Made by a program: the position numbers and the translations under genes
Assembly: GCF_000373925.1 (NCBI RefSeq)
Contig: NZ_KB892707.1
Coordinates: forward strand, 248,001 to 312,000
Length of the DNA stretch: 64,000 nt
Source of the DNA: Actinopolymorpha alba DSM 45243
Lineage (GTDB): Bacteria > Actinomycetota > Actinomycetes > Propionibacteriales > Actinopolymorphaceae
Reading direction: 5' to 3'
Notes under the pieces: generated by a model
Told to the model about the DNA's origin: nothing
The model's input: the letters and a program-made list of their open reading frames with translations, nothing else
The model's database searches: none
Part shown: in pieces, positions 1 through 64,000 of the stretch
How positions within the stretch are numbered: the first letter of the stretch is position 1
Layout of the letters: every line of letters starts with the position of its first letter

Positions 1-1
1 G

Positions 2-52
2 TCGATGATGATCGTGTATTCCGCCCGCCACTCTGAGAGGCTGCCGGCATGA
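2..52 (+). CDS. 3' end of an unidentified upstream gene (partial)
   Basis: Seventeen codons in the second frame are open from the window edge to a TGA that overlaps the next start as ATGA. The overlap suggests a translationally coupled gene ahead of pspAB, where psp-linked genes (pspA, pspAA, an HtpX-like protease) are often found. Too little is present to name the product, and the frame could be open by chance. Confidence 0.3.
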   Translation, partial: SMMIVYSARHSERLPA

Positions 53-618
53 AGTTCCTCGACGCACTGCTCGGGCGCAGCCAGCCGAAGAAGCCTGACC
101 TCGACCAGCTGTTCGGACTCCCGCAGGCCGCACTCACCCTCGAGGCGGCCACTGCCTACCGGCCGACCGGGGTCGGCTCGGTGTGCTACCGCGCCGCCGA
201 GGGTGGGGCGTTCGCGGCGACCCAGGCCGACATCCAGGAGTTGCTCGACGCCGACCAGGGACCCAAGGTCGAGCGCGTCCAGGACAGCTACGGCTTCACC
301 TGGCTGGTGTGCCGTAAGGACCCGTCCGACATGTCAGGCCTCGTCACGGACCTGCACGCGGTCAACTCCTCGCTGGAGGCGGCTGGGTTCGGGCCTTCGC
401 TGCTGTGCTCGCTGGTCGCGTTCCAGGACTCTGACGGGCAACGGCTGGCGCTGGTTTATCTCTACAAACGCGGCACGTTCTACCCGTTCGCGCCGCTGGC
501 GGGTGAACGTCGCGACAACGGGGTCGAGCTGCAGACCCGCGGCCTGATCACCAACGACCTGCGGGTCGAGGATGACCTGTCCCGATGGTTCCCCGTGTGG
601 GGTGCGCCCGGCCTCTAG
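49..618 (+). CDS. pspAB: PspA-associated protein PspAB
   Basis: A 189-residue soluble protein with the N-terminal pattern seen in actinobacterial PspAB proteins: MKFLDALLGRSQPKKPDLD followed by LFGLPQAALTL. The length is typical of the family. PspAB is encoded with phage-shock (PspA) genes in actinobacteria and is presumed to work in the envelope-stress response; its biochemical role is not known to me. A purine-rich GAGAGG lies about nine bases before the ATG, which overlaps the stop of the preceding frame. It converges on the GNAT gene that follows. The identification rests on remembered family sequence, not on a search. Confidence 0.7.
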   Translation: MKFLDALLGRSQPKKPDLDQLFGLPQAALTLEAATAYRPTGVGSVCYRAAEGGAFAATQADIQELLDADQGPKVERVQDSYGFTWLVCRKDPSDMSGLVTDLHAVNSSLEAAGFGPSLLCSLVAFQDSDGQRLALVYLYKRGTFYPFAPLAGERRDNGVELQTRGLITNDLRVEDDLSRWFPVWGAPGL

Positions 619-691
619 CGCGCTGGGTGCGCCTCGGGTGGCCGCTGCTCGCGGTGGGGAGGGAGCCAGGCGGCCCGGGTTCAGTGCGGTT

Positions 692-1576
692 TCAGAGGAA
701 CGCGCCGGAGGGGATGTACGGCGCCGGTGGACGCATGTGTCGCAGGCAGAGGTAGCCCTCGGGCCGCAGCGGGAGCCCGGCGGCGAGAGCGACGTCGACC
801 GCCCACTCCTGCGCGGCGCTGAGGAAGTCAATGTGGACCTGCGCGCCTTCCGGCGACCTGGCGAGCGCGGACCAGAGCAGGCGCTGGGCGATCTTGCGGG
901 TGGTCGCGGCAAGGACCACCGGCGAGCCGGCGTCGTCGACGTAGCTGTAGCCGCTGCCGGTGAGAGTGTCGCAGACGAGCAGGCCGAACTCGCTCCCGAG
1001 GAACTCATGGTCGGCCCCGTGCGCCGCCCCCCGGAGTTGCCGGTCGACGGAGTCGCAGAGGTCGCGGTCGCCGGGGCTGCCTTCGCGTACGCCGTCCACG
1101 ACCGGAAGGGCACGCCGGTCGACGGTCCCGCTGGCGCGGATCGTCGGGTGCAGCGTGAACCCGGCCAGGCGGTAGCGACGGGCAGCCCGCGGGTCGCCGG
1201 TCGAGATGATGATGCCGCGCAGGCAGCCCTGGCTGTACGTGAGTGCGGCGTCGAGGAGGGCCGTGCCGATCCCGGCGCCCTGCTGGTCGGGCCGGACGAA
1301 GAACGACGAAAGCCCCCAGAGCTTGTCGCGGCGTAGGGACAGCGCCACTCCCACGACCTCACCATCGCGGTCGGCCACCCAGCAACCGTCAGGGTCATGC
1401 TGGAGGAAGTGCTTGGCTCGCCGCGTCCACAGGCCACTCCACGACGGTGAGGGCGGACCGGGCGGCGGGCCGGGAGTGCCCGGCGGTCGCGTGGTCGCAC
1501 GAACGATCTCCAGGGCGTCGTGGGTGAGGCCGCGCGCGGCGGCGATGTCGTCGTCACGCATCGGCCGGATGAGCAC
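692..1576 (-). CDS. GNAT family N-acetyltransferase
   Basis: A 294-residue acyl-CoA-dependent N-acetyltransferase. The N-terminal half contains a full GNAT core: WVADRDGEVVGVAL (beta-2/3), then LSSFFVRPDQQGAGIGTALL, which holds the acetyl-CoA pyrophosphate-binding Q/RxxGxG/A motif, and YRLAGFTL further on. The C-terminal 130 residues look like a second, degenerate GNAT fold (LAATTRKIAQRLLWSAL, then RPEGYLCLRHM). The substrate cannot be told. The start is a GTG. The gene stands alone, divergent from the glycerate kinase and convergent with pspAB. Confidence 0.82.
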   Translation of the reverse strand: MLIRPMRDDDIAAARGLTHDALEIVRATTRPPGTPGPPPGPPSPSWSGLWTRRAKHFLQHDPDGCWVADRDGEVVGVALSLRRDKLWGLSSFFVRPDQQGAGIGTALLDAALTYSQGCLRGIIISTGDPRAARRYRLAGFTLHPTIRASGTVDRRALPVVDGVREGSPGDRDLCDSVDRQLRGAAHGADHEFLGSEFGLLVCDTLTGSGYSYVDDAGSPVVLAATTRKIAQRLLWSALARSPEGAQVHIDFLSAAQEWAVDVALAAGLPLRPEGYLCLRHMRPPAPYIPSGAFL

Positions 1577-1655
1577 GGTGCGACCTTAGCGGCTCACCGC
1601 GACCGCGCGCCCCACCCGGCCGCGCGGGTGATCGTCACCCTTCGGGGACGGTCGG

Positions 1656-1690
1656 CGCCGTACGCCGTACGCCGTACGCCGGACGCCGGG
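1656..1690. repeat. Five-unit 7-bp tandem repeat between divergent genes
   Basis: Units of CGCCGTA (three exact, then CGCCGGA and CGCCGGG) lie in the 142-bp gap between the GNAT start and the glycerate kinase start. The phasing is seven bases, so it is not coding. Its place between two divergent starts means copy-number change would alter promoter spacing; that effect is inference. Confidence 0.7.
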
Positions 1691-1718
1691 TGGCGGTTGG
1701 GCGGCCCGACCCGCGAAG

Positions 1719-2825
1719 ATGTCAGCCGTGCGCGTACTCATCGCTCCTGACAAGTTCGCCGGCACCCTGAGCGCGGTTGAGGCAGCCGAGGCGATGGCCG
1801 ACGGCTGGCGCGCGCAGGCACCGGCCGACGAGGTGATCACGGTCCCGATGTCAGACGGCGGACCCGGCTTCGTCGACGTACTCCACACCGCCCTGGGCGG
1901 TGAGCTGCTCGCCGTCACGGTGACCGGCCCGCTGGGGAACCCCACGCCGGCGACGCTGCTCCTCACCGACGGAACGGCGTACATCGAATCCGCCCAGGCC
2001 TGTGGCCTCGCCCTGGTGCCCCCAGACCGCCGCGAACCCGAGCGTTCCACCACCTTCGGTGTGGGTGAGCTGGTGGCGGCCGCGATCGACGCCGGGGCGC
2101 GCCGGCTGGTCGTTGGGCTCGGGGGCAGCGGCACCAACGACGCGGGCGCTGGGATGCTGGCCGCTCTCGGGGCGCGCGTGGAGCCGGCGGACGGGCTCAC
2201 CACGGGTGGGGCCGCGCTGGCCGGTCTGACCGCTCTTGACCTCGCGCCCGCCCGCGAACGCCTGGCCGGTGTCGAGCTACTCGCCGCGAGCGACGTCGAC
2301 AACCCGCTGCTCGGGCTGCGGGGCGCGACGAACATCTTCGGACCGCAGAAGGGTGTCGAACAGGAACGTCTGGTCGTCCTCGACGCCGCGCTGCAGCGGT
2401 TCGCCGACCTGGCCGACCGGCCACTCGCCGACGCCAAGGGCGCGGGGGCCGCCGGCGGGCTCGGATACGCGCTGCTGCTGCTCGGGGGCCGGCGGGTGCC
2501 GGGCATCGAGACGATCGTCGATGCGGTCCGCCTGCCGGAGCACGCGGGCCAGGCCGATGTGGTCGTCACCGGCGAGGGCGCGTTCGACTTCCAGTCCAAG
2601 AGCGGCAAGGTCGTGTCAGGCGTGGCGGCGGTCGCGACAACGGCCCTTCGCCCGTGCGTGGTCCTCGCGGGGCAGGTCCTCGTCGGATCGCGTGAAATGC
2701 GCACGATGGGGGTCGAATCCGCCTATTCCCTCGTCGATCTCGTGGGGCGGGAGGCGGCGTTCGACAAGCCCCGGGACAGTCTCGTCGCGCTCGCCCAGCG
2801 GGTCGCGCGGACCTGGTCCCGCTGA
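1719..2825 (+). CDS. Glycerate kinase (GlxK/GarK family)
   Basis: A 368-residue glycerate kinase of the class II (GlxK/GarK, DUF1537-unrelated) fold, which phosphorylates D-glycerate with ATP. Family marks are the N-terminal RVLIAPDKFAGTLSA, the MSDGGPGF motif near residue 45, the glycine-rich GLGGSGTNDAGAGML near residue 130, and GATNIFGPQKG near residue 205. Length matches the family. ATG 1719 is used; GTG 1728 is a possible alternative that would remove three residues. No operon partner is evident, as erpA lies 115 bp downstream with its own ribosome site. A role in glyoxylate or sugar-acid catabolism is likely but not shown here. Confidence 0.9.
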   Translation: MSAVRVLIAPDKFAGTLSAVEAAEAMADGWRAQAPADEVITVPMSDGGPGFVDVLHTALGGELLAVTVTGPLGNPTPATLLLTDGTAYIESAQACGLALVPPDRREPERSTTFGVGELVAAAIDAGARRLVVGLGGSGTNDAGAGMLAALGARVEPADGLTTGGAALAGLTALDLAPARERLAGVELLAASDVDNPLLGLRGATNIFGPQKGVEQERLVVLDAALQRFADLADRPLADAKGAGAAGGLGYALLLLGGRRVPGIETIVDAVRLPEHAGQADVVVTGEGAFDFQSKSGKVVSGVAAVATTALRPCVVLAGQVLVGSREMRTMGVESAYSLVDLVGREAAFDKPRDSLVALAQRVARTWSR

Positions 2826-2940
2826 TACTCCGGACGCCGAAGCTGTGCGAACATGGAGCGGTGCATCGGAATGTCGGTGCAGTCGCGGGCGTTGAGCCAG
2901 CAGACATGACCGCAACGGGATGACCACGGGAGTCCGACGG

Positions 2941-3306
2941 ATGACGATTCAGGGCGACGTGACCGAGCAGACACAACAGGCCGACGGTGTGGTCCTCACG
3001 GACGCGGCGGCGACCAAGGTCAAGAACCTCCTCGACCAGGAGGGGCGAGACGACCTCCGGCTTCGGCTCGCTGTGCAGCCGGGCGGGTGTTCGGGGCTGC
3101 GTTATCAGCTCTTCTTCGACGAGCGCGAGCTCGACGGTGACCAGGTCCGCGAGTTCGGCGGCGTGGGCGTCGTCGTCGACCGGATGAGTGGTCCCTACCT
3201 CACGGGCGCGGTGATCGATTTCGTCGACACCATCGAGAAGCAGGGCTTCACGATCGACAACCCGAGCGCCACGAGCTCCTGCGCCTGCGGCGACTCCTTC
3301 CACTGA
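2941..3306 (+). CDS. erpA: Iron-sulfur cluster insertion protein (A-type carrier)
   Basis: A 121-residue A-type Fe-S carrier that delivers clusters to apo-proteins. The three conserved cysteines are in place: GGCSGLRY near residue 44 and the C-terminal CAC of SSCACGDSF. An upstream in-frame ATG at 2920 exists, but only the ATG at 2941 has a well-spaced ribosome site (GGGAG eight bases before it), so the shorter form is preferred. Actinobacteria need this carrier for respiratory and biosynthetic Fe-S enzymes, such as the Rieske protein encoded 23 kb away. The last bases of the gene are part of an 18-bp tandem duplication. Confidence 0.9.
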   Translation: MTIQGDVTEQTQQADGVVLTDAAATKVKNLLDQEGRDDLRLRLAVQPGGCSGLRYQLFFDERELDGDQVREFGGVGVVVDRMSGPYLTGAVIDFVDTIEKQGFTIDNPSATSSCACGDSFH

Positions 3307-3332
3307 GGTCGATACTTCCACTGAGGTCGATA
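3297..3332. repeat. 18-bp tandem duplication across the erpA stop codon
   Basis: Two exact copies of CTTCCACTGAGGTCGATA lie head to tail at 3297-3314 and 3315-3332. The first copy contains the last sense codons and TGA of erpA; the second repeats them outside the gene. It is a simple slippage-type duplication, one of three in this window that lie at gene ends. Confidence 0.9.
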
Positions 3333-3442
3333 CCCGGGGCGGACTCACGTCTGCTGTCGCGGACATGAGTGTCGCGGGTCGTACCGCCGGCTGGCGACCG
3401 CCTTGCGGGTCTGGTGGCTTGCGACTGGTTCACGATCAGTGA

Positions 3443-3480
3443 GAAACGGTCCACGAATCGCGTGATTCGTGGACCGTTTC
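3443..3480. terminator. Perfect 17-bp stem-loop downstream of erpA
   Basis: Arms starting GAAACGGTCCACGAATC (3443-3459) pair perfectly with 3464-3480 around a GCGT loop. It lies in the 311-bp gap between the convergent erpA and PHP genes. There is no long T tract, which is common for actinobacterial terminators, so it could serve as a bidirectional terminator or be a repetitive extragenic hairpin. The 20 bases after it include TTGATCAACTTCGCC, which recurs inverted near 48.32 kb. Confidence 0.65.
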
Positions 3481-3551
3481 GCGTGCCAGACCAGGGACCG
3501 TTGATCAACTTCGCCGTGGCTGCGGCCACGATTGGGGCGGGTTTCTGCGAG

Positions 3552-3597
3552 GCAGTGGAGCTTTTCCAGGCGCGGCGTACCTGAAATGCTCCACTGC
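3552..3597. terminator. Second stem-loop between erpA and the PHP gene
   Basis: GCAGTGGAGC at 3552-3561 pairs perfectly with 3588-3597, and the inner bases (CCAGG with CCTG) extend the stem imperfectly. It stands 20 bp beyond the stop of the minus-strand PHP gene, a fitting place for that gene's terminator. The rest of the 3307-3617 gap shows nothing else I can name. Confidence 0.5.
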
Positions 3598-3617
3598 TCC
3601 CTGGGTCCCACAGGTGA

Positions 3618-5069
3618 TCACGGGCGGCCGCGCTCGAGAGCTCCGAGGAAGATCGGATTCGTGAAGGCCACCATCGGCTCGAACGGCGCGGGGACGTCGG
3701 GCATCCGGCGTACCTCCGCGCGGACGTACTTCGAGACGGCGGCGGTCGTCGTCCAGGACATGGTTCCGTCGCCGCTGTCAGGAAGGGCCAGCTGCGCCAG
3801 TGCTCCCTCGTCGGTGACGAAACGCACGAAACCACCCGGCACTCCGCGTACCGCCAACTCCACGCGTACCTCGTCGGACTCCGAGACGTCCAGGCGTTCA
3901 GCGATCCCCGCCGAGCGCCCGCCACCAGCCGCCGTGAACGCCAACTCGACCGCTGACGACTCCGTGACATAGCTGCGACCCGCCCGGACGCCCGCGAGGA
4001 TCGCGTCCCGGGTGAGGTCGTCCGCGAGCACCACCGTCTGCCCGAGCCCGATGGTCTGGCCGTCGTGGTGGGAGTCGCTGCTTCCGATCGCCGGCAGCCA
4101 GTGGCCGCCCGTCGCGACGAGCCCGGCGTCCCACTGGCGAAGTGACACCTCGTCGTCGGGGGTCCAAGGGCCGTTCCAGACCTCCACCGCGTCGAAGCCC
4201 TCGAAGCCGAACTTCCAGGCGCACCCCACGAAGGGACAGTACGGATGCGCGGCGATCGCGAGCGCGTCGTGCCGGTGGATCTCGTCGAGGACGCGGGGGA
4301 GTACGCCGTCCAGCGCGCGGTAACGCCAGTCGATCCAGGTGCCCGGCGGCAGGCCGGCCGCGACGAAGTGGCCGTTGCGGGTCGTGACCTCCTCGCCGTC
4401 GATGATCAGCAGGTCGTCGCGGGCATGCTGCCCCCAGATACCGGCGGCGGAGGGGGTGTTGTGTTCGGACGACACCATGAAGTCCAACCCGGCTGACCGC
4501 GCGGCGGCGACAACTTCCTCGGGTTGCCAGTGCCCGTCAGAGTGCACCGTGTGGAGGTGGAGGTCGCCGCGGTACCACGCCCGTCCCCGGCCATTCGCGC
4601 GTCGTGGCGCGTGGGAGGGTACGAACGCCCGCCCCGGTGTGCCCCGGTGCAGCGTCACCTCCAGGCGATACGCCAGTCCTTGTGGCGCGACGGTGTAGGG
4701 GCCCAGCAGGACGTGCCAGATGCCGGCGTTGACGGGACCCGGCAGGTATCCGGGCGTCGCGTGGGTGGCGCTGATGCTGAAGGAGTCGCGGGCACCACCC
4801 GACCAGCCGCGGAAGCCGGTCGTGGCGTCGAGGTCGTGGCCACGTTCGTCGAAGATGCCGATGTCGAGCACGTTGCCGGGTCGTCCCGGCGGCGGACTCG
4901 GGGTGTCGTAGCTGTAGCGGACGGAGATCTCACGGACTCCGGACGAGACCTCCACCGGTACGTACACCCAGTCCGGCGCGCCCGGCTCGATGCGGCCCTC
5001 GATGATCTGGACGTCCGTGGAAGAGGCGGGGTCGGGGGAGTCGCCGTGGTCGGCCGATGGGGGAGTCAC
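3618..5069 (-). CDS. CehA/McbA-like PHP-domain metallohydrolase
   Basis: A 483-residue two-part protein. The first ~160 residues are a beta-sandwich-like region; then comes a PHP-type metal site: YRGDLHLHTVHSDG (HxH), SSEHNTP, DGEEVTT, AIAAHPYCP and IGSSDSHHDGQ. These His/Asp/Glu residues are those that bind metals in CehA/McbA and related PHP phosphoesterases, which cleave esters, carbamates or phosphodiesters. No signal peptide is visible. The start is a GTG without a good ribosome site. It lies 102 bp behind the STAND/TPR gene on the same strand and may be transcribed with that operon, but nothing shows a shared function. Confidence 0.75.
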   Translation of the reverse strand: MTPPSADHGDSPDPASSTDVQIIEGRIEPGAPDWVYVPVEVSSGVREISVRYSYDTPSPPPGRPGNVLDIGIFDERGHDLDATTGFRGWSGGARDSFSISATHATPGYLPGPVNAGIWHVLLGPYTVAPQGLAYRLEVTLHRGTPGRAFVPSHAPRRANGRGRAWYRGDLHLHTVHSDGHWQPEEVVAAARSAGLDFMVSSEHNTPSAAGIWGQHARDDLLIIDGEEVTTRNGHFVAAGLPPGTWIDWRYRALDGVLPRVLDEIHRHDALAIAAHPYCPFVGCAWKFGFEGFDAVEVWNGPWTPDDEVSLRQWDAGLVATGGHWLPAIGSSDSHHDGQTIGLGQTVVLADDLTRDAILAGVRAGRSYVTESSAVELAFTAAGGGRSAGIAERLDVSESDEVRVELAVRGVPGGFVRFVTDEGALAQLALPDSGDGTMSWTTTAAVSKYVRAEVRRMPDVPAPFEPMVAFTNPIFLGALERGRP

Positions 5070-5171
5070 GAAGTCGAGTATGGACGCAGCGACCGGCCGG
5101 CTACCCGCGACGACGCGGAGGATCGGGGAGAAGGGCCGCCACAGGCCCTCCGGCTGGTAGCGGCGGTCCGC

Positions 5172-7946
5172 TCATCGCAGCCGCTGACCGAGCGCCGTGA
5201 TCAGCCGGGTGAGGAGCCGTTCCGGACGGCGTGACCGGGTGTCGGAGTCCCGGCGTGCCGGCAGGTCCTCCTCGAGCGGTTCGGGTGTCTGCTTGGCGCG
5301 GAAGCCGCGAGCCCGCGCCTCCCGCAGATACCGCTCGGTGAGGGAGGAGGCGCCGTGACCCGGGCGTAGCCGCTCCGCGCGCTCAAGCCAGGCCTGCGCG
5401 TGCTGGACGGCCGTCACCTGGTCGAGGGGCCGCCGCTGGTCCGCCAGGAGGAGGCCGGCCAGGTCCGGCGCGACGAGCACCGCGGATCCGAGGTGCTGCA
5501 GGCACCGTGCCTCACCATGCTGGTCGGCGAGTTCGGCGAACCGCGTCCAGGCCCGCTGCCACATCGCGACGGCCACCGGCGCACGTCCCTGCATCCACGC
5601 GGCGATCCCACGGAGTTCGGTCACGTGCGCCTCGCCCGCGGTGTCGTTACTTTCCTGTGCACGGGTTTCGGCGAGATCCAGCCGGTCGAGCGCGCGATCG
5701 GGCTGGCCCTGGCGGAGGTAGACCACGGCCATCGACAACAGGGTCGTGACCTCGCCGGCGATGTCCTTACGCGGAAGCCGCACCCAGGTGCGTTGCAGCG
5801 CGCGCTCGGCTTCGGCGAGTTCGGTGCCCGCGGCCGTGGGATTGTCGGCATGTTCGGCTCGGGCCAGGCGGAGGAGCGCCTGCTCGTGATGGTGGCGAGC
5901 GCGCAAAGCCCAGCTGGTCCGGTCGGGGCGGCGGCGCAGGCCAGCGACCTTATGGAGGGTGTGCTGGGCCCCGTCATGGTCCCCAGCCGCGCGACGGACC
6001 GCGGCGAGCCTGGTCGCGGCCAGTCGCCGGAGATCGGGTCGGTCCGTGTCCTCCGCGAACGCCACCATCATGGCGTGCACGAGGTCGGCCCCGAACGTCT
6101 GGTGCTGCCTGACGTACCACCTGTCGAGCGCGTCCGCCAGACGGGCGAGGTCGTCGAGCATCAGCGGAAGGAGCGGACCTTTGCGGTCGTCGGTGGCCTG
6201 CGCGGTGTAGTCGACGGTGGCCAGGGCACGCAGCGGGGGCTCCTCCGTCTGGAACCAGCGCCGTGCCGACACCGCGTGTGTCGCGTCGTCGAGCAGCATC
6301 ACCCACCGGTCGGCGAGATCGGCGTACCGCTGGACGAGGGACGGGAGGGCCGCGCGTACGGCGGTACGGCGGTCCTCCGGGAACTCGGTGCGGGCGACCG
6401 CTCGCCGGACCTCCGCCGGCATGCGGTAGCGACCCACGCTCGAGGTGCGTACGACGCTCCGGAGTCCGAGTTCCTGGAGCGGATCGATGACGTCGACGTC
6501 GGGTGGCCTGGCTGGTTCCTCGGGGGCGGTGCCGTCGGGTTGGTCGAGGGACTCGGCCAGGTCGTCGAGTCCGTGGCGGACCGCCTCCATCGCCTCGACC
6601 GTGAGTTCGGCGACGGGTAGGTCGGCGAGTGCCCGCGCGAGCAGGCGCGCCTTCCTCGACATGCTGTCGCGGGTACGCCAGAGGATCGCCTCCCAGACCC
6701 GCTCCATCGGATCGACGCCAGGACTCGTCCGCGCCAGAAAGTCGCGCAGCTCGAGCGGCGTCCAGTGACTGCCCGGTCGGGTCACCTCGCGGGCAAGGTC
6801 GTGCACCGCGCCCGGCCGACCGCCGCAGACCGTGAGGACGTCGCCCAGCCACTGATTGGTGGAGCTCGTCCACTCCACGGAGGTGGACGCGTCGTCGGCC
6901 GCGGCCTGCGACCGGTCCGTATGCGCGTTGAGCTGGTCCCGCCAGATCCGGTGGAGTTCAGCAGGTGCGAGGTCGTCCAGCTCCACGGACCCGCCGGGGA
7001 ACGCGGCTCCGACGCCCGGCCCGCCCGCGACGACGAGGAGCGGGTGGTTGCCGGCTTTCGTCCACTCCTGGATCAGCCAGGCGACCTGTTCCGGGCGCGC
7101 GACGTTGTCGAGGACGAGTACGGCGGGTGGTTCCGACAGCTTCTGGAGCAGCCGGCGGGCCGCCGCGGCCAGGGCAGGTGGGTCCTCGCCGGATGGCTCG
7201 GCCGATTGGTACACCGCGAGCAGCATGGCGGCGATGGTCGGCCCGTCGTCCGGGGACAGCGTCGACCAGCCTCTGAGGTCGAACGGCGCGGTCCTGGCCT
7301 GTTCCGCGTGTCCTTGGGCGATGAGATTGTGCACCACCGCCGCGACGACGGCGGAACTCCCGCTTCCGGGCGGACCGGTGACCGCGACGGCACCGTTGCT
7401 GAGCACCAGGTCGACGGCCCGGCGTACCGCGTCGTCACGGCCATGGAGCGCCGGCCTCGCGCGAAACCACGACGGGCGTACGGGCGGGCCGGGCGCGACC
7501 AGGTCGGCGTCCAGGTCACGGGCGTCGCCACGGCGGTGCGCCAGGTAGCGGCCGACGCCCCAGATGACGAGGAGGAGCGCGAAGATCGCGATCCCCAGGA
7601 CGTTGAGGAGCTGGTTGATCGGGCCGAGGTACTCGCTGCCGCTGAGGACGCCCGCCAGCAGGTCGGAGGCGAGACCGCTGAGGAAGATGCCGGCCAGCGC
7701 GGCGCCACCGACGAAGGCGTTGCGCACGATGCCTGACCGGGGTTCGATGAGGACCCGTGCGGCCGGTGGCGCCGCTGGCGGCGGGGTGCGCTGCTGCGCC
7801 AGCGGCGGCGGTCCGGGCATTGCACCTGTTCCGGGCGCCGGAGCGGTCGGCCCTCCGGGCGGCGCGGCGGGTGTGGTGGGCGTCGCCGGTCCTGTCGGTG
7901 CGGTTGCCGGCGAAGCGTCCGGCGCAGGGTCATTGGGCGCGCTCAC
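5172..7946 (-). CDS. Membrane-anchored STAND/NB-ARC-like protein with TPR tail; P-loop lacks its lysine
   Basis: A 924-residue protein. Residues 1-70 are rich in Pro/Ala; membrane segments lie at about 76-101 and 112-134; a nucleotide-binding domain starts near 165. The P-loop at 191-198 reads GPPGSGSS, with Ser where Walker A has Lys (codon AGT, clearly read). The Walker B strand is AVLVLDNVA (275-283). The C-terminal half is helical and TPR-like. The GTG start has GGAGG nine bases upstream, and its GTGA overlaps the permease stop, so it is the last gene of a coupled operon. NB-ARC/STAND proteins are usually ATP-driven switches; this one looks nucleotide-hydrolysis-deficient. A role in regulating or assembling the transporter is inference. 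Confidence 0.72.
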   Translation of the reverse strand: MSAPNDPAPDASPATAPTGPATPTTPAAPPGGPTAPAPGTGAMPGPPPLAQQRTPPPAAPPAARVLIEPRSGIVRNAFVGGAALAGIFLSGLASDLLAGVLSGSEYLGPINQLLNVLGIAIFALLLVIWGVGRYLAHRRGDARDLDADLVAPGPPVRPSWFRARPALHGRDDAVRRAVDLVLSNGAVAVTGPPGSGSSAVVAAVVHNLIAQGHAEQARTAPFDLRGWSTLSPDDGPTIAAMLLAVYQSAEPSGEDPPALAAAARRLLQKLSEPPAVLVLDNVARPEQVAWLIQEWTKAGNHPLLVVAGGPGVGAAFPGGSVELDDLAPAELHRIWRDQLNAHTDRSQAAADDASTSVEWTSSTNQWLGDVLTVCGGRPGAVHDLAREVTRPGSHWTPLELRDFLARTSPGVDPMERVWEAILWRTRDSMSRKARLLARALADLPVAELTVEAMEAVRHGLDDLAESLDQPDGTAPEEPARPPDVDVIDPLQELGLRSVVRTSSVGRYRMPAEVRRAVARTEFPEDRRTAVRAALPSLVQRYADLADRWVMLLDDATHAVSARRWFQTEEPPLRALATVDYTAQATDDRKGPLLPLMLDDLARLADALDRWYVRQHQTFGADLVHAMMVAFAEDTDRPDLRRLAATRLAAVRRAAGDHDGAQHTLHKVAGLRRRPDRTSWALRARHHHEQALLRLARAEHADNPTAAGTELAEAERALQRTWVRLPRKDIAGEVTTLLSMAVVYLRQGQPDRALDRLDLAETRAQESNDTAGEAHVTELRGIAAWMQGRAPVAVAMWQRAWTRFAELADQHGEARCLQHLGSAVLVAPDLAGLLLADQRRPLDQVTAVQHAQAWLERAERLRPGHGASSLTERYLREARARGFRAKQTPEPLEEDLPARRDSDTRSRRPERLLTRLITALGQRLR

Positions 7947-9715
7947 CTGAGGAGTCCTCCGGTCAGTCCCGGCACCACCCAGCGCCGCCATGTGCCGAGC
8001 AGGACGACGACAGGAACGAGGCCCGAGAGGAGCGCACTCGCGGCCACCGTGCCGGCCGAGGCGGAGAACTGCCGGGCCTCGCCCCACAGCACCAGGGTCA
8101 GCGGGCTCGATCCGGGCCCGCTGATGAAGAAGCTGATCACGAAGTCGTTCCAGACCGAGACGAACTCCAGAACTGCCATGGCGACCAGGGCCGGTCCGGC
8201 GCGATCCCAGATCCGCCGGAGTCCGGTGAGCGGGCCGGTCTGCCCGAGCAGCGCGTCGAGCGCCGGTCTGTCGGGCGCCGAGATGAGGGCGGCCCGTACG
8301 ACCAGGACGGCCAGGGGGAGCCCGGCCGCCGCGTGAACGACGATCAACGGCAAACGCGAACCAGCCAGGCCGAGGGCGGTGAAAGCCTCCCGCAGGGGTA
8401 CGACGTACATCTGCACCGGAGCGACCGACAGCACGGTGAGGAACGCGACCAGGACCTTCGCGACCTGGGACGGCACCGTGATCGCGAGCGCGGGCGCCGC
8501 GAAGACGGTCACCACCACGAGGACGGCGGTGGCGCCGAGGGCGACCGCCAGCGTGGAGGCGAGCGAGCTGACCAGGCCGGCGGCGGAGACCTGGCGGATC
8601 GATTCGAAGGACAGGCCGTCAACGCCGGCGTTCCACCAGCCGACGGCCCCCGCGTCTGACGGGCTGTGCAGCGCGGTGGCGACGAGCACGAGGACGGGGA
8701 ACGCCCACAGCAGGCAGACGACGAAGCCGACCACGACGCTCCAGCGGCGGGCCCGGGGACGTCCCGGCGGGTCCGCGCGCCGCCACCACGGAGGGGTCTT
8801 GGGTACGCGGCGCGGACGCCCCATGGCCCGGCTCAAGAGCAGAGCCAAGGCGGCCAGTCCGCAGAACAACGCCACCGCGAGGGCCGCCGGCCGGCCCGGA
8901 TCGACGGACTTGGCGGTGAGGCGCCACCAGTGCAACGCGACGGTGTCCACCTCGTCCTGCATGGGTCCCGGTGTGGCGATGAGGACGAGGTCGAAGAGCC
9001 GGGCGGCCGCGACCACCAGGGTGAGGAGGATGATCCCGCCGACCGGTTTCAGCAGGCCTACGATGGCCCAGAGTCGCGGACCGGCACTCTTCTCGACCAG
9101 GGCGCGGCGCAGGACGTCCTCGGGGACCGTCCGTAGGCCGGCACGGAACAACGAGACCGCGAAGCCGAGCCAGCTCCACGCGAACGCCGACACGAGGACG
9201 AACCAGATCAGGGTCGGGCCGAGCCAGACCGGCGGGCTTTGGTTGAAGACCGCGGTCACAATCGCGCTCACGGTGCCGCGTTCGGGCGTCGGGTCGAAGA
9301 TCAGGCGGAACGCCGCTCCCGAGGCAAGGGCCGACGCGCCAAAGGGCAGCACCAGGATCCCCATGAACGCGAGCCACCAGCGCTCGACCCGCCGGCTCAT
9401 CACCGCGAGCCAGAAGGCGATGATCACCAGTGCGGCCACGACCGCCACCCAGACGGCGGTGTGGAGGAGCGCCCGCGACGACGCCTGGTCGGTGACGATC
9501 GCGACGAAGTTTCCGAGGCCGTACCACTCCTCAGAGCGGAACGCCCAGATCGTCGTACGGACCATCGGGGCGACGAGCAGCACCAGCACCATGGCGGCCG
9601 GAAGACTGAGGAGGTATCTGAGGATCCGCCGTGGCGGCCCGCCCGACACGAGCCGTCCGCTCATCGCCCGGCCGGTGACTTCGAGGCGCAGGCCGCGGTG
9701 CGTCTCAAGAGCCAT
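7943..9715 (-). CDS. Fused two-domain ABC transporter permease (MalF-MalG-like)
   Basis: A 590-residue polytopic membrane protein, about twice the length of one CUT1 sugar permease. The N-terminal half (RYLLSLPAAMVLVLLVAPMV onward) resembles a MalF-type permease. A basic, proline-rich linker near residue 305 (RRVPKTPPWWRRADPPGRP) leads to a MalG-type half that begins VVVGFVVCLLWAFPVLVLVA. Both halves carry several hydrophobic helices. I do not see clear EAA coupling loops, which normally contact the ATPase; the nearest candidates, RRALVEKSAGP and LDALLGQTGPL, are weak. ATG 9715 has GGGAG five bases upstream and overlaps the end of the binding-protein gene by 11 bp. Confidence 0.78.
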   Translation of the reverse strand: MALETHRGLRLEVTGRAMSGRLVSGGPPRRILRYLLSLPAAMVLVLLVAPMVRTTIWAFRSEEWYGLGNFVAIVTDQASSRALLHTAVWVAVVAALVIIAFWLAVMSRRVERWWLAFMGILVLPFGASALASGAAFRLIFDPTPERGTVSAIVTAVFNQSPPVWLGPTLIWFVLVSAFAWSWLGFAVSLFRAGLRTVPEDVLRRALVEKSAGPRLWAIVGLLKPVGGIILLTLVVAAARLFDLVLIATPGPMQDEVDTVALHWWRLTAKSVDPGRPAALAVALFCGLAALALLLSRAMGRPRRVPKTPPWWRRADPPGRPRARRWSVVVGFVVCLLWAFPVLVLVATALHSPSDAGAVGWWNAGVDGLSFESIRQVSAAGLVSSLASTLAVALGATAVLVVVTVFAAPALAITVPSQVAKVLVAFLTVLSVAPVQMYVVPLREAFTALGLAGSRLPLIVVHAAAGLPLAVLVVRAALISAPDRPALDALLGQTGPLTGLRRIWDRAGPALVAMAVLEFVSVWNDFVISFFISGPGSSPLTLVLWGEARQFSASAGTVAASALLSGLVPVVVLLGTWRRWVVPGLTGGLLR

Positions 9716-11198
9716 CAGGGCTCCCGCCGTCGCAGCCGTTGATTCCCCGCGCGCGCTGGCTCCGCACCAGATCGCGGCGCTCCACCTCGCGGGCGTTGTC
9801 GCCGGACTGCGCGTCCTCGACGGCGAGAAGCGCCTTGATCGCACGGTCGGTGGCGGCCTCGATCCGCTCGGCGTGCCCGTCACCAACCTCCGCGAGGAAG
9901 TCCTGCAACACCCGAAAGAGCCCTTCGCTGGATCCCACCGCGCCCAACTGGTCGGCGAGGTCGAAGTGGAACGGCATTGTGTGGACCTGCCGCGCGAACG
10001 GCTCGATCTCCTTGGAGTAGCCGTCCTGGGAGGCTCGGAGGTCGGCGGCGATGAAGCCGCCGGCCCGCATCCATTCCAGCGGTGCGGACGGATTCGCGAG
10101 CCTCGCCAGCAGGTCCTTCGCCTGCTCGCTGGCGGGACGGGTCAGAACCATCACATCGCCGCCGGCCACGAGCGGCTGGCCGCAGTCGAGCGCGGGGAAG
10201 GCGAAGATGCCGACGTCGTCGGAGGCCCGCCGTCGACTCAGGTCGAAGCGGTCGACGATGGGTTCGGCGAAGTCGGGCGCGACCACCATGGCGGCCCGGT
10301 GGTAGCGGAAGACCTCGAGCACCGCGTCTGGGAACTGCTGTACCAGTGACTTACGCACCCCGCCGGCCAGGGCGCGAGACGGTGCCCACATTTGCCCGAG
10401 CAGCTGGAAGGCGGCCCGCACGTCCGCGGTGTCCCAGGGGCGCGGTGCGCTCGCCGCGCTGAGCTGGTCGTAGGCGCTGGGCGAGTGTCCGAGCAGGACG
10501 TTCTCGAAGAAGCCGGTGAGCATCCACCCGTCAGCGCCGCCGAGCGCGAGCGGCGCCACACCCGACTCGATCAGCTTCGCGTTGATCCCGAGCCAGTCCT
10601 GCCACGTCTCCGGAGGGCTGAGCCGGTGGCGTTTGAACAGATCCGTGCGATACCAGACCAGCGACTTGTGCGCGAGCTTGAACGGCAGTCCGTACGGGAG
10701 GGTCTCGCCCGTCCGAGGGTTGCGGTGGAACAGCAGCGACCGCCAGCCCGCGGAGTATCGCGGCTGACCGCCCTCCTCTTGCCAGAGGCCAGGCGACAGA
10801 GGTTGCAGCGAGTCCAAGCTCTCGCCGACCAGACCCGGGCGCGGGAGCATGACGAGGTCGAGTCGGCCCGCGCCACGCCCGGTGAGCGCGTAGGAGATGT
10901 CGTCTCCCAGCGGGACCAGATCGACCCGGTAGTTCCGCTTCTTGAAGCCAGGAAGGGAGTCCAGCCGGCCGAGGACCCGCCGGAACGCCGCGAGCTCGTC
11001 GGCGCTCCAGCTCACCGCGACCTTGACGCCCGGCCCCGGATTCACCAGGTCGGTGGCGAGCGAGCAGCCGGGCAGGCTGGCGGCGAGGGGGAGGAGCGCC
11101 GCGCCGCGCAGGAGGGTACGCCGACTGCTGCCGGGTGTGGCGCGGCCCGCGTCCGGAGAGCTGGTCCCGGGAGGTCGTGGGTCAACCAACGGGCACAC
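9705..11198 (-). CDS. ABC transporter substrate-binding lipoprotein (family 1, sugar type)
   Basis: A 497-residue lipoprotein in the form chosen here. A twin-arginine SRRTLLRG, a hydrophobic stretch and the lipobox LPGC (Cys near 45) predict Tat export and lipid anchoring. The mature part is a family 1 (MalE/CUT1) binding protein: YGLPFKLAHKSLVWYRTDLF, PPETWQDWL, and GGADGWMLTGFFENVLLG are its typical landmarks. Starts are uncertain: GTG at 11198 overlaps the upstream gene by 17 bp; TTG at 11189 would also work. Neither has a strong ribosome site, fitting coupling. The ligand is unknown. Confidence 0.82.
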   Translation of the reverse strand: MCPLVDPRPPGTSSPDAGRATPGSSRRTLLRGAALLPLAASLPGCSLATDLVNPGPGVKVAVSWSADELAAFRRVLGRLDSLPGFKKRNYRVDLVPLGDDISYALTGRGAGRLDLVMLPRPGLVGESLDSLQPLSPGLWQEEGGQPRYSAGWRSLLFHRNPRTGETLPYGLPFKLAHKSLVWYRTDLFKRHRLSPPETWQDWLGINAKLIESGVAPLALGGADGWMLTGFFENVLLGHSPSAYDQLSAASAPRPWDTADVRAAFQLLGQMWAPSRALAGGVRKSLVQQFPDAVLEVFRYHRAAMVVAPDFAEPIVDRFDLSRRRASDDVGIFAFPALDCGQPLVAGGDVMVLTRPASEQAKDLLARLANPSAPLEWMRAGGFIAADLRASQDGYSKEIEPFARQVHTMPFHFDLADQLGAVGSSEGLFRVLQDFLAEVGDGHAERIEAATDRAIKALLAVEDAQSGDNAREVERRDLVRSQRARGINGCDGGSPDGS

Positions 11199-11922
11199 CG
11201 CCGCGACCGGACGCCTTGCCGAGCCCTTCGATGCCCTGCGGCTCGAGCCCGATCGGGTCGTCGTCGAGCTCCCGGGCCCGGGCGGCGTCGGTGGTGATGA
11301 GGAGGACAGCCACGTCGGTGAAGAGCGCGGAAGGATCCGCGGACGCCGCCAGGCCGAGCCGCCGGCGCCGCAGGTCGAGTACGGCGTCCCAGGTGGGCAG
11401 GCCCGCGGCGTCTTCGAGGACGACGGCACTGGGCTCCCAGCCCAGGGCGAGCGCGAGACCGGCGAGCCGGCGTTCGGTCGGGTCGAGGTCTTCGGGACAC
11501 GCGTCGAGCAGGCCCAACAGTCCGCACGAGGAAGCGATTTCCGAGACCATCGCCGCGGCGAGCGGCTGCGAGATCCGCGCGGTTGGGCACTGCGCGTGCA
11601 GCATGTTGCCGAGGAGCGCGAGCTCGGGCATCAGGCCGCCGCTCGCCGGGACCAACCGGATCCGGCAGTGCTTGCTACCGCGCTTGGTCAACCGGTGGCG
11701 CCGCCTCCGCCGGTGGTCGGTGTGCTGTTCGCCGACATGCGTGTCGTCGACGAGGACCATCCCGCGGGCGGGTTTCGTCAACCCCACAACGGCGTTCGCC
11801 AAGTCGTGGACGGCCTGCTGGTGACGCACGATGGCGGCGCGTACGGTGCCCGCGGGTACGTCGAGATCCAGCGTCGTACACACACCAGCGACGGTGAAGT
11901 CATCCAGTCGCAAGCCGACCAT
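11182..11922 (-). CDS. Degenerate ABC-type ATPase without Walker A or signature motif
   Basis: A 246-residue protein whose layout follows an ABC ATPase but whose catalytic motifs are gone. The Walker A place reads AAIVRHQQAVHDLANAVVGL, with no glycine-lysine loop; the signature place reads LDPTERRLAGLALALG rather than LSGGQ; the Walker B place reads AVVLEDAAGL. The surrounding pattern (VGLTKPARGMVLVDD, then LALALGWEPSAVVLED) is what supports an ABC origin. ATG 11922 has GGGAG four to five bases upstream. It is the first gene of the operon with a binding protein, fused permease and STAND protein. It is not a random frame: codon use is as GC-biased as its neighbours. Confidence 0.62.
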   Translation of the reverse strand: MVGLRLDDFTVAGVCTTLDLDVPAGTVRAAIVRHQQAVHDLANAVVGLTKPARGMVLVDDTHVGEQHTDHRRRRRHRLTKRGSKHCRIRLVPASGGLMPELALLGNMLHAQCPTARISQPLAAAMVSEIASSCGLLGLLDACPEDLDPTERRLAGLALALGWEPSAVVLEDAAGLPTWDAVLDLRRRRLGLAASADPSALFTDVAVLLITTDAARARELDDDPIGLEPQGIEGLGKASGRGGVPVG

Positions 11923-12515
11923 GCCGCTCCCGTCCGGCGGGGCCGCGCCGCCCCGACCGGGTCATGGTTTCGCCGGTCTCCGGCGCCGCGAGGGCACACC
12001 CCACCCAGAGCACTTGAGCCACCGGGTTGGGCACGGTACCGAACAGTCATCCCACCTTAGGTGACGAGACTGTGCCTCCGCAGGATCTGGAGCGCCGGCG
12101 CAGGCGGTGGAGTTGATCAACGATGCCGGAAGCGGACAGCTCAGGTCGCGGCGTCGTGAAGGTAGCGGGAGGCGACTTGGCGGAGGTGTCTCGGCTTCTA
12201 AGCCGACACTCCTCCGCCAAGCCATCGCAGCCTCGGTGGGCGATCCCGCATAGTGAGCAAGTTTCAACCCAGACCAAGATCACTTCGGGGAAAGAGTCCA
12301 CGCCCCGCGCGGAACGTGGGCCACTTCCCCGAAATGATCTTCTTCAAAACTCGTCGTCATCTCGCGCGTCTGGTCGTGATGGCGTGTGCGTCGTGAGGAG
12401 TTGCCGCGTGAGGTGCGGAATGTGCCGCGCCTGCTGGGGATTCCCGCATGAGGTCGCACTGAGGGAAGTCCGCGCACTCCTTGCGCGACCTCCAAGCCGC
12501 CAGGCGGCGGATCTC
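11923..12515. other. 593-bp gene-free region with repeat and stem-loops
   Basis: This gap separates the degenerate ATPase start from the end of the M81 gene, both on the minus strand, so it should hold the promoter of the transporter operon. I see no convincing gene. It contains GTTGATCAAC at about 12112-12121, an intergenic repeat unit at 12176-12258 that recurs at 48.16 kb, and a stem-loop at 12276-12341. I could not pick a promoter with confidence. Confidence 0.6.
12176..12341. repeat. Intergenic repeat B, copy 1: hairpin, shared segment and long stem-loop
   Basis: The first part, 12176-12221, is itself a hairpin: CTTGGCGGAG... pairs with ...CTCCTCCGCCAAG with a few mismatches. The segment 12182-12258 is about four-fifths identical to 48162-48237, ending in both with GCATAGTGAGC. 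Behind it a second stem-loop has 17-bp arms at 12276-12292 and 12325-12341 (AAGATCACTTCGGGGAA, one mismatch). In the other copy a stem-loop of different sequence sits at the same place. Confidence 0.75.
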
Positions 12516-13982
12516 CTACCCGAACGCCACCGGCGTGAGGTCGGGGTCCGCGAGGTCGGCGTCCAGCGGATGCACCGGGCGGACGACGTGTTGGTACTCA
12601 AGCGCGCCGAGGTCCTGGTTGACACCGCCCGGTGTGAGCGCCAGCACCCAACCCTTCGCCGCCTGGTAGAGGTCGGGCTGGAGGTAGCCGATCTTGACCG
12701 CTGTCAGGTCGTGCTTGGCCGGGTCGAGGCCGAGGGCTTCCAGTCCGGAGACGTAGTGGAAGGGCTTGCGCCGGCTGGTGAGCACCGCCGAGACTCCGCC
12801 GGACCTGACGACGGCGATGTCGCCGCCCACCGCGTCGTCACGCTCGACATGGGTGACCCGTCCGGTGAGGGTCACCGGGTCGCCGCCACCGAAGACGCCG
12901 CCTACCTCGACGGTCACCTCACCACCAACGCCGGCCTCCACGCAGGTCCGCACCGCCTCCGGCGCGACGCAGCTGGCCCAGATGGCCGTGCGTTCTCCGG
13001 ACGCCAGGGCCGGCGTGGCGAGCAGTTCTCCGAGCAACCAGCCGACGTCGTTGGATCCGCCTGCGGTGGGGTTGTCGCCGGAGTCGCTGACGAAGAACGG
13101 CCGCTGGTCGGACTCGAAGGCCTCCGCGATGCACCAGTCAGCCGGACCGGTGGGCGCACAGAACTCGAAGCCGTTGCGGGCCTCCCACCAGGCGCGAGCG
13201 ATCCGGTTGGCCTGCGCCGTCACGACCTCGCGGTCGGTGCCTGAGACGACGACGGTGGCGGCGGAACGGGGCTCGTCAGCCCAGGCGTACCCGACCCAGA
13301 GCGCGGCGTCCAGCACGCCGGGCAGGCGTTCGGTCTCCTCCAGCGAGGCGTAGATCGACTGCGCAGGCTCGACCCGGGTGCTGGTCTTCTCACCAGGCAG
13401 GAGCACCGGCACGCGTACCCACGCCCGCACCGGACGGATGCCCTCGGTGAGGCAGTGGACGAGGTTGCGGACGGCCCGCTCACGGGTCTCGACGTAGTCG
13501 ATGTGCGGCGCCGTGCGGAACGCCGTGAGCAGGTCGAGGGTGCTGACGAGGTCACGGGAGACCTGACCGTGCAGGTCCATCGACGCTGACATGAGGCAGT
13601 CGGGGCCGACCAGCTCGCGGATCTTCGCCGCGAGCCCAGCTTCGGCGTCCCGCCGCCCGTCCACGGCCATCGCACCGTGGATGTCGAAGTAGAACCCGTC
13701 GAACGGCGCCTCGGCCTGCGCCGCGCGCAGCCGGTCGAGAATTTCCGTCTCGAGCGCGTCATAGGTCTCGGGAAGCACCTGCCCACCGGGGAGTGCCGAG
13801 GCCTGGAGCAGCGGAACGAACTCGACGTCCGGCTGACCGGGCAGGTGCCAGTCGGTCAGGAACGGATAGCGGTCGGTGAGGTCCGTACCCCGGACGACCC
13901 GGAAGTCGTCCAGCGCGGTCCGGTGCGGTGCGAACGTGCTTGATTCGGTAGAGATCCCAGCGATGCCGATGCGGTAGGTCAT
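12516..13982 (-). CDS. M81 family metallopeptidase (MlrC-like)
   Basis: A 488-residue protein of the M81/MlrC family, named for microcystinase C. N-terminal RIGIAGISTESSTFAP, the metal-site region FDGFYFDIHGAMAVDG near residue 95, SASMDLHGQVS, and the C-terminal-domain motif DSGDNPTAGGSND near 300 are all present. Many family members lie in sugar or amide catabolic operons rather than in toxin degradation. Here it is 60 bp behind the lactonase-like amidohydrolase, on the same strand, so it is likely part of the fucose-type operon. Its substrate is unknown. Confidence 0.85.
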   Translation of the reverse strand: MTYRIGIAGISTESSTFAPHRTALDDFRVVRGTDLTDRYPFLTDWHLPGQPDVEFVPLLQASALPGGQVLPETYDALETEILDRLRAAQAEAPFDGFYFDIHGAMAVDGRRDAEAGLAAKIRELVGPDCLMSASMDLHGQVSRDLVSTLDLLTAFRTAPHIDYVETRERAVRNLVHCLTEGIRPVRAWVRVPVLLPGEKTSTRVEPAQSIYASLEETERLPGVLDAALWVGYAWADEPRSAATVVVSGTDREVVTAQANRIARAWWEARNGFEFCAPTGPADWCIAEAFESDQRPFFVSDSGDNPTAGGSNDVGWLLGELLATPALASGERTAIWASCVAPEAVRTCVEAGVGGEVTVEVGGVFGGGDPVTLTGRVTHVERDDAVGGDIAVVRSGGVSAVLTSRRKPFHYVSGLEALGLDPAKHDLTAVKIGYLQPDLYQAAKGWVLALTPGGVNQDLGALEYQHVVRPVHPLDADLADPDLTPVAFG

Positions 13983-14042
13983 GGGCGGAGTTCTACACCA
14001 GGGATGTTTCGGTACGACATCGAGTTGGGCCGCGGGGCTCGC

Positions 14043-14939
14043 TCAGGGGAGGGCGTAGAACCGCCGGGCGGTGCCGCCGAAGATCGACGCGCGTTCGGTG
14101 GTCGTGAGGTGGGCGGTGAGTTCCTCCGCGGCCATTGTCCAGTCGCCGTACGACGAGGCGAGCAGGCAGACTGGCCAGTCGGATCCGAACATCACCCGGT
14201 CGGGCCCGAACGCCTCGAGGACGACGTCGACATACGGGCGCAGGCTCGCGACGTCCCAGGTGGCCCAGTCGGCTTCGGTGACGAGGCCGGACAGCTTGCA
14301 GCTGACGTTCGGGTGGCCCGCGAGGGTCCGGATCTGGTCCGCCCATGGCGCAAGCTCTCCGCGCGCGATCGCCGGCTTGGAGCAGTGGTCGAGGACGAAC
14401 GACGTCTCCGGCAGGTCGGCGACCGTCGCCTGGACGGCGGGCAGCTGGACCGGGATGGTGAGGAGTTCGTACCGGAGTCCGGCATCGGTCACCGCCCGCA
14501 GGCCGCGACGGACGTCAGGGCGGCAGAGCCAGGCGGGATCGTCCTCGCTTTGGACGCCGTGGCGGATGGCGCGGAGGTGGTCACCGCCCGGCGCTTCGGC
14601 GAGCGCCGCCAGGTCCTCGGCAACCGACGCGGAGGTGAGGTCGACCCATCCGGTGACGGCACCCACCAGGTCGCTGGCGGCGGCGAGTGCCAGGAACTCC
14701 CGCGTCTCCGCGATCTCACCCAGGGTCTGGACGAGGACGGTGCTGGTGATCCCGGCCGCCTGAACGTGGGGTGCGAGGTCGGTGAGCCCGAAGCTGCGGT
14801 TGATCGGTGCCATCGCCGCGCCGGTGATCCACGGCTCGGCCCGGACCGTGAGGTCCCAGACGTGATGATGGGCGTCGACCCGGGCCGGTGCGAGTTCGCT
14901 GGCGTTGCCGGGCGTACCGGATCCGGGCTCAGTGGCCAT
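14043..14939 (-). CDS. Amidohydrolase, probable L-fucono-lactonase
   Basis: A 298-residue TIM-barrel amidohydrolase (amidohydrolase 2 family). The N-terminal VDAHHHVWDL supplies the HxH pair; FVLDHCSKP near residue 180 and VMFGSDWPVCLL near 250 give the other His and Asp of the site. This arrangement is that of sugar lactonases such as L-fucono- and L-rhamnono-lactonase. Its start overlaps the aldo/keto reductase stop by 11 bp, and the divergent gene encodes L-fuconate dehydratase, so hydrolysis of L-fucono-1,5-lactone to L-fuconate is the most economical reading. The exact sugar is inferred from the dehydratase. Confidence 0.82.
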   Translation of the reverse strand: MATEPGSGTPGNASELAPARVDAHHHVWDLTVRAEPWITGAAMAPINRSFGLTDLAPHVQAAGITSTVLVQTLGEIAETREFLALAAASDLVGAVTGWVDLTSASVAEDLAALAEAPGGDHLRAIRHGVQSEDDPAWLCRPDVRRGLRAVTDAGLRYELLTIPVQLPAVQATVADLPETSFVLDHCSKPAIARGELAPWADQIRTLAGHPNVSCKLSGLVTEADWATWDVASLRPYVDVVLEAFGPDRVMFGSDWPVCLLASSYGDWTMAAEELTAHLTTTERASIFGGTARRFYALP

Positions 14940-15906
14940 AGCGGTGCACCCCTGCTGCGGCTAGCTCGTCCCAGAGCGTGTCGGGGATGGCGTACTCCAT
15001 CATCGCGAGGTTCTCGTCCAGCTCCGCGACACTCCGGGCGCCGGTGAGGATGGTGGCGACCGCGGGGTGCGCGAGCGGGAACTGGATGGCCGCCGCCTTG
15101 AGCGGAACGCCGTGCTCCGCACAGATGTCGGCGAGCTTCTGCGCCTGCGCGACCAGCTCCGCCGGAGCCTCGACGTAGTTGAACGTCGCGCCCGGGCGCG
15201 GGTCCGCGAGGAGGCCGGAGTTGTAGACGCCACCGATCACGATCGAGGTGCCCCGGTCGAGGCAGGCGGGTAGGAGGTCGGCCTCACCCGACTGGTCGAG
15301 CAGGGTGTAGCGGCCGGCAAGGAGTACCGCGTCGATCTCGGTCTCCCTGACGAACCTCGTGGGTATCCGCGACTGGTTCATGCCGACACCGATCGCTCCG
15401 ACGACGCCCTGTGCGCGCAGCTCGTGGAGGACGGGGTAGGCGGTGGTGAGCGCCGCCTCCTCGTGGTCGTCGGGGTCGTGGATGTAGACGATGTCGACCG
15501 CGTCCATGCCGAGGCGTTCCAGGCTCTCCTCCAGCGACCGCCGGATCCCGTCAGCGGTGTAGTCGTAGATCGCCTCCGACGGTGGCGCGTCGGCGTAGCC
15601 GTCGGACGCACCGTCGGGGTTGTCCACGATCAGCCGGCCCACCTTGGTCGAGAGCGCGTACGACGAGCGGCCGGCATCGGCCAGCGCGGCGCCCACCCGG
15701 CGCTCGGAGACGCCGTGGCCGTAGAGCGGTGCCGTGTCCACGTAGGTGAGGCCCGCGTCGAGCGACGCCTGGACCACCGCGGCGGCCACGTCGTCCTCGA
15801 CGTGGGTGAAGAGACCACCCAACGGCGCCGTACCAAGGCCAAGGCGGGTGACCTCGACGTCGCTTCGACCCAGCCGGTGCCGCTGGGTGGACCGTGGAAA
15901 CGTCAT
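14929..15906 (-). CDS. Aldo/keto reductase, probable L-fucose (D-threo-aldose) 1-dehydrogenase
   Basis: A 325-residue NAD(P)-dependent aldo/keto reductase. The catalytic tetrad is visible: YVDTAPLYGHG (Asp and Tyr), LSTKVGRL (Lys) and IVYIHDPDD (His). The length and LGLGTAPLGGLF start fit the subgroup of L-fucose/D-threo-aldose and L-galactose dehydrogenases. It would oxidise L-fucose at C1 to the lactone, which the overlapping amidohydrolase would open. ATG 15906 faces the L-fuconate dehydratase gene across 243 bp, so the two operons probably share a regulatory region. Confidence 0.83.
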   Translation of the reverse strand: MTFPRSTQRHRLGRSDVEVTRLGLGTAPLGGLFTHVEDDVAAAVVQASLDAGLTYVDTAPLYGHGVSERRVGAALADAGRSSYALSTKVGRLIVDNPDGASDGYADAPPSEAIYDYTADGIRRSLEESLERLGMDAVDIVYIHDPDDHEEAALTTAYPVLHELRAQGVVGAIGVGMNQSRIPTRFVRETEIDAVLLAGRYTLLDQSGEADLLPACLDRGTSIVIGGVYNSGLLADPRPGATFNYVEAPAELVAQAQKLADICAEHGVPLKAAAIQFPLAHPAVATILTGARSVAELDENLAMMEYAIPDTLWDELAAAGVHRYGH

Positions 15907-16149
15907 GCGAGATCCTCTCGGCTTGGTGGCACGCTAGGGGGTGGTGGGGCGTGGCGAAGCCGCGCTGGGGGCGGAACGCTGACACCGGATCCTAGTGTCC
16001 GCCACGGCTGGCCCATTTTGTCCACCGCGGCCTCGAAGGGGTCCGGGACCGGCGACACTGGGTGGGCATCCAGAGGGTTGTGATGCGTACGCCGATCGCA
16101 GCCCGCCGTGCTGTGTCGCGCACTCCAGCTTGCGCTCGAAGGAGACCGA
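15907..16149. promoter_or_regulatory. Divergent control region of the fucose-type genes, with candidate operator
   Basis: The gap between the divergent aldo/keto reductase and dehydratase genes holds a 19-bp interrupted palindrome at 15981-15999: GACAC, nine central bases and GTGTC. It is well placed to control both directions. No regulator gene is in this part of the window, and I found no clear -35/-10 pair. The operator is a guess from symmetry and position. Confidence 0.35.
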
Positions 16150-17445
16150 GTGACGAAAGTCGTTGCAGTCGACGTCCATGACGTGCGGTTCCCTACGTCC
16201 TTGGGTCTGCATGGTTCGGACGCCATGAACCCCGACCCTGACTATTCCGCGGCGTACGTCGTGCTCCGGACCAGTGACGGTCCGGAGGGGCACGGCTTCG
16301 CGTTCACCATCGGACGGGGGAACGAGGTCCAGTGCGCGGCGATCCGCGCGCTCGCTCCGGCCCTGGTCGGGCGGGACGTCGAGGCGATCTGCGGCGACTT
16401 CGGCAGCGTCTACCACGAACTCGTCTACGACTCGCAGTTTCGCTGGCTTGGCCCCGAGAAGGGCATCATGCACATGGCGATCGGGGCGGTCGTCAACGCG
16501 GTCTGGGACCTTGCCGCCAAGCGCGCCGGCAAGCCGGTCTGGAAGCTGCTGGCCGACATGACGCCGGACGAGATCGTCGGGTTGGTCGACTGGCGCTACC
16601 TGAGTGACGCGCTGACCCCCGACGAGGCGCTCGACCTGCTCAAGAAGGCCGAACCCGGTCGCGCCGACCGTGAACGCCGGCTCCGCGCCGAGGGGTTGGC
16701 GGCGTACACCACCACACCGGGCTGGTTGGGGTACGACGACGCGACCGCCGAGCGGCTGGCCCGGGAGGCCGTCGCGCAGGGATTCCGGCAGATCAAGCTC
16801 AAGGTGGGCCACAACCTCGACGACGACCGCCGCCGGCTGGCGGTGGCGCGCAAGGCCGTGGGACCGGAGATCCGGATCGCCGTCGATGCCAACCAGTGCT
16901 GGGACGTCGCCGACGCCGTGTCCTGGGTGGGGCAGCTGCGGGAGTTCGACCCGTGGTGGGTCGAGGAACCCACCTCACCTGACGACGTGCTCGGCCACCG
17001 CGCCATCCGGGACGGCATCGCGCCGATCAAGGTCGCGACCGGCGAGCACGCCCAGAACCGCGTCGTCGTCAAGCAGCTGTTGCAGGCGGGGGCGATCGAC
17101 ATCCTCCAGCTGGACGCGGCCCGGGTCGGTGGCGTCAACGAGAACGTCGCCATCCTGTTGCTGGCCGCGAAGTTCGGCGTACCCGTATGTCCGCACGCGG
17201 GTGGAGTCGGGCTCTGCGAGATGGTGCGGCACCTCGCGATGTTCGACGAGGTGGCGGTGGCGGGCCACACACCGGACCGGGTCGTGGAATTCGCCGATCA
17301 CCTGCATGAGTACTTCGTCGACCCGGCGGTGATCCGGAACGGCGCGTACGTCGCGCCGGACGTGCCGGGGTTCTCGGCGCAGATGCGGCCCGAGGCGCTG
17401 GAGCGGTTCCGCTTCCCCGACGGCCCTGCCTGGTCTGGTTCCTGA
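16150..17445 (+). CDS. fucD: L-fuconate dehydratase (enolase superfamily)
   Basis: A 431-residue enolase-superfamily acid-sugar dehydratase that turns L-fuconate into 2-keto-3-deoxy-L-fuconate. The N-terminal run [22 protein letters not shown] and [14 protein letters not shown] is close to a signature of FucD. In the barrel, IKLKVG supplies the catalytic Lys, [15 protein letters not shown] and ATGEHAQNR supply metal ligands, and [11 protein letters not shown] the His. GTG 16150 is chosen because AAGGAG lies five bases before it; an upstream ATG at 16108 lacks this and would add residues foreign to the family. The later steps of the pathway (dehydrogenase/aldolase) are not in the window. Confidence 0.93.
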
Positions 17446-17457
17446 ACGTCGCGGTCT

Positions 17458-17488
17458 GGACCGGCGTCGATGGTGGCGCCGGTCCTTT
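17458..17488 (+). terminator. Terminator after L-fuconate dehydratase
   Basis: GGACCGGCG at 17458-17466 pairs perfectly with 17477-17485 and is followed by TTT. It begins 12 bp after the stop codon and ahead of the convergent lipoprotein gene. This is the clearest rho-independent shape in the window. Confidence 0.7.
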
Positions 17489-17558
17489 CCTGGGCGGGGC
17501 CCCTCGGCCACGAGCGCGGGTGAAGGGGTCCCTCCACCCGACGGGCGATGGCGACGGG

Positions 17559-18098
17559 TCAGCTGGTGACCTTGACCACCTTGCCGGAGGAGCCGTCGAC
17601 GACGGTCCGGTCGCCCAAGGGGCGGTCAAGACGGACCGTCGTGGACTTGTCCTGGATGACCTGGACGCAGCTGAGCTTCTGGTCAGACGGCTGGGGCTTG
17701 CGCCGGTGGAGCGAGATGGTTACGGCGTCAGCACGCTGGTCGACCTTGGCCTCGCGGAGGCCAGGGGCGCACGGGGTCGACAGTGTGTAGCTGACCGTGA
17801 GGGTCTGGCCTGACTTGGCTCCGGTCACGGCGCTGATCGGGATCAGCGGCGACCAGGTCCCGTCATCCGGCGGCGCGGCGGGCGGCATGCCCGGAACCGT
17901 CTTCTTGTCCGACTCGGAAGGGACCGGCCCAGCGGTGGGTGAGCCCGTGGGCGTGCCCGCCTCAGTTGGGGACGCGGTGGCCGACGGCTCGGGCGTACCC
18001 CCGGATCCGACGGTCACCTCCGCGCCACACGACATGAGCAGGAGGCCGGCGGACACGAGCGCGGCTGCCCTGAGGAGATGGGTGGCGCGAGGCTTCAT
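17559..18098 (-). CDS. Putative lipoprotein of unknown function
   Basis: A 179-residue protein with a lipoprotein signal: basic MKPRATHLLR, a hydrophobic stretch and the lipobox LMSC (Cys 24). A Thr/Ser/Pro/Glu-rich linker covers residues 35-80, followed by a small beta-rich domain with two cysteines (STPCAPG and KLSCVQV) that may pair. I do not recognise the domain. It should sit on the outer face of the membrane. It converges on fucD and diverges from the adenosine kinase gene across a 363-bp gap that carries the paired palindromes. Confidence 0.7.
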   Translation of the reverse strand: MKPRATHLLRAAALVSAGLLLMSCGAEVTVGSGGTPEPSATASPTEAGTPTGSPTAGPVPSESDKKTVPGMPPAAPPDDGTWSPLIPISAVTGAKSGQTLTVSYTLSTPCAPGLREAKVDQRADAVTISLHRRKPQPSDQKLSCVQVIQDKSTTVRLDRPLGDRTVVDGSSGKVVKVTS

Positions 18099-18461
18099 GG
18101 CTGCCTCCAGCAGGTCGATCGCCGACAGTTCAAGGAACGTACGCCAGGTGAGACGCGGTCGCCTGAACGCGGGTTCCGAGGGGTTGCGGCGCTCGCTGAA
18201 TGATCACGTATACGTGGTCATTACCAGCTTCACGTGGTGTCGACACCATGTGAGGCATGCAATGACCACGTATACGTGGTCATTCAGGCCGCCACACTGA
18301 GCTGCCGGTTGTCCCGGTCGCGCCCGCTGCCTGGGTATGGTGGCCGCACCCCGGTTGGCCCGGATGACGAGGACCAGGTTGTCCATGGCACCGGCCGGCG
18401 TGGCCAGACCCGCCGCCTCACCGTTCCGTCCCACCACGTACCCACATGAAGGGCGCATCCT
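18099..18461. other. 363-bp divergent intergenic region upstream of adoK
   Basis: It separates the lipoprotein start from the adenosine kinase start and contains no gene I can support. Its main content is palindromic repeat A, copy 1 (18199-18284). The region from 18285 to the GAAGGG ribosome site at about 18448 should hold the adoK promoter, but I could not assign -35 and -10 boxes. Confidence 0.55.
18199..18284. repeat. Palindromic repeat A, copy 1: two 24-bp palindromes around a stem-loop
   Basis: A near-perfect 24-bp palindrome at 18199-18222 (half-site AATGATCACGTA, the other half with GG for the symmetric GA) and a perfect one at 18261-18284 (half-site AATGACCACGTA) flank a stem-loop at 18228-18255 (CTTCACGTGGTG, loop TCGA, CACCATGTGAGG). 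The same palindrome and a longer form of the stem-loop recur at 24.2 and 31.0 kb. Confidence 0.85.
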
Positions 18462-19463
18462 GTGCGAATCGCGGTCACCGGATCGATTGCCACCGACCAT
18501 CTCATGACGTTCGACGGCAAGTTCCGCGACTCCCTGGTTGTTGACCAGCTCGACAAGATCTCGCTGTCCTTCCTGGTCGAGGAACTCGAGGTGCGGCGCG
18601 GCGGCTGTGCGGCCAACATCGCCTTCGGCATGGCCTGCCTCGGCCTGCGGCCGGTGCTCGTCGGCGCCGTGGGCCAGGACTTCGACGACTACCGCGCGTG
18701 GTTGGAACGCCACGGCGTCGACTGTGACAGCATCCACGTCTCCGAGCTCAAGCACACGGCGCGGTTCGTGTGTACGACGGACTCGACGCACGCCCAGATC
18801 GCGACCTTCTACACCGGTGCGATGGCCGAGGCCCGTCAGATCGAGCTGGCTCCGGTCGCGGCCCGGATGGGCGGGCTCGACCTGGTGGTGGTCGGCCCCA
18901 ACGATCCGGCGGCGATGGTCCGGCACACCGAGGAGTGCCAGAGCAAGGGGTACGCCTTCGCCGCGGACCCGTCCCAGCAGCTCGCCTGGTCCGATGGTGA
19001 CCTGATCCGGTCGCTCCTCGACGGTGCGACGTACTTCTTCTCGAATGAGTACGAAGCCGCTCTGACAGAGCAGAAGACCGGCTGGTCCGCCGACGAGATC
19101 CTCTCCCGCGTCCAGGTCCGTATCACCACACTGGGTGCCAAGGGGGTCCGTATCGACCGCAAGGGGGAGCCGCCGATCCAGGTTGGCTGCCCGCCTGAGG
19201 AGCGCAAGGCTGATCCGACCGGCGTCGGCGACGGCTTCCGGGCCGGCTTCCTCGCGGGGATCGGCTGGGGCCTCAGCATGGAGCGGGCGGCACAGGTGGG
19301 ATGTCTGCTCGCGACCCACGTCATCGAGACGACGGGGACGCAGGAGTACGCCCTCCTGCCGGCGACGTTCCTGACCCGCCTGGCACAGGCGTACGGCGAC
19401 AGTGCGGCGACCGACGTCGAGGCCCTCCTGCTCCACCGGCCGGCCGAGCCGGAGCTCGGGTAG
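18462..19463 (+). CDS. adoK: Adenosine kinase (PfkB family, actinobacterial type)
   Basis: A 333-residue PfkB-fold kinase that phosphorylates adenosine to AMP. It matches the mycobacterial adenosine kinase from end to end: AVTGSIATDHLM at the start, LSFLVEEL, RRGGCAANIAFGMA, TARFVCTTD, AADPSQQLAW, and the catalytic DPTGVGDGFRAGFL (Asp base near residue 255). GTG 18462 has GAAGGG eight bases upstream. This gene lies next to ctaC in mycobacteria as well, so synteny supports the call. The final 15 residues (EALLLHRPAEPELG) run past the usual end. Confidence 0.88.
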   Translation: MRIAVTGSIATDHLMTFDGKFRDSLVVDQLDKISLSFLVEELEVRRGGCAANIAFGMACLGLRPVLVGAVGQDFDDYRAWLERHGVDCDSIHVSELKHTARFVCTTDSTHAQIATFYTGAMAEARQIELAPVAARMGGLDLVVVGPNDPAAMVRHTEECQSKGYAFAADPSQQLAWSDGDLIRSLLDGATYFFSNEYEAALTEQKTGWSADEILSRVQVRITTLGAKGVRIDRKGEPPIQVGCPPEERKADPTGVGDGFRAGFLAGIGWGLSMERAAQVGCLLATHVIETTGTQEYALLPATFLTRLAQAYGDSAATDVEALLLHRPAEPELG

Positions 19464-19637
19464 GGCTGTGGGCACGCCCGAGGGCGCGACGCGCCGCACC
19501 CGCCGTGCGGTGGGGTGCGTCACCGAGCCGGGGAGTCCTCCGAGTAGGGTTCTGTCGCTGATACGAGGTTGCATCGCGGTCCGCCGGACAGTCCCGACTG
19601 TCGGTGACGTGCGGGTCCGAAGGGAGAAAGGCATCCC

Positions 19638-20522
19638 GTGAGGTCGAACGCTGGCGAACGCTCGCCACGCCGTGTCCTACGCAGGGCCTCCGTGGCGTCT
19701 CTTGCGGGGTTCGTGGTGCTGCTGGCGAGCGGGTGCTCCGCCCAGGAGCTTGATACGTGGAAGCGTGTCGGCATGCCGCCCCCGGCCAGTGACCGGGCCA
19801 CCCACACGCTGAGCCTGTGGCAGGGAGCCTGGATCGCCGCGCTGGCCGTCGGCGTGCTCGTGTGGGGACTCATCATCTGGGCGGTCATCGCCTACCGCCG
19901 CCGTGACGACTCGGTCCCGCCCCAGACGCGCTACCACCTGCCGATCGAGATCCTCTACTCCGCGGTCCCGTTTGTCATCATCGCGGTGCTCTTCTACTTC
20001 ACGATCCGCGACCAGAACGCCATCCTGAAGGTCGACAAGGAGCACCCGCCGGCCAACGTCGTCAACGTCATCGGCCAGCAGTGGAGCTGGACCTTCAACT
20101 ACCTCGAGAACCCCGAGGTCGGCACCACGGTCTGGGAGACCGGGACGCCTGGGGAGCTCCCGACGCTCTATCTCCCGGTCGGTGAGAAGGTCGGGTTCAA
20201 GCTGAACTCCCCGGATGTCATCCACTCGTTCTTCGTCCCGGCGTTCCTGTTCAAGCTGGACGTCATTCCGGGCAAGGAAAACTACTTCGAGCTCACCCCC
20301 ACCAAGGAGGGCGAGTTCGCCGGCAAGTGTGCGGAGCTGTGTGGCGTACTCCACTCGCGGATGCTCTTCACGGTGCACGTGGTGAGCAAGCAGGAGTACA
20401 TCGCCCACCTCAGGGAGCTCAAGGCCAAGGGACAGACCGGTGAGGTCACCGGAGGCGCGCATTCGACGACCCAGCAGGGCCTCGAATCCGGGAGCCGTGC
20501 TGCTGAGGGAGTGACCAAGTGA
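19638..20522 (+). CDS. ctaC: Cytochrome c oxidase subunit II (CtaC)
   Basis: A 294-residue lipoprotein subunit of the aa3 oxidase. A signal peptide ends in the lipobox LASGC (Cys 32); two membrane helices follow at about residues 58-88 and 100-125. The extracytoplasmic cupredoxin domain carries the complete CuA site: DVIHSFFVP (His), then [12 protein letters not shown] (Cys, Cys, His, Met). QQWSWTFNY is the usual aromatic electron-entry region. GTG 19638 follows AGGGAGAAAGG. Its stop overlaps the ctaD GTG by four bases. The C-terminal 35 residues are a polar tail. Confidence 0.96.
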
Positions 20523-22297
20523 CGATTCTCGGCGAACGCCCGGCGACGACCGCGGTCGGCGCCGCTCCCCAACGGAAGCGGTCCGCTGGCCGGATCCTGG
20601 TCTCGTGGATCACGAGCACCGATCACAAGGTCATCGGGAACCTCTACCTCATCACGTCCTTCGCGTTCTTCCTCGTCGGTGGGCTGATGGCCCTCCTCAT
20701 GCGGTCGGAGCTGGCGCGACCGGGCATGCAGGTCCTCGGCCAGGCCAAGGGTGAGGAGATCTTCAACCAGCTCTTCACGATGCACGGCACGATCATGCTG
20801 TTCCTCTTCGCGACCCCGCTCTTCGTGGGCTTCGCGAACGTGATCATGCCGCTGCAGATCGGGTCGCCCGACGTGGCGTTCCCGCGGCTCAACATGTTCA
20901 GCTACTGGCTGTTCCTGCTGGGCGGTCTCATCGTGCTGTCGGGGTTCCTCGCGCCGGGCGGTGCGGCCGACTTCGGCTGGACCGGCTACGCGCCCCTGTC
21001 CGACGCGGTCCGGTCACCGGGCGTCGGTGGTGACCTGTGGGTCATGGGCCTTTATCTCTCGGGTCTTGGCACCATCCTCGGCGCGGTCAACTTCGTCACG
21101 ACGATCTTCTGCATGCGGGCGCCGGGCATGACGATGTTCCGGATGCCGATCTTCACCTGGAACATCCTCGTGACGAGCGTGCTCGTGCTGATCGCCTTCC
21201 CGATCCTGGCGGGTGCGCTGCTGGCGCTGGAGGCCGACCGGCTGTTCGGTGCCCACATCTTCGACCCGGCCAACGGCGGGCCGTTGCTGTGGCAGCACCT
21301 GTTCTGGTTCTTCGGTCACCCCGAGGTCTACATCATCGCGTTGCCGTTCTTCGGCATCATCACCGAGATCCTGCCGGTGTTCAGCCGCAAGCCGTTGTTC
21401 GGCTACATCGGCATGATCATCGCCACCATGGGGATCGCGGCCCTGTCCGTGGCGGTGTGGGCCCACCACATGTTCGTGACGGGAAGCGTCAACCTACCGT
21501 TCTTCTCGTTCATGACGTTCCTCATCGCCGTACCAACCGGCATCAAGTTCTTCAACTGGATCGGCACGATGTGGCGGGGGTCGTTGACCTTCGAGACACC
21601 GATGCTGTGGTCGGTCGGCTTCCTGGTGACCTTCCTGTTCGGCGGTCTCACGGGCGTCATCCTCGCCTCGCCACCGCTGGACTTCCACGTCAGCGACACT
21701 TACTTCGTGGTGGCCCACTTCCACTACGTGGTCTTCGGCACGGTGGTGTTCGCGATGTTCGCGGGCTTCTACTTCTGGTGGCCGAAGATGACCGGGCGGA
21801 TGCTCAACGAGCGGCTCGGCAAGATCCACTTCTGGACGCTGTTCTTCGGCTTCCACCTGACGTTCATGGTCCAGCACTGGCTCGGTGTCGAGGGCATGCC
21901 GCGCCGGTACGCCGACTACATGGTGAGCGACGGTTACACCACCCTCAACACCGTGTCGACCGTGGGCGCCTTCCTGCTCGGCATGTCGACGTTGCCCTTC
22001 CTGCTCAACGTCTTCCAGTCGTTCCGGAGCCCGAAGGTCGAGGTCGATGACCCGTGGGGTTGGGGCCGCTCGCTGGAGTGGGCGACCTCATCGCCGCCAC
22101 CACGCCACAACTTCACGTCGATCCCGCGGGTGCGGTCGGAGAGTCCGGCGTTCGACCTCCACCACCCCGAGATCGCGTTCGGCGAACTCGTCACGGCTCC
22201 GGTGGGAGCCGGCGTCGCCGACGCTCCGGACCTGTCGGGTCGCCGTGAGCATGTGCAAGAGACGATCTCGAACGAGAAGCGGGAGGACCGTTCGTGA
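20519..22297 (+). CDS. ctaD: Cytochrome c oxidase subunit I (CtaD)
   Basis: A 592-residue haem-copper oxidase subunit I with about 12 membrane helices. It binds haem a, haem a3 and CuB and reduces oxygen to water. Landmarks: HGTIMLFLF (haem a His), [15 protein letters not shown] (CuB His-Tyr crosslink region), WAHHMFVTG (CuB His pair) and [11 protein letters not shown] (haem a3 and haem a His). The first 25 residues and a polar C-terminal tail of about 60 residues lie outside the membrane. GTGA overlaps at both ends couple it to ctaC and ctaF. Confidence 0.97.
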
Positions 22298-22689
22298 AGG
22301 TCGAGGGGATCATCTTTGTGATCCTGGCTGCGTTCTTCGTGATCGTCACGCCGGTTTACTGGTTCCTGTCGTACGACCCGACGGGCACCAGCGCGCTGGT
22401 CCTGACCACGTTGCTCGCCCTGCTCATCGCGTTCTACGCGCTGCTGACGGCACGGCGGATCGGGCCACGTCCCGAAGACCGCAAGGACGCTGAGATCGAG
22501 GAGGGTGCGGGGGAGGTCGGCTTCTTCAGCCCGTACAGCTGGTGGCCGCTGTTCTGTGCCCTGTCGCTCGCGGTGTGTGTGTTGGGCATCGTGTTCGGCT
22601 GGTGGTTGTTCCTCATCGGCGCGGGCTTCGGCACGGTGTCGGTGTTGGGCTTCGTCTTCGAGTACTACCGAGGCGAGCACGCACACTGA
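22294..22689 (+). CDS. ctaF: Cytochrome c oxidase subunit IV, actinobacterial type (CtaF)
   Basis: A 131-residue membrane protein with four predicted helices, in two pairs separated by a charged loop ([23 protein letters not shown]). Size, position behind ctaD and the [10 protein letters not shown] stretch fit CtaF, the small aa3 subunit of the actinobacterial bcc-aa3 supercomplex. It starts on the GTG of a GTGA overlap with ctaD. No terminator is obvious in the 150 bp before the L,D-transpeptidase gene. Confidence 0.93.
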
Positions 22690-22839
22690 CCGTCACCGTT
22701 CATGACGTGTGAGTGGTCTTTTCTTTGACGTAGATCGGCATGCAACTTCTTTGGGGCAGGGGGCGTCCTTCAAGCGAAGGATTGCCTTCATGAGGGGATT
22801 GCGCAGGCCTGACCAGGCCCGCCGACACAGGGAGTCAAG

Positions 22840-24069
22840 ATGGGACGACGGGGGCGCTCGGCATCACGGCCGCGTGTCATGGGCTTCCTTGCCGCCTTGG
22901 TGGCCGTGGCCTTGTTGGCCGGCTGCCAGGCGGAGTCGGGGGGGACGCCGATCGAGGCGAACGCGAATCCGGGACGGGGTAACAACAAGGGGGCCGTCGC
23001 GACCCCCAGCAAGACACCGACGCCTGCCGCCCGGATCGCGGTGGCGCCAGCGAAGGACGCTGCCGACATCAAGCTCGACTCCAAGGTCGAGGTGACGGCA
23101 TCGGGCGGCACGCTCACCAAGGTTGAGGTGACCACCCAGACGGGCGCTGAGCTCGAGGGCGGCGTGGGCGACGGTGGCACCACCTGGACCGCCACCGAAG
23201 AGCTGGTCCCGAGCACTACGTACAACGTCGAGGCCGAGGCGGTTAACGCCGACGGGCAGCGCACCACGGCTAGCCAGACGTTCACCACCGCGGGTCCGGA
23301 GAAGGTCCTCGGCACCGACATCATGCCGCTCAACGGCAGCACCGTCGGCGTGGGGATGCCGATCGTCGTGAAGTTCACCCAGTCCGTCAAGGACAGGGCC
23401 GCGGTTGAGGAGCGGCTCGTTGTGGAGACCTCCAAGCCGGTCGAGGGTTCCTGGCATTGGTTCAACTCGCGCGAGGTCCACTACCGCCCCAAGACCTACT
23501 GGCCCAGCCACACCGAGGTGACCCTCAACGTCAACACCAAGGGCGTCAACGCCGGTGACGGCGCGTGGGGGATCAAGGACAAGGTCCGTAAGTTCACCGT
23601 AGGTCGCTCCGTCGTCAGCAAGGTGAACCTCAAGAACCACAAGATGAAGGTCTACGTTGACGGCAAGCTTGCCCGCACCATCCCGGTGACCGGCGGCATG
23701 GACGGCTGGGAGACCCGGAGCGGCACCAAGGTCATCCTCGAGAAGCGCACCAACGTGCTCTTCCGGAACGAAGCGATCGGTGAGCGCGAGCATTACCGGC
23801 TGACGTCGAAGTGGGCGCTGCGGGTGACGTGGAGTGGTGAGTTCCTTCACACTGCCGCCTGGTCCACCGGTGCTCAGGGCAACTCCAACGTCAGCCACGG
23901 CTGCATCGGCATGAACACCGCTAACTCCGACTGGCTGTGGCACAACTCAAAGGTCGGCGATCCGGTCGAGACGACCGGCACCAAGGTTCGCATGCCAATC
24001 TACGGCAACGGCTTTGGCGACTGGAACATGTCGTGGGGTGCGTGGAAGGCCGGTAGCGCGCTGAAGTAG
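22840..24069 (+). CDS. L,D-transpeptidase lipoprotein (Ldt, YkuD domain)
   Basis: A 409-residue lipoprotein: basic start, hydrophobic stretch and lipobox LLAGC (Cys 29). Two Ig-like domains follow (about residues 60-150 and 155-250), then a YkuD catalytic domain with ALRVTWSGEFLHTA and SHGCIGMNTANSDWLW, which holds the catalytic His and Cys. Such enzymes form 3-3 crosslinks in peptidoglycan and act outside the membrane; the layout is that of mycobacterial LdtMt2. ATG 22840 has GGGAG five bases upstream. It follows ctaCDF but has its own leader. Confidence 0.93.
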   Translation: MGRRGRSASRPRVMGFLAALVAVALLAGCQAESGGTPIEANANPGRGNNKGAVATPSKTPTPAARIAVAPAKDAADIKLDSKVEVTASGGTLTKVEVTTQTGAELEGGVGDGGTTWTATEELVPSTTYNVEAEAVNADGQRTTASQTFTTAGPEKVLGTDIMPLNGSTVGVGMPIVVKFTQSVKDRAAVEERLVVETSKPVEGSWHWFNSREVHYRPKTYWPSHTEVTLNVNTKGVNAGDGAWGIKDKVRKFTVGRSVVSKVNLKNHKMKVYVDGKLARTIPVTGGMDGWETRSGTKVILEKRTNVLFRNEAIGEREHYRLTSKWALRVTWSGEFLHTAAWSTGAQGNSNVSHGCIGMNTANSDWLWHNSKVGDPVETTGTKVRMPIYGNGFGDWNMSWGAWKAGSALK

Positions 24070-24096
24070 GCGCTCTGATCGGCGTGATTGGTGCTT

Positions 24097-24133
24097 GGGC
24101 CCGGGCGAGCTGGCGGACAGCGCGCCCGGGCCC
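24097..24133 (+). terminator. Terminator-like stem-loop after the L,D-transpeptidase gene
   Basis: GGGCCCGGGCG at 24097-24107 pairs perfectly with 24123-24133. It stands 27 bp beyond the stop codon. There is no T run, so termination is inferred from stem strength and place. Confidence 0.6.
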
Positions 24134-24180
24134 TGAGCATGTGCCAGCGACTTCGAAGCTTGTGCGCCGTCGACGGGCCT

Positions 24181-24420
24181 GTCCGGTAGATCCGGCTTCC
24201 TGGTGGGGGCCTGCCCCGTAATGATCACGTATACGTGGTCATTACGGGCTTCACATGGCATGGACGCCATGCAAAGCAGGTGCTAGCCGTGTGAAGTACC
24301 CGCCGGTGTACACGATGTGAGACAACGCCTGGATTGATCAGAGTGTGAGACGAGGCTCGCGCGGGTTCCGGTTGTCGTTAGTTGTCACCGCTCACCTCAC
24401 CGGCCAGCCACCACCTCACA
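24181..24420. repeat. Palindromic repeat A, copy 2 (full length)
   Basis: A 240-bp element closely similar to 30965-31194. In order: GTAGATCCGGC; a 34-bp palindrome at 24215-24248 with one mismatched pair; a stem-loop region (CTTCACATGGC opening, GCCGTGTGAAG closing) with an inner hairpin GCATGGACGCCATGC; the motif TGTGAGAC twice; and an end rich in CTCACC/CTCACA, roughly inverted to TGTGAGA. No protein is encoded. Confidence 0.8.
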
Positions 24421-24636
24421 AAGCACCAGGCCGCTCCTCATCCACAACGGCCAGGCAAACCCCAGGACCTCAACGAAGATCTACGGGACACGCCCCAGCC
24501 CGGCTGACGGCTCTGACGGGCTCTGAACCCGGGGTGGCTGGGTGCCGTACGACTTTCCGAAGGTGCCCCCGTGTCGTCGACACCCCCGCGCAGATCGGTG
24601 CCGTTCCTTCGGACAACTCCTCGGCACAGCTAGGCC

Positions 24637-24710
24637 GTTCATGATCAAGTCCGAGAAGCTGTTCACCGAACCGGCCTGGAATGAACAGTTTCTCGGACTT
24701 GATCATGAAC
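24637..24710. repeat. Inverted repeat with 29-bp arms
   Basis: The arm at 24637-24665 (begins GTTCATGATCAAGTCCGAG) pairs with 24682-24710 with a single G-T type mismatch around a 16-base loop. It lies 137 bp beyond the qcrB stop. It may end qcrB transcription, but its length exceeds a normal terminator; other long hairpins in this window have different stem sequences. Confidence 0.85.
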
Positions 24711-24847
24711 CAACCCGCCGGCGCCCGGCCTGCCGTGACGGGGCCAGAGGCGGGAGAGCCCTGGATGCCAAGCGCACAAACGAATCGGGTGCCGCGACCA
24801 ACCATCGTGGTCGCGGCACCCGATAGGAGCCAGGAAGCTCAGTCGCT

Positions 24848-26539
24848 CTAGGTCGGGGTCTTGCCGCTGCCGGCGCCGACCTCCGGCCGGTGCGCCTCGG
24901 ACTCGCCAGCTTCGAGCTCGCCGTGCCCGTCGTCGTGCCCATGACCGTGCGTGTGCGCCGCTTCGAGCTCTCCCGCGGTCGGCTTCTGCACCGCGTCACC
25001 GAACCAGAAGCGGGACACCCGTGCCCGCAGGCGGAGGATCCGGCGGTTGGGGGCCTCGACGCCGTTGTGGTCGACGCCGGCGCCGATGTCGAGCGGCTCC
25101 TGCCGGTCGTGGGCGGCCAGCTCGTAGGCCTGCTCCATCGGCAGCGGCTTGTGCACCTCGATGAACTCACCGTGGGGCAGCCGCATGACGATGCCGCTTT
25201 CCGTGCCGTGGAGCAGCTTGTCACGGTCACGGCGCTGTAGGCCGATGCAGATCCGCTTCGTGATCATGAAGGCGATCACCGGCCCGATGAAGATCGCGAT
25301 ACGGAGGAACCAGGTGATGTCGTTGATCGCGAGGTGGAACGTGGTCGCGATGATGTCGTTGCCGCCGCCGATCCACAGCAGGCCGTAGAAGGTCATGCCA
25401 GCGACACCGAACCCCGTCCGGGTGGGCTGGTTACGGGGCTTGTCGAGGAGGTGGTGCTCACGGTTGTCGCCGGTGACCCAACGTTCGATGAACGGGTAGA
25501 TCGACATAACGACGGCGAGCAGACCGAGGAGACCGACGCCTGGAATGAAGATGTTCCAGCTGATCGTGAAGCCGGCTATGTGGGTCTCCCAGTTGGGCAT
25601 GATCCGCAGACCGCCCTCGACCCAGCCCATGTACCAGTCGGGCTGCGTGCCAGCGCCCACCTGGGCGGCGTTGTACGGACCGTAGATCCAGACCGGGTTG
25701 AGCTGGAACAACGCGCCCATGAGGGCGGTCACGCCGAAGACGATGAAGAAGAATCCGCCGGCCTTCGCCATGTAGACCGGCATCAGCGGATAGCCGACGA
25801 CGTTCTTGTTGGTACGTCCTGAGCCGGTGTGCTGCGTGTGCTTGTGGTAGACGACCAGCCCGATGTGGGCGGCGACCAGGGCGAGGATCAACCCTGGCAG
25901 CAACAGGATGTGGATGGGGTAGAGCCGCGGGATGATCGCGTCGCCGGGGAACTCGCCGCCGAAGAGGAAGAACGACACGTAGGTGCCGACCACCGGAACC
26001 GACCGGATCAGACCCTCGACGAAGCGAAGGCCGGTGCCCGACAGCAGGTCGTCGGGCAGGGAGTAGCCGGTGAAGCCCTCGATCAGGCCGAGCTGCAGCA
26101 GGATCGTGCCGATCAGCCAGTTGATCTCGCGCGGCTTACGGAATGCGCCGGTGAAGAAGACCCGGAGCATGTGGATGGTCATCGCCCCGATGAACAGCAT
26201 CGCCGCCCAGTGGTGGATCTGCCGCATCAGGAGACCGCCGCGGACGCTGAACGAGATATCCAGCGTCGACGCGAACGCCTCCGACATGTGCAGGCCCTGC
26301 ATCGGGCCGTAGGCGCCGTTGTAGACGATCTCCTGCATGCTCGGCTTGAACCACAGGGTGAGGAACGTGCCGGACAACAACAGGACGATGAAGCTGTAGA
26401 GCGCGATCTCGCCCAGGAGGAACGACCAGTGGTCGGGGAAGACCTTGCGGAGGTTGCTCTTGACCAGCTTCGCGAGGCCTACCCGCTCGTCGAGGAATTC
26501 CAGCGGTGCGCTGACCGCCTTCGGTGTGGCGCTGCTCAT
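24848..26539 (-). CDS. qcrB: Menaquinol-cytochrome c reductase cytochrome b subunit (QcrB)
   Basis: A 563-residue cytochrome b of the actinobacterial bcc complex, which oxidises menaquinol. About eight to nine membrane helices; haem-binding His residues lie in RQIHHWAAMLFIGAMTIHML and in IHILLLPGLILALVAAHIG. The quinol-site motif is QPDWYMGW (PDWY in place of mitochondrial PEWY). After the core comes a long cytosolic tail ending in a His-rich stretch (HTHGHGHDDGHGE). It is the last gene of ctaE-qcrC-qcrA-qcrB and its ATG overlaps the qcrA stop as ATGA. Confidence 0.96.
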   Translation of the reverse strand: MSSATPKAVSAPLEFLDERVGLAKLVKSNLRKVFPDHWSFLLGEIALYSFIVLLLSGTFLTLWFKPSMQEIVYNGAYGPMQGLHMSEAFASTLDISFSVRGGLLMRQIHHWAAMLFIGAMTIHMLRVFFTGAFRKPREINWLIGTILLQLGLIEGFTGYSLPDDLLSGTGLRFVEGLIRSVPVVGTYVSFFLFGGEFPGDAIIPRLYPIHILLLPGLILALVAAHIGLVVYHKHTQHTGSGRTNKNVVGYPLMPVYMAKAGGFFFIVFGVTALMGALFQLNPVWIYGPYNAAQVGAGTQPDWYMGWVEGGLRIMPNWETHIAGFTISWNIFIPGVGLLGLLAVVMSIYPFIERWVTGDNREHHLLDKPRNQPTRTGFGVAGMTFYGLLWIGGGNDIIATTFHLAINDITWFLRIAIFIGPVIAFMITKRICIGLQRRDRDKLLHGTESGIVMRLPHGEFIEVHKPLPMEQAYELAAHDRQEPLDIGAGVDHNGVEAPNRRILRLRARVSRFWFGDAVQKPTAGELEAAHTHGHGHDDGHGELEAGESEAHRPEVGAGSGKTPT

Positions 26540-27564
26540 CCGCGCTCCCAGTAGCTCGGTCCGACCGGCTCGGTGAAGTCGCTCTGCGCCACGAGGTACC
26601 CGTCGGCGTCAACCATGATCGGCAGCTGAGGCAGGGACCGCGCGGCGGGTCCGAAGACCACCCGACCGTTGTCGGCGAGGTCGAAGGTCGACTGGTGGCA
26701 TGGGCACAGAACGTGGCGGGTGACCCGCTCGTAGAGGTTGACCGGGCAGCCCACGTGGGTGCAGACCTTGGAGTAGCAGAGGATCCCGCCCACGCCCCAG
26801 TTCTTGCGGTTGGGGAGGGCACGAATCTGGTTCTCCTCCATCCGCACCAGGATCACCGAGGCCTTCGCTCGGGCGTTGTTGCGCTCCTTGCCCTCAGGCA
26901 GATCCTCCAACGTGAGGGGTACGGCGTTGACCAGCTGGCCGAGCTCGAGGTCCTCTGGGCGCAGCAGCTTGAACGTCACGTCGTTGGCGATCCGGGTGCC
27001 CCGGCGCCAGATCGTGTGGGCGGACTTGTTACCCGGCAGCGGCCCAAGGTCGGCCAGCAGGATGATCGGCGCGATCCCCAGCGTGGCGACGGCGCCGATG
27101 AGGGTACGCCGGATCAGGGTGCGACGCCCGATGCCGCTCTCGTCCGCACCCTGCCGGACCACCGCGATCGCCTCGGCGCGGTCCTGCTCGGAGGAGCTGG
27201 AGGAGTGGCGTTCCTCGACGATCTCGTGGTCGTCCATGAGCCTCCGCGCCCACTGGACCGCGCCCACGCCGATGAAGAGCAGGGCGAGGCCGAGGGTGCT
27301 GCCGAGGGCGAGGTTGGACGCGCCGAAGCCCAGGAACGCCGCGTGGCGGGGGACGACCAGGTAGGCGACCACGAACGCGATGATCAGCAGAGCAGCGAGC
27401 CCGAACAACGTGGCGACCTGGCGTTCGGCCCGCTTGGCCGCCTGCTCGTCGACGTCGGTGAGACGGGGCTCGTGCGGTGGGAGACCGGGGTCTGGGATCG
27501 GATCGCCGGCGCCGCTGGCGTCGGGGATCGCGACCTCGCCGTGAGAGCTGAGATCGCTACTCAT
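26536..27564 (-). CDS. qcrA: Rieske iron-sulfur subunit (QcrA)
   Basis: A 342-residue Rieske protein with the three N-terminal helices typical of actinobacterial QcrA, then the 2Fe-2S domain: CTHVGCPVN and CPCHQSTFDL supply the Cys-His pairs. It passes electrons from menaquinol to the QcrC haems. An upstream GTG-type extension is possible, but ATG 27564 overlaps the qcrC stop as ATGA and has AAGGG four bases before it. Polar N-terminal 75 residues are in the cytoplasm. Confidence 0.95.
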   Translation of the reverse strand: MSSDLSSHGEVAIPDASGAGDPIPDPGLPPHEPRLTDVDEQAAKRAERQVATLFGLAALLIIAFVVAYLVVPRHAAFLGFGASNLALGSTLGLALLFIGVGAVQWARRLMDDHEIVEERHSSSSSEQDRAEAIAVVRQGADESGIGRRTLIRRTLIGAVATLGIAPIILLADLGPLPGNKSAHTIWRRGTRIANDVTFKLLRPEDLELGQLVNAVPLTLEDLPEGKERNNARAKASVILVRMEENQIRALPNRKNWGVGGILCYSKVCTHVGCPVNLYERVTRHVLCPCHQSTFDLADNGRVVFGPAARSLPQLPIMVDADGYLVAQSDFTEPVGPSYWERG

Positions 27565-28478
27565 TTGCCCTTGACTCCCTTCACCTTCTGACCCCTGGAC
27601 GCGATCCATACGGTGATGATGACGAGCGAACCAATGCCGACGATCCAGGTGGCGAGCCCTTCGGTGACCGGACCCAGCCCGCCAAGGCCAAACCCGCCGC
27701 GGCTTGGTTCGGTCTTGAGCGCCTCGAGATACCCGATGATCTTCCGCTTGTCGTCCGGCGTGATCACCGCTTCGGAGAACACCGGCATCTGCTGCGGGCC
27801 GGTGAGCATTGCTTCGTAGATGTGCCGCGGGCTACTGCCGGTGAGGTTGGGTGCGTACTTGCCCCACGTCAGCGCGCCGCCCTTGCCGGCCACGTTGTGG
27901 CAGGACGCGCAGTTGGTACGGAACAGCTCGCCGCCTTCGGCGATCTCCGCGTCCGTGAGGTCGGACGTGTTGAGCTGTTCCTTGCTGGGCACCGACGGGC
28001 CCGGGCCGAGCGACGCGACGTACGCCGACAGCGCGGCGATCTCCTCGTCGCTGAAGACGACCTTCTTGGGCGGGATCTGCGCACCGGGCTGCTGGGCCGG
28101 CATCCGACCCGTGCCCACCTGGAAGTCGACGGCGGCGGCACCCACACCGATGAGGGTGGGTCCTTCGTTCGTCCCCTGGGCGTTGAGCCCGTGGCAGGAC
28201 GAGCAACTCACCGCGAAAAGCTTGCGGCCCTCCTCGATCTGTGTTGCCTGCGCGGCGTCCGCCGAAGCTTTCGACGACGGCGAAGCCAAGGCATAGGCGC
28301 CACCGAACGCCCCGAGGGCGATCATGACGACGACAGCACCGGCGAAGCGATGGCGCCGCCGGGCTGAGAGGACTGCGCTGATCCGGGAACCAACCCGAAT
28401 CCCGCCAGTGTTCAACCGGGGGCGACCCCGGTCCCCGCCAGTGTTCAACCGGGAACGACCCCGGACCCCGAAGCGCAC
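27561..28478 (-). CDS. qcrC: Dihaem cytochrome c subunit (QcrC)
   Basis: A 305-residue membrane-anchored dihaem c-type cytochrome that links the bcc complex to the aa3 oxidase without free cytochrome c. Two CxxCH haem sites, CSSCHGLNAQG and CASCHNVAGKG, sit in two c domains; a helix near residue 50 and one near the C-terminus anchor it. The GTG start at 28478 has GGAG nine bases upstream. The first 35 residues include an 11-residue duplication (LNTGG twice) encoded by a 33-bp tandem repeat, which I do not expect in QcrC. Confidence 0.93.
   Translation of the reverse strand: MRFGVRGRSRLNTGGDRGRPRLNTGGIRVGSRISAVLSARRRHRFAGAVVVMIALGAFGGAYALASPSSKASADAAQATQIEEGRKLFAVSCSSCHGLNAQGTNEGPTLIGVGAAAVDFQVGTGRMPAQQPGAQIPPKKVVFSDEEIAALSAYVASLGPGPSVPSKEQLNTSDLTDAEIAEGGELFRTNCASCHNVAGKGGALTWGKYAPNLTGSSPRHIYEAMLTGPQQMPVFSEAVITPDDKRKIIGYLEALKTEPSRGGFGLGGLGPVTEGLATWIVGIGSLVIITVWIASRGQKVKGVKGK
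28401..28466. repeat. 33-bp tandem duplication in the qcrC 5' end
   Basis: Units 28401-28433 and 28434-28466 begin CCCGCCAGTGTTCAACCGG and differ at a few bases. Thirty-three bases keep the frame, so the duplication adds 11 residues to the cytoplasmic N-terminus of QcrC if the GTG at 28478 is the true start. Confidence 0.85.
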
Positions 28479-28494
28479 GTCTGCCGGCTCCGTC

Positions 28495-29142
28495 CTACTT
28501 AATGAGATAGATGGTCGCGAAAAGCCCGATCCACACGACGTCCACGAAGTGCCAGTAATAGGACACGACGATCGCGCTGACCGCCTGCTCGTGGGTGAAC
28601 CGCTGAGTCATGAAGGTGCGGCCGAGAACGAGCAGGAAGGCGAGAAGACCGCCGGTCACGTGCAGGCCGTGGAACCCGGTCGTGAGGAAGAACACCGAGC
28701 CGTACGCGGTCGAGGAGAGCGTCACGCCCTCGGAGAACAGTTCGGCGTACTCGTAGGTCTGACCGCCGATGAAGAACGCCCCCATCACGTAGGTGAGGAC
28801 GAACCACTCCCGCATGCCCCAGTTCGCGGGATTCAGCAGGCTGCCCTCGCGACCCACCTGGCCACGCTCGGCGGCAAAGACCCCCATCTGGCACGTCACG
28901 GACGACAGCACCAGCACCGTCGTGTTGACGAACGCGAAGGGGACGTTGAGCTTCGCGGTCTCCTGCGCCCACAACTCCGGCGAAACCGCGCGGATCGTGA
29001 AATAGGACGCGAAGAGCGCGGCGAAGAACATGAGCTCGCTTGCGAGCCAGACAATCGTCCCGACACTGACCATCGACGGTCGGTTGGGATGGCCGTGGAA
29101 GCGAGCGGTTGGCTCTACGGTTGCTGTCGCCACGTCGGCCAT
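28495..29142 (-). CDS. ctaE: Cytochrome c oxidase subunit III (CtaE)
   Basis: A 215-residue subunit III with five membrane helices. [20 protein letters not shown] near the start and the [10 protein letters not shown] and [12 protein letters not shown] motifs toward the end are diagnostic. The ATG at 29142 ([20 protein letters not shown]) gives the expected length; an upstream start at 29250 would add a Pro/Arg-rich stretch not seen in the family. It is the first gene of the ctaE-qcrCAB operon; qcrC starts 16 bp after its stop. A 288-bp gap separates it from the divergent receiver-like gene. Confidence 0.94.
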
Positions 29143-29430
29143 TATGTCGGTCGGCGGGGGACGACTCGGGGGGACCCCCAAAGCCGTGGCGTGCCGCGCA
29201 GAAGGTTCGTACCTCATCGCTGTGCCGATACCTCGCAACCTCGAGCTCACCAGAGCGGCGGCGCGGGCTGGCGCCGGTACTCCCTAGACGACGTCGAGGC
29301 GCCGTATGTGACGTGGAACCACGGCCGCGGCCGGTGGCGGCCGGCCAGCGTGCGGGGGTGACCCGAGCGGTAGCATCACGGCGGTACGTCGTTCGATGCC
29401 CGCCCACACACCCTCGCCGAGGACATGCCG

Positions 29431-29886
29431 ATGAGCGCTGAAAACACCGCGTCCCCCAACGGCTCCAGCTCCGGGGACTCCACTGGTCCCCTCCGGGTCC
29501 TCGTCTACTCCGACGACCGCAACACCCGTGACAAGGTGAAGTTCGGAATCGGCAAGCGTCCCGAGCGGGATCTACCGCCGGTGGAGTTCCTCGAGTGCGC
29601 GACCCAGCCCGCGGTCCTCAAGGCGCTCGATGCTGGCGGGATCGACGTGGTCATCCTCGACGGCGAGGCGGTGCCGGCGGGTGGGATGGGACTCGCTCGC
29701 CAGTTGAAGGACGAGATCTTCCACTGCCCGCCGATCCTGGTCCTCACCGGCCGGGTCCAGGACGCCTGGCTGGCCACCTGGTCGCGAGCCGACGCCGCGG
29801 TGCCCTACCCCCTCGACCCGGTGGCGCTGTGCCGGACGACCGTCACGCTGGCCCGCAAGCGGCTCGCGGCCTCGTCGGCACGCTGA
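29431..29886 (+). CDS. Stand-alone receiver-like domain protein
   Basis: A 151-residue protein that is nearly all one CheY-like fold: LRVLVYSDD (first strand, acidic pair), VVILDGEAV (phospho-acceptor-type Asp), [13 protein letters not shown] (Thr-type switch strand) and [12 protein letters not shown] at the fifth strand, where the usual Lys is replaced. There is no output domain. ATG 29431 has GAGG eight bases upstream; ATG 29425 is too close. It lies 29 bp before trpD and diverges from ctaE-qcrCAB. Without the Lys it may not switch by phosphorylation; its partner is unknown. Confidence 0.72.
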
Positions 29887-29915
29887 GCCGTCGCCCCACC
29901 CTTCTGGAGGCCGAG

Positions 29916-30959
29916 ATGGCGGACCAGCCCGCCCTCCTCACCTGGACGCATGTGCTCGGCGCGTTGCTGCGCCGTGAAGATCTCAGTGTCGAGCAGGCGA
30001 CCTGGGCGATGGGTGAGATCCTCAGCGGTGAGGTGACACCTGTGCGGATCGCGGGCTTCGCCGTCGCTCTGCGGGTGAAGGGCGAGACCGTCGAGGAGCT
30101 CGACGGGTTCGTACGCGCGATGTACGCGCAGGCCAGGACGATCGAGGTCCCCGGACGCACCGTCGACGTCGTGGGCACTGGTGGTGACGGCGCTCACACG
30201 GTCAACATCTCGACGATGGCGGCGCTGGTCGTCGCCGGCGCGGGGGCGCGGGTCGTCAAGCACGGCGGCCGAAGCGCTTCGTCCCTGTGTGGTGCGGCCG
30301 ACCTGGTGGAGTCCCTGGGGATCCCTCTCGACCTCGAGCCCGCGCGAGTCGCCGAGATCGGCAGCGAGGTCGGCATCACGTTCTGCTTCGCTCCTCGCTT
30401 CCACGCTGCGATGCGCCACGCCTCGCAGGCACGCAGCGAGCTCGGCGTCCCCACGACGTTCAATCTGCTCGGCCCGATGTGCAACCCCGCGCGGCCGCAG
30501 GCCCAGGCGGTCGGCGTGGCTGACGCGCGGGTCGCGGGCATCATCGCCGGGGTGTTCGCCGCCCGCGGCGTGGAGGCGTTCGTGTTCCGCGGCGACGACG
30601 GACTCGACGAGCTGACCACGACGACCACCTCGCGGGTGTGGGTGGTGCAGGACGGCACGGTGAGTGAGGAACGCCTCGACCCGGCGGATCTCGGTATCCG
30701 TCCGGCGCCGGCCGACGCCCTGCGCGGCGGCGACGTCGCACACAACACGGAGGTGTGCCGGCGCCTGCTGGCCGGTGAGCGGGGACCTGTGCGTGACGCA
30801 GTGCTGCTCAACGCGGCAGCCGCATTGGCGGTCCACGACGCGGCTGACGCCCCGTTGGTGGAGCGGATCCGTACGGCGTACTCCCGGGTGGAGGCATCCG
30901 TGGACGAAGGACACGCCGCGGCCGTCCTCGACCGTTGGGTGCGCGCGGCCGCCAGCTAG
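29916..30959 (+). CDS. trpD: Anthranilate phosphoribosyltransferase (TrpD)
   Basis: A 347-residue enzyme of tryptophan synthesis, joining anthranilate to [20 protein letters not shown] (PRPP loop), [21 protein letters not shown], and [14 protein letters not shown] are the family motifs. ATG 29916 has GGAGG five bases upstream, which decides the start against longer readings of the frame. No other trp gene is nearby; the link of trpD to ctaE/qcrCAB is a conserved actinobacterial arrangement, also found in mycobacteria. Confidence 0.95.
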
Positions 30960-30964
30960 GGCGT

Positions 30965-31194
30965 ATCCCGTAGATCCGGCCTTCCGGTGAGGGCTGGCTC
31001 AGCCCCTAATGACCACGTATACGTGGTCATTAGGGGCTTCACATGGCATGGACGCCATGCAAGGCAGGTGCTAGCCATGTGAAGTACCCGCCAGGTGTAC
31101 GCAATGTGAGACAACCCCCTGGATTGATCAGAGTGTGAGACGAGGCTCGAGCGGGTTCCACTCACCACTCACCCCACCGACCAGCCATCTCACA
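30965..31194. repeat. Palindromic repeat A, copy 3, with perfect 38-bp palindrome
   Basis: The element starts 6 bp after the trpD stop. It contains a perfect 38-bp palindrome at 31001-31038 (half-site AGCCCCTAATGACCACGTA), a stem with perfect 11-bp arms CTTCACATGGC (31037-31047) and GCCATGTGAAG (31074-31084), and an inner hairpin GCATGG-ACG-CCATGC. TGTGAGAC occurs at about 31104 and 31134, and an inverted ATCTCACAT near the end. Together with 78 bp of unremarkable sequence it fills the 313-bp gap to the next gene. Confidence 0.85.
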
Positions 31195-31272
31195 TAGCTC
31201 TAGTCGGCACCGTGCCGTGTCCTCGGGGTCTGGCAGCGTCACACCGTGCTCCGCGGCGGCGCGTCATGACGG

Positions 31273-32661
31273 TCAGTTGACGACCTTCAGCGACTGGATC
31301 GCCTTCTCGATGTCCTGCTTGAGGGCGGGATTGGTGTCGGGCACCGACGCGACGAAGACGGCGCCGCTGCTGCCATTGCCGAGATCCACGACCACGAGAT
31401 AGACGGTCTCCCCACGGGAGGTGAGGTCCGGGATCCGGTAGGCGAAATGCTGCCGGAGCAGGTGCGCCGGCCGACCGTCGATGGTGAGTGACCTGCTGGC
31501 TTCGGTGTCGCGGGTGACCTTGGCCCCCACGAAGCCTTCGCCCGCGAACCACTCGGCCGCGCCGTCGGCGCTTCGCGCGAGGTCCTTCGGGTCGAACCAC
31601 CGGGGGTCGACGTCGCCGGTGGCGGCGAGCGCCACCCAGTTGTCCTTGCCGTTGTAACCCTCCTCGGTCACCCGCGCCTGGGCGTACCCGTTGGCTAGGA
31701 GGCCGGCCGCCCCGTCGTCCTCGATCCACGGGCTCGGTAGCGGCGTGAACCGGAGCCGCGGACCACCAGCAGGCGCGGGCCGATCCGGCGAAGGGCTGCT
31801 CGTCCGCGCGGGCGGACTGCTGGGGGAGGCCGATGTGGACGGCGCCGCTGACGGCGAACTCGACGGCGCGAGGCTCGGTGTGGGGGACGTCGAAGGAGCC
31901 GGCTGGTCCTCCTGGGTGGGAGTGGGGCTGGTGGTCGGGCTCGCGACGTTGCTGTCAGAGTCGCGGAAGAACGCCAGGTAGGCACCGCCCGCGGCGAGTA
32001 CCGCGACCACGGCGACCGCGATCAGGACGACAACCAGCCGCCGCGAGCCATCCGGTGCGGGTGGCTCGCCGCCGGTGCTCAGGACCTCGGTCGGGCCGCT
32101 GGGCGGCGCGGAGTGCGACCAGGGGAGGTAACCCGGACCGGGCGCGCCAGGAGGCGGTGGTACCGAACCCGACGGCAGTCGCACGGACTGGTCAGCGCCC
32201 GAGGTGGCCGGTTGTGGCCGGCCGGCTTGCTGCCATCCGAGGTGCTCGCCCGCCGGATGCCGCCCGGGATGTTGGCCCGCGGGTGGTTGCCCACCGTACG
32301 GCTGCCCTCCGTACGGCTGCCCTCCGTACGGCTGCCCTCCGTACGGCTGCCCTCCGTACGGCTGCCCTCCGTACGGCTGACCGCCGGACTGTTGAGGCTC
32401 GGGAGGCGGAGCGGATCCGCCCTGGTGGGCTTCGCTGAGCGGTGCCGCCGATGCTGGGGGCTGCACGGCATCGGCTGGTCTGTCAACCGCGGCTTCGGAA
32501 CTCTGGCCGGGCGGCACCACCGGGGCCGCATCGGCCGGTGCCGGCGCCGGTGAGGTCTGGTCGGAGGTCAGGGCCTGCGTCCACTGGCGACCGTCCCACC
32601 AGCGAAACGTGTCGGGCAGCCCCGAAGGGTCGACGTACCAACCAGGCCCCTTTTCGGTCAT
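31273..32661 (-). CDS. DUF2510 membrane protein with GGQPY repeats
   Basis: A 462-residue protein. Residues 6-30 form a DUF2510 motif (GWYVDPSGLPDTFRWWDG then QW). A long Pro/Gln/Gly-rich region follows with six GGQPY-type pentapeptides, then one membrane helix (VVVLIAVAVVAVLAAGGAYL, about residue 210), a Ser/Pro/Thr-rich stalk and an extracellular domain of about 160 residues (FTPLPSPWIEDD to the end). The outer domain is unfamiliar to me. The layout suggests a cytoplasmic low-complexity arm and an outer sensor or binding domain. It stands alone, converging on trpD. Confidence 0.75.
   Translation of the reverse strand: MTEKGPGWYVDPSGLPDTFRWWDGRQWTQALTSDQTSPAPAPADAAPVVPPGQSSEAAVDRPADAVQPPASAAPLSEAHQGGSAPPPEPQQSGGQPYGGQPYGGQPYGGQPYGGQPYGGQPYGGQPPAGQHPGRHPAGEHLGWQQAGRPQPATSGADQSVRLPSGSVPPPPGAPGPGYLPWSHSAPPSGPTEVLSTGGEPPAPDGSRRLVVVLIAVAVVAVLAAGGAYLAFFRDSDSNVASPTTSPTPTQEDQPAPSTSPTPSLAPSSSPSAAPSTSASPSSPPARTSSPSPDRPAPAGGPRLRFTPLPSPWIEDDGAAGLLANGYAQARVTEEGYNGKDNWVALAATGDVDPRWFDPKDLARSADGAAEWFAGEGFVGAKVTRDTEASRSLTIDGRPAHLLRQHFAYRIPDLTSRGETVYLVVVDLGNGSSGAVFVASVPDTNPALKQDIEKAIQSLKVVN
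32294..32383. repeat. Six-unit 15-bp tandem repeat inside the DUF2510 gene
   Basis: Five exact units of CCGTACGGCTGCCCT and one diverged unit encode the GGQPY pentapeptides on the minus strand. The unit keeps the frame, so changes in number would only alter the length of the cytoplasmic arm. Confidence 0.9.
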
Positions 32662-32687
32662 GCGCCACAGGGTAGAGGTGGTCTGTG

Positions 32688-32972
32688 TCAGGCGTCTGGC
32701 AGCCCGAGGCTGAACGCCGCTTCGAGGTCGTGCTGGGAGTAGGCCCGGAACGCGATGTGCGTCTCGGTCGCGAGCACGCCGGGCACCTTGTTGAGCCGGT
32801 CGGCGACGACGGTGGCGATCTCGTCGTGCTCGCGTACCCGGACCAGTGCGATCAGGTCGATCTCACCGGTCACGGAGTAGACCTCGCTCACGCCCTCGAG
32901 GGCGGCGATCTCCTCAGCCACCTCGGGGATGCGAGCGACATCTGCCTGGACGAACACGATCGCCGTGATCAC
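32688..32972 (-). CDS. Lrp/AsnC ligand-binding domain protein
   Basis: A 94-residue protein consisting only of an AsnC/Lrp effector (RAM) domain: AIVFVQADVARIPEVAEEIA, VSEVYSVTGEIDLIALVRV, then VPGVLATETHIAF. There is no DNA-binding helix-turn-helix. Such stand-alone domains bind amino acids or form mixed oligomers with full-length Lrp proteins; which applies here is unknown. It is on the same strand as, and 45 bp behind, the exonuclease/GIY-YIG gene. Confidence 0.85.
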   Translation of the reverse strand: MITAIVFVQADVARIPEVAEEIAALEGVSEVYSVTGEIDLIALVRVREHDEIATVVADRLNKVPGVLATETHIAFRAYSQHDLEAAFSLGLPDA

Positions 32973-33017
32973 GGTGCCTCCTTCGGGCGTACGACCGGAC
33001 TGTGGTGGGACCAGCTC

Positions 33018-34823
33018 TCACCGCGCCGGCTGGTGGACGGGCCGCAGGCGCCTGCGGTCTTCGCAGGGTACGACGCCATCTCGTGCGGCGTACGCGGTGT
33101 CCAACCAGGCGGTGTGGGCCTGCGCACCGTCGACGGGGCAGCTCCACTCGCCGGCCAGCTCGACCAGGCGGACGCCGGGCTGCTCGAGCCAGGCGAGGAT
33201 CCGCTCGGTCTCTTCGGCGGTCGCGGCCGGCTTGGGCGGCGGGGGCGCCTCGACCGTCTCAGCACCGGCCACGATGGTGTCGACTCCCGCGCGGGCGGGG
33301 TGGCCGGCTGGCACGACTCCGGCGGCGGCGAGCCGACCGTAGCGGATCACGTGGGCTTCCCAGCCGTCTTCGGGGGTACGGCGGGCGGCGACCACCTCGG
33401 GGCATCGGGCGAGTGCGCTCATCCGCTGGCTGCGGGCGGCGGCGCGGACGAAGGCGGCCATCCGGTCGCGGTGAACGATCGCCTCCTCGAACCGCGCGTC
33501 AGCGGTGAAGGCCCGGATCCGCCGGATCACCGCGTCGATGACCGGCTGCGGGTCTGTCGCGATCGCGGCCCGCACCGCCGTGACATGGGTGGCGTACGCC
33601 TCGACGTCGACCGCTCCGACGCAGGGGGCGACACACCGGCCCATCTCGGCGAGGACGCACGCGGAGCCGCCCCGCGGTGAACGGGCGAGCCGGCTCGTGC
33701 ACTGCCGGATCGGGAAGGCTTCGTGCAGGGCGTTGACCGCCTGCTCGGCAACCCGCCGGGAACCGAACGGGCCGAGGTAGGTGGCGGCGTCGGCCTTGAC
33801 GTCCCGGACGAGCGACAGGCGCGGGAAGGGCTCGACGGTGACCTTGAGCCAGGTGGCGCGTTCGGGAAAGCGGGACCGGCGGTTGTAGCGCGGCTTGTGC
33901 GTGGCGATGAGCCGGAGCTCACGCACCTCGGCCTCCAGCGGTGTCGCGCACTCGAGTCCGGTGACGTCGGCGGCGAGCCCCACCATCTCGCCCATCCGCG
34001 AACGGGTCTCGGACGCGGTGAAGTAGGTGCGGACCCGGGTGCGGAGGTCCTTGGACTTTCCGACGTACAGCACCCGCCCCCGGTCGTCGGTGAAGAGGTA
34101 GACACCGGGCACGTGCGGCAGCCTGTCAGCGAGGTGCCGCTTGCGGCGTTGGGCGGGCGTGACCCGGGAGCTGAACGTCGACAGCTCCTCCAGCGTCTGG
34201 ACCCCGAGCGGGCCGAGGCGTTCGAACAACCCGTGGAGGACGTCGACGGTGGCCCGGGCATCGGCGAGTGCGCGGTGTTTCGGGGTCGTGCTCGACCGGA
34301 AAACCCGCGCGAGTGTGGCCAGCTTGCAGTCGGGCGTGTCGTCGCGGGTGAGCACCCGGCGAGCCAGCCGGGCGGTGTCGATGACCTCGAATGACGGCCA
34401 CGGGCGGCCGTGTGCGGTCGCCGCCGCGCGCAGGAAGCCGACGTCGAAGGGGGCGTTGTGAGCGACGAGCACGCATCCCTCAGCGAACTGCAGGAACGCC
34501 GGGACCGCCTGGTCGACGGTGGGGGAGCTCGCCACCATCGCGTCGGTGATGCCGGTGAGCACGGCGATGAACGGCGGGATGGACGCGCCCGGGTTGACCA
34601 GCGTCTGGAACTCGCCGAGCACCTCACCCGACCGGACCTTCACGGCACCGATCTCGGTGATCTCCGAACTCTCTGGCGAGCCACCCGTGGTCTCCAGGTC
34701 GACGACGCAGAAGGTGACGTCGCGCAGAGGCGTGCCCAGCTCGTCGAAACTGGCCTGCACGCCGACGAGTGGGCCGGTGAGGGGCCTGCCCGGCGGGGAC
34801 CCGGGAGTTACCTGCGCGGTCAT
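33018..34823 (-). CDS. DEDDh exonuclease fused to a UvrC-like GIY-YIG nuclease
   Basis: A 601-residue fusion. The N-terminal third is a DnaQ-type 3'-5' exonuclease: FCVVDLETTGGS (DxE), VLVAHNAPFDVGFL and HRALADARATVDVL (final His-Asp). The middle is a GIY-YIG domain (GVYLFTDDRGRVLYVGKSKD, then Arg and EAEVRELRLIATHKPRYN), and the last part follows UvrC up to the Cys-rich segment but lacks the C-terminal endonuclease and HhH domains, as in Cho-type proteins. Mycobacteria have the same fusion next to trpD. A role in DNA repair is likely. ATG 34823 is preferred to an upstream TTG. Confidence 0.88.
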   Translation of the reverse strand: MTAQVTPGSPPGRPLTGPLVGVQASFDELGTPLRDVTFCVVDLETTGGSPESSEITEIGAVKVRSGEVLGEFQTLVNPGASIPPFIAVLTGITDAMVASSPTVDQAVPAFLQFAEGCVLVAHNAPFDVGFLRAAATAHGRPWPSFEVIDTARLARRVLTRDDTPDCKLATLARVFRSSTTPKHRALADARATVDVLHGLFERLGPLGVQTLEELSTFSSRVTPAQRRKRHLADRLPHVPGVYLFTDDRGRVLYVGKSKDLRTRVRTYFTASETRSRMGEMVGLAADVTGLECATPLEAEVRELRLIATHKPRYNRRSRFPERATWLKVTVEPFPRLSLVRDVKADAATYLGPFGSRRVAEQAVNALHEAFPIRQCTSRLARSPRGGSACVLAEMGRCVAPCVGAVDVEAYATHVTAVRAAIATDPQPVIDAVIRRIRAFTADARFEEAIVHRDRMAAFVRAAARSQRMSALARCPEVVAARRTPEDGWEAHVIRYGRLAAAGVVPAGHPARAGVDTIVAGAETVEAPPPPKPAATAEETERILAWLEQPGVRLVELAGEWSCPVDGAQAHTAWLDTAYAARDGVVPCEDRRRLRPVHQPAR

Positions 34824-34933
34824 GAAGTCGACGCTACGGGCGGCCACCGACAAGTCCTACGACCGACGCGCCGAGGTGGAGGCGGGGGTGGGCCCGGTCG
34901 GGCGAAGCCCGAGCGGGGCTGGAACCGCACAGT

Positions 34934-34985
34934 GGGGGTGGGGAGGTCTCAGGGGTGGGGGAGGTCTCAGGGTGGGGAGGTCTCA
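34934..34985. repeat. Three-copy G-rich tandem repeat at the methyltransferase stop codon
   Basis: Units of 18, 18 and 16 bp ending in GAGGTCTCA follow one another; the last three bases (34983-34985) are the complement of the methyltransferase TGA. The repeats lie in the short gap to the exonuclease gene and are purine-rich on the plus strand. Confidence 0.85.
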
Positions 34986-35744
34986 GCCGCGGCTGACGCG
35001 GATCTTGGACTGGCCGTGCGGACGTTTTTCCCAGTCCGCCATGAACCTGGCCTGCAGGCCATGGCGTTCGGCGAGCGTGACGAGGGTCTCGGTGCGGTAG
35101 TAGAAGTCCTCGTGGAGCACGTGATGCTCCCGGCCCTCGGTGCGGTCGAAGGTGAAGTCGAAGAAGCCGTCCGGAGCGAGCACCCGGCCGACGTGGGCGA
35201 AGCACTCCTCGATCACGTGGAGAGGGGAGTGGGAGAAGACGCTGTGGGCGTGGATGACGTTGAAGTAGGAGTCCGGCAGGAACGCGAAGGTCAGGTTACG
35301 GACCGGCGTGAGATGGGGCACCTTGTCCTGCAGGTCGTGCGTGGCGAGCGTCTCCGTCGCGGCGATGAGGATGTCGGGGGAGATGTCGAGGCCGTAATAG
35401 CGCCCCGGCTCGAGGTAGTCGATGAAGAGCCGGCCGGCCCGGAGGTTGCCGCATCCGATCTCCAGCATGCGATCGGTGGGCTTCAGGCCGTGCTCGAGGA
35501 GGTAGTCGAACTGCATCTTGCCCAGCGCGAGCCAGCGGTCGTGTGACTTGCTGCCCACCGCCGCCTCGGCGCTTCGTGAGGTGTCTGACTTCATCACGGC
35601 GCGGTAGTAGCTCACGTGGTCGCGGCTGCGCGCCCGCAGGATCAGGTCTCGGGCCAGCCGGCGGGCATACGGCGCGACCTTCGCGGGATTTCGGACGGCG
35701 TACTGAAGTTGGTACAGCAGGTTCGCGCGGTTCTTTGTCGTCAC
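34983..35744 (-). CDS. Class I SAM-dependent methyltransferase
   Basis: A 253-residue Rossmann methyltransferase. Motif I is MLEIGCGNLRAGRLFIDYL (residues about 92-110), followed by YYGLDIS (acidic SAM-ribose contact) and FNVIHAHSVFSH (motif II region). The N-terminal 85 residues are helical and basic and may contact a substrate or membrane. Target unknown. GTG 35744 is the only early start and has no strong ribosome site. It precedes the exonuclease gene on the same strand. Confidence 0.82.
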   Translation of the reverse strand: MTTKNRANLLYQLQYAVRNPAKVAPYARRLARDLILRARSRDHVSYYRAVMKSDTSRSAEAAVGSKSHDRWLALGKMQFDYLLEHGLKPTDRMLEIGCGNLRAGRLFIDYLEPGRYYGLDISPDILIAATETLATHDLQDKVPHLTPVRNLTFAFLPDSYFNVIHAHSVFSHSPLHVIEECFAHVGRVLAPDGFFDFTFDRTEGREHHVLHEDFYYRTETLVTLAERHGLQARFMADWEKRPHGQSKIRVSRG

Positions 35745-35783
35745 CCAGCGGATGTTAACCGGGCCGATACGCGCACCACATCT

Positions 35784-36503
35784 TCACGTGCGCCAGACCG
35801 ACGTGTCGGCGAGTCGTTGGCGCCACTGCGCCACCCCCGAGCCGTCCGGATCCCATCGAATACAGAACGCGAGGAGTTCCTCGCACCGTGCGATCATCGC
35901 GGCCTTGCGGACCGGCCAGGGCGGGATCTCCCCGGCGTATGCGTCGAAGAACGCGTCGAGCAGCCCAATCCGGTCAGGATGGTGCGTACGAACGATCCAC
36001 TCGCACCAGGCGAGGTCCTCCACCGGATCACCGATGTGGGCGAACTCCCAGTCGAGCACCGCCGTCACGGTCGTGGTCGCGGGGTCGAGCAGCAGGTTGT
36101 TGGGTCCGTAGTCGCCGTGGACGAGCACCCGCCCCGCGGTGCGCGTCGTCGCCTCGGTGCGTGCGGCGGCCACCGGGTGAAGGACGTGCGGAAGCCCCTC
36201 GAGTTCGGTCCGGTGGATCCGAGCGAGGGTGGCTCCGCACGCGGCGAGCACGGACCTCGCCTGGCCGCTGTCGACGTCAGGCGCGAGGAGTTCCTGGCCG
36301 TGAATGCCTGGCATGAACCCCACCCGCAGCTCGGTCCCGTCGTCGGCCAACAGCGGAGGAATGGGCAGCCGGCCGGCGAGTTCGCCGAGCACCGCCCGCT
36401 CGCGCTCCCTGCGCTTGGGCCCGTCAGGTCCGGCGTACGTCTTCACGACGACGCTCCCGTCGCCGACCGTCAGGTTGGTGTAGCCGTGCGGCAGGCGTCT
36501 CAC
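35784..36503 (-). CDS. Aminoglycoside-phosphotransferase-family kinase
   Basis: A 239-residue APH/ChoK-like small-molecule kinase. VVVKTYAG is the ATP-binding Lys strand, GRVLVHGDYGPNNLLLD is the catalytic Brenner motif and VLDWEFAHIGDPVEDLAW carries the metal Asp. Nothing shows that it confers drug resistance; such proteins often act on choline, sugars or similar alcohols. The frame stays open to 36605, but GTG 36503 (VRRLPHGYTNLT) is preferred since it starts just before the first strand and leaves a 16-bp palindrome free between the divergent genes. Confidence 0.78.
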   Translation of the reverse strand: MRRLPHGYTNLTVGDGSVVVKTYAGPDGPKRRERERAVLGELAGRLPIPPLLADDGTELRVGFMPGIHGQELLAPDVDSGQARSVLAACGATLARIHRTELEGLPHVLHPVAAARTEATTRTAGRVLVHGDYGPNNLLLDPATTTVTAVLDWEFAHIGDPVEDLAWCEWIVRTHHPDRIGLLDAFFDAYAGEIPPWPVRKAAMIARCEELLAFCIRWDPDGSGVAQWRQRLADTSVWRT

Positions 36504-36512
36504 CGGCCAGAT

Positions 36513-36528
36513 TCTGTCGTACGACAGA
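36513..36528. promoter_or_regulatory. 16-bp perfect palindrome between divergent genes
   Basis: TCTGTCGTACGACAGA lies 10 bp before the proposed APH start and 58 bp before the NYN gene start. A perfect 16-bp palindrome placed between divergent genes is a plausible operator. No regulator is identified, and it does not match the usual actinobacterial LexA box. Confidence 0.4.
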
Positions 36529-36585
36529 GCTGGAGCGGTGGCGCGGCTGCGAGGGCTTGCGAGCCGGCCAATTACGCTCGCAGCC

Positions 36586-37908
36586 GTGAGCAACGGACCA
36601 GCCACGGCTGACGACGGACCCGGCGACCTCAGCAGGCCGCTTCCTGAGGCCGTGCGTCAGAGGGTCGTGGGCCTGGCCTCCGACACCCTCGGTGACCTAC
36701 CCGCGGACGCCGTCCCGGTGGCGCTCAGACCGTTCGCGCGGTTCGCTCCCACCCGCCGCGCGCGGCTGGCGGCGACGCCGATCGGCGCGGCCGTGGACAC
36801 CGACGAGGAGTTCCGGAGCCGGGTCGCCGCGCGGGTCCGGACGCTCACACCGGAGCTGGCCGCGGCGCTGGAGCAGGGTCGCCAACCGGCCGCGGTGGAT
36901 CCGCTGGACGTGGCCGCGGCGGCGTACCTCCTGCGCCCCACCGGCTGGGTGGCCATCGTCGAGGACGTGCTGGACCACCTCGACCGCGAGTCGGCGAGCC
37001 AGGCCGGCGATCGGGAGGCCGAGTCGGCCGCCCGCCTGCGCGACCAGGTGGCCGCGGCCCGGGCGAGCGCGCGGCAGGAAAGGGAACGCCTGCGGGCGGA
37101 ACTCGCGGCGTTGAAGGAAGAGAACGCCACGCTCCGGCGTACCCTCCGGCAGACCCGCGACCGGGTGGCGAGCGCTGAGAACCTCGCGACCCGCAACGCC
37201 GAACTCACCGCGCGTGCCCGGGAGCAGGCGGTCGCCGACGTCGCGCGGATCGACGCGGAGGTACGCCGGCTCCGGGCGCGGCTGGCTGACGCGGAGGCGG
37301 CGGGGGAGCAGGCCCGGCGGGCGACCCGTGAGGGCCGGGATGTCGCGAGCGTCCGGCTCCGGCTCCTGGTCGACACCCTGGTCGATGCGGCCCAGGGGCT
37401 GCGGCGCGAGCTGGCCCTTCCTCCGGTGCGTTCCCGGCCGGCTGACACCGTCGCCGCGCACGAACCCTCGCCCGGCGGCCAGATCTCAGGCCCTGAGGAC
37501 GTCGTGTCACTCGAGACGCTTCTCGGACTTCCGCAGGTCCACCTCGTCATCGACGGGTACAACGTGACCAAGACCGCCTGGCCGGCACTGCCGCTGGAGA
37601 GCCAGCGCACCCGCCTCGTGAGCGCCCTCGGCGGCCTGGCGGCTCAGACGGGAGCGGAGATCACCTGCGTGTTCGACGGGGCGAACCTGCCCGTCCCACC
37701 GCCGGTGTCGGTACCGCGCGGGGTCCGGGTGCGGTTCAGCCCGGAAGGGGTCACCGCGGACGACGTCATCCGCCAGATCGTGGTGGCCGAGCCTCCTGGC
37801 CGCCCGGTCGTGGTCGTGTCGAGCGATCGGGAGGTGGCCGATGGCGTACGCCGGTCGGGCGCCCGGCCGATCTCCTCCGACCTTCTGGTGCGGCTTCTGG
37901 CGCGGTAG
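36586..37908 (+). CDS. NYN-domain protein with coiled coil (YacP-like RNase fold)
   Basis: A 440-residue protein. The middle (about residues 145-265) is an Arg/Glu/Ala-rich coiled coil. The C-terminal part is a NYN/PIN-like domain: HLVIDGYNVTK, ITCVFDGAN, GVTADDVIRQIV and VVVVSSDREVADGVRRSGA provide the acidic residues expected of a metal-dependent RNase. YacP/Rae1 homologues cleave mRNA at the ribosome; here the long N-terminal extension is the actinobacterial form. GTG 36586 begins VSNGPATADDGPG. Substrate unknown. Confidence 0.85.
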   Translation: MSNGPATADDGPGDLSRPLPEAVRQRVVGLASDTLGDLPADAVPVALRPFARFAPTRRARLAATPIGAAVDTDEEFRSRVAARVRTLTPELAAALEQGRQPAAVDPLDVAAAAYLLRPTGWVAIVEDVLDHLDRESASQAGDREAESAARLRDQVAAARASARQERERLRAELAALKEENATLRRTLRQTRDRVASAENLATRNAELTARAREQAVADVARIDAEVRRLRARLADAEAAGEQARRATREGRDVASVRLRLLVDTLVDAAQGLRRELALPPVRSRPADTVAAHEPSPGGQISGPEDVVSLETLLGLPQVHLVIDGYNVTKTAWPALPLESQRTRLVSALGGLAAQTGAEITCVFDGANLPVPPPVSVPRGVRVRFSPEGVTADDVIRQIVVAEPPGRPVVVVSSDREVADGVRRSGARPISSDLLVRLLAR

Positions 37909-38015
37909 CGCTCGCACCTCGTTGGAAGGTGTCGCATCTTGATCAGCCGGTGGCTGTCGGTGGTCATGTCTAACGTCCTCGACAACGCACGGACGGAAGG
38001 CGCGACGGAGGCATG

Positions 38016-38234
38016 ATGTTGATCGATTGCGATCACTGCGCTCTACGGGGGCGAGGGTGTGGAGGCTGCGTGGTCACGGTGATTCTCGGCGAGCCGCCGG
38101 CGGGGATCGAGCTCGACGAGGCCGACCGCCTCGCGCTCAGGGTGCTGGCCGATTCCGGCTTGCTCCCTCCGCTGCGTCTCACGCCGGCGGCGCCGGAGGC
38201 TTCCGAATTCCAGACTCACCGCGCCGGAATGTAA
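38016..38234 (+). CDS. Small protein with two CxxC motifs
   Basis: A 72-residue protein beginning MLIDCDHCALRGRGCGGC, that is CxxC-x6-CxxC, then VVTVILGEPP and a helical tail (DEADRLALRVLADSGLLPPL). The four cysteines could bind zinc or an Fe-S cluster. I recall similar small proteins ahead of NlpC/P60 genes in streptomycetes, but I cannot name a function. GGAGG at 38007-38011 serves one of three adjacent starts (ATG 38013, ATG 38016, TTG 38019); the middle one is used. Confidence 0.7.
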   Translation: MLIDCDHCALRGRGCGGCVVTVILGEPPAGIELDEADRLALRVLADSGLLPPLRLTPAAPEASEFQTHRAGM

Positions 38235-38421
38235 GGGAGCGACCACAATACGACTATCTTCTCGCTCTTCGTATTGGATTTGGCGCGCCAAGTTATGGGC
38301 ACATTTGGTGATGTTGAATGCAACACGCCGTGGGGATTTGAAGGATCACGAAATGATCACTAAAGTCCCCCGCCTAGCATCTGTTTGCGTGAGCTGGCCA
38401 GCCCGGTCGGCGCAGATGCTT
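38235..38421. other. AT-richer leader and promoter region before the riboswitch
   Basis: This stretch is noticeably richer in A and T than its surroundings (for instance AATACGACTATCTTC and GTATTGGATTTGG). It should contain the promoter of the riboswitch-controlled NlpC/P60 gene. TTGAATGCAACAC, GGATCACGAAATGATCAC and TTTGCGTGAGC catch the eye, but I could not settle on promoter boxes. No gene is seen. Confidence 0.5.
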
Positions 38422-38564
38422 CGCCTAATCCCGGTCAGGCCCTCCTGACTGGGAGCCGGGGACCCACGTTTTCCGGGGTGAATCGGAGCGGTCGCGGCGC
38501 ACCTTGCCGCGGGCATTCCGTAGGGCTACTTCCGGCCCGAACCCGTCAGCTCACCCGGTAGGCG
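38422..38564 (+). promoter_or_regulatory. ydaO-type c-di-AMP riboswitch
   Basis: The sequence carries the conserved blocks of the ydaO/yuaA class in order: GGGAGCCGGGGACCCA, GGGGTGAATC, GTAGGGCTACTTCCGG, CCCGAACCCGTCAGCT and GGTAGGCG. The closing helix pairs CGCCTA (38422-38427) with TAGGCG (38559-38564). This class binds cyclic di-AMP and turns genes off when the ligand is high; in actinobacteria it commonly precedes cell-wall hydrolase genes. The next gene is an NlpC/P60 hydrolase, which fits. Only 28 bp separate the aptamer from the start, so control may be translational or by a short switch that I cannot draw. Confidence 0.92.
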
Positions 38565-38592
38565 TCCGAGGAAGGAAGGGGCCCTCACGCCC

Positions 38593-39630
38593 GTGTCGAA
38601 CCGCCGGAAGCGCCCTCCAGGGCGAGTGATCCTCGCACTCGGAGCCGCCACGCTCGCCGTCGTCACCGCTGTTCCTTCGTCGAGTTACGCGGAGCCGACA
38701 CCAAAGATCAGCGAGGTTCGCAAGCAGGTCGACAAGCTGTACGAAGAGGCAGAGAAGGTCACCGAGCAGGCCAACGAGCTCGGCGACCAGATGCGGGCCA
38801 TCGACCGGCGGGTCCGCAAACTCTCCGCCGACGTCGACCGACAACAGAAGACGCTCGCCGCTCTCCGCACCGACATCGGCCAGTTCGCCGCGGCTGAGTA
38901 CCGCACGGGTGGTTTCGACACCACCGTGCAGCTGCTCGTGGCCGACAATCCCGATGAGTTCCTGGCCCAGATGAGCACGGCGAAGGCGTTCGCCGGTCAG
39001 CAGGGTGACATGCTGAAGCGGCTTCAGTCCGAGCAGAAGCGCCTGTCCGAGCAGAAGGCCGCCCGCGAGGCCGAGCTCAGTCGTTATCGCGAGGCCAAGG
39101 ACGCCGCGACCGCGCGCAAGAAGGTCGCCGACCGCAACGCCGCCAAGGCCAAGGCACTCCTCGACCGCCTCACGGCCGAAGAACGCCGCCGGCTCCGGGC
39201 GGCCGAGGAACGTGAGCGGGCGAGGGACCGCTCCTCCCGTGGCGGTGGCGACCGCGTGCCGCCGGCTCCGCCGCCTGGCAGTGGTCGTGGCGCGACCGCG
39301 CTGGCCTTCGCCCGCGCACAGTTGGGTGAGCCCTACGTCTTCGGCGCGGCCGGTCCAAGCAGTTGGGACTGCTCGGGCCTGACGATGATGGCCTGGCGCC
39401 AGGCCGGCGTGTCGCTCCCGCACTCCTCGCGTCAGCAGTACGCCGGCTCGGCGAAGATCTCGCGGTCGCAGCTCCAGATCGGCGACCTGGTGATCTTCTA
39501 CAGTGACATGCACCACGTCGGCATCTACGCCGGCAACGGCATGGTCATCCACGCGCCCCGCCCCGGCAAGAACGTCGAATACAGCCCGATCAGCTACATG
39601 CCGTACGCCGGCGCGGTCCGGCCTGGCTAA
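38593..39630 (+). CDS. Secreted NlpC/P60 peptidoglycan endopeptidase with coiled coil
   Basis: A 345-residue exported cell-wall hydrolase. Signal peptide (cleavage near SSSYAEP, residue 34), a long coiled coil from about 38 to 215, a short Pro-rich hinge, and a C-terminal NlpC/P60 domain with the catalytic triad in SSWDCSGLTMMAW (Cys), HHVGIYAGNGMVIHA (both His). It resembles mycobacterial RipC (encoded near the same exonuclease and pimB genes), which cuts peptide stems; the coiled coil is the usual place for FtsEX-type activation. The GTG start follows GGAAGGAAGGGG by about 12 bases. Expression should fall at high c-di-AMP. Confidence 0.93.
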   Translation: MSNRRKRPPGRVILALGAATLAVVTAVPSSSYAEPTPKISEVRKQVDKLYEEAEKVTEQANELGDQMRAIDRRVRKLSADVDRQQKTLAALRTDIGQFAAAEYRTGGFDTTVQLLVADNPDEFLAQMSTAKAFAGQQGDMLKRLQSEQKRLSEQKAAREAELSRYREAKDAATARKKVADRNAAKAKALLDRLTAEERRRLRAAEERERARDRSSRGGGDRVPPAPPPGSGRGATALAFARAQLGEPYVFGAAGPSSWDCSGLTMMAWRQAGVSLPHSSRQQYAGSAKISRSQLQIGDLVIFYSDMHHVGIYAGNGMVIHAPRPGKNVEYSPISYMPYAGAVRPG

Positions 39631-39669
39631 GAAGGTCGCGCGACCTCGCAGATGACGACCCTGACGGCC

Positions 39670-39721
39670 GGGAGTTTCGCCGGTCAACCTGCCCGACGGC
39701 GGGCTGACCGGCGAGGCTCCC
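39670..39721 (+). terminator. Terminator-like stem-loop after the NlpC/P60 gene
   Basis: GGGAGTTTCGCCGGTCA pairs with TGACCGGCGAGGCTCCC with one mismatch, and the loop adds GCCCG/CGGGC pairing. It lies 40 bp beyond the stop. No T tract follows. Confidence 0.6.
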
Positions 39722-39779
39722 AGCCCAACGCCGGCCGTTTCTCCCGGAGCGGTCGGTCCCTTTTTCGTACGATGCGAGG

Positions 39780-41180
39780 GTGATGGGCGATCCTCCCCGG
39801 CGGGTGCGGCGACGTTCGGGGTCTCACGCGCGGACTCTCGTTCTTTCGGCGATCGTTCTGGGCTGCGGTGTCCTCGTCCTCGGGCTGTTCACGTCCGAGG
39901 CGGCTCCGGTCAAGGGCCCGTCGATCCCGTCGGCGGCCGATCTGCGAGCCGGCTCCCAGCGCCCGGCAGACCCGCCCCTGACGAAGCCGGCGGCTCCGAC
40001 CGTGTCGAGTCGCGCCAGCCACCTCGCGGCCGAACGCTTCGACCAGGCCCAGCAGTTGCTCGCCAGACAGGCGGCCGCTGTCCGTGACCGTGACCGGGAC
40101 GCGTACCTCGCCACCATCGACCCGCAGGAAGCCACCTTCGCGAAGGTCGCGGCCCGTACCTTCGACAATCTCGTCCGGATGGGGGTCACCGACTACCGAT
40201 TCGGGTCGCTGGTCGAGGACCTGGGAGGGCTCACGCCCGAGCGCCGCGAGGTCCTGGGCCCCACCGCCTGGGTGGCCGACGTGGGCGTGACGTTCCGGCT
40301 CGAGGGTCCGGATCCCGAGTTGTGGAAGACCGACCTCCGCACGGTGTTCGTCGAACGCCAGGGCGTGACCTATCTCGCGGCTGACGGCGAGGGTACGGAT
40401 TCCGGCGCGGCGACACCGCTGTGGCTGTCCGACACGGTAGGGGTCGTGCGGAGCAAGCACACCATGGTGATCGGCGCCGGCCCGCAGAGCCGGCTCGAAC
40501 GCTACGCCCGAACGGCGGAGCGTTCCGTCTCCCGGGTGAGCCGGGTGTGGGGTGACGACTGGCCGGAGTACGTCGTGGTGATCGTGCCGGCGACGCAGGC
40601 GCAGATGGAGCGGATGGTCGGTGTCGAGCCGGACAGCCAGAACGCCGTGGCCGCGGTGACGACCTCGGTCGGCCGGGTCGATCCCTCGAAGGCGTCGCAC
40701 ATCGTGCTCAACCCCGAACCCTTCGACAAGATCGGGTCGCTCGGCCGGATCGTCGTTCTCACCCACGAGACCACCCACGTGGCCGCGCACGCGACGGTGA
40801 GCACGATGCCGGTCTGGCTGTCCGAAGGCTTCGCCGACTACGTGGGCTTCCACGAGTCCGGGCTGTCCACCGCCGTCATCGCGCAGGAGTTCCTCGCGGA
40901 GGTACGCCGCTCGGGCGGCCCGGAGGAACTCCCGGGCGGCCCCGACTTCGATCCGCAGGCCAAGGCGCTCGACCAGGCCTACGAATCCGCATGGAGCGCC
41001 TGCAAATACATCGCGTACCGCTGGGGTACAGACACACTCGTCGAGTTCTACCGCGTGATGGACGGCGCGAAGTCCGAGGCTGAGCAGGACGAGGCCTACG
41101 AGACCGTGCTGAACACCACCCGCGAGGACTTCGTCGCGCGCTGGCGCAGGTATGTAGAGGTGAAGAGCAGGGGCGGATAG
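39780..41180 (+). CDS. Membrane-anchored gluzincin-type metallopeptidase
   Basis: A 466-residue protein with one N-terminal helix (TLVLSAIVLGCGVLVLGLF) and the rest outside. VLTHETTHVAAH gives an HExxH zinc site and, 25 residues on, WLSEGFADYVG gives the third ligand Glu, as in MA-clan gluzincins. The preceding 220 residues hold an NTF2-like or propeptide-like region (AAVRDRDRDAYLATIDP). Actinobacteria often carry such proteins but substrates are unknown. GTG 39780 or ATG 39783 may start it. It lies directly before a second membrane metalloprotease gene and behind a cell-wall hydrolase. Confidence 0.8.
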   Translation: MMGDPPRRVRRRSGSHARTLVLSAIVLGCGVLVLGLFTSEAAPVKGPSIPSAADLRAGSQRPADPPLTKPAAPTVSSRASHLAAERFDQAQQLLARQAAAVRDRDRDAYLATIDPQEATFAKVAARTFDNLVRMGVTDYRFGSLVEDLGGLTPERREVLGPTAWVADVGVTFRLEGPDPELWKTDLRTVFVERQGVTYLAADGEGTDSGAATPLWLSDTVGVVRSKHTMVIGAGPQSRLERYARTAERSVSRVSRVWGDDWPEYVVVIVPATQAQMERMVGVEPDSQNAVAAVTTSVGRVDPSKASHIVLNPEPFDKIGSLGRIVVLTHETTHVAAHATVSTMPVWLSEGFADYVGFHESGLSTAVIAQEFLAEVRRSGGPEELPGGPDFDPQAKALDQAYESAWSACKYIAYRWGTDTLVEFYRVMDGAKSEAEQDEAYETVLNTTREDFVARWRRYVEVKSRGG

Positions 41181-41200
41181 CGAAGAGCAGGGCGGATAGC
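41162..41200. repeat. 19/20-bp tandem duplication across a stop codon
   Basis: GAAGAGCAGGGGCGGATAGC (41162-41181) is followed by the same sequence lacking one G (41182-41200). The first copy contains the TAG of the gluzincin gene; the second supplies the leader before the M48 GTG at 41203. Confidence 0.9.
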
Positions 41201-41202
41201 AG

Positions 41203-42507
41203 GTGAACCAACGGGGGATTGCTCGACGGCCCGCACTTGTCGTGCTGGCGGTCCTGGTCGGTTGTCTCGCCGCGGCGGTGCTCTTCACGACGCCGTGGGC
41301 GCCATGGGAGGACGTCGCGGCCGCACCCCCCGTGCCGCACATTCCGATCACGGCCGACTTCACCGCTGACGAGATCGCGCGCAGCGAGGCGTTCCAGTTG
41401 GTGCGGCTGCCCGTGTACATCTCCAGCGCCGTCGGCCTCCTCGCCGCGATCGTGCTCGGCTTCACCCGGCTCGGCGCCCGGCTGAGCGCGCGCGTTCTGC
41501 CCTGCCTGCGTCCCTGGTGGGCGCGGGTGCCGCTCGGCGCGTTCGTGGTGATGGTCGTGACCCGGATCGCGACCCTGCCGTTCGACTTCTGGCTGGAGAT
41601 CGGGCGGCGGGAGCGGGGTATCTCGACGCAGCCCTGGGGGTCGTGGGCGCTGGACCTGCTGCTCGACTTCGCCGTCGTCGCCTTCGTCACCGTGCTGCTG
41701 CTCACCGGACTGGTCGGCTTCGCGCGGCGGTTTCCGCACTGGTGGTGGGCGCCTGCGGCCGCCAGCGCCGCGGTGCTGGTGCTCGTGGGGTCCTACGTCT
41801 ATCCGGTGTTCGTCGAGCCGATCTACAACCGGTTCGCACCGATGCAGCCCGGACCGCTGCGGACGTCTCTGCTCGAACTCGCCCGCGAGGACGGCGTGGC
41901 CGTCAAGGAGGTGCTGATCGCCGACGCGTCCCGGCGTACGACGCGGTTGAACGCCTACGTCTCCGGCTTCGGACCGACCTGGCGCCTGGTCATCTACGAC
42001 ACGTTGCTGGAGGAGGCGACGCCGCAGCAGGTGCGGTTCGTCGTCGCGCACGAGCTTGGCCACGCCAAGCACGAGGACGTCCTTCGGGGCACGCTGGTCG
42101 GCGCACTCGGCGTCGGCCTCGGGGTGGTGGCGCTGGCGGTGCTGCTGGACGTACGCCGGGTGCTCCGGTGCGCCGGTGTGCCGTCGGTGGCCGATCCGCG
42201 GGCGGTCGCGATCGTGCTCGCGCTGGTCGCTCTGGGTATGCAGGTCAGCGGCCCGTTACAGAACCTCATCTCGCGGCGGGTCGAGGCGCGGGCGGACGTC
42301 CATGCGCTCGAGGTCACCCGCGATCCGGCCGGTTACGCGATGACACAACGCTGGCTCGCCGTCACCAACCGGAGCGAGCTGGATCCGGCGCCCCTGGCGT
42401 ACGGGCTGTTCGCCACCCATCCGACCGCACCGGAGCGGATCGCGCTCGTGCGCTGGTGGGCCGTCCTCGAAGGCGATTCGCCGATCCCGTCGCTGGCCGC
42501 GCGCTAG
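41203..42507 (+). CDS. M48 family membrane metalloprotease (Ste24/CAAX-prenyl-protease type)
   Basis: A 434-residue protein with about seven membrane helices and the M48 zinc site VAHELGHAKHED; the third ligand Glu is in SRRVEARADVHAL. SRRTTRLNAYVSGFGPTWRLVIYDT and the length fit the Ste24-like subgroup (M48A) rather than HtpX. It probably degrades or trims membrane proteins. GTG 41203 follows the gluzincin gene by 22 bp, within a duplicated leader, so the two proteases are likely cotranscribed. Confidence 0.9.
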   Translation: MNQRGIARRPALVVLAVLVGCLAAAVLFTTPWAPWEDVAAAPPVPHIPITADFTADEIARSEAFQLVRLPVYISSAVGLLAAIVLGFTRLGARLSARVLPCLRPWWARVPLGAFVVMVVTRIATLPFDFWLEIGRRERGISTQPWGSWALDLLLDFAVVAFVTVLLLTGLVGFARRFPHWWWAPAAASAAVLVLVGSYVYPVFVEPIYNRFAPMQPGPLRTSLLELAREDGVAVKEVLIADASRRTTRLNAYVSGFGPTWRLVIYDTLLEEATPQQVRFVVAHELGHAKHEDVLRGTLVGALGVGLGVVALAVLLDVRRVLRCAGVPSVADPRAVAIVLALVALGMQVSGPLQNLISRRVEARADVHALEVTRDPAGYAMTQRWLAVTNRSELDPAPLAYGLFATHPTAPERIALVRWWAVLEGDSPIPSLAAR

Positions 42508-42568
42508 GGGTCGCGGTCGAACGCCGCGGCGTGGGTCCGGTCAGGAGAGCCGGATAGGGTCGGTAGAC

Positions 42569-43714
42569 GTGGCGCGCACTCTGGTGGTGACCAACGACTT
42601 CCCGACCCGCCAGGGCGGCATCGAGGCATTCGTGCTCGCCCTGTGCCAGCGGATGCCGCCCGCCGAGGTGGTGGTCTACACCGCGTCGATGCCAGGCGAC
42701 CGCGCCTACGACGCGACGCTGCCGTTCCCGGTGATCCGTGATCCGGCGGGCACGCTCCTGCCGACCCCCGTGGTCGCCCGGCGTACCACCGAGGTCATGC
42801 GCTCGGAAGGCTGTGACCGGGTGGTCTTCGGTGCGGCGGCGTCCCTCGGGCTCCTCGCTCCGGCGTTACGCGCGGCCGGCGCCGAGCGGATCGTCGGGCT
42901 CACGCATGGGCACGAGACCTGGTGGGCGCGGGTACCCCTCGCTCGCCAGGCCCTGCGCCGGATCGGGCGGACGACTGACGTCCTCACCTACCTCGGGGAG
43001 TACACCCGCTCGGTGATCGCGGCGGCGGTGGCCCCAGACGACGCCGCCCGGATGGCGCGTCTGACGCCCGGCGTCGATGTCGAGGCGTTCCGTCCGGGCA
43101 CCGGTGGTGAGGTCGTCCGAAAGCAGTTGGGCATCGCTCCCGACCGACCGGTCGTCGTCTGCGTCGCCCGGCTCACCGAACGCAAGGGCCAGGACATGCT
43201 GATCCGGGCCTGGCCGCACGTGCTGCGCGAGGTTCCCGACGCCGTGCTTCTGGTGGTTGGCGACGGCCCGCACCGGCTGGCGCTCGAGCGGCTGACGGAC
43301 GAGGCCGGGGTACGCGACCACGTGGTGTTCGCCGGAGCGGTCCCGTGGTCCGACATCCCGCCGTACTTCGACGCCGGCACCGTCTTCGCGATGCCCTGCC
43401 GTACCCGCCTCGGCGGGCTGGAGCCCGAGGCACTCGGGATCGTCTTCCTGGAGGCGCAGGCGAGCGCCCTGCCGGTGATCGTGGGTGACTCGGGTGGTGC
43501 GCCGGACGCTGTGCTCCATGGGGAGACGGGGTACGTCGTCGATCCCTACAACCCGGTCGCGGTCGGGGCGAAGGTCAGTGCGCTGCTCGCCGATCCGGCC
43601 CGCGCTCGGGCGATGGGGGAGCGTGGCCGGGCCTGGGTCCGCGAGAGCTGGACCTGGGAGGCATCGGTGGCGCGGCTGCGGGACCTGCTGGGATACCCGC
43701 GCGACGCCGGATGA
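42569..43714 (+). CDS. pimB: PimB'-type GDP-mannose phosphatidylinositol-monomannoside mannosyltransferase
   Basis: A 381-residue GT4 (GT-B) glycosyltransferase. It follows mycobacterial PimB' closely: TLVVTNDFPTRQGGIEAFV, VVFGAAASLGLLAP, GLTHGHETWW, LTPGVDVEAFRP, CVARLTERKGQDMLI, VFAMPCRTRLGGLEPEALGIVFLEA and SGGAPDAV, which include the nucleotide-sugar contacts. The enzyme adds the second mannose to phosphatidylinositol monomannoside at the inner membrane face. The GTG start lacks a strong ribosome site. It follows the two proteases and ends back to back with the next, convergent gene. Confidence 0.9.
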   Translation: MARTLVVTNDFPTRQGGIEAFVLALCQRMPPAEVVVYTASMPGDRAYDATLPFPVIRDPAGTLLPTPVVARRTTEVMRSEGCDRVVFGAAASLGLLAPALRAAGAERIVGLTHGHETWWARVPLARQALRRIGRTTDVLTYLGEYTRSVIAAAVAPDDAARMARLTPGVDVEAFRPGTGGEVVRKQLGIAPDRPVVVCVARLTERKGQDMLIRAWPHVLREVPDAVLLVVGDGPHRLALERLTDEAGVRDHVVFAGAVPWSDIPPYFDAGTVFAMPCRTRLGGLEPEALGIVFLEAQASALPVIVGDSGGAPDAVLHGETGYVVDPYNPVAVGAKVSALLADPARARAMGERGRAWVRESWTWEASVARLRDLLGYPRDAG

Positions 43715-45607
43715 TCACACTGGCATGGGGATTCGAGTGCGCGGCCGGGTGGCGGCGGCCCGGCGGCGGTAGCTGAGCAGGCGGATCCCGGCAGCGGAGG
43801 CGACCAGGACCCCGGCGGCTCCGAACCCGGCCGCGGTACCCAGGACCGGCAGCCCGTAGGCGAGGCACCCACCGAGGAGTACGCCGAGGATGGCCAGCCC
43901 GGCAGAGGTGGCGGGATCAGGGCCGGGCGGGTTGGGTCGGCCGGTTTGCGATGCCAGTGGCCCGCGCGGCCGGCCGAGGAACGCCGCCACCACCAGCCCG
44001 GCCACCACCACGGCGAGCGCGACGGCGAGGACGACTGACGCCACCATCCACGTACTCCCGAACGTCCGGGACGCCCATGAGGCCGCGACCACGCCCAGCA
44101 GCCAGGCGGCGGCACCGCCACAGACCCGGTCCGCGAGGGCGCATCCCTGGCGGACCCGCGCGCGGATGGGACGCCGCCGGTGTGGGGGCGCGAAGACCGT
44201 CATCGCGACGCCGGCGACCGTGACCAGCGCGAGGGCCGCCCACGTCGTCCACGACCAGGGGACGCCGTGCCGGCTGAGGGCGGGACGGTCATCGGTCACC
44301 GGTGAGGTGTCGCTGCCGGTGCCCGAGGGGCTGGTCAACGTCCTGACCTGACCTCCCGGGGAAGGACATGAATCGGGCTGCCCGGGCCTCGCCCTGACGG
44401 TCAGGATGAGCGGCGTTCCAGTTGCCTGGTCGTAGACACAGGGCGGGTGGCCGAACGCCCGCGTGACCGTGGCGTCGATCCGGCCGACGAGGAGGGGCTC
44501 GGTGCTGTCGTAACTCACGGCGAGGACGCCGGACGGGGATAGGACCGTGCGCGCCTGGGTGAGTGCCTCCGCGGTCAGGGTGTACGACGAACCTGGCGTG
44601 GGAACGCCCGGCAGTTTCGCGCCCGCGATCCGTGCGCTGAGGAGGATCAGGTCGTAGCGAGCGCCGGGATCGGCGCGCTCGAGGAAGGTACGCGGGTCTG
44701 TCACGTGGACGCTCACCCGCGAGTCGGCGTACGGCTGGCCGGGGTGGCGCCGGCGACCGAACTGGACCAACGCCGGGTCCACCTCGACCGCGTCGACCTG
44801 GTGGGCGCCCCGCGCGAGGGCGAGAGCGACCTCGTTGCCGGCGCCCGCGCCGAGGATCAGCACGCGCGGCGGGTGACCACCGGAGGCCTGGTCGAACGGC
44901 ACTGCGGCCAAGGGGTCAGACCGCACCAGGGGCTCGGCCTCGCGAAGGGGTGGCACCGGCGCGCCGTCGAGGGTCAGCCGGATCGGCCCCTCGCTCCCGG
45001 ACGCCTCGGTGATCGAGGCGTACGGCGACCACGTGGTGCCGGTGGCGAGCACCTGCGTGCCGAGGAGCAGCGGCGGGATTGCCAGCACCGCGACCAGCCC
45101 GGCCGGCACCGCCGGGCGGGCGAGGAGGCAGATCGACCCGACCGCGACGAGGACGGCCCAGCCGAACGGCGGGGTGTCAGCCGAGAGGAGGGCCGCGTCG
45201 ACGCCGCTGCCGGCGAGCGCGCCGAGTGCGGCCAGGGCGAGCGCGGTGACGGGGCGCAGCCCGGCTGGTCGGGCCGCCCGAAGGGTCCGGCCAGCGAGTT
45301 CGCCGTACCCGGCAAGGATCGCCGCGCTCGCGAGCGCGGCGAGCGGGACCGCGACCTGGGCCGGCGGGAGGGGGACCACCGCGAGCCAGACGACGAGCAG
45401 GGCGAGGACCAACGGGCCGTACGCCGGAGCCCAGCGCGGCCGTCCGGCGCGAAGGAGCCCGAACGCCAGTCCGAGCAGGCCGCCGAGGAACACCGCGTTC
45501 GGTACCCGCTCGAGCCGGAGGCCGTACCACTCCGCCGAGCGCGGTAGGGCCAGGAGGAGGAGCGTGACCAAGGCCCCGGCCAGGACGATCCGTACGCCGG
45601 CCCGCAT
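43715..45607 (-). CDS. Membrane protein with spermidine-synthase-like domain
   Basis: A 630-residue protein. About six to seven helices come first (to residue 205), then a cytosolic or outer Rossmann domain with VLILGAGAGNEVALAL and VDAVEVDPALVQFGRRRHP, the SAM/aminopropyl-donor fold of spermidine synthases, then four or more helices. The synthase catalytic Asp pair is not evident (RYDLILLSARIAG stands where DxxD-type residues are expected), so polyamine synthesis is doubtful. ATG 45607 has GGAGGG just upstream. Its stop abuts the pimB stop with no gap. Function unknown. Confidence 0.75.
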   Translation of the reverse strand: MRAGVRIVLAGALVTLLLLALPRSAEWYGLRLERVPNAVFLGGLLGLAFGLLRAGRPRWAPAYGPLVLALLVVWLAVVPLPPAQVAVPLAALASAAILAGYGELAGRTLRAARPAGLRPVTALALAALGALAGSGVDAALLSADTPPFGWAVLVAVGSICLLARPAVPAGLVAVLAIPPLLLGTQVLATGTTWSPYASITEASGSEGPIRLTLDGAPVPPLREAEPLVRSDPLAAVPFDQASGGHPPRVLILGAGAGNEVALALARGAHQVDAVEVDPALVQFGRRRHPGQPYADSRVSVHVTDPRTFLERADPGARYDLILLSARIAGAKLPGVPTPGSSYTLTAEALTQARTVLSPSGVLAVSYDSTEPLLVGRIDATVTRAFGHPPCVYDQATGTPLILTVRARPGQPDSCPSPGGQVRTLTSPSGTGSDTSPVTDDRPALSRHGVPWSWTTWAALALVTVAGVAMTVFAPPHRRRPIRARVRQGCALADRVCGGAAAWLLGVVAASWASRTFGSTWMVASVVLAVALAVVVAGLVVAAFLGRPRGPLASQTGRPNPPGPDPATSAGLAILGVLLGGCLAYGLPVLGTAAGFGAAGVLVASAAGIRLLSYRRRAAATRPRTRIPMPV

Positions 45608-45750
45608 CAACCCTCCAGGCGCTCCGTGGGTGTTGTCCGGGTCTTTGGGCGCCGGCTCGATCCCCTCAGGTGGACCGGCCGGACATACTGGCGTCCCGGC
45701 GTCCGGTTGAATCTATCCGGGCCGGAGGCAGAGAGGCGGAGGTGAGCGGC

Positions 45751-47238
45751 GTGCCGCAGGTCGACCTCGCGGACGACTCGTTCGTCGTGGCGGGCCCCGC
45801 GGTGGTGGCCGACCGGCTGCGCGGCCCGGAGTTCTGGCGGGCGTGCTGGCCCGCGGTCGACCTCGAGCCCTACCACGATCGCGGGGACGAGGGCATGCGG
45901 TGGTACGCCACCGGCGCCCTGGTCGGCACGGCCGAACTCTGGCTCGAGCCGTACCACGACGGCACCCTCGTGCACGTGTTCCTGCGCGCGGACCCGGCGG
46001 AGGCGCTGCCGCCTGGGCGCCGGTTCGAGCGGTTCCGGCGACGCTTCGCGCTGTCTCTCAAGGCGGCGCTGTTCGCGCTGAAGGACGAACTGGAGGACGG
46101 CCGCGCGGTCGGGACCGGGCTGGGTACGCCGGCCGTCGATCCGGCCAGTGGCACTGGTCCGGTCGCTGAGCCAGAGCCGGCCGTCAACGTCGAGCCAGTC
46201 GCTGACGCCGAGCCGGCCGCTGACGCCGAGCCGGCCGCTGACGCCGAGCCGGCCGCTGACGCCGAGCCGGCCGCTGACGCCGCCTGGGCCGATCGGGCGG
46301 CGTATCGGCGATCCGCACCCGCGACGAGTGGCCTTACCCTGATGCTCTCCGAGCTGGCGTCCGGGGAGTCCGACGCCTACGAACTGGTCGACGTACGCCG
46401 GCTCGAGGGCGGCATCGCCACGGCGACCCACCGGATCACCGTGGCCTACGGTCCGGGGCGGACCGAGCGGCAGTTGATCCTGAAGCGGTACGTACCCGAC
46501 GACACGACGGCGACCCTGGAATGGGAGCGGTTGGCGTTCGCGGCGCGGTGCGGGATCCCGACGCCGGAGCCAGTCCTGCTCGACGCGGAAGGGCGGTGGT
46601 TCGGGAGCCCGGCCCTGGTGATGAGCGCGTTGCCGGGCGAGGTGAGGTACGACCACGCTGACCCGAAGGCCTGGGTGGCGGGACTCGCCACGGCGCTCGC
46701 GGCCGTCCATCGGACCGACCTGTCACCGCCGGTGCCCTCCGTCCTGCTCAGGACGCCGACCTGGCAGTCGTACGACCCATCGGAGCTGCCGCCCGGCCCG
46801 CGGACGGACGCCATCACCCGGGTCGTCGGCCGGCTGCGCGAGATCGCGGCCCAGCAACCCGTGGTGCTCTGCCACAGCGACTACCACCCGGGCAACGTGC
46901 TCTTCGAAGACGGCGTGGTCAGCGGTGTCGTCGACTGGAGTGCCGCCCGGCTCGAGCCGGCCGTCTCCGACGTGGCCAACTGCCGGGCTGAGCTGGCTCT
47001 GGTCGCCGGTGGCGAGCTGGCCGACCTGTTCCTCGCGGCCTACGTCAAGGCATCCGGCGGACCGCTCGACTCGCTGCCGTACTGGGATGTCCTCGCCGGT
47101 GCGCGCACGTCGCGCTGGATCGCGTACGCCGAGGAGGCGATGAACCCGTTGGGCGCGCAGGTGACCGCGGAGGGTGCCCGGAGCCGGGTGACGGCGTTTG
47201 TGGACGACGCCCTCGCGGCCGCCGAAGCGGATCTGTAG
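45751..47238 (+). CDS. Polyketide-cyclase/SRPBCC-like domain fused to APH-family kinase
   Basis: A 495-residue two-domain protein. Residues 1-130 (DDSFVVAGPAVVADRLRG, then ALVGTAELWLEPYHDGTLVH, ending in FALSLKAALFALKDELE) look like the actinobacterial lipid-binding/cyclase proteins that usually stand alone. A linker of AEPAAD repeats covers about 140-180. Residues 210-495 are an APH kinase: QLILKRYVP (ATP Lys), VVLCHSDYHPGNVLFED and GVVDWSAARLEPAVSDV (catalytic Asp, metal Asp). GTG 45751 has GGAGG eight bases upstream. The fusion suggests that one domain delivers a lipid-like ligand to the kinase. Confidence 0.75.
   Translation: MPQVDLADDSFVVAGPAVVADRLRGPEFWRACWPAVDLEPYHDRGDEGMRWYATGALVGTAELWLEPYHDGTLVHVFLRADPAEALPPGRRFERFRRRFALSLKAALFALKDELEDGRAVGTGLGTPAVDPASGTGPVAEPEPAVNVEPVADAEPAADAEPAADAEPAADAEPAADAAWADRAAYRRSAPATSGLTLMLSELASGESDAYELVDVRRLEGGIATATHRITVAYGPGRTERQLILKRYVPDDTTATLEWERLAFAARCGIPTPEPVLLDAEGRWFGSPALVMSALPGEVRYDHADPKAWVAGLATALAAVHRTDLSPPVPSVLLRTPTWQSYDPSELPPGPRTDAITRVVGRLREIAAQQPVVLCHSDYHPGNVLFEDGVVSGVVDWSAARLEPAVSDVANCRAELALVAGGELADLFLAAYVKASGGPLDSLPYWDVLAGARTSRWIAYAEEAMNPLGAQVTAEGARSRVTAFVDDALAAAEADL
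46189..46278. repeat. 18-bp tandem repeat encoding the AEPAAD linker
   Basis: Four exact units of GCCGAGCCGGCCGCTGAC (46207-46278) follow one degenerate unit. They join the cyclase-like and kinase domains and keep the frame. Confidence 0.92.
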
Positions 47239-47422
47239 CGCCGGTATCTTGCTCGAGGGCTCGCCCCGGTTGGCGATGAACGACTCTCGTATCGAAGCTC
47301 ACCCCGAGCCGTCCACATCTGGATGGCTTACGGATGAGTTTGCAGCGTGATCATGAATCGACCTGTAGGTCGCTCACTATGCGAGATCGCCCACCGGCGT
47401 ACTGAGGCTTATTCAAACCGCC

Positions 47423-48004
47423 CTAGTCGTCGAGGCCCTTCCGCAGGTCGGGGCAGGTCGGCGAGAGGCTCTGGCGCAGGTCGTTCGCGCTCGCCCCTAG
47501 GCGCCCGGCGGCCGCCCCAAGCGCCTGCCAGGCCCTTGGCGTGGTGTCCTGTCCTCCCCGCAGGTTTTCGATGGCCTTGCTGAGCTGGGAGACCGACCCG
47601 GAGAGCGCGGAGACCTGCTTCTCCCACTCCGTCGGGACGACGACACGGAGTGACCGCAGGTTCTTCTGTACCTGGGCGATGGCCCGCTGGGCGCTGTGAA
47701 TCTCGCTGTAGTCCTGCGCGGTCAGCGCGCCGAGCGAGTTCTGCACGGCCAGGGCCCGCGCACAGACGGTGGCCTTCCCCGCCGGCGTGGGACTCGCCTT
47801 GGCCGGGGGCGCGTCCCGCGTCGAGATCGCGGGACGTGCCCGGCTGCCGGCGCCGGAGTCACCGACGCAGCCGCCCGGCGCCACAAGTAGAACGAGGGCG
47901 GCAGCGGCGACCGGAATCCTCGGCCACCACCCACCTCGCCTCGGCCCGTTCCGCGCTGCGACACCGAAATCCGGACGGCGCGTAGTACCTCGTTGCCAGA
48001 CCAT
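47423..48004 (-). CDS. Putative lipoprotein with helical domain
   Basis: A 193-residue protein. A long basic N-terminus (to residue 28) leads to a hydrophobic stretch and the lipobox-like VAPGGC (Cys near 46). After a Pro/Thr/Ala linker the C-terminal 110 residues are helical, with two further cysteines (TVCARAL and SPTCPDL). I do not recognise it. ATG 48004 has GAGGG about nine bases upstream; a later start would give a more normal signal length. It is divergent from the BNR protein gene. Confidence 0.6.
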   Translation of the reverse strand: MVWQRGTTRRPDFGVAARNGPRRGGWWPRIPVAAAALVLLVAPGGCVGDSGAGSRARPAISTRDAPPAKASPTPAGKATVCARALAVQNSLGALTAQDYSEIHSAQRAIAQVQKNLRSLRVVVPTEWEKQVSALSGSVSQLSKAIENLRGGQDTTPRAWQALGAAAGRLGASANDLRQSLSPTCPDLRKGLDD

Positions 48005-48440
48005 CCGTGCCGCCCTCTCGTCACCGGTCAGGCGCCAGTGTTCAGCGAGGAGGAGGGTGGGGTCGCCCTCCTCAGCGGATGAGATGCCACGTGCCCAGGG
48101 TCACCGCAGCCGAGCCGTCAGCTCTGCATTGGTTCGGCTGCGGTTCACGGACAGACGTGATGGAGGTGTCTCGGCTTCTTCACCGAAACTCCTCCGCCAA
48201 GTCACGGCAACCTCGCGAGCGATCTCGCATAGTGAGCGACACTCGAACCCGACCTAGGATCGTGAAGGATTCTGGTCAAATGTCGACGAAAATCCTTCAC
48301 GATCATGGCCCGCCACCTCGGCGAAGTTGATCACACCGGCGGTTGTCGGTGCGCGCCCCCATACTTTGGAACGCGCGCTGGCCGTGGCGGCCGGCCACCT
48401 TCGACCACGCGCACGACGACGTGCGGGAAGGAGAGGCGAC
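48005..48440. other. 436-bp divergent gap with repeat B
   Basis: The gap between the lipoprotein and BNR starts holds repeat B copy 2 and its stem-loop (48162-48304). TTGATCAACTTCGCC appears in inverted form around 48320, matching the sequence after the erpA hairpin. No gene or clear promoter is seen. Confidence 0.55.
48162..48304. repeat. Intergenic repeat B, copy 2, with 14-bp stem-loop
   Basis: 48162-48237 is about four-fifths identical to 12182-12258: both start GGAGGTGTCTCGGCTTCT, share CTCCTCCGCCAAG and end GCATAGTGAGC. Twenty bases on, a stem-loop has perfect 14-bp arms (GATCGTGAAGGATT at 48258-48271 with 48291-48304). The hairpin stem differs fully from that of copy 1. Confidence 0.75.
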
Positions 48441-49532
48441 ATGACCGTCGTACTCGCGATCGGCACCGGCAAGGGGCTGTTCCTCGCCCGCAGCGGCGAC
48501 GACCGGCACGAATGGCAGATCAGTGGGCCGCACTTTCCGATGACGGCGGTCTACTCCGTGGCCATCGACACCCGCCGACAGCCGGCCCGGCTACTGGTGG
48601 GCGTGAGCAGCTCCCACTTCGGACCCAGCGTCGCCATCAGTGACGACCTCGGCGAGACGTGGCAGGAGCCGGAGGTGGCTCCGATCGCGTTCCCGACCGA
48701 GACCGGCGCGGCGCTCGAACGCGTCTGGCAGTTGACTCCCGGCCGGGCGGACCAGCCCGACGTGATCTACGCCGGGGTCCAGCCGTCGGCGTTGTTCCGC
48801 TCCGAGGACGGCGGGCGGTCCTTCGCGCTGGTGCGCGGCCTGTGGGATCACCCGCACCGCGAGCACTGGGAGCCGGGGTTCGGCGGCAAGGCCGTGCACA
48901 CGGTGCTCCCGCATCCGACCGATCCCGCCAGGGTGGTTGTCGCCATGTCCACCGGCGGCGTCTACCGCACCAGTGACGGCGGCGCGACCTGGGAGGCCAC
49001 CAACACCGGCATCAAGGCGTATTTCCTGCCTGACAACCCCTATCCGGAGTTCGGTCAGTGTGTGCACAAGATCGCTCGCCATCCCGACCGGCCCGAGCAG
49101 TTCTTCGCCCAGAACCACCACGGCGTCTACCGCTCCGACGACGGCGGCTCCACGTGGGTGTCGATCGCGGATGGGCTGCCGAGCGACTTCGGCTTCCCCA
49201 TCGTGGTGCACCCCCACCGGCCGGGCGTCATCTACACCTTCCCGCTCACCGCTGACGGCCTGAGGTTCCCTCCGGAGGATCGCTGCCGTATCTACCGGAG
49301 CGAGGACGCGGGCTCGACCTGGACAGCCCTGGCGAAAGGCCTGCCGGAGGAGGGGTTCTACGCGACCGTGCTGCGCGACGCTCTCGCCTGCGACGACGCG
49401 GACCCAGCCGGTGTCTATGTCGGTGCTCGGTCGGGCGAGGTCTATGCCAGCGCAGACGAGGGCGAGAGCTGGCGGCTGGTGGCTTCCCACCTCCCGGACG
49501 TGCTCTGTGTCCGCGCGGCCGTGGTGGGGTGA
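48441..49532 (+). CDS. BNR-repeat beta-propeller protein (sialidase/VPS10-like fold)
   Basis: A 363-residue protein made of repeated BNR/Asp-box units: SEDGGRSFALV, TSDGGATWEAT, SDDGGSTWVSI, SEDAGSTWTAL and SADEGESWRLV. This predicts a six- or seven-bladed propeller, seen in sialidases and photosynthesis factor HCF136-like proteins. The Arg triad of true sialidases is not evident and there is no signal peptide, so it is probably a cytoplasmic binding propeller. ATG 48441 follows GGAGAGG. Its stop lies three bases before the MoaD/ThiS-like gene, which suggests a working pair. Confidence 0.85.
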   Translation: MTVVLAIGTGKGLFLARSGDDRHEWQISGPHFPMTAVYSVAIDTRRQPARLLVGVSSSHFGPSVAISDDLGETWQEPEVAPIAFPTETGAALERVWQLTPGRADQPDVIYAGVQPSALFRSEDGGRSFALVRGLWDHPHREHWEPGFGGKAVHTVLPHPTDPARVVVAMSTGGVYRTSDGGATWEATNTGIKAYFLPDNPYPEFGQCVHKIARHPDRPEQFFAQNHHGVYRSDDGGSTWVSIADGLPSDFGFPIVVHPHRPGVIYTFPLTADGLRFPPEDRCRIYRSEDAGSTWTALAKGLPEEGFYATVLRDALACDDADPAGVYVGARSGEVYASADEGESWRLVASHLPDVLCVRAAVVG

Positions 49533-49535
49533 GGC

Positions 49536-49835
49536 ATGACTCTTTCCGGTGTGCGGGTCGAGGTGCTGGTCCCGGCCGTGCTGCGTACTGACTGTGGGGG
49601 AGCGGCTCGGCTTTCTTTCGTCCTCTCCTCGCCCGCCACCCTCGGTGATCTGCTGGCGGAGGTCGCCGGCGCCCATCCCCGCCTCGAACGCCGGGTACGC
49701 GACGAGCAGGGTGCGATCCGTCGCTACGTCAACGTCTACGTCAACGGCGAGGAGGCTCGCTCCCGCGCTGGTGTCGCGACCCCGCTGCACGACGGCACAC
49801 AGGTGCAAATCGTCCCCTCGGTGGCTGGCGGCTGA
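49536..49835 (+). CDS. MoaD/ThiS-like ubiquitin-fold protein
   Basis: A 99-residue beta-grasp protein: VEVLVPAVLRTDCG, ATLGDLLAEVAGAHPRLERR, RYVNVYVNGEEAR and DGTQVQIVPSVAGG. The C-terminal Gly-Gly is the mark of sulfur carriers (MoaD, ThiS) and prokaryotic ubiquitin-like modifiers, whose end is adenylated by an E1-like enzyme. Neither an E1-like gene nor molybdopterin or thiamine genes are in the window, so the carrier's client is open. It starts three bases after the BNR gene stop. Confidence 0.88.
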   Translation: MTLSGVRVEVLVPAVLRTDCGGAARLSFVLSSPATLGDLLAEVAGAHPRLERRVRDEQGAIRRYVNVYVNGEEARSRAGVATPLHDGTQVQIVPSVAGG

Positions 49836-49848
49836 CCCTCACCGACCC

Positions 49849-50526
49849 TCAGGTCAGCACGTCCGCCGCGACCCTGAGGTCGGCGACGAGTCCGGCGTAC
49901 ACCTCGTCCTGGTTCTCGGCACGCAGCACCGCGGACGGGTGGATGGTGGCCACCACGACCGGCGCCGGCCGGTGTTCGGAGCGCTTCCCCGCGTGCTCGG
50001 AACGCTCGCCCAGGTTGGGGCGCGGCAGCGGGATGCCGCGCTGTTCGGTGACCTTGAACGCCGGCCCGAAGATCGCCTTCGCCGCGGTCGCGCCCAGGCA
50101 GATCAGGAGTTCGGGCTCGAGGAGGGCAAGCTCCGCCTCGAGCCAGGGACGGCACGCCAGGATCTCGGCGCGGTTGGGTGTCTTGTGCAGGCGCCGCTTG
50201 CCGCGTTCGGGCCGGGTGAACTTGAAGTGCTTGACGGCGTTCGTTACATAGGCGCGGGACCGGTCGATTCCGGCATCCACCAGGGCCTGGTCGAGCACCC
50301 TGCCCGCTGGTCCGACGAACGGCTGGCCGCGTCGATCCTCCTGGTCGCCCGGCTGCTCACCGAGCAGGACCACCCGGGCGTCGGGATCCCCGTCACCGAA
50401 GACGGTCTGGGTCGCCGACAGATAGAGGTCACAACCTTCGCATGACCTGGCCGCATCCTTCAGCCCGGCCAGGTCGGCATCCTCCGGGACGAACTCCGCG
50501 GCGGTGCGCGCCGGTATACGAGCCAT
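49849..50526 (-). CDS. udgX: Uracil-DNA-binding glycosylase UdgX
   Basis: A 225-residue family 4-like uracil-DNA glycosylase of the UdgX type. Four Fe-S cysteines are expected; CEGCDLY supplies the first two, ILACRPWLEAE the third, and no clear fourth is seen by eye. GEQPGDQEDRRGQPFVGPAG is the active-site motif, and the family-specific loop reads GKRRLHKTPNR, whose His forms the covalent uracil-site link in UdgX (the best-known protein has KRRIH). VVATIHPSAVLR is the last motif. ATG 50526 gives the usual length. It works alone in repair or uracil sensing. Confidence 0.92.
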   Translation of the reverse strand: MARIPARTAAEFVPEDADLAGLKDAARSCEGCDLYLSATQTVFGDGDPDARVVLLGEQPGDQEDRRGQPFVGPAGRVLDQALVDAGIDRSRAYVTNAVKHFKFTRPERGKRRLHKTPNRAEILACRPWLEAELALLEPELLICLGATAAKAIFGPAFKVTEQRGIPLPRPNLGERSEHAGKRSEHRPAPVVVATIHPSAVLRAENQDEVYAGLVADLRVAADVLT

Positions 50527-50730
50527 CACCTGCGCACCTACCCCGTCGTTCGCGTGCCAATCGATCCCGCGACGCTCCCGCGCGCCAGCGAAACCGCGTC
50601 GAACGGCCGCCCGCATCGAACCTGACGGCCGATGCGGGACAGCGCCGAAGCGGATCGGGGCTACGTCGGAGCGCGTGGATACGCTGGCGGCGGTCGGCGT
50701 GATCGGGAGCAGGTGTCAACGGAGGCTTGC

Positions 50731-51714
50731 ATGAGCGGATTCCACCAACCACGGGCGGCGCGCCGGATGACCGCGGCCGCGACAGCGTTCCTCGCGGCGT
50801 TGGAGCCGCACCAACGCACGGCCGCGACCGCACCGTTCGACACCGCCGACCACCGCGAGTGGACCTACCTCCCCGGGTCGCGACCGGGCCTGGCGCTGCT
50901 GGACATGGACCAACACCAGCGCGAGCGCGCGATGGAGTTGCTGGACACCGGCCTGAGTGAGCGGTCCGCGGCCGAGGCCCGCGCGATCATGGAGCTGGAG
51001 ACGATCCTTCGCGAGCTCGAACGCGCGGCCGGCCGGTCCGGCTGGGAGCGGCGCCACCGAGATCATTTCTGGTTCCGCATCCTGGGCGATCCAGCTGGCA
51101 CCGCGCCGTGGGCCTGGCGGGTCAACGGCCATCACCTGGCTGTCCACCTGACGGTGGTCGGTGACGCGGTGGCCGCGACCCCGCAGTTCTTCGGCGCCAA
51201 CCCCGCGGTCGTGCCGAGCGGACCCCATGCCGGACACCGCACCAACCCCGCCTACGAAGACCTCGCCCGCGACCTGCTCGCGGCCCTGACCCCCGACCAG
51301 CGGCCGATCGTGATCAGCGATCCGGTGGCATCTGACGACATCCTCACCCGGCACGACCCGGTCGCGGACGTGGGACGCGTGCCCCGCGGGCTGGCGTACG
51401 CCGACATGACCGAGCCGCAGCGGGAGTTGCTGAAGAGACTGGTGCGCCGCTACCTCGACCGGGTGACACCCGACGTGGCGCAGGCAGCCTGGCTCGAGGC
51501 CGTGGACGCCGGGCTCGAGCGGGTGACGTTCAGCTGGGCCGGCTCGGACGAACGCGGTCGCGGCCACTACTACGCGGTGGTGGGCCCGACGTTCCTACTG
51601 GAATACGACAACGTCCAAAACAACGCCAACCACGTCCACACCGTGTGGCGGGACCTCCGCCACGACTGGGGTGAAGACCTGCTCGCCGCCCACTACGCCG
51701 CGCACCATTCCTGA
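50731..51714 (+). CDS. DUF3500 domain protein
   Basis: A 327-residue soluble protein of the DUF3500 family: TAAATAFLAALEPHQR, then DHREWTYLPG, HFWFRILGDP, WAWRVNGHHLAVHLTV, PQFFGANPA and FLLEYDNVQNNANHVHTVWRD. The many conserved His, Asp and Asn residues hint at a metal or ligand site, but the family function is not known to me. ATG 50731 has GGAGG five bases upstream. It converges on the truncated hydrolase gene. Confidence 0.85.
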   Translation: MSGFHQPRAARRMTAAATAFLAALEPHQRTAATAPFDTADHREWTYLPGSRPGLALLDMDQHQRERAMELLDTGLSERSAAEARAIMELETILRELERAAGRSGWERRHRDHFWFRILGDPAGTAPWAWRVNGHHLAVHLTVVGDAVAATPQFFGANPAVVPSGPHAGHRTNPAYEDLARDLLAALTPDQRPIVISDPVASDDILTRHDPVADVGRVPRGLAYADMTEPQRELLKRLVRRYLDRVTPDVAQAAWLEAVDAGLERVTFSWAGSDERGRGHYYAVVGPTFLLEYDNVQNNANHVHTVWRDLRHDWGEDLLAAHYAAHHS

Positions 51715-51767
51715 TCGTTGGGCGGTGCTGGGTCCGTCCGGTGGATCGGTCGTTGATCAGCAGTTGA

Positions 51768-52466
51768 TCAACTCCGCTCGAGCCCGGCAAGGAATCCCGC
51801 GACCGCGCGGGCGAACTCCTCCGGATCGTCGTCGTGCACGAAATGCCCGCACCCCGGGAACTCCCGCAGCTCGGTGAGCGGGCGCTGGGCGGCCATCTCG
51901 CGTGCCAGCTCCGTGGTGAGGACGGCGCTGTCCTGCCCGTGCAGAAGCAGAGCCGGGCAGGTGGACGCCAGCCAGTCGCTCCACCAGTCGCCGAGCAGGG
52001 CGTACTGCGAGGCCATCATGGCGTCGTAGTCGCACAGCAGCCCCCAGCCGTCGTCGTACTCCACGGCGCTGTCAAGGAAGTAGCTGGCGTCGGGGATGCC
52101 GTGGGCTTCGATCGCGGCCCTCAGGCCGTCGATGGTGGTGGTCCGTCGTGGCCAGCCGCGCACGTCCAGCACAGGCTCCCGTACAACCGCGCCGGCCTCC
52201 TCGATGACCAGCGCGCGCACCAGGTCTGGATGGCGAGCCGCGAGCTGGTAGGCGTTGACGCCGCCCATCGAGTGGCCGAGGACGATCAACGGACCAAGGT
52301 CCAGGGTCTGGATGAACGCCGCCGCGTCCTCCACGTAGGCGGACCGGCTGTGGTCGTTGCCGCGCTCACTTCGCCCATGGCTGCGTTGGTCGAGCACGAT
52401 CACCCGATATCCAGGAGCGAGCGAGGTGGCCAGGGCACTGAACGTCCTGGGGGCACTCGCCGGATC
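51768..52466 (-). pseudogene. Alpha/beta hydrolase lacking its N-terminus
   Basis: The frame encodes the last ~230 residues of an alpha/beta hydrolase: VIVLDQRSHGRSERG, the nucleophile elbow VLGHSMGG, LLLHGQDSAVL (acid) and GCGHFVHDD (His). The first strands and the HG oxyanion motif are missing: in frame upstream only about 20 more family-like residues (RTFSALATSLAPGYR) precede a TAG at about 52467. The best internal start, GTG 52403, would skip beta strands the fold needs. It is therefore a 5'-truncated gene, cut close to the ABC-F gene start. Confidence 0.7.
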
Positions 52467-52566
52467 CTATGGGTTGAGTGAACGCACCCGCGCGCTGCAA
52501 GGTCCTCTCGGCGCGGCCTCTAATTCGGTCGCGATCGGGTCGGGGACCTGGCCACACTGAGGCAGC

Positions 52567-54207
52567 ATGGGCCACGTCGATGTCGCGGATGTCCGCTATC
52601 AGCTGCCCGACGGCCGAGCGCTGCTGAGCGAGGTCAGCTTCCGAGTAGGTGACGGCGCGAAGGTCGCCCTGGTCGGTGCGAACGGTTGTGGCAAGACGAC
52701 CTTGCTCCGGATCATCGCCGGCGATCTACGCCCGGGCGCGGGCTCGGTGAGCCGCAGCGGCGGACTCGGCGTGATGCGGCAGTTCGTCGGGACCGGCCGG
52801 GGTACCCCAACGGTCCGGGATCTGTTGCTGTCGGTGGCGCCCACTCGCGTGCGCGCCGCGGCCGAGCGGCTCGACCTGGCCGAGCTCGCGCTGATGCATC
52901 GTGAGGACGAAGCCACCCAGCTCGAGTACGCCGCCGCTCTCGCCGAGTGGTCGGACGCCGGGGGATACGACTCCGAGGTGGTCTGGGACATCTGCTGTAC
53001 GGAGGCGTTCGGGCGTTCTTACGACGGGGCGAAGTGGCGGGACGTCGGGACACTGTCAGGCGGTGAGCAGAAGCGACTTGTCCTCGAAGCCCTGCTCCGA
53101 GGGCCCGATCAGGTGCTCATTCTCGACGAGCCCGACAACTACCTCGACGTACCCGGCAAGCGCTGGCTGGAGGACCGGCTCCAGGAGAGTCGCAAGACGG
53201 TGCTCTACGTGTCCCACGACCGTGAGTTGCTGGCCCGGACCGCCGAACGCATCGTGACCCTGGAGGCCGGATCGGCGTGGGTGCACGGGGACGGGTTTGG
53301 TTCCTATCACCAGGCTCGGCTGGACCGGCATGCCCGCTTCGAGGAACTCCGCCGCCGCTGGGACGAGGACCGCGCGAAACTGCAAGCTCTGGTTGACACC
53401 CTGCGGCTGGCGAAGTCGCCGAAGACGCAGGCGGCGGTGAGCCGGCTGCGGAGGTTCGACGAGGCCGGTCCACCGCCCGAACCCCCGCGCCAGCAGAAGA
53501 TCCGGATGCGCCTCGCCGGTGGGCGTACCGGCGTTCGTGCGTTGACGTGCACCGGGCTGGCGCTGAGCGGCCTCACCAGGGCGTTCGACCTGGAGGTGTT
53601 CTACGGCGAACGGCTCGCCGTGCTCGGCGCCAACGGCACCGGCAAGTCGCACTTCCTCCGCCTGCTCGCCGGTTGGCCCGATCTGGACAAGGTGGCTCAC
53701 GAGGGCACCTGGAAGCTCGGCGCGCGGGTGGTGCCCGGCCACTTCTCGCAGACCCACGAGCGGCCAGACCTCGAAGGGCGGACCCTGCTCGAGATCCTCT
53801 GGGAGGACTGCGCCCTCCAGATCGACGCGGCGGCCTCGACGCTCCACCGTTACGAACTCACTGCCGCCCGCGAGCAGAAATTCGAAACGCTGTCCGGAGG
53901 CCAGCAGGCGAGGTTCCAGATCCTGCTCCTGGAAGTCGGGCGTCCGGGGCACCGGGTGCCGCCCGGGGTCCGGGCCGCGGCCGCCGGCGATGGCCGGCTC
54001 GCCGCCACGATGCTGATCCTCGACGAGCCGACCGACAACCTCGACGTGGCATCAGCCGAGGCCCTCGAGGCAGGCCTGGGAGACTTCGACGGCACCGTCG
54101 TCGCGGTCACCCATGATCGGTGGTTCGCCCGGTCGTTCGACAGGTTCGTGGTCTTCTCATCCGACGGCACGGTCCGCGAGACTCCTGAACCCGTGTGGGA
54201 CTGCTGA
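52567..54207 (+). CDS. ABC-F family ATPase (ribosome-associated type)
   Basis: A 546-residue protein with two ABC ATPase domains and no membrane segment. Walker A sites GANGCGKTT and GANGTGKSH, signatures LSGGEQ and LSGGQQ, and Walker B LILDEPDNYLD and LILDEPTDNLD are all intact. The interdomain linker (RRRWDEDRAKLQALVDTLR) is charged and helical. ABC-F proteins act at the ribosome exit site in translation control or antibiotic protection. The second domain has a loop of about 20 residues (RPGHRVPPGVRAAAAGDGR) before Walker B. ATG 52567 follows GAGG. Whether it protects against a drug cannot be told. Confidence 0.9.
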   Translation: MGHVDVADVRYQLPDGRALLSEVSFRVGDGAKVALVGANGCGKTTLLRIIAGDLRPGAGSVSRSGGLGVMRQFVGTGRGTPTVRDLLLSVAPTRVRAAAERLDLAELALMHREDEATQLEYAAALAEWSDAGGYDSEVVWDICCTEAFGRSYDGAKWRDVGTLSGGEQKRLVLEALLRGPDQVLILDEPDNYLDVPGKRWLEDRLQESRKTVLYVSHDRELLARTAERIVTLEAGSAWVHGDGFGSYHQARLDRHARFEELRRRWDEDRAKLQALVDTLRLAKSPKTQAAVSRLRRFDEAGPPPEPPRQQKIRMRLAGGRTGVRALTCTGLALSGLTRAFDLEVFYGERLAVLGANGTGKSHFLRLLAGWPDLDKVAHEGTWKLGARVVPGHFSQTHERPDLEGRTLLEILWEDCALQIDAAASTLHRYELTAAREQKFETLSGGQQARFQILLLEVGRPGHRVPPGVRAAAAGDGRLAATMLILDEPTDNLDVASAEALEAGLGDFDGTVVAVTHDRWFARSFDRFVVFSSDGTVRETPEPVWDC

Positions 54208-54301
54208 TGCACGCGAGCCCTTCTGCACCGCGATAACCTGCACGAGACGGAACGAACACCGTCCGCAGACACATGGCTGCGGGGCAGAGGGGTAGGACGC
54301 A

Positions 54302-54739
54302 GTGGCAGACAGCACAAGCTCCAGCGTCACGATCGCGGCAGAACCGGCAAAGATCATGTCCGTCATCGCCGATTTCGAGTCCTATCCGACGTGGGCGGCG
54401 GCGGTGAAGGAGGTGGAGGTCCTCTCCTCACACGAAGACGGCCGTGCCGATCACGTGCATTTCGTCCTGAACGCGGGAGCGATCAAGGACGACTACACCT
54501 TGTCCTACACGTGGGATGTCAATCGCGAGGTGCGCTGGACGCTGGTGGAGGCCAAGGTCGTCAAGTCGTTGGATGGCGCCTACACGTTGCGTGACAAAGG
54601 CCGCGGCAATACCGAGGTCACCTACCGGTTGGCGGTGGACGTCACTTTTCCGATGATCGGCTTGATCAAACGTAAGGCCGAAAAGGTCATCATCGACACG
54701 GCATTGAAGGAACTCAAGAAGAAGATCGAGCAGGGCTGA
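54302..54739 (+). CDS. SRPBCC (START-like) lipid-binding family protein
   Basis: A 145-residue SRPBCC protein: SVTIAAEPAKIMSVIADFESYPTW at the start, SYTWDVNREVRWTLVEA in the middle, and a C-terminal helix (KAEKVIIDTALKELKKKIE). It belongs to the actinobacterial polyketide-cyclase/Rv2185c-like group, which lies near pimB in mycobacteria too. A hydrophobic cavity for a lipid or polyketide is expected; the ligand is unknown. GTG 54302 follows GGGGTAGGA. Confidence 0.85.
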   Translation: MADSTSSSVTIAAEPAKIMSVIADFESYPTWAAAVKEVEVLSSHEDGRADHVHFVLNAGAIKDDYTLSYTWDVNREVRWTLVEAKVVKSLDGAYTLRDKGRGNTEVTYRLAVDVTFPMIGLIKRKAEKVIIDTALKELKKKIEQG

Positions 54740-55036
54740 CCCCAAGCCCTGAGCCCCACGCCCGCGGGCGGCCGTGACACGGCCCGACCCGAGGCTGGCG
54801 ACCTGGTGGCCGGCGCCCGGTACCCTCTCCCGGAGTTCGGCGTACGAGGTCGAGCACTGACCGGATCGTGGGCAGCACCTCATCGTGGGGGTCTGGTCAG
54901 CGTCCGGTCGGCTCGTCGTACGGTTTTCCGTCATGGCATGGGCCGGCAGGGCATGGCAACCCTGGTCTGCTGGCCTCATCGGGCCGCATGGGCGCGGGCC
55001 GTATCGGGCATCGGAATGTGAGAGGGGCAGGTCGGC

Positions 55037-56074
55037 GTGAGTGACATGCGCAGGGCCGCTCAAGAAGGATCGCCAGCCGGCACGAGTGTGGAACGCGAGG
55101 CCGCGACCCGACCGCCGGGAGATCCGCCGCCCCGGTTGACGATCGGCGTCGACGTGGGCGGCACCAAGACCGCTGCCGGCGTGGTCGACGAGCACGGCGC
55201 GATCATCCGGGACGCGCGTCGCGAGACGCCCGCGACCAGCCCAAGCGAGATCATCGCCGCGATCGGTGACCTCGTCGAGGAGCTACGCGGCGACCACGAG
55301 GTGGAGGCGATCGGGGTCGGTGCGGCCGGTTTCGTCGACGCCAAGCGTTCGACCGTTCTTTTCGCGCCCAACCTCGCCTGGCGGGAGGAGCCGTTGCGGG
55401 CGGAGATCGAGAAGCTGACCGGCCTGTCGACGGTGGTGGAGAACGACGCGAACGCCGCCGCCTGGGCTGAGTTCCAGTTCGGCGCGGCTCACGACGTCGA
55501 CGACATGATTCTCCTCACGGTCGGCACCGGCCTGGGCGGCGGCCTCGTCCTGGCGGGCGAGCTCTACCGCGGGGCGTTCGGGGTGGGCGGGGAGGTGGGA
55601 CACCTCCGCGCCGTTCCCAACGGGCACCTGTGCGGGTGCGGCAACAAGGGGTGCTGGGAGCAGTACGCCAGTGGCAGCGCTCTGGTGCGGGAGGCCCGTG
55701 AGTTCGCCCGGTCGAGCCCTCCGCAGGCGAGCTGCCTCCTCGAACTCGCGGGTGGTCGGGCCGACCGCATCGAAGGGCCGATGGTCACCAAGGCGGCCGC
55801 GGACGGCGATGGGCCCTCCCGCGAACTCCTGGAAGACCTCGGTCGTTGGCTGGGCGAGGGCATCGCGACCCTGGCGGCCGTCCTCGACCCGGCAGTGGTC
55901 GTCGTCGGCGGCGGGGTCTCCGAGGCCGGCGACCTGCTACTCGACCCCGCCCGCAAGGCGTTCGCGCGCCAGCTCACCGCGCGCGGGCACCGTCCGGTCC
56001 TGGAGATCCGGCGCGCGATGCTCGGCAACGAGGCCGGCATCATCGGGGCAGCTGACCTCGCCCGGCGGCGCTGA
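55037..56074 (+). CDS. ROK family sugar kinase (glucokinase type), first of a tandem pair
   Basis: A 345-residue ROK kinase. After a polar 33-residue leader come TIGVDVGGTKTAAGVVD (ATP phosphate), GVGAAGFVD, VENDANAAAWAE (catalytic Asp), TVGTGLGGGLV, GEVGHLRAV and the zinc motif CGCGNKGCWEQYASG. These fit actinobacterial glucokinases. The leader is absent from the second copy. GTG 55037 is used. Its TGA shares one base with the ATG of the next gene (TGATG). Confidence 0.9.
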   Translation: MSDMRRAAQEGSPAGTSVEREAATRPPGDPPPRLTIGVDVGGTKTAAGVVDEHGAIIRDARRETPATSPSEIIAAIGDLVEELRGDHEVEAIGVGAAGFVDAKRSTVLFAPNLAWREEPLRAEIEKLTGLSTVVENDANAAAWAEFQFGAAHDVDDMILLTVGTGLGGGLVLAGELYRGAFGVGGEVGHLRAVPNGHLCGCGNKGCWEQYASGSALVREAREFARSSPPQASCLLELAGGRADRIEGPMVTKAAADGDGPSRELLEDLGRWLGEGIATLAAVLDPAVVVVGGGVSEAGDLLLDPARKAFARQLTARGHRPVLEIRRAMLGNEAGIIGAADLARRR

Positions 56075-57111
56075 TGGCGTTCATCCAGGCACTCACCATC
56101 GGCGTCGACATCGGCGGCACGAAGGTCGCGGCGGGCGTCGTCGATCCGGAGGGCAACGTCCTCGAACGCCTCCGCCGGGACACCCCCTCGACCAGTCCGC
56201 AGGCGACCGAGGACACCATCGCCGATGTCGTCGCGGAGCTGCGCAGCCGTTACGAAGTGACCGCGGTCGGTATCGGCGCTGCCGGCTGGATCGACGTCAC
56301 GGGCACGTCTGTGTTGTTCTCGCCCCACCTGGCCTGGCGGCACGAGCCGCTGCGAGACGCCGTACGCCGGCGGATCCGGCTGCCGGTGATCATCGAGAAC
56401 GACGCCAACGCCGCCGCCTGGGCCGAGTGGCGCTTCGGCGCGGGGCAGGGCGAGAGCCACCTGGTATGCGTGACGCTTGGCACCGGCATCGGTGGAGCCG
56501 TCATCACCGACGGGGTGATGCTGCGCGGTAAGTACGGCGTGGCCGGGGAGTTCGGGCACATGACCGTCGTACCCGGTGGTCACCGCTGCGAGTGCGGCAA
56601 CCGCGGCTGCTGGGAGCAGTACGCCAGCGGCAACTCGCTGGTCCGCGAGGCGCGCGAGCTGGCCGCGTCCGGCTCGCCGGTCACCCAGAACCTCCTCGAC
56701 CGGGTGGGCGGCGATCCCGGGCGGATCACCGGGCCGGCCGTCACCGAGGCCGCCAAGGACGGCGACCCGGTGGCGGTTGAGCTGCTCGAGGAGGTCGGCC
56801 GATGGCTCGGCGTGGGGCTCGCCAACATCGCAGCGGCGTTCGACCCGGGCACCTTCGTGGTGGGCGGGGGAGTGTCGGAGGCTGGTGAGCTGTTCCTCGG
56901 CCCGGCCCGGGACACCTTCCGGCGTACGCTCACCGGGCGGGGATTCCGGCCTGAGGCGCAGATCCTCCGCGCGGCCCTCGGCAACGAGGCGGGCCTGGTC
57001 GGTGCGGCTGACCTCGCGCGGGAGAACATCCGGCTCTTCCGTCGTCGCCGCCGTCGCCGGCCAGCCGGCGAGCGGCTCCGCGCCCGCGTCGACCGGCTCT
57101 CCGACCTGTAG
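56074..57111 (+). CDS. ROK family glucokinase, second of a tandem pair
   Basis: A 345-residue ROK glucokinase highly similar to the preceding protein: TIGVDIGGTKVAAGVVD, GIGAAGWIDV, IENDANAAAWAE, TLGTGIGGAVI, GEFGHMTVVPGGHRCECGN and GCWEQYASGN. It lacks the other's N-terminal leader and has a basic C-terminal extension (RRRRRRPAGERLRARVDRL). The GEFGHMTV form is the standard glucokinase one, so this copy is the likelier housekeeping enzyme. The TGATG junction couples the two. Confidence 0.92.
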   Translation: MAFIQALTIGVDIGGTKVAAGVVDPEGNVLERLRRDTPSTSPQATEDTIADVVAELRSRYEVTAVGIGAAGWIDVTGTSVLFSPHLAWRHEPLRDAVRRRIRLPVIIENDANAAAWAEWRFGAGQGESHLVCVTLGTGIGGAVITDGVMLRGKYGVAGEFGHMTVVPGGHRCECGNRGCWEQYASGNSLVREARELAASGSPVTQNLLDRVGGDPGRITGPAVTEAAKDGDPVAVELLEEVGRWLGVGLANIAAAFDPGTFVVGGGVSEAGELFLGPARDTFRRTLTGRGFRPEAQILRAALGNEAGLVGAADLARENIRLFRRRRRRRPAGERLRARVDRLSDL

Positions 57112-57173
57112 CGGGCGCCCGCTCCGAGCCGCTCCCGCGCTTGGTTGGGCCGGCGCCGCACTGGTTGACCTGA

Positions 57174-57225
57174 CAAGGAGTGGAGACTTTCCCGTGTTGG
57201 AGCACGGAAAAGTCTCCACTCCTTG
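57174..57225. repeat. Hairpin with 23-bp arms upstream of the AbiEi/DUF559 remnant
   Basis: The arm at 57174-57196 (CAAGGAGTGGAGACTTT then CCCGTG) pairs with 57203-57225 with one mismatch around the loop TTGGAG. The same loop and nearly the same stem recur at 57874-57915. It lies 63 bp past the second ROK gene and may also terminate it. Confidence 0.88.
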
Positions 57226-57332
57226 ACGTCCCAGCCGCCGAGTTCAACCGTCGGGTCACCGAGTTGTCCACAGCGGGCGAAGGTGCTGAGTTATCCACCG
57301 GCCGCATCAGCGAGGGCTACCTGCGCGTGCGC

Positions 57333-57843
57333 ATGCCTCATGGTGAAGGGATGCGTGAGGAACTCCCGGGATCGCTTCGACACGACCTTGTCAGACAGGC
57401 TGGAGCGGTGTCGCGCCACCAGGTCGTGACGTCCGGCCTGTCCGACGAATTCCTCGAAGCGCAGCTGCGCGCGGGCCGTTGGCAGCGCGTCCATCGTGGC
57501 ATCTACGTCGCTCACAGAGGACCACTCAGTCGGAAAACCGCTGTCTGGGCCGCCATCCTGTACGCCGGGCCCGGTGCGGCCGCCAGCCATCACACGGCAG
57601 CGGAGCTGTGGGGTATCGCGCCGGAGCTCGACGTCACGATCCATGTCGCCGTTCCGTCCAATCGTCGGCCACCGGGACAACGCCTCCACCGTCAGGGGAT
57701 TCGACACTCTGCGGTGCGGCTGGAACGACGTCGTACGCAATACCTGCGACGTTGCGGCTGAGGTGGCGACGATCCTTCGGCGCAACGGCTGGCGAGCAAC
57801 ACCTTGGGTGTGCCGGCCCGGCTGCGTGGCAGGCAAGGCCTGA
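57333..57843 (+). pseudogene. Decayed AbiEi-like/DUF559 gene
   Basis: One frame (57333-57761) encodes the AbiEi-type winged-helix start of such proteins: AVSRHQVVTSGLSDEFLEAQLRAG, RWQRVHRGIYVAHRGPLS, and GAAASHHTAAELWGI. The family-like ending (TLRCGWNDVVRNTCDVAAEV then ATILRRNGW and CRPGC) is in another frame, finishing near 57843. The nuclease core in between, about 100 residues in complete relatives, is missing. So an internal deletion and frame change have destroyed the gene. Complete proteins pair an antitoxin-like DNA-binding domain with a Vsr-like nuclease fold. Confidence 0.72.
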
Positions 57844-57873
57844 GCCCCGCGTACCACCCGTGAGGTCGTAGAC

Positions 57874-57915
57874 AGTGGAGATTTTCCCGTGTTGGAGCAC
57901 GGAAAGATCTCCACT
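57874..57915. repeat. Second hairpin with TTGGAG loop, downstream of the remnant
   Basis: Arms at 57874-57891 (AGTGGAGATTTTCCCGTG) and 57898-57915 pair with two mismatches around the same TTGGAG loop as the hairpin at 57174. The sequence continues CCTTG in both. The two copies bracket the decayed gene in the same orientation. The remaining sequence from 57112 to 57976 shows nothing else. Confidence 0.85.
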
Positions 57916-57976
57916 CCTTGCCCGAAAGTCCCGCTCCGACGCCGCACCTCAGCGGCAGAGCCCGATCAGCGTCCGA

Positions 57977-58714
57977 TCAGCGTTCGATCAGGGTGAGCTC
58001 GAAGGAGTAGCGCGAGGCGCGGTAGAGATGCGTGCCGTACTCCACCGCCCGGCCCACGTCGTCGTACGCCGTCCGCGTCATCGTCAGCAGTGCGGCGCCC
58101 TTGGTCTCGTGCAGGTCCCTCGCCTGCGCGACCGTGGCCGAGCGGGCACCGATGGTCTGGCGCGCGACCCGTAGTTGGACGCCGCCCGCGCGCAGGAGTT
58201 CGTAGAGCCCGTGCTGCTCCAGCTTCTCCGGCGTGATGTCAACGAGCCCTTGCGGTAGGTAGTTGGTCATGAGGGCAAGGGGTTCGTCCTGGGCGTAGCG
58301 CAGCCTCCGGATGCGGATGACCTCGGCCTTCTCGGCAAGGCTGAGCGCGTCCGCGATCTCCTCGGGTGCTGGCACGACTCGCAGGTCCCGCACCGTCGTG
58401 GTCGGATGCTGGCCTGACCGGATCAGGTCGTCGTACAAGCTGGAGAGCTCGATCGACCGCCGTACCTGCGACTGCACCACCTGGGTGCCGACACCGCGCT
58501 TGCGGACCAGGAGCCCCTTGTCGACCAGGTAGCGGATCGCCTGCCGCATGGTCGGGCGGGACAGCGACAGCTGGTCGGCGAGGACGATCTCGTTGGGCAG
58601 GCGGGTGCCGGGTGCGAGGGTGCCGGCCATGATCGACTGCTCAAGCTGCTCGGCGACCTGGAAATAGAGCGGGACGGGACTCCGGCGGTCCACGGTCACG
58701 GCGAGTTGGGTCAC
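57977..58714 (-). CDS. GntR/HutC family regulator, probable repressor of the inositol operon
   Basis: A 245-residue GntR-type regulator. Residues 10-80 are the winged helix (PLYFQVAEQLEQSIMAGTLA, LPNEIVLADQLSLSRPTMRQ, KRGVGTQVV); the rest is a UTRA effector domain (VIRIRRLRYAQDEPLALMT, ATVAQARDLHETKGAALLTM). It is divergent from iolG across 264 bp, the usual arrangement for a local regulator that responds to an inositol catabolite. Similar 12-bp sites lie before both genes. The start is GTG 58714. The effector is not determined. Confidence 0.88.
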   Translation of the reverse strand: MTQLAVTVDRRSPVPLYFQVAEQLEQSIMAGTLAPGTRLPNEIVLADQLSLSRPTMRQAIRYLVDKGLLVRKRGVGTQVVQSQVRRSIELSSLYDDLIRSGQHPTTTVRDLRVVPAPEEIADALSLAEKAEVIRIRRLRYAQDEPLALMTNYLPQGLVDITPEKLEQHGLYELLRAGGVQLRVARQTIGARSATVAQARDLHETKGAALLTMTRTAYDDVGRAVEYGTHLYRASRYSFELTLIER

Positions 58715-58728
58715 GCCCGGCTCCTAGA

Positions 58729-58740
58729 GTCTTAAGAAAC
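58729..58740. promoter_or_regulatory. Candidate GntR site in the regulator's own leader
   Basis: GTCTTAAGAAAC lies 15 bp before the regulator start and differs at two positions from the site at 58888-58899. Its place suggests autoregulation. It contains the hexamer palindrome CTTAAG, unusual in this GC-rich setting. Confidence 0.45.
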
Positions 58741-58887
58741 GACCAAGTAGCGCGCCGCATGGACCGGGCGGACTGGCGGGGCCTGCGCGGCCAGGTGGTC
58801 GGCGCGGACACGCGGTCGCTCGGCGCCACGGTCTCGGCGCGAGGTCCAGTCTGCCGTATGAAGGTGCGAAGAAGCTAACGTCAGAAT

Positions 58888-58899
58888 GTCCTAACAAAC
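58888..58899. promoter_or_regulatory. Candidate GntR site overlapping the iol promoter
   Basis: GTCCTAACAAAC lies three bases before a TTGACA -35 hexamer. It matches ten of twelve bases of the site before the regulator gene. A bound repressor here would block RNA polymerase. Confidence 0.45.
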
Positions 58900-58901
58900 T
58901 A

Positions 58902-58930
58902 TTGACACCCCCGACATGCTGGAGAAAACT
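58902..58930 (+). promoter_or_regulatory. Probable promoter of the inositol operon
   Basis: TTGACA at 58902-58907 is a perfect -35 hexamer. Seventeen bases on, AAAACT at 58925-58930 is a weak -10 candidate. The distance to the iolG start leaves a leader of about 40 bases. Confidence 0.5.
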
Positions 58931-58978
58931 CTGCGTTGATCTGGACTGCGCGGAGGTTTCACTACGGAAGGCGGCTGC

Positions 58979-59980
58979 ATGAAGGTTGGGCTGGTCGGCG
59001 TCGGGCGCATCGGTGCGCTGCACGCCGAAACCCTCCGTGATCTCCCGGAGGTGGAGACGCTCTTCCTGGCCGACGCGGACGTGGCACGCGCCCGCGACAC
59101 GGCCGACAAACTCGGCATTTCGTCGTCTGGCAGCGTGGCAGAGCTCCTCGCCAGCCGGCCCGACGGCATCGTGATCGCCGCCGCCACCACCGCCCACGCG
59201 GAGCTGGTGCACCTGGCCGCCGACGCTGGCGTCGCGGTGTTCTGTGAGAAGCCGCTGGCCTCCGATGTCGCCGGCACCCGTGAGGTGATCGCCCATGTCG
59301 CCGCCGCGGGAGTCCCGCTCCAGATGGGTTTCCAGCGCCGCTTCGACCCCGGATACCAGGCCGCCCGCGCGCGCCTCCAGGCCGGCGAACTCGGTTGGCT
59401 CCACTCCGTGTGGGCGTGCACGCTCGACCCGGCGCCACCGCACGCGTCGTACATCCCGACCTCGGGTGGGCTCTTCCGCGACTGCAGCGTCCACGACATC
59501 GACGCGATCCGGTGGGTCACCGGCCGCGAGGTGGCCGAGGTGCGCGCGACGGGTGCCAACAAGGGCGCGGACTTCTTCGCCGCGGCTGGGGACGTCGACA
59601 CCGCGCACGCGCTGCTCACCCTCGATGACGGCACCCTCGCCGCGCTGGCTGCCACGCGCTACAACGGCGCCGGCTACGACGTGCGGCTCGAACTCCACGG
59701 CTCCCGCCGCACCTTCGTGGTCGGGCTGGACGACCGTGCCCCGCTGGCGTCGGCCGAAGCTGGTGTCACCTGGCCGACCGAGCCGTCGTACGCGAACTTC
59801 GCGGAGAGGTTCCGGAGTGCGTACGCCGCGGAGCTTCGGGCGTTCGTCGACGTGATGGCAGGGCGTACGCCCTCACCGTGCAGTGGGGAGGATGCGTTGG
59901 AGGCGTTGTACGTCGCAGAGGCGTGCGAGCTGTCCCGGCGGGAGAGTAGGACAGTGCGGATCGAGGAGGTTCGGCGATGA
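58979..59980 (+). CDS. iolG: Gfo/Idh/MocA oxidoreductase, probable myo-inositol 2-dehydrogenase
   Basis: A 333-residue NAD-dependent sugar dehydrogenase. VGLVGVGRIGALHAETL is the dinucleotide-binding loop, VFCEKPLASDV holds the EKP motif with catalytic Lys, and GGLFRDCSVHDIDAIRW has the active-site Asp and His. As the first gene of an iolC/iolB/iolD operon it most likely oxidises myo-inositol to scyllo-inosose. Family members also act on other sugars, so the substrate rests on context. Its stop overlaps the iolC start (ATGA). Confidence 0.85.
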   Translation: MKVGLVGVGRIGALHAETLRDLPEVETLFLADADVARARDTADKLGISSSGSVAELLASRPDGIVIAAATTAHAELVHLAADAGVAVFCEKPLASDVAGTREVIAHVAAAGVPLQMGFQRRFDPGYQAARARLQAGELGWLHSVWACTLDPAPPHASYIPTSGGLFRDCSVHDIDAIRWVTGREVAEVRATGANKGADFFAAAGDVDTAHALLTLDDGTLAALAATRYNGAGYDVRLELHGSRRTFVVGLDDRAPLASAEAGVTWPTEPSYANFAERFRSAYAAELRAFVDVMAGRTPSPCSGEDALEALYVAEACELSRRESRTVRIEEVRR

Positions 59981-60957
59981 CGTACGACCTGATCACGATG
60001 GGACGGGTCAGCGTCGATCTCTATCCCAACGACATCGGCGTACGCCTGCCGGATGTCACGTCGTTCGCGAAGTTCCTCGGAGGCAGCGCGACCAACGTCG
60101 CGGTGGCGGCCGCCCGGCACGGCCGGCGGACGGCGGTCATCACCCGCACGGGCGCGGATCCGTTCGGCGACTACATCCATCAGGCGCTGCGAAGCTTCCA
60201 TGTCGACGACGCGTTCGTCACGCCGGTGCCGGGGCTGCCGACGCCGGTGGTGTTCTGTGAGATCTTCCCGCCCGACGACTTTCCGCTGTACTTCTACCGC
60301 TATCCCAAGGCGCCCGACCTTGAGATCCACGAGTCCGAACTCGACTTCGACGCGATCACGTCGGCGCGGATCTTCTGGGTGACCGGGACCGGCCTGTCAG
60401 AGGAGCCCAGCCGGTCGACGACGCTGGCGGCGTTGCGCGCCCGCGAGCACCGCCAGCACACCGTGCTCGACCTCGACTACCGTCCGATGTTCTGGCGCAC
60501 CGACGAGGCCCGCGCGGTGATCGGTGCCGCCGTCGAGCACGTCACCGTGGCGGTGGGGAACCTGGACGAATGTGAGATCGCCGTCGGCACTCGGGATCCC
60601 GACAAGGCCGCGCAAGCTCTCCTTGACAGGGGGGTCGAGCTGGCCGTCGTGAAGCAGGGGCCTGCCGGCGTGCTGGCGCGGACGCGTACGCAGGAGGTGG
60701 TTGTGCCGCCGGTGCCGGTGGAGGTGGTCAACGGCCTCGGCGCGGGCGACGCGTTCGGTGGGGCCCTGTGCCACGGGCTGCTGGCCGGGTGGGAGCTCGA
60801 ACGAATCATGGGGTTCGCCAACGCCGCCGGAGCGTACGTCGCGGCGCGGTTGGCCTGCGCCGACGCGATGCCCAACGAGGGGGAGGTCGAGGAGCTGCTG
60901 CGGTCGGCGGATCTCCAGGCTGATCCCGCGGAACGAACGGAGCGGGCGGATGGCTAG
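59977..60957 (+). CDS. iolC: 5-dehydro-2-deoxygluconokinase (IolC)
   Basis: A 326-residue PfkB-family kinase that phosphorylates 5-dehydro-2-deoxy-D-gluconate. DLITMGRVSVDLYPNDIG, FLGGSATNVAVAAARHG, FPLYFYRYPKAPDL, VLDLDYRPMFW and the catalytic NGLGAGDAFGGAL are the IolC marks. It overlaps iolG by four bases and the aldolase gene by eight. Confidence 0.94.
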   Translation: MTYDLITMGRVSVDLYPNDIGVRLPDVTSFAKFLGGSATNVAVAAARHGRRTAVITRTGADPFGDYIHQALRSFHVDDAFVTPVPGLPTPVVFCEIFPPDDFPLYFYRYPKAPDLEIHESELDFDAITSARIFWVTGTGLSEEPSRSTTLAALRAREHRQHTVLDLDYRPMFWRTDEARAVIGAAVEHVTVAVGNLDECEIAVGTRDPDKAAQALLDRGVELAVVKQGPAGVLARTRTQEVVVPPVPVEVVNGLGAGDAFGGALCHGLLAGWELERIMGFANAAGAYVAARLACADAMPNEGEVEELLRSADLQADPAERTERADG

Positions 60958-61846
60958 CCCTCGGGTGGATGTCCGGAAGCTGGCCGAGACCCGCTTCCGC
61001 GATCCGGCGGCCGTAGCCTCGGCGTACGCCGCTCGCCGCCGCCGCGCCATCGTCGGTCCGCGCGAGAGCCTCATGATCATCGCCGCCGACCATCCCGCTC
61101 GGGGCGCGCTGCGGGCGGGCGATCGGGCGGACGCGATGGCCGACAGGTCGGAGCTGCTGGCCCGCCTCATGGTCGCGCTGGAGCGGCCGGGGGTCGACGG
61201 TGTGCTGGCCGCACCCGACGTCCTGGAGGACCTGCTGTTGCTCGGGGCGCTGGAGGGCAGGGTCGCGATCGGTTCGATGAACCGCGGCGGCCTGCCCCGC
61301 GCGGCGTTCGAGGTCGACGACCGGTTCACCGCCTACGACGCGGACAGCATCGACCGCTTCCGCCTCGAAGCCGGCAAGATGCTCCTCCGGATCGATCTCG
61401 ACGATCCGGCCACCGCGGCCACCCTCGACACCTGCGCCCGGGCGGTGAGCGCGCTCGCCGAGCGCCAGCTGGTGGCGCTGGTGGAGCCGTTCATGTCGCG
61501 CCGGGTCGATGGCCGGCTCACCAACGATCTCAGTCCGGATGCGGTGGTCCAGTCCGCGGTGGTGGCAGCCGGCCTGGGTACGACGAGCGCGTACACCTGG
61601 CTGAAGCTGCCGGTGGTCGAGGAGATGGAGCGGGTGGCCGCGTCGACGACCCTGCCGATCCTGCTCCTGGGTGGCGAGGTCTCTGGCGACGCGGACGCGG
61701 CCTACGCTCAATGGGAGAAGGCGCTCGCGCTGCCCACCGTCCGCGGTCTCGTGGTCGGACGCTCGCTGCTGTACCCACCTGACGACGACGTGGCGGCGGC
61801 GGTCGACACCGCGGTGAGCCTGCTGCCCACGGGGAGGGAATCGTGA
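60950..61846 (+). CDS. Class I aldolase-like protein of the inositol pathway (Cgl0158 family)
   Basis: A 298-residue (beta/alpha)8-barrel protein of the group found between iolC and iolB in actinobacterial clusters: RESLMIIAADHPARGAL, DGVLAAPDVLEDLLLLGAL, GSMNRGGLP, YTWLKLPVVEEM (candidate Schiff-base Lys) and LLLGGEVSGD. By position it should cleave 5-dehydro-2-deoxygluconate 6-phosphate to dihydroxyacetone phosphate and malonate semialdehyde, replacing IolJ. ATG 60950 lies inside the end of iolC and has GGAG seven bases upstream. Confidence 0.85.
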   Translation: MASPRVDVRKLAETRFRDPAAVASAYAARRRRAIVGPRESLMIIAADHPARGALRAGDRADAMADRSELLARLMVALERPGVDGVLAAPDVLEDLLLLGALEGRVAIGSMNRGGLPRAAFEVDDRFTAYDADSIDRFRLEAGKMLLRIDLDDPATAATLDTCARAVSALAERQLVALVEPFMSRRVDGRLTNDLSPDAVVQSAVVAAGLGTTSAYTWLKLPVVEEMERVAASTTLPILLLGGEVSGDADAAYAQWEKALALPTVRGLVVGRSLLYPPDDDVAAAVDTAVSLLPTGRES

Positions 61847-62718
61847 CCCATCACCTACCGGCGGGGCTGCTCGCCGACGACATGTGGAGCCTCCAGCTGA
61901 CGCCGAAGCAGGCGGGGTGGGCATACAGCGGTCTGCGGGTGCTCGACCTGCCAGCCGGCGCCTCGCACGCGTTCAGCACCGGCGAAGAGGAAATGGTCGT
62001 CCTGCCGCTGGCTGGGCAGGGCGTGCGGGTCGAGTGCGATGGTGCGGCGTTCGAACTGGCGGGGCGGACCAGCGTGTTCGCGGGCGTCAGTGACTTCGCC
62101 TACGTTCCGCGGGACGCCGAGGTGACCGTGCGGGCGCCGCACGGTGCCAAGCTGGCCCTGCCGTCCGCGCGGTGCAACCAGCGGTTGACAGCACGCTACG
62201 GTCCGGCGGATCGGGTTCCGGTCGAGTTGCGCGGCGCCGGTCAGTGCAGCCGCGAGGTGCACAACTTCTGTGCGGCTGGGGTCTTCGAGGCCGACAAGCT
62301 GATCGCCGTGGAGGTGCTGACGCCGGGCGGTAACTGGTCGTCGTACCCTCCACACAAGCACGACGAGGACCGGCCCGGCACGGAGTGCCCGCTGGAGGAG
62401 ATCTACTACTTCGAGGTGGCGGACGGACCGCACGGGCCCGGCGTTGCCTACCAGCGCGTCTATGGCACACCGCAACGTCCGATTGACGTACTGGCAGAGG
62501 TACGCAGTGGCGATGTGGTCACGATCCCACACGGCTGGCACGGGCCGTCGATGGCCGTACCCGGCTACGACCTGTACTACCTCAACGTGATGGCCGGGCC
62601 GAACCCCGACCGCGCCTGGCTCATCTGCGACGACCCCGCGCATGGCTGGATCCGCGAGACCTGGAAGGACCAGCCGGTCGATCCCCGGCTGCCGATGACA
62701 CGATCGGGAGGTCACTGA
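61843..62718 (+). CDS. iolB: 5-deoxy-glucuronate isomerase (IolB)
   Basis: A 291-residue double-cupin enzyme that isomerises 5-deoxy-D-glucuronate to 5-dehydro-2-deoxy-D-gluconate. SSYPPHKHDEDRPGTECPLEEIYYF contains the metal ligands His, His, Glu, and HGWHGPSMAVPGYDLYYLNVMAG is the second cupin with its His. The GTG start overlaps the aldolase stop as GTGA. Its TGA shares a base with an ATG that opens a 28-codon frame. Confidence 0.95.
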   Translation: MTHHLPAGLLADDMWSLQLTPKQAGWAYSGLRVLDLPAGASHAFSTGEEEMVVLPLAGQGVRVECDGAAFELAGRTSVFAGVSDFAYVPRDAEVTVRAPHGAKLALPSARCNQRLTARYGPADRVPVELRGAGQCSREVHNFCAAGVFEADKLIAVEVLTPGGNWSSYPPHKHDEDRPGTECPLEEIYYFEVADGPHGPGVAYQRVYGTPQRPIDVLAEVRSGDVVTIPHGWHGPSMAVPGYDLYYLNVMAGPNPDRAWLICDDPAHGWIRETWKDQPVDPRLPMTRSGGH

Positions 62719-62804
62719 TGAGCAGGAGCGAACCTGACGCAGTGAGTCGGAGTGGCCGGCGCCCGGTGCCGAAGGCCGCTACGCGCTGTCCGCGAAGCGA
62801 ATGA
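62718..62804 (+). CDS. Possible 28-codon frame between iolB and iolD
   Basis: An ATG overlapping the iolB TGA opens a frame MSRSEPDAVSRSGRRP... that stops 16 bases before the iolD start. It is rich in Arg and Ser and matches nothing I know. It could be translated by reinitiation and lead ribosomes to iolD, or be chance. Confidence 0.2.
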   Translation: MSRSEPDAVSRSGRRPVPKAATRCPRSE

Positions 62805-62820
62805 GGAGGGTGAGCGACCA

Positions 62821-64000
62821 ATGAGCGCAGTCCGTCTCACTGTGGGCCAGGCCCTGGTGCGGTTTCTGGCCAACCAGTGGTCCGAACGCGACGGCACCGA
62901 GCAGCGCCTGATCGCCGGCTGTTTCGGGATCTTCGGCCACGGCAACGTCGCTGGTCTGGGCCAGGCCCTGATGGAGTCGGCGAGGCGCGACCCGGCGGAG
63001 TTGCCGTACTACCAGTCCCGCAACGAGCAGGCGATGGTGCACGCCTCCGTCGGCTTCGCGCGGATGCGGAACCGCCTTCAGACGTTGGCATGTACGACGT
63101 CGATCGGTCCGGGCGCGACCAACCTCGTCACCGGCGCCGCACTGGCCACGATCAACCGCATTCCCGTCCTGCTACTGCCGGGCGACATCTTCGCCACCCG
63201 CGTCGCCAACCCTGTGCTGCAGGAGCTGGAGGATGCCCGGTCGTACGACGTGTCTGTCAACGACACCTTGCGTCCGGTGTCGAAGTACTGGGACCGCATC
63301 AACCGGCCCGAGCAGCTCATCCCGGCCGCGCTGGCGGCGATGCGGGTGCTCACCGACCCGGCCGAGACCGGTGCCGTGACGCTGGCCCTGCCGCAGGACG
63401 TGCAGGCCGAGGCGTACGACTGGCCCGAGGAGTTCTTTGCCCGGCGGGTCTGGCATGTCGGACGGCCGGTGCCGGAGCCGGCCGCACTCGACCGTGCCGT
63501 CGAGCTGATCCGAGGCGCCCGACGCCCGCTCATCCTGGCCGGTGGCGGCGTGATCTACGCCGACGCGACGGAGCAACTGCAGGCCTTCGCCGAAGCGACC
63601 GGCATCCCGGTGGGCGAGACGCAGGCCGGCAAGGGTGCCTTGACGTTCGACCATCCCGCCAGCGTGGGTGCGATCGGTGCGACCGGCACGACCGCCGCCA
63701 ACGCGCTGGCCCGCGAGGCCGACGTGGTGATCGGGATCGGTACCCGCTACAGCGACTTCACGACGGCGTCCCGCAGCCTCTTCGAGAGTCAGAACGTGCG
63801 GTTCGTCAACCTCAACGTGGCGGCGTTCGACGCGGCCAAGCAGGCCGGGGAGGGCCTGGTCGCCGATGCGCGGGCCGGCCTGGCGGCGTTGACCGAACGC
63901 CTGGCCGGCTGGCAGGTCGAGCCGGCGTACCGTCAACAGGCACGGGACCTTGCCGCCCACTGGCAAGGCGTCGTTGACAGTGCCTACGGCGCCGGCCACG
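62821..64000 (+). CDS. iolD: 3D-trihydroxycyclohexane-1,2-dione acylhydrolase (IolD), 3' end beyond window
   Basis: The first 393 codons of a thiamine-diphosphate enzyme that opens the ring in inositol catabolism. VRLTVGQALVRFLANQW, AGCFGIFGHGNVAGLGQAL, YYQSRNEQAMVHASVGFAR (catalytic Glu), CTTSIGPGATNLVTGAALA and LPGDIFATR are typical IolD sequences. The central domain (LILAGGGVIYADA, ETQAGKGAL) is under way at the window edge. Complete IolD has about 640 residues, so the cofactor-binding C-terminal domain is missing here. ATG 62821 follows GAGGAGGG. Confidence 0.95.
   Translation, partial: MSAVRLTVGQALVRFLANQWSERDGTEQRLIAGCFGIFGHGNVAGLGQALMESARRDPAELPYYQSRNEQAMVHASVGFARMRNRLQTLACTTSIGPGATNLVTGAALATINRIPVLLLPGDIFATRVANPVLQELEDARSYDVSVNDTLRPVSKYWDRINRPEQLIPAALAAMRVLTDPAETGAVTLALPQDVQAEAYDWPEEFFARRVWHVGRPVPEPAALDRAVELIRGARRPLILAGGGVIYADATEQLQAFAEATGIPVGETQAGKGALTFDHPASVGAIGATGTTAANALAREADVVIGIGTRYSDFTTASRSLFESQNVRFVNLNVAAFDAAKQAGEGLVADARAGLAALTERLAGWQVEPAYRQQARDLAAHWQGVVDSAYGAGH

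Follow-up and report, generated by a model that had tools for sequence, protein, structure and literature searches.

Four overlapping genes in the window (the whole 64,000-nucleotide stretch analysed here) form a cassette in which the ATP motifs have been lost from both nucleotide-binding proteins. The defining feature of ABC importers is their ATPase, and an importer depends on ATP hydrolysis that is coupled through the EAA loops. The explanation that we favour, with about even confidence, is that a CUT1 importer has given rise to a receptor complex that works without ATP and has a TPR protein as its read-out; the cassette would then probably sense something extracellular rather than import it, in some soil actinobacteria. 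The fuller proposal, in which a whole importer and a STAND/TPR protein are kept as one heritable unit with every ATP site lost, and in which the conformation of the permease of this ATP-free receptor is passed to a TPR scaffold, is one that we hold more tentatively, at a little under even confidence. If true, it would be a route from pump to receptor, with ATP sites lost in two NTPase folds and domains absent in some lineages. With the cassette it also becomes testable whether signalling by a permease can do without transport, as has been asked for Pst and MalK. No description of an ATP-dead importer or a related system was found in the open-access literature, and automated annotation presumably calls these genes an ordinary sugar transporter.

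The four genes of the cassette are as follows:

11182..11922, minus strand: pseudo-NBD, a MalK-like ABC protein of 246 aa without ATP-binding motifs
9705..11189, minus strand: solute-binding lipoprotein (SBP_bac_1), 494 aa, TTG start, RR signal and lipobox Cys42
7943..9715, minus strand: fused MalF-MalG-type permease, 590 aa, N half SugA-like and C half SugB-like
5172..7946, minus strand: two-TM protein with an AfsR-like pseudo-NTPase domain and C-terminal TPR, 924 aa, GTG start

The description given in the first-pass annotation, of four overlapping minus-strand genes with intact frames, holds. All four frames are open (GC3 0.84-0.89, computed for the permease, SBP and NTPase/TPR frames), and the stop of each gene overlaps the start of the next, at the SBP TTG (11189), the permease ATG (9715) and the NTPase-TPR GTG (7946). 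These three true starts lie downstream of the longest-ORF starts, and the overlaps of 4-11 bases between neighbouring genes fit translational coupling. A motif scan found no G....GK[ST] in any of the four window cassette proteins. Single-sequence Pfam searches with the window proteins returned no ABC and no permease match, so that profiles were required, and PADLOC found no defence system in the window.

By homology, the ABC-like protein is clearly MalK-like in ancestry. A profile built from 20 orthologues retrieves MalK-type ATPases in the PDB (best E 3.8e-21), and 18 of the 20 match PF00005 individually (the window protein alone has no Pfam match). The remnants of its motifs were placed by alignment of the orthologues and, for Walker A and Walker B, by alignment to MalK:

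11806..11832, minus strand: place of the Walker A loop, IVRHQQAVH, residues 31-39
11473..11487, minus strand: degenerate signature, LDPTE (LTVGQ or ITPGR in relatives)
11410..11427, minus strand: degenerate Walker B and catalytic Glu, AVVLED

The Walker A lysine is found in none of the 20 orthologues, whose loop aligns to that of MalK with unrelated residues, and all of the nearest outside NBDs in the class-level genomes carry it, mostly as GPSGSGKST. The earlier claim that this protein has neither Walker A nor LSGGQ is thus borne out, the signature stretch in the window reading LDPTERR. Walker B reads VVLEDA, with an E170-D171 pair that is invariant in the orthologues versus D-E in MalK. The Q-loop glutamine is alanine in nearly all members (VPA versus VFQ), and the H-switch, ITTD in the window, has threonine for histidine in all members except the most distant one. 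The segment following the Q-loop (VPA.GGLLPHLTVLGN) is the best conserved of those measured, with a mean pairwise identity of 0.73 against 0.41 for the whole protein and 0.41 for the Walker A loop. We take this segment, from its position in MalK, to lie at the TMD interface. A TMD-interface position for the post-Q-loop segment has been described, at residues 81-87 (PMC8603345). Since this TMD-contact segment is the most conserved, docking appears to have been kept and catalysis not. Within what appears from its clade label to be a sister genus (g5), the ABC-like protein is down to about 184 aa. An AF2 model of the pseudo-NBD from one sequence was discarded (pLDDT 38).

The second nucleotide-binding protein has an NTPase domain that aligns with AfsR (8k60, 1.8e-10), followed by TPR, and it contains these features:

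7353..7376, minus strand: P-loop GPPGSGSS with Ser for Lys, from the alignment of copies
7554..7712, minus strand: two predicted TM segments, residues 79-97 and 113-131, from hydropathy

The substitution of serine for the P-loop lysine, reported in the first-pass annotation, recurs as Ser or Thr in all nine readable copies, that is, eight aligned copies and locus L041, where GAPRMGTS was read in frame ahead of a frameshift. This frameshift in the NTPase-TPR gene of one relative (G006) lies at about 8690, just past the P-loop region, and is either real or an assembly error. Homologous operons were also searched for copies that keep GKS/T, which would speak against the loss; none has it, a statement that covers 20 ABC-like and 9 NTPase sequences. 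Walker B (LDN) is retained in the NTPase domain. In the window's family, the NTPase domain has a dN/dS of 0.36-0.47 and the TPR part one of 0.16-0.25, and the sister-genus TPR protein (430-448 aa) consists of the two-TM region and TPR without the NTPase domain. Searches of the TPR protein with Pfam and NCBIfam found no DNA-binding, kinase or other effector domain.

The permease matches SugA in its first half (7.1e-18) and SugB in its second (1.7e-23), both by profile, and the motifs through which an NBD would be coupled are lost at both places:

9044..9130, minus strand: site of the first EAA coupling loop, which has lost the motif
8192..8275, minus strand: site of the second EAA coupling loop, which has lost the motif

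The EAA...G pattern is present in none of 21 permeases, whereas CUT1 controls keep it (EAAALDGAG, DAARIDGAG, DAAKVDGAG). Conservation of the two loops (0.46 and 0.41) is below the permease average of 0.55, which is the reverse of what we would expect of working importers. In the permease of Actinophytocola oryzae, both coupling loops are shortened. In most members the first (F-half) loop is of unchanged length, and a partial EGV.GW is seen in the sister genus, from which it seems that some NBD could still dock. Residues 1-25 of the permease form a conserved cytosolic peptide ahead of TM1 (NGLSLEVVGRE.SGRPVPG in the sister genus).

The main rival explanation is a functional importer that a multitask ATPase of the MalK/MsiK type drives in trans, either by itself or together with the pseudo-NBD as a degenerate half, with the TPR protein as an assembly or regulatory factor. 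The first-pass annotation had left the choice between a sugar-binding sensor and a borrowed ATPase, and had supposed that importers normally need two active ATPase sites; taken as a rule that always holds, this premise is too strong. In favour of such an importer, the genome encodes at least six ATPases that match OB_MalK above the cut-off. It is established that multitask ATPases can serve importers whose operon has no NBD gene (PMC7658222); in M. tuberculosis, UspABC comes without an NBD (PMC8603345). The binding protein and TMDs of the cassette are, besides, well conserved. The absence of the EAA motif from every permease argues against an ATPase acting in trans, as do the shortened loops in A. 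oryzae, although not decisively, because the length of the first loop is kept in most members. A dedicated and conserved dead NBD would, moreover, fill the docking site, and the loss of lysine from the NTPase domain would be left unexplained. We therefore regard a borrowed ATPase as rather unlikely, though it is the strongest of the competing explanations, and favour the sensor, in which the word "sugar" comes from binding-protein homology only.

Two further explanations are less likely. Were the cassette an ATP-independent facilitator or channel gated by its binding protein, a ligand would move down its gradient while the pseudo-NBD fixes one conformation. This would suit the greater conservation of the TMD regions than of the coupling loops and the maintenance of dead NBDs under selection. 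The TPR protein, though every member has one, would be left unexplained, and we know of no CUT1 permease that is an ATP-independent facilitator; we consider this explanation improbable. The other is a scaffold without signalling, in which, for example, the TPR protein holds a cell-envelope enzyme and the binding protein tethers a wall polymer. A lipoprotein and a TPR scaffold are indeed found in all members, and no regulator is encoded nearby, but the binding protein does not look like a pure tether, for which its several invariant tryptophans and many other invariant positions would be needless. This option we judge slightly more improbable still.

The binding protein matches PF01547 (7.8e-13) and 3zkk (2.2e-16). 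Its nearest solved relative is a xylo-oligosaccharide-binding protein, which suggests that its own ligand is perhaps an oligosaccharide. The genomic context of the cassette differs between clades and yields no ligand or pathway.

The distribution of the cassette suggests joint inheritance of its genes. Six of the seven other genomes of the window's family have the same cassette, followed by a PHP gene. Across 197 order-level genomes, a permease orthologue (E below 1e-140; next match 1.8e-27) is found in 39, the window's own included, and 32 of the 39 are from the sister genus. In a class-level sample of 395 genomes the cassette permease occurs in only three beyond the window's own. A. oryzae also has the cassette permease, along with the dead NTPase. 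Two distant genomes (G523 and G297) have only the binding protein, the permease and the TM-TPR protein, the NTPase domain being missing, and no ABC gene was seen upstream of the binding protein in these two or in A. oryzae (loci L091, L092 and L039). Since the NTPase domain, the ABC gene or both are absent in some lineages, the constant core of the cassette appears to be the binding protein, the permease and the TM-TPR protein, with the two dead nucleotide-binding modules as the parts that may be missing.

Among 18 sister-genus genomes, the ABC-like gene and the permease are both present in 12 and both absent in 6, and all four cassette genes are jointly present or absent at one site. In the six empty-site genomes, a methyltransferase gene directly adjoins radA, where the others hold the cassette. 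Presence and absence mapped on the flanking-gene tree require five changes by parsimony, at least four of them on supported branches, which indicates that the four genes come and go as one unit. The sister-genus site (L046-L057, L131-L136) is flanked by the methyltransferase gene and radA, and a FabH-like gene and disA lie downstream of it.

Pairwise dN/dS for all four genes is 0.04-0.41, values that point to purifying selection on all of them. Because the same losses recur in all orthologues under such constraint, neither chance nor decay accounts for them, as the first-pass annotation had anticipated in setting simple decay aside. Sequencing error or decaying pseudogenes, for which the frameshift in one relative might be cited, are hardly credible when copies in different genomes, 20 of the ABC-like protein and 9 of the NTPase, all lack the same residues and the frames are open.

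The genes on either side of the cassette in the window are:

3618..5069, minus strand: CehA/McbA-type PHP metallohydrolase, starting about 100 bases past the cassette
12516-13982, upstream of the cassette: M81 metallopeptidase
14043-14939, upstream of the cassette: amidohydrolase
14929-15906, upstream of the cassette: aldo/keto reductase
16108-17445, upstream of the cassette: enolase-superfamily (MR/MLE) gene

Outside the window's own family, the PHP gene does not follow the cassette. It was rejected as a fifth core partner, having close relatives in cassette-less genomes (G007, G057, G040, G055) and not following the cassette in the sister genus. A second copy, 53% identical, is present in the same genome (G000:C66:1419-2825) and in relatives. 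The genes at 12516-17445 look like a 6-deoxy-sugar (L-fuconate-type) catabolic set and are mostly syntenic in the window's family; here 593 bases separate the M81 gene from the ABC gene, against 80-240 in relatives. Because their synteny is confined to one family, these genes were not taken as a pointer to the ligand. Further along, at 18462-20522, are a PfkB-type kinase and then cytochrome c oxidase subunit II (COX2), and more genes on that strand come after these.

In the receptor that we favour, a CUT1 importer of the MalEFGK/SugABC type would have been turned into an ATP-independent complex. The lipoprotein would bind an extracellular ligand, probably an oligosaccharide, and dock on the fused permease, which would change shape. 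The pseudo-NBD and the membrane-anchored NTPase-like/TPR protein would form the cytosolic read-out and relay the change to a partner. Ligand binding outside may thus give a conformational signal inside, since the hydrolysing residues and the EAA motif are gone and the binding protein, the membrane part, the docking face of the NBD and the TPR are kept. The sequences themselves give the parts and their homology, the lost ATP and EAA motifs, the purifying selection and the joint gain or loss of the four genes, whereas the single complex, the lack of transport, the signalling and the ligand class are what we infer. The receptor would most likely be analogous to MalK-MalT and Pst signalling: the activator MalT, a STAND/TPR protein, is bound directly by the MalK dimer (MalK2; PMC6468293), and transport-dead PstB mutants still signal (PMC5775613). 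Against it count that no DNA-binding or kinase output domain was found in the TPR protein, that the genomic context points to no ligand or pathway, that some NBD could still dock at the F-half loop, and that at least six MalK-type ATPases of the genome could serve the permease.

Several known systems share parts of this arrangement. With LpqY-SugABC and MalEFGK2 the cassette shares a binding lipoprotein, MalF/MalG-type TMDs and a MalK-like NBD fold. It differs from them in lacking the Walker A lysine, the signature, the Walker B aspartate, the H-switch histidine and the EAA motifs, and in having fused TMDs, no MalK OB domain and an extra TM-NTPase-TPR protein. Importers served by multitask ATPases (MsiK, MsmX; UspABC) likewise have an operon without a functional NBD and MalK-type ATPases elsewhere in the genome, whereas the cassette in most members has its own conserved pseudo-NBD, has lost EAA and is linked to a TPR protein. 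PstSCAB-PhoU/PhoR offers a precedent for importer conformation as a signal, as proposed here, but Pst has an active ATPase and an identified kinase, both of which are missing in the cassette. The actinobacterial STAND/TPR regulator AfsR has the same succession of an NTPase domain and TPR, but the cassette protein has Ser or Thr for the P-loop lysine, two TM segments and no SARP DNA-binding domain. Finally, although the NTPase protein differs from MalT in being membrane-anchored, encoded in the same operon and without the P-loop lysine or a DNA-binding domain that we could find, the cassette, like the MalT-MalK inhibition module, brings together a MalK-type protein and a STAND-like TPR protein in the context of sugar transport.

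Follow-up and report, generated by a model that had tools for sequence, protein, structure and literature searches.

The window, a stretch of 64,000 nucleotides from Actinopolymorpha alba DSM 45243, carries on its forward strand a gene of 363 codons (48441..49532, from the ATG at 48441 to the TGA at 49532) for an Asp-box (BNR) seven-bladed propeller, predicted to be cytosolic, and, after a gap of exactly three bases (GGC, 49533..49535), a small gene (49536..49835, from the ATG at 49536 to the TGA at 49835) for a 99 aa protein of the ThiS/MoaD family with a ubiquitin fold. A check of the open reading frames placed both genes and their three-base spacing on the + strand as the first-pass annotation had described them. 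The two genes lie in one common frame of the window sequence, and a GGAGAGG motif is found 5' of the ATG of the propeller gene. The Gly-Gly end ascribed to the small protein is present as well, since the translation of positions 49815..49832 gives the tail Pro-Ser-Val-Ala-Gly-Gly, that is, the protein ends in PSVAGG.

Profile matches identify UdgX, DUF3500 and APH genes as neighbours of the pair in the window. In particular, the UdgX gene, of a uracil-DNA-binding family, lies convergently on the - strand (49849-50616), 13 bases beyond the pair (TIGR03914, 239.8 bits against a cut-off of 189.95), and the APH-family phosphotransferase (45670-47238, + strand) has an N-terminal part with a repeated Glu-Pro-Ala-Ala-Asp-Ala run. 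With the genome's own JAB protease as query no match was obtained in the window, and the same holds for its own MoeZ-type E1 (0 matches); the single MoaE of the genome is on contig 43 and the window on contig 1, which bears out the earlier statement that no E1-like or molybdopterin gene is nearby.

The propeller scores above the cut-offs of PF15902 (56.6 bits, cut-off 33) and of PF02012 BNR (45.2 bits, cut-off 27), thus showing the Asp boxes looked for in a sialidase (GH33), and its relatives are mostly annotated as exo-alpha-sialidases or glycosyl hydrolases. The F/Y-RIP arginine motif, expected in GH33 sialidases, was not found in the window propeller, and a pattern of the type [FYL]R[IVL]P occurs in 2 of 160 propeller sequences, about 270 residues in. 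Assignment to the sialidases or to GH74 finds no support in this motif test or in the localisation. Two further candidates were rejected on their scores, namely YCF48 (PF14870, 23.3 against a cut-off of 27; NF010237, 24.6 against 326) and the F510_1955 glycosylhydrolase (NF045728, 82.1 against a cut-off of 175). With regard to localisation, Pseudomonas aeruginosa PA1356 is presumably the family member at locus L102, as its printed N-terminus is family-like and the gene order around pmpM agrees. The stretch of PA1356 used in a Tat export test resembles the first blade of the propeller family. In that test, the N-terminus of PA1356/PA14_46750 failed as a Tat signal (PMC6085387), in line with a cytosolic propeller.

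The nearest solved structure is 3b7f (E 3.7e-76, with almost full-length coverage; TM-score to the target 0.92), followed in the Foldseek ranking by GH74 enzymes, DAIP, YCF48 with the D1 peptide, and sortilin. Several of these matches bind peptides, so that binding of the small protein's tail by the propeller is plausible by analogy. Nine positions (K11, W96, W143, H153, H209, Q224, H226, R231 and R312) are each identical in 157-160 of the 160 propellers, across phyla, and most departures come from one distant Roseomonas protein; from this conservation pattern, these residues may form a ligand or active-site constellation. They are equally kept at loci devoid of the small gene. Comparing propellers that have the small gene with those that lack it yielded weakly distinguishing residues only (G124, R164, D272 and L311), and no interface residue could be named from it.

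The small protein matches PF02597 ThiS with 44.9 bits (cut-off 22.5) and stands narrowly above the SAMP1 model NF041918 (60.6 against a cut-off of 60), and its nearest solved relative is CysO (3dwg, E 2.7e-13), entered in the PDB listing as a culture filtrate antigen. The set of small proteins comprises 104 sequences, weighted towards relatives of the window, 103 of them complete and one (L128) cut by a contig end. Among the complete proteins, all adjoining or fused with a propeller, Gly-Gly is kept in 99, a nearly constant conservation of the end that the first-pass annotation had noted. Its placement is terminal in 73 and internal, within fusions, in 11, while 15 carry further residues after it (1-5 residues in 14 of these 15) and four lack it. 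The last four (L066, L079, L088 and L089) all belong to Nonomuraea/Streptosporangium, end in LPALA or similar, and are still encoded next to a propeller gene.

The natural fusions account for 11 of the 69 loci of an even sample described below; in these single polypeptides the small domain comes first, followed by Gly-Gly, a linker whose length ranges from 4 to at least 24 residues, and the propeller, and the internal Gly-Gly is kept in all 11.

Members of two bacterial phyla carry the pair. The even sample comprised 246 Actinomycetota genomes, of which 69, the window's own included, encode the propeller; leaving out the window's genome, all 69 loci of the other 68 genomes were examined. A small gene lies beside the propeller gene or is fused with it at 57 of the 69 loci and is absent at 12, one of these being cut by a contig end, and such recurrence excludes chance adjacency. 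Among the 80 nearest named propeller loci the small gene is directly downstream in 40. As for 17 plasmid records with a propeller, the small gene is adjacent by coordinates in at least nine, and it was present in five of the nine records whose loci were read. The gene order also varies, with the propeller first in the window and the small gene first in Pseudomonas, Mitsuaria, Burkholderia and Cupriavidus.

A broader set of 160 loci was assembled by leaving out duplicate views of the window's own loci (L003, L005, L008 and L090), six Kribbella-type near-duplicates (L093-L096, L098 and L099) and propellers shorter than 250 residues (L185, where the small gene is present). No such small gene was found in the examined flanks at 56 of these 160 loci, and, as the same nine positions are kept there, this carrier is dispensable for the propeller. 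In a quick tree computed for the 160 propellers, the state of the small gene, present or absent, switches at least 10 times and, among the loci having it, the arrangement switches at least four times. The 11 genomes with an unpaired propeller (the 12 loci minus the contig-cut one) contain 24 unlinked carrier matches, of which 22 were placed on a quick tree (L208 and L209 being left off) and all fall with CysO-like carriers, and the pair-less propellers may therefore borrow a CysO-like carrier. The carriers adjoining propellers, that of the window included, form a group separate from the CysO-like ones in a quick tree in which one of the two state changes is a 26-residue fragment (L004).

Neither an E1 nor a JAB gene was found by tblastn, with the genome's own MoeZ and JAB as queries, in the examined flanks of the 160 loci or in the window. 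As regards these genes, the relatives examined did not show the counter-evidence that the first-pass annotation had named, and the pair, itself conserved, matches no standard carrier operon. JAB protease genes occur in 66 of the 69 propeller genomes versus 109 of the 177 others (Fisher p 7e-9), a comparison that ignores ancestry and for this reason is weak evidence, and the JAB of propeller genomes may serve CysO.

Metabolic genes lie near the propeller gene in some relatives. Of the 35 loci with an ilvD-family dehydratase gene in the flank, 34 have it downstream of the propeller and in the same orientation, a count to which ten-odd Kribbella-type rows contribute, near-duplicates among them; these loci include L027, L035, L059, L106, a Rhodobacter locus (43% identity type) and Nocardioides. 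Because they are mostly Kribbella and Nocardioides relatives, this may be one inherited arrangement. Kribbella, Dactylosporangium, their relatives and one more family carry a D-2-hydroxyacid dehydrogenase gene upstream of the propeller and in its orientation (among others L021, L023, L027, L028, L031-L033 and L125). Clustering of the neighbours, disturbed by antisense frames, revealed no metabolic gene common to the pair loci of all lineages.

The genome of the window contains five ThiS-family genes. One is situated on contig 25 between two propeller genes (113579-116111; L005, L007 and L008) and its product ends in NVSGG, so that the genome holds a second copy of the module; a 2-hydroxyacid-dehydrogenase-like gene is found 85 bases off, on the opposite strand. 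On contig 3, about 1.2 kb separates a CysO-like gene from the sole Prok-JAB gene of the genome, and a further CysO-like carrier gene on contig 69 (4233-4493, L002) lies directly 3' of the gene for a PLP-dependent enzyme resembling threonine synthase. The best E1 match is a ThiF and rhodanese protein of the MoeZ type on contig 117, unlinked to the pair, and the small protein could consequently be loaded in trans. Matches of this genome to the ThiG model were no more than weak and partial.

Sulfur carriers of the ubiquitin fold are defined by the partner that they feed, such as MoaE, ThiG and CysM, and carriers have reportedly been described in Amycolatopsis by Sasaki et al. in 2014. The pair resembles MoaD/MoaE and MoaX in having a Gly-Gly-ending ubiquitin-fold carrier encoded with its partner, or fused to it with the Gly-Gly domain first, but the partner is here an Asp-box propeller and the MoaE of the genome is on another contig; moreover, cleavage after Gly-Gly is known for MoaX and is a prediction for the fusions of the pair. 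MoaX is a MoaD-MoaE fusion of Mycobacterium tuberculosis that is cleaved after Gly82, the cleavage being required for function (PMC4326299). With the actinobacterial CysO-CysM-Mec system the pair shares CysO as nearest solved carrier and a MoeZ-type E1 in the genome; in contrast, no mec (JAB) gene accompanies it in the window or at the 160 loci, and its carrier belongs to a separate group. Likewise, the small protein exceeds the NCBIfam model of Haloferax SAMP1 by 0.6 bits, but it is bacterial and paired with a propeller, and its conjugation to proteins is hypothetical. On the propeller side, 3b7f is Reut_B4987 of Ralstonia eutropha, a member of the same family whose structure was solved without the small protein and has no assigned function; it is given as 'Not known' in PMC2716378. 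The Cupriavidus metallidurans member of this family has the small gene directly upstream. YCF48, GH74, sialidases and sortilin share the Asp-box propeller fold, although the window propeller differs from YCF48 and the sialidases by its sub-threshold YCF48 scores and the missing RIP motif. The ThiS/MoaD and propeller families are each known and annotated; the propeller as partner of a carrier is not described in the literature searched, which leaves out most subscription journals, and the words 'propeller', 'BNR' and 'sialidase' do not appear in the main text of Iyer et al. 2006 (PMC1779556).

The reading that we favour, tentatively and at somewhat less than even confidence, is that the pair consists of a MoaD-type sulfur carrier and a dedicated propeller partner, probably an acceptor enzyme, with the E1 acting in trans; these elements account for the pairing, the fusions and the Gly-Gly tail. 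The C-terminal glycine of the carrier would be adenylated and thiocarboxylated by the shared MoeZ-type E1 of the cell, encoded elsewhere, and the loaded tail would be used at a pocket of the propeller, which would be the sulfur acceptor enzyme in the way that MoaE is for MoaD and CysM for CysO. A precedent for a shared E1 is the single MoeZR that loads several carriers, as set out in PMC3227635. Some lineages would produce the carrier in precursor form, either extended by a few residues beyond Gly-Gly or as a fusion with the propeller behind Gly-Gly, and this precursor would have to be cut after Gly-Gly as MoaX is. Thiocarboxylation, cleavage, complex formation, catalysis and the sulfur chemistry of the pair are thus what we infer from genes and comparisons. 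The carrier and acceptor model does not explain the propellers devoid of a carrier (56 of 160) or the four carriers lacking Gly-Gly.

Two AlphaFold predictions bear on the contact between the partners. The window pair, read through the stop as one chain with a two-residue linker, gave a pTM of 0.79 with the tail at a block mean confidence of about 49, and the read-through chain of the Kribbella locus L032, with a linker of about 28 residues, a pTM of 0.85 with the tail at a block mean of 44. The rise of predicted pTM with the longer linker, in runs lacking inter-domain error and a negative control, is at most suggestive, and no docking of the low-confidence tail on the propeller was seen in either of the two chains.

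A first alternative, unlikely though by no means negligible, is that the small protein acts non-covalently, as a ubiquitin-fold subunit or regulator of the propeller, and carries no sulfur, its Gly-Gly being a binding element or a relic; the propeller would then bind the tail by analogy with YCF48 and sortilin, whose peptide and ligand complexes are among the closest folds after 3b7f. This would agree with a Gly-Gly that is internal in the 11 fusions, trailed by residues in 15 more proteins and missing in four members, and with the absence of E1 and JAB genes from the examined flanks of all 160 loci; however, a Gly-Gly preserved in 99 of 103 proteins through fusions and changes of order exceeds the needs of the fold, and MoaX exemplifies a fused carrier that is still processed (PMC4326299). 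Rather improbable is a SAMP1-like modifier conjugated to proteins, of which the propeller would be a substrate, a reader or a ligase-like partner: the narrow excess over the SAMP1 model (60.6 against 60) and the frequency of JAB in propeller genomes (66/69 versus 109/177, ancestry ignored, with JAB possibly serving CysO) speak for it, but the pair has neither a JAB nor an E1 gene linked to it and CysO is a closer match than the SAMP1 structures. That an ordinary glycosidase has a stray CysO-like gene as chance neighbour is hardly credible, because the fusions and both gene orders contradict it and, even with the small gene absent at half of the 80 nearest named loci, the pair is found at 57 of 69 even-sample loci and in two phyla, with carriers that form their own group in the quick tree. 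Since a carrier, a conjugated modifier and a non-covalent partner are inseparable here, the sulfur transfer or protein tagging proposed in the first-pass annotation is kept as a hypothesis.

On the preferred reading of a carrier with a dedicated acceptor, the propeller is a recurrent carrier partner of a fold that the literature searched does not describe in this role, present in many soil actinobacteria, Pseudomonas and Burkholderia, for whose genes the labels 'exo-alpha-sialidase' and 'MoaD/ThiS family' are unhelpful. With the 3b7f structure, the simple two-gene arrangements and the natural fusions, the question lends itself to direct testing. It is possible, if on balance doubtful, that the pair represents a widespread bacterial system of sulfur transfer (or tagging) in which the propeller is a new type of acceptor and the carriers of several lineages are made as precursors and matured like ubiquitin or MoaX; the fusions and the extensions beyond Gly-Gly bear in this way on the maturation of ubiquitin-like precursors in bacteria.
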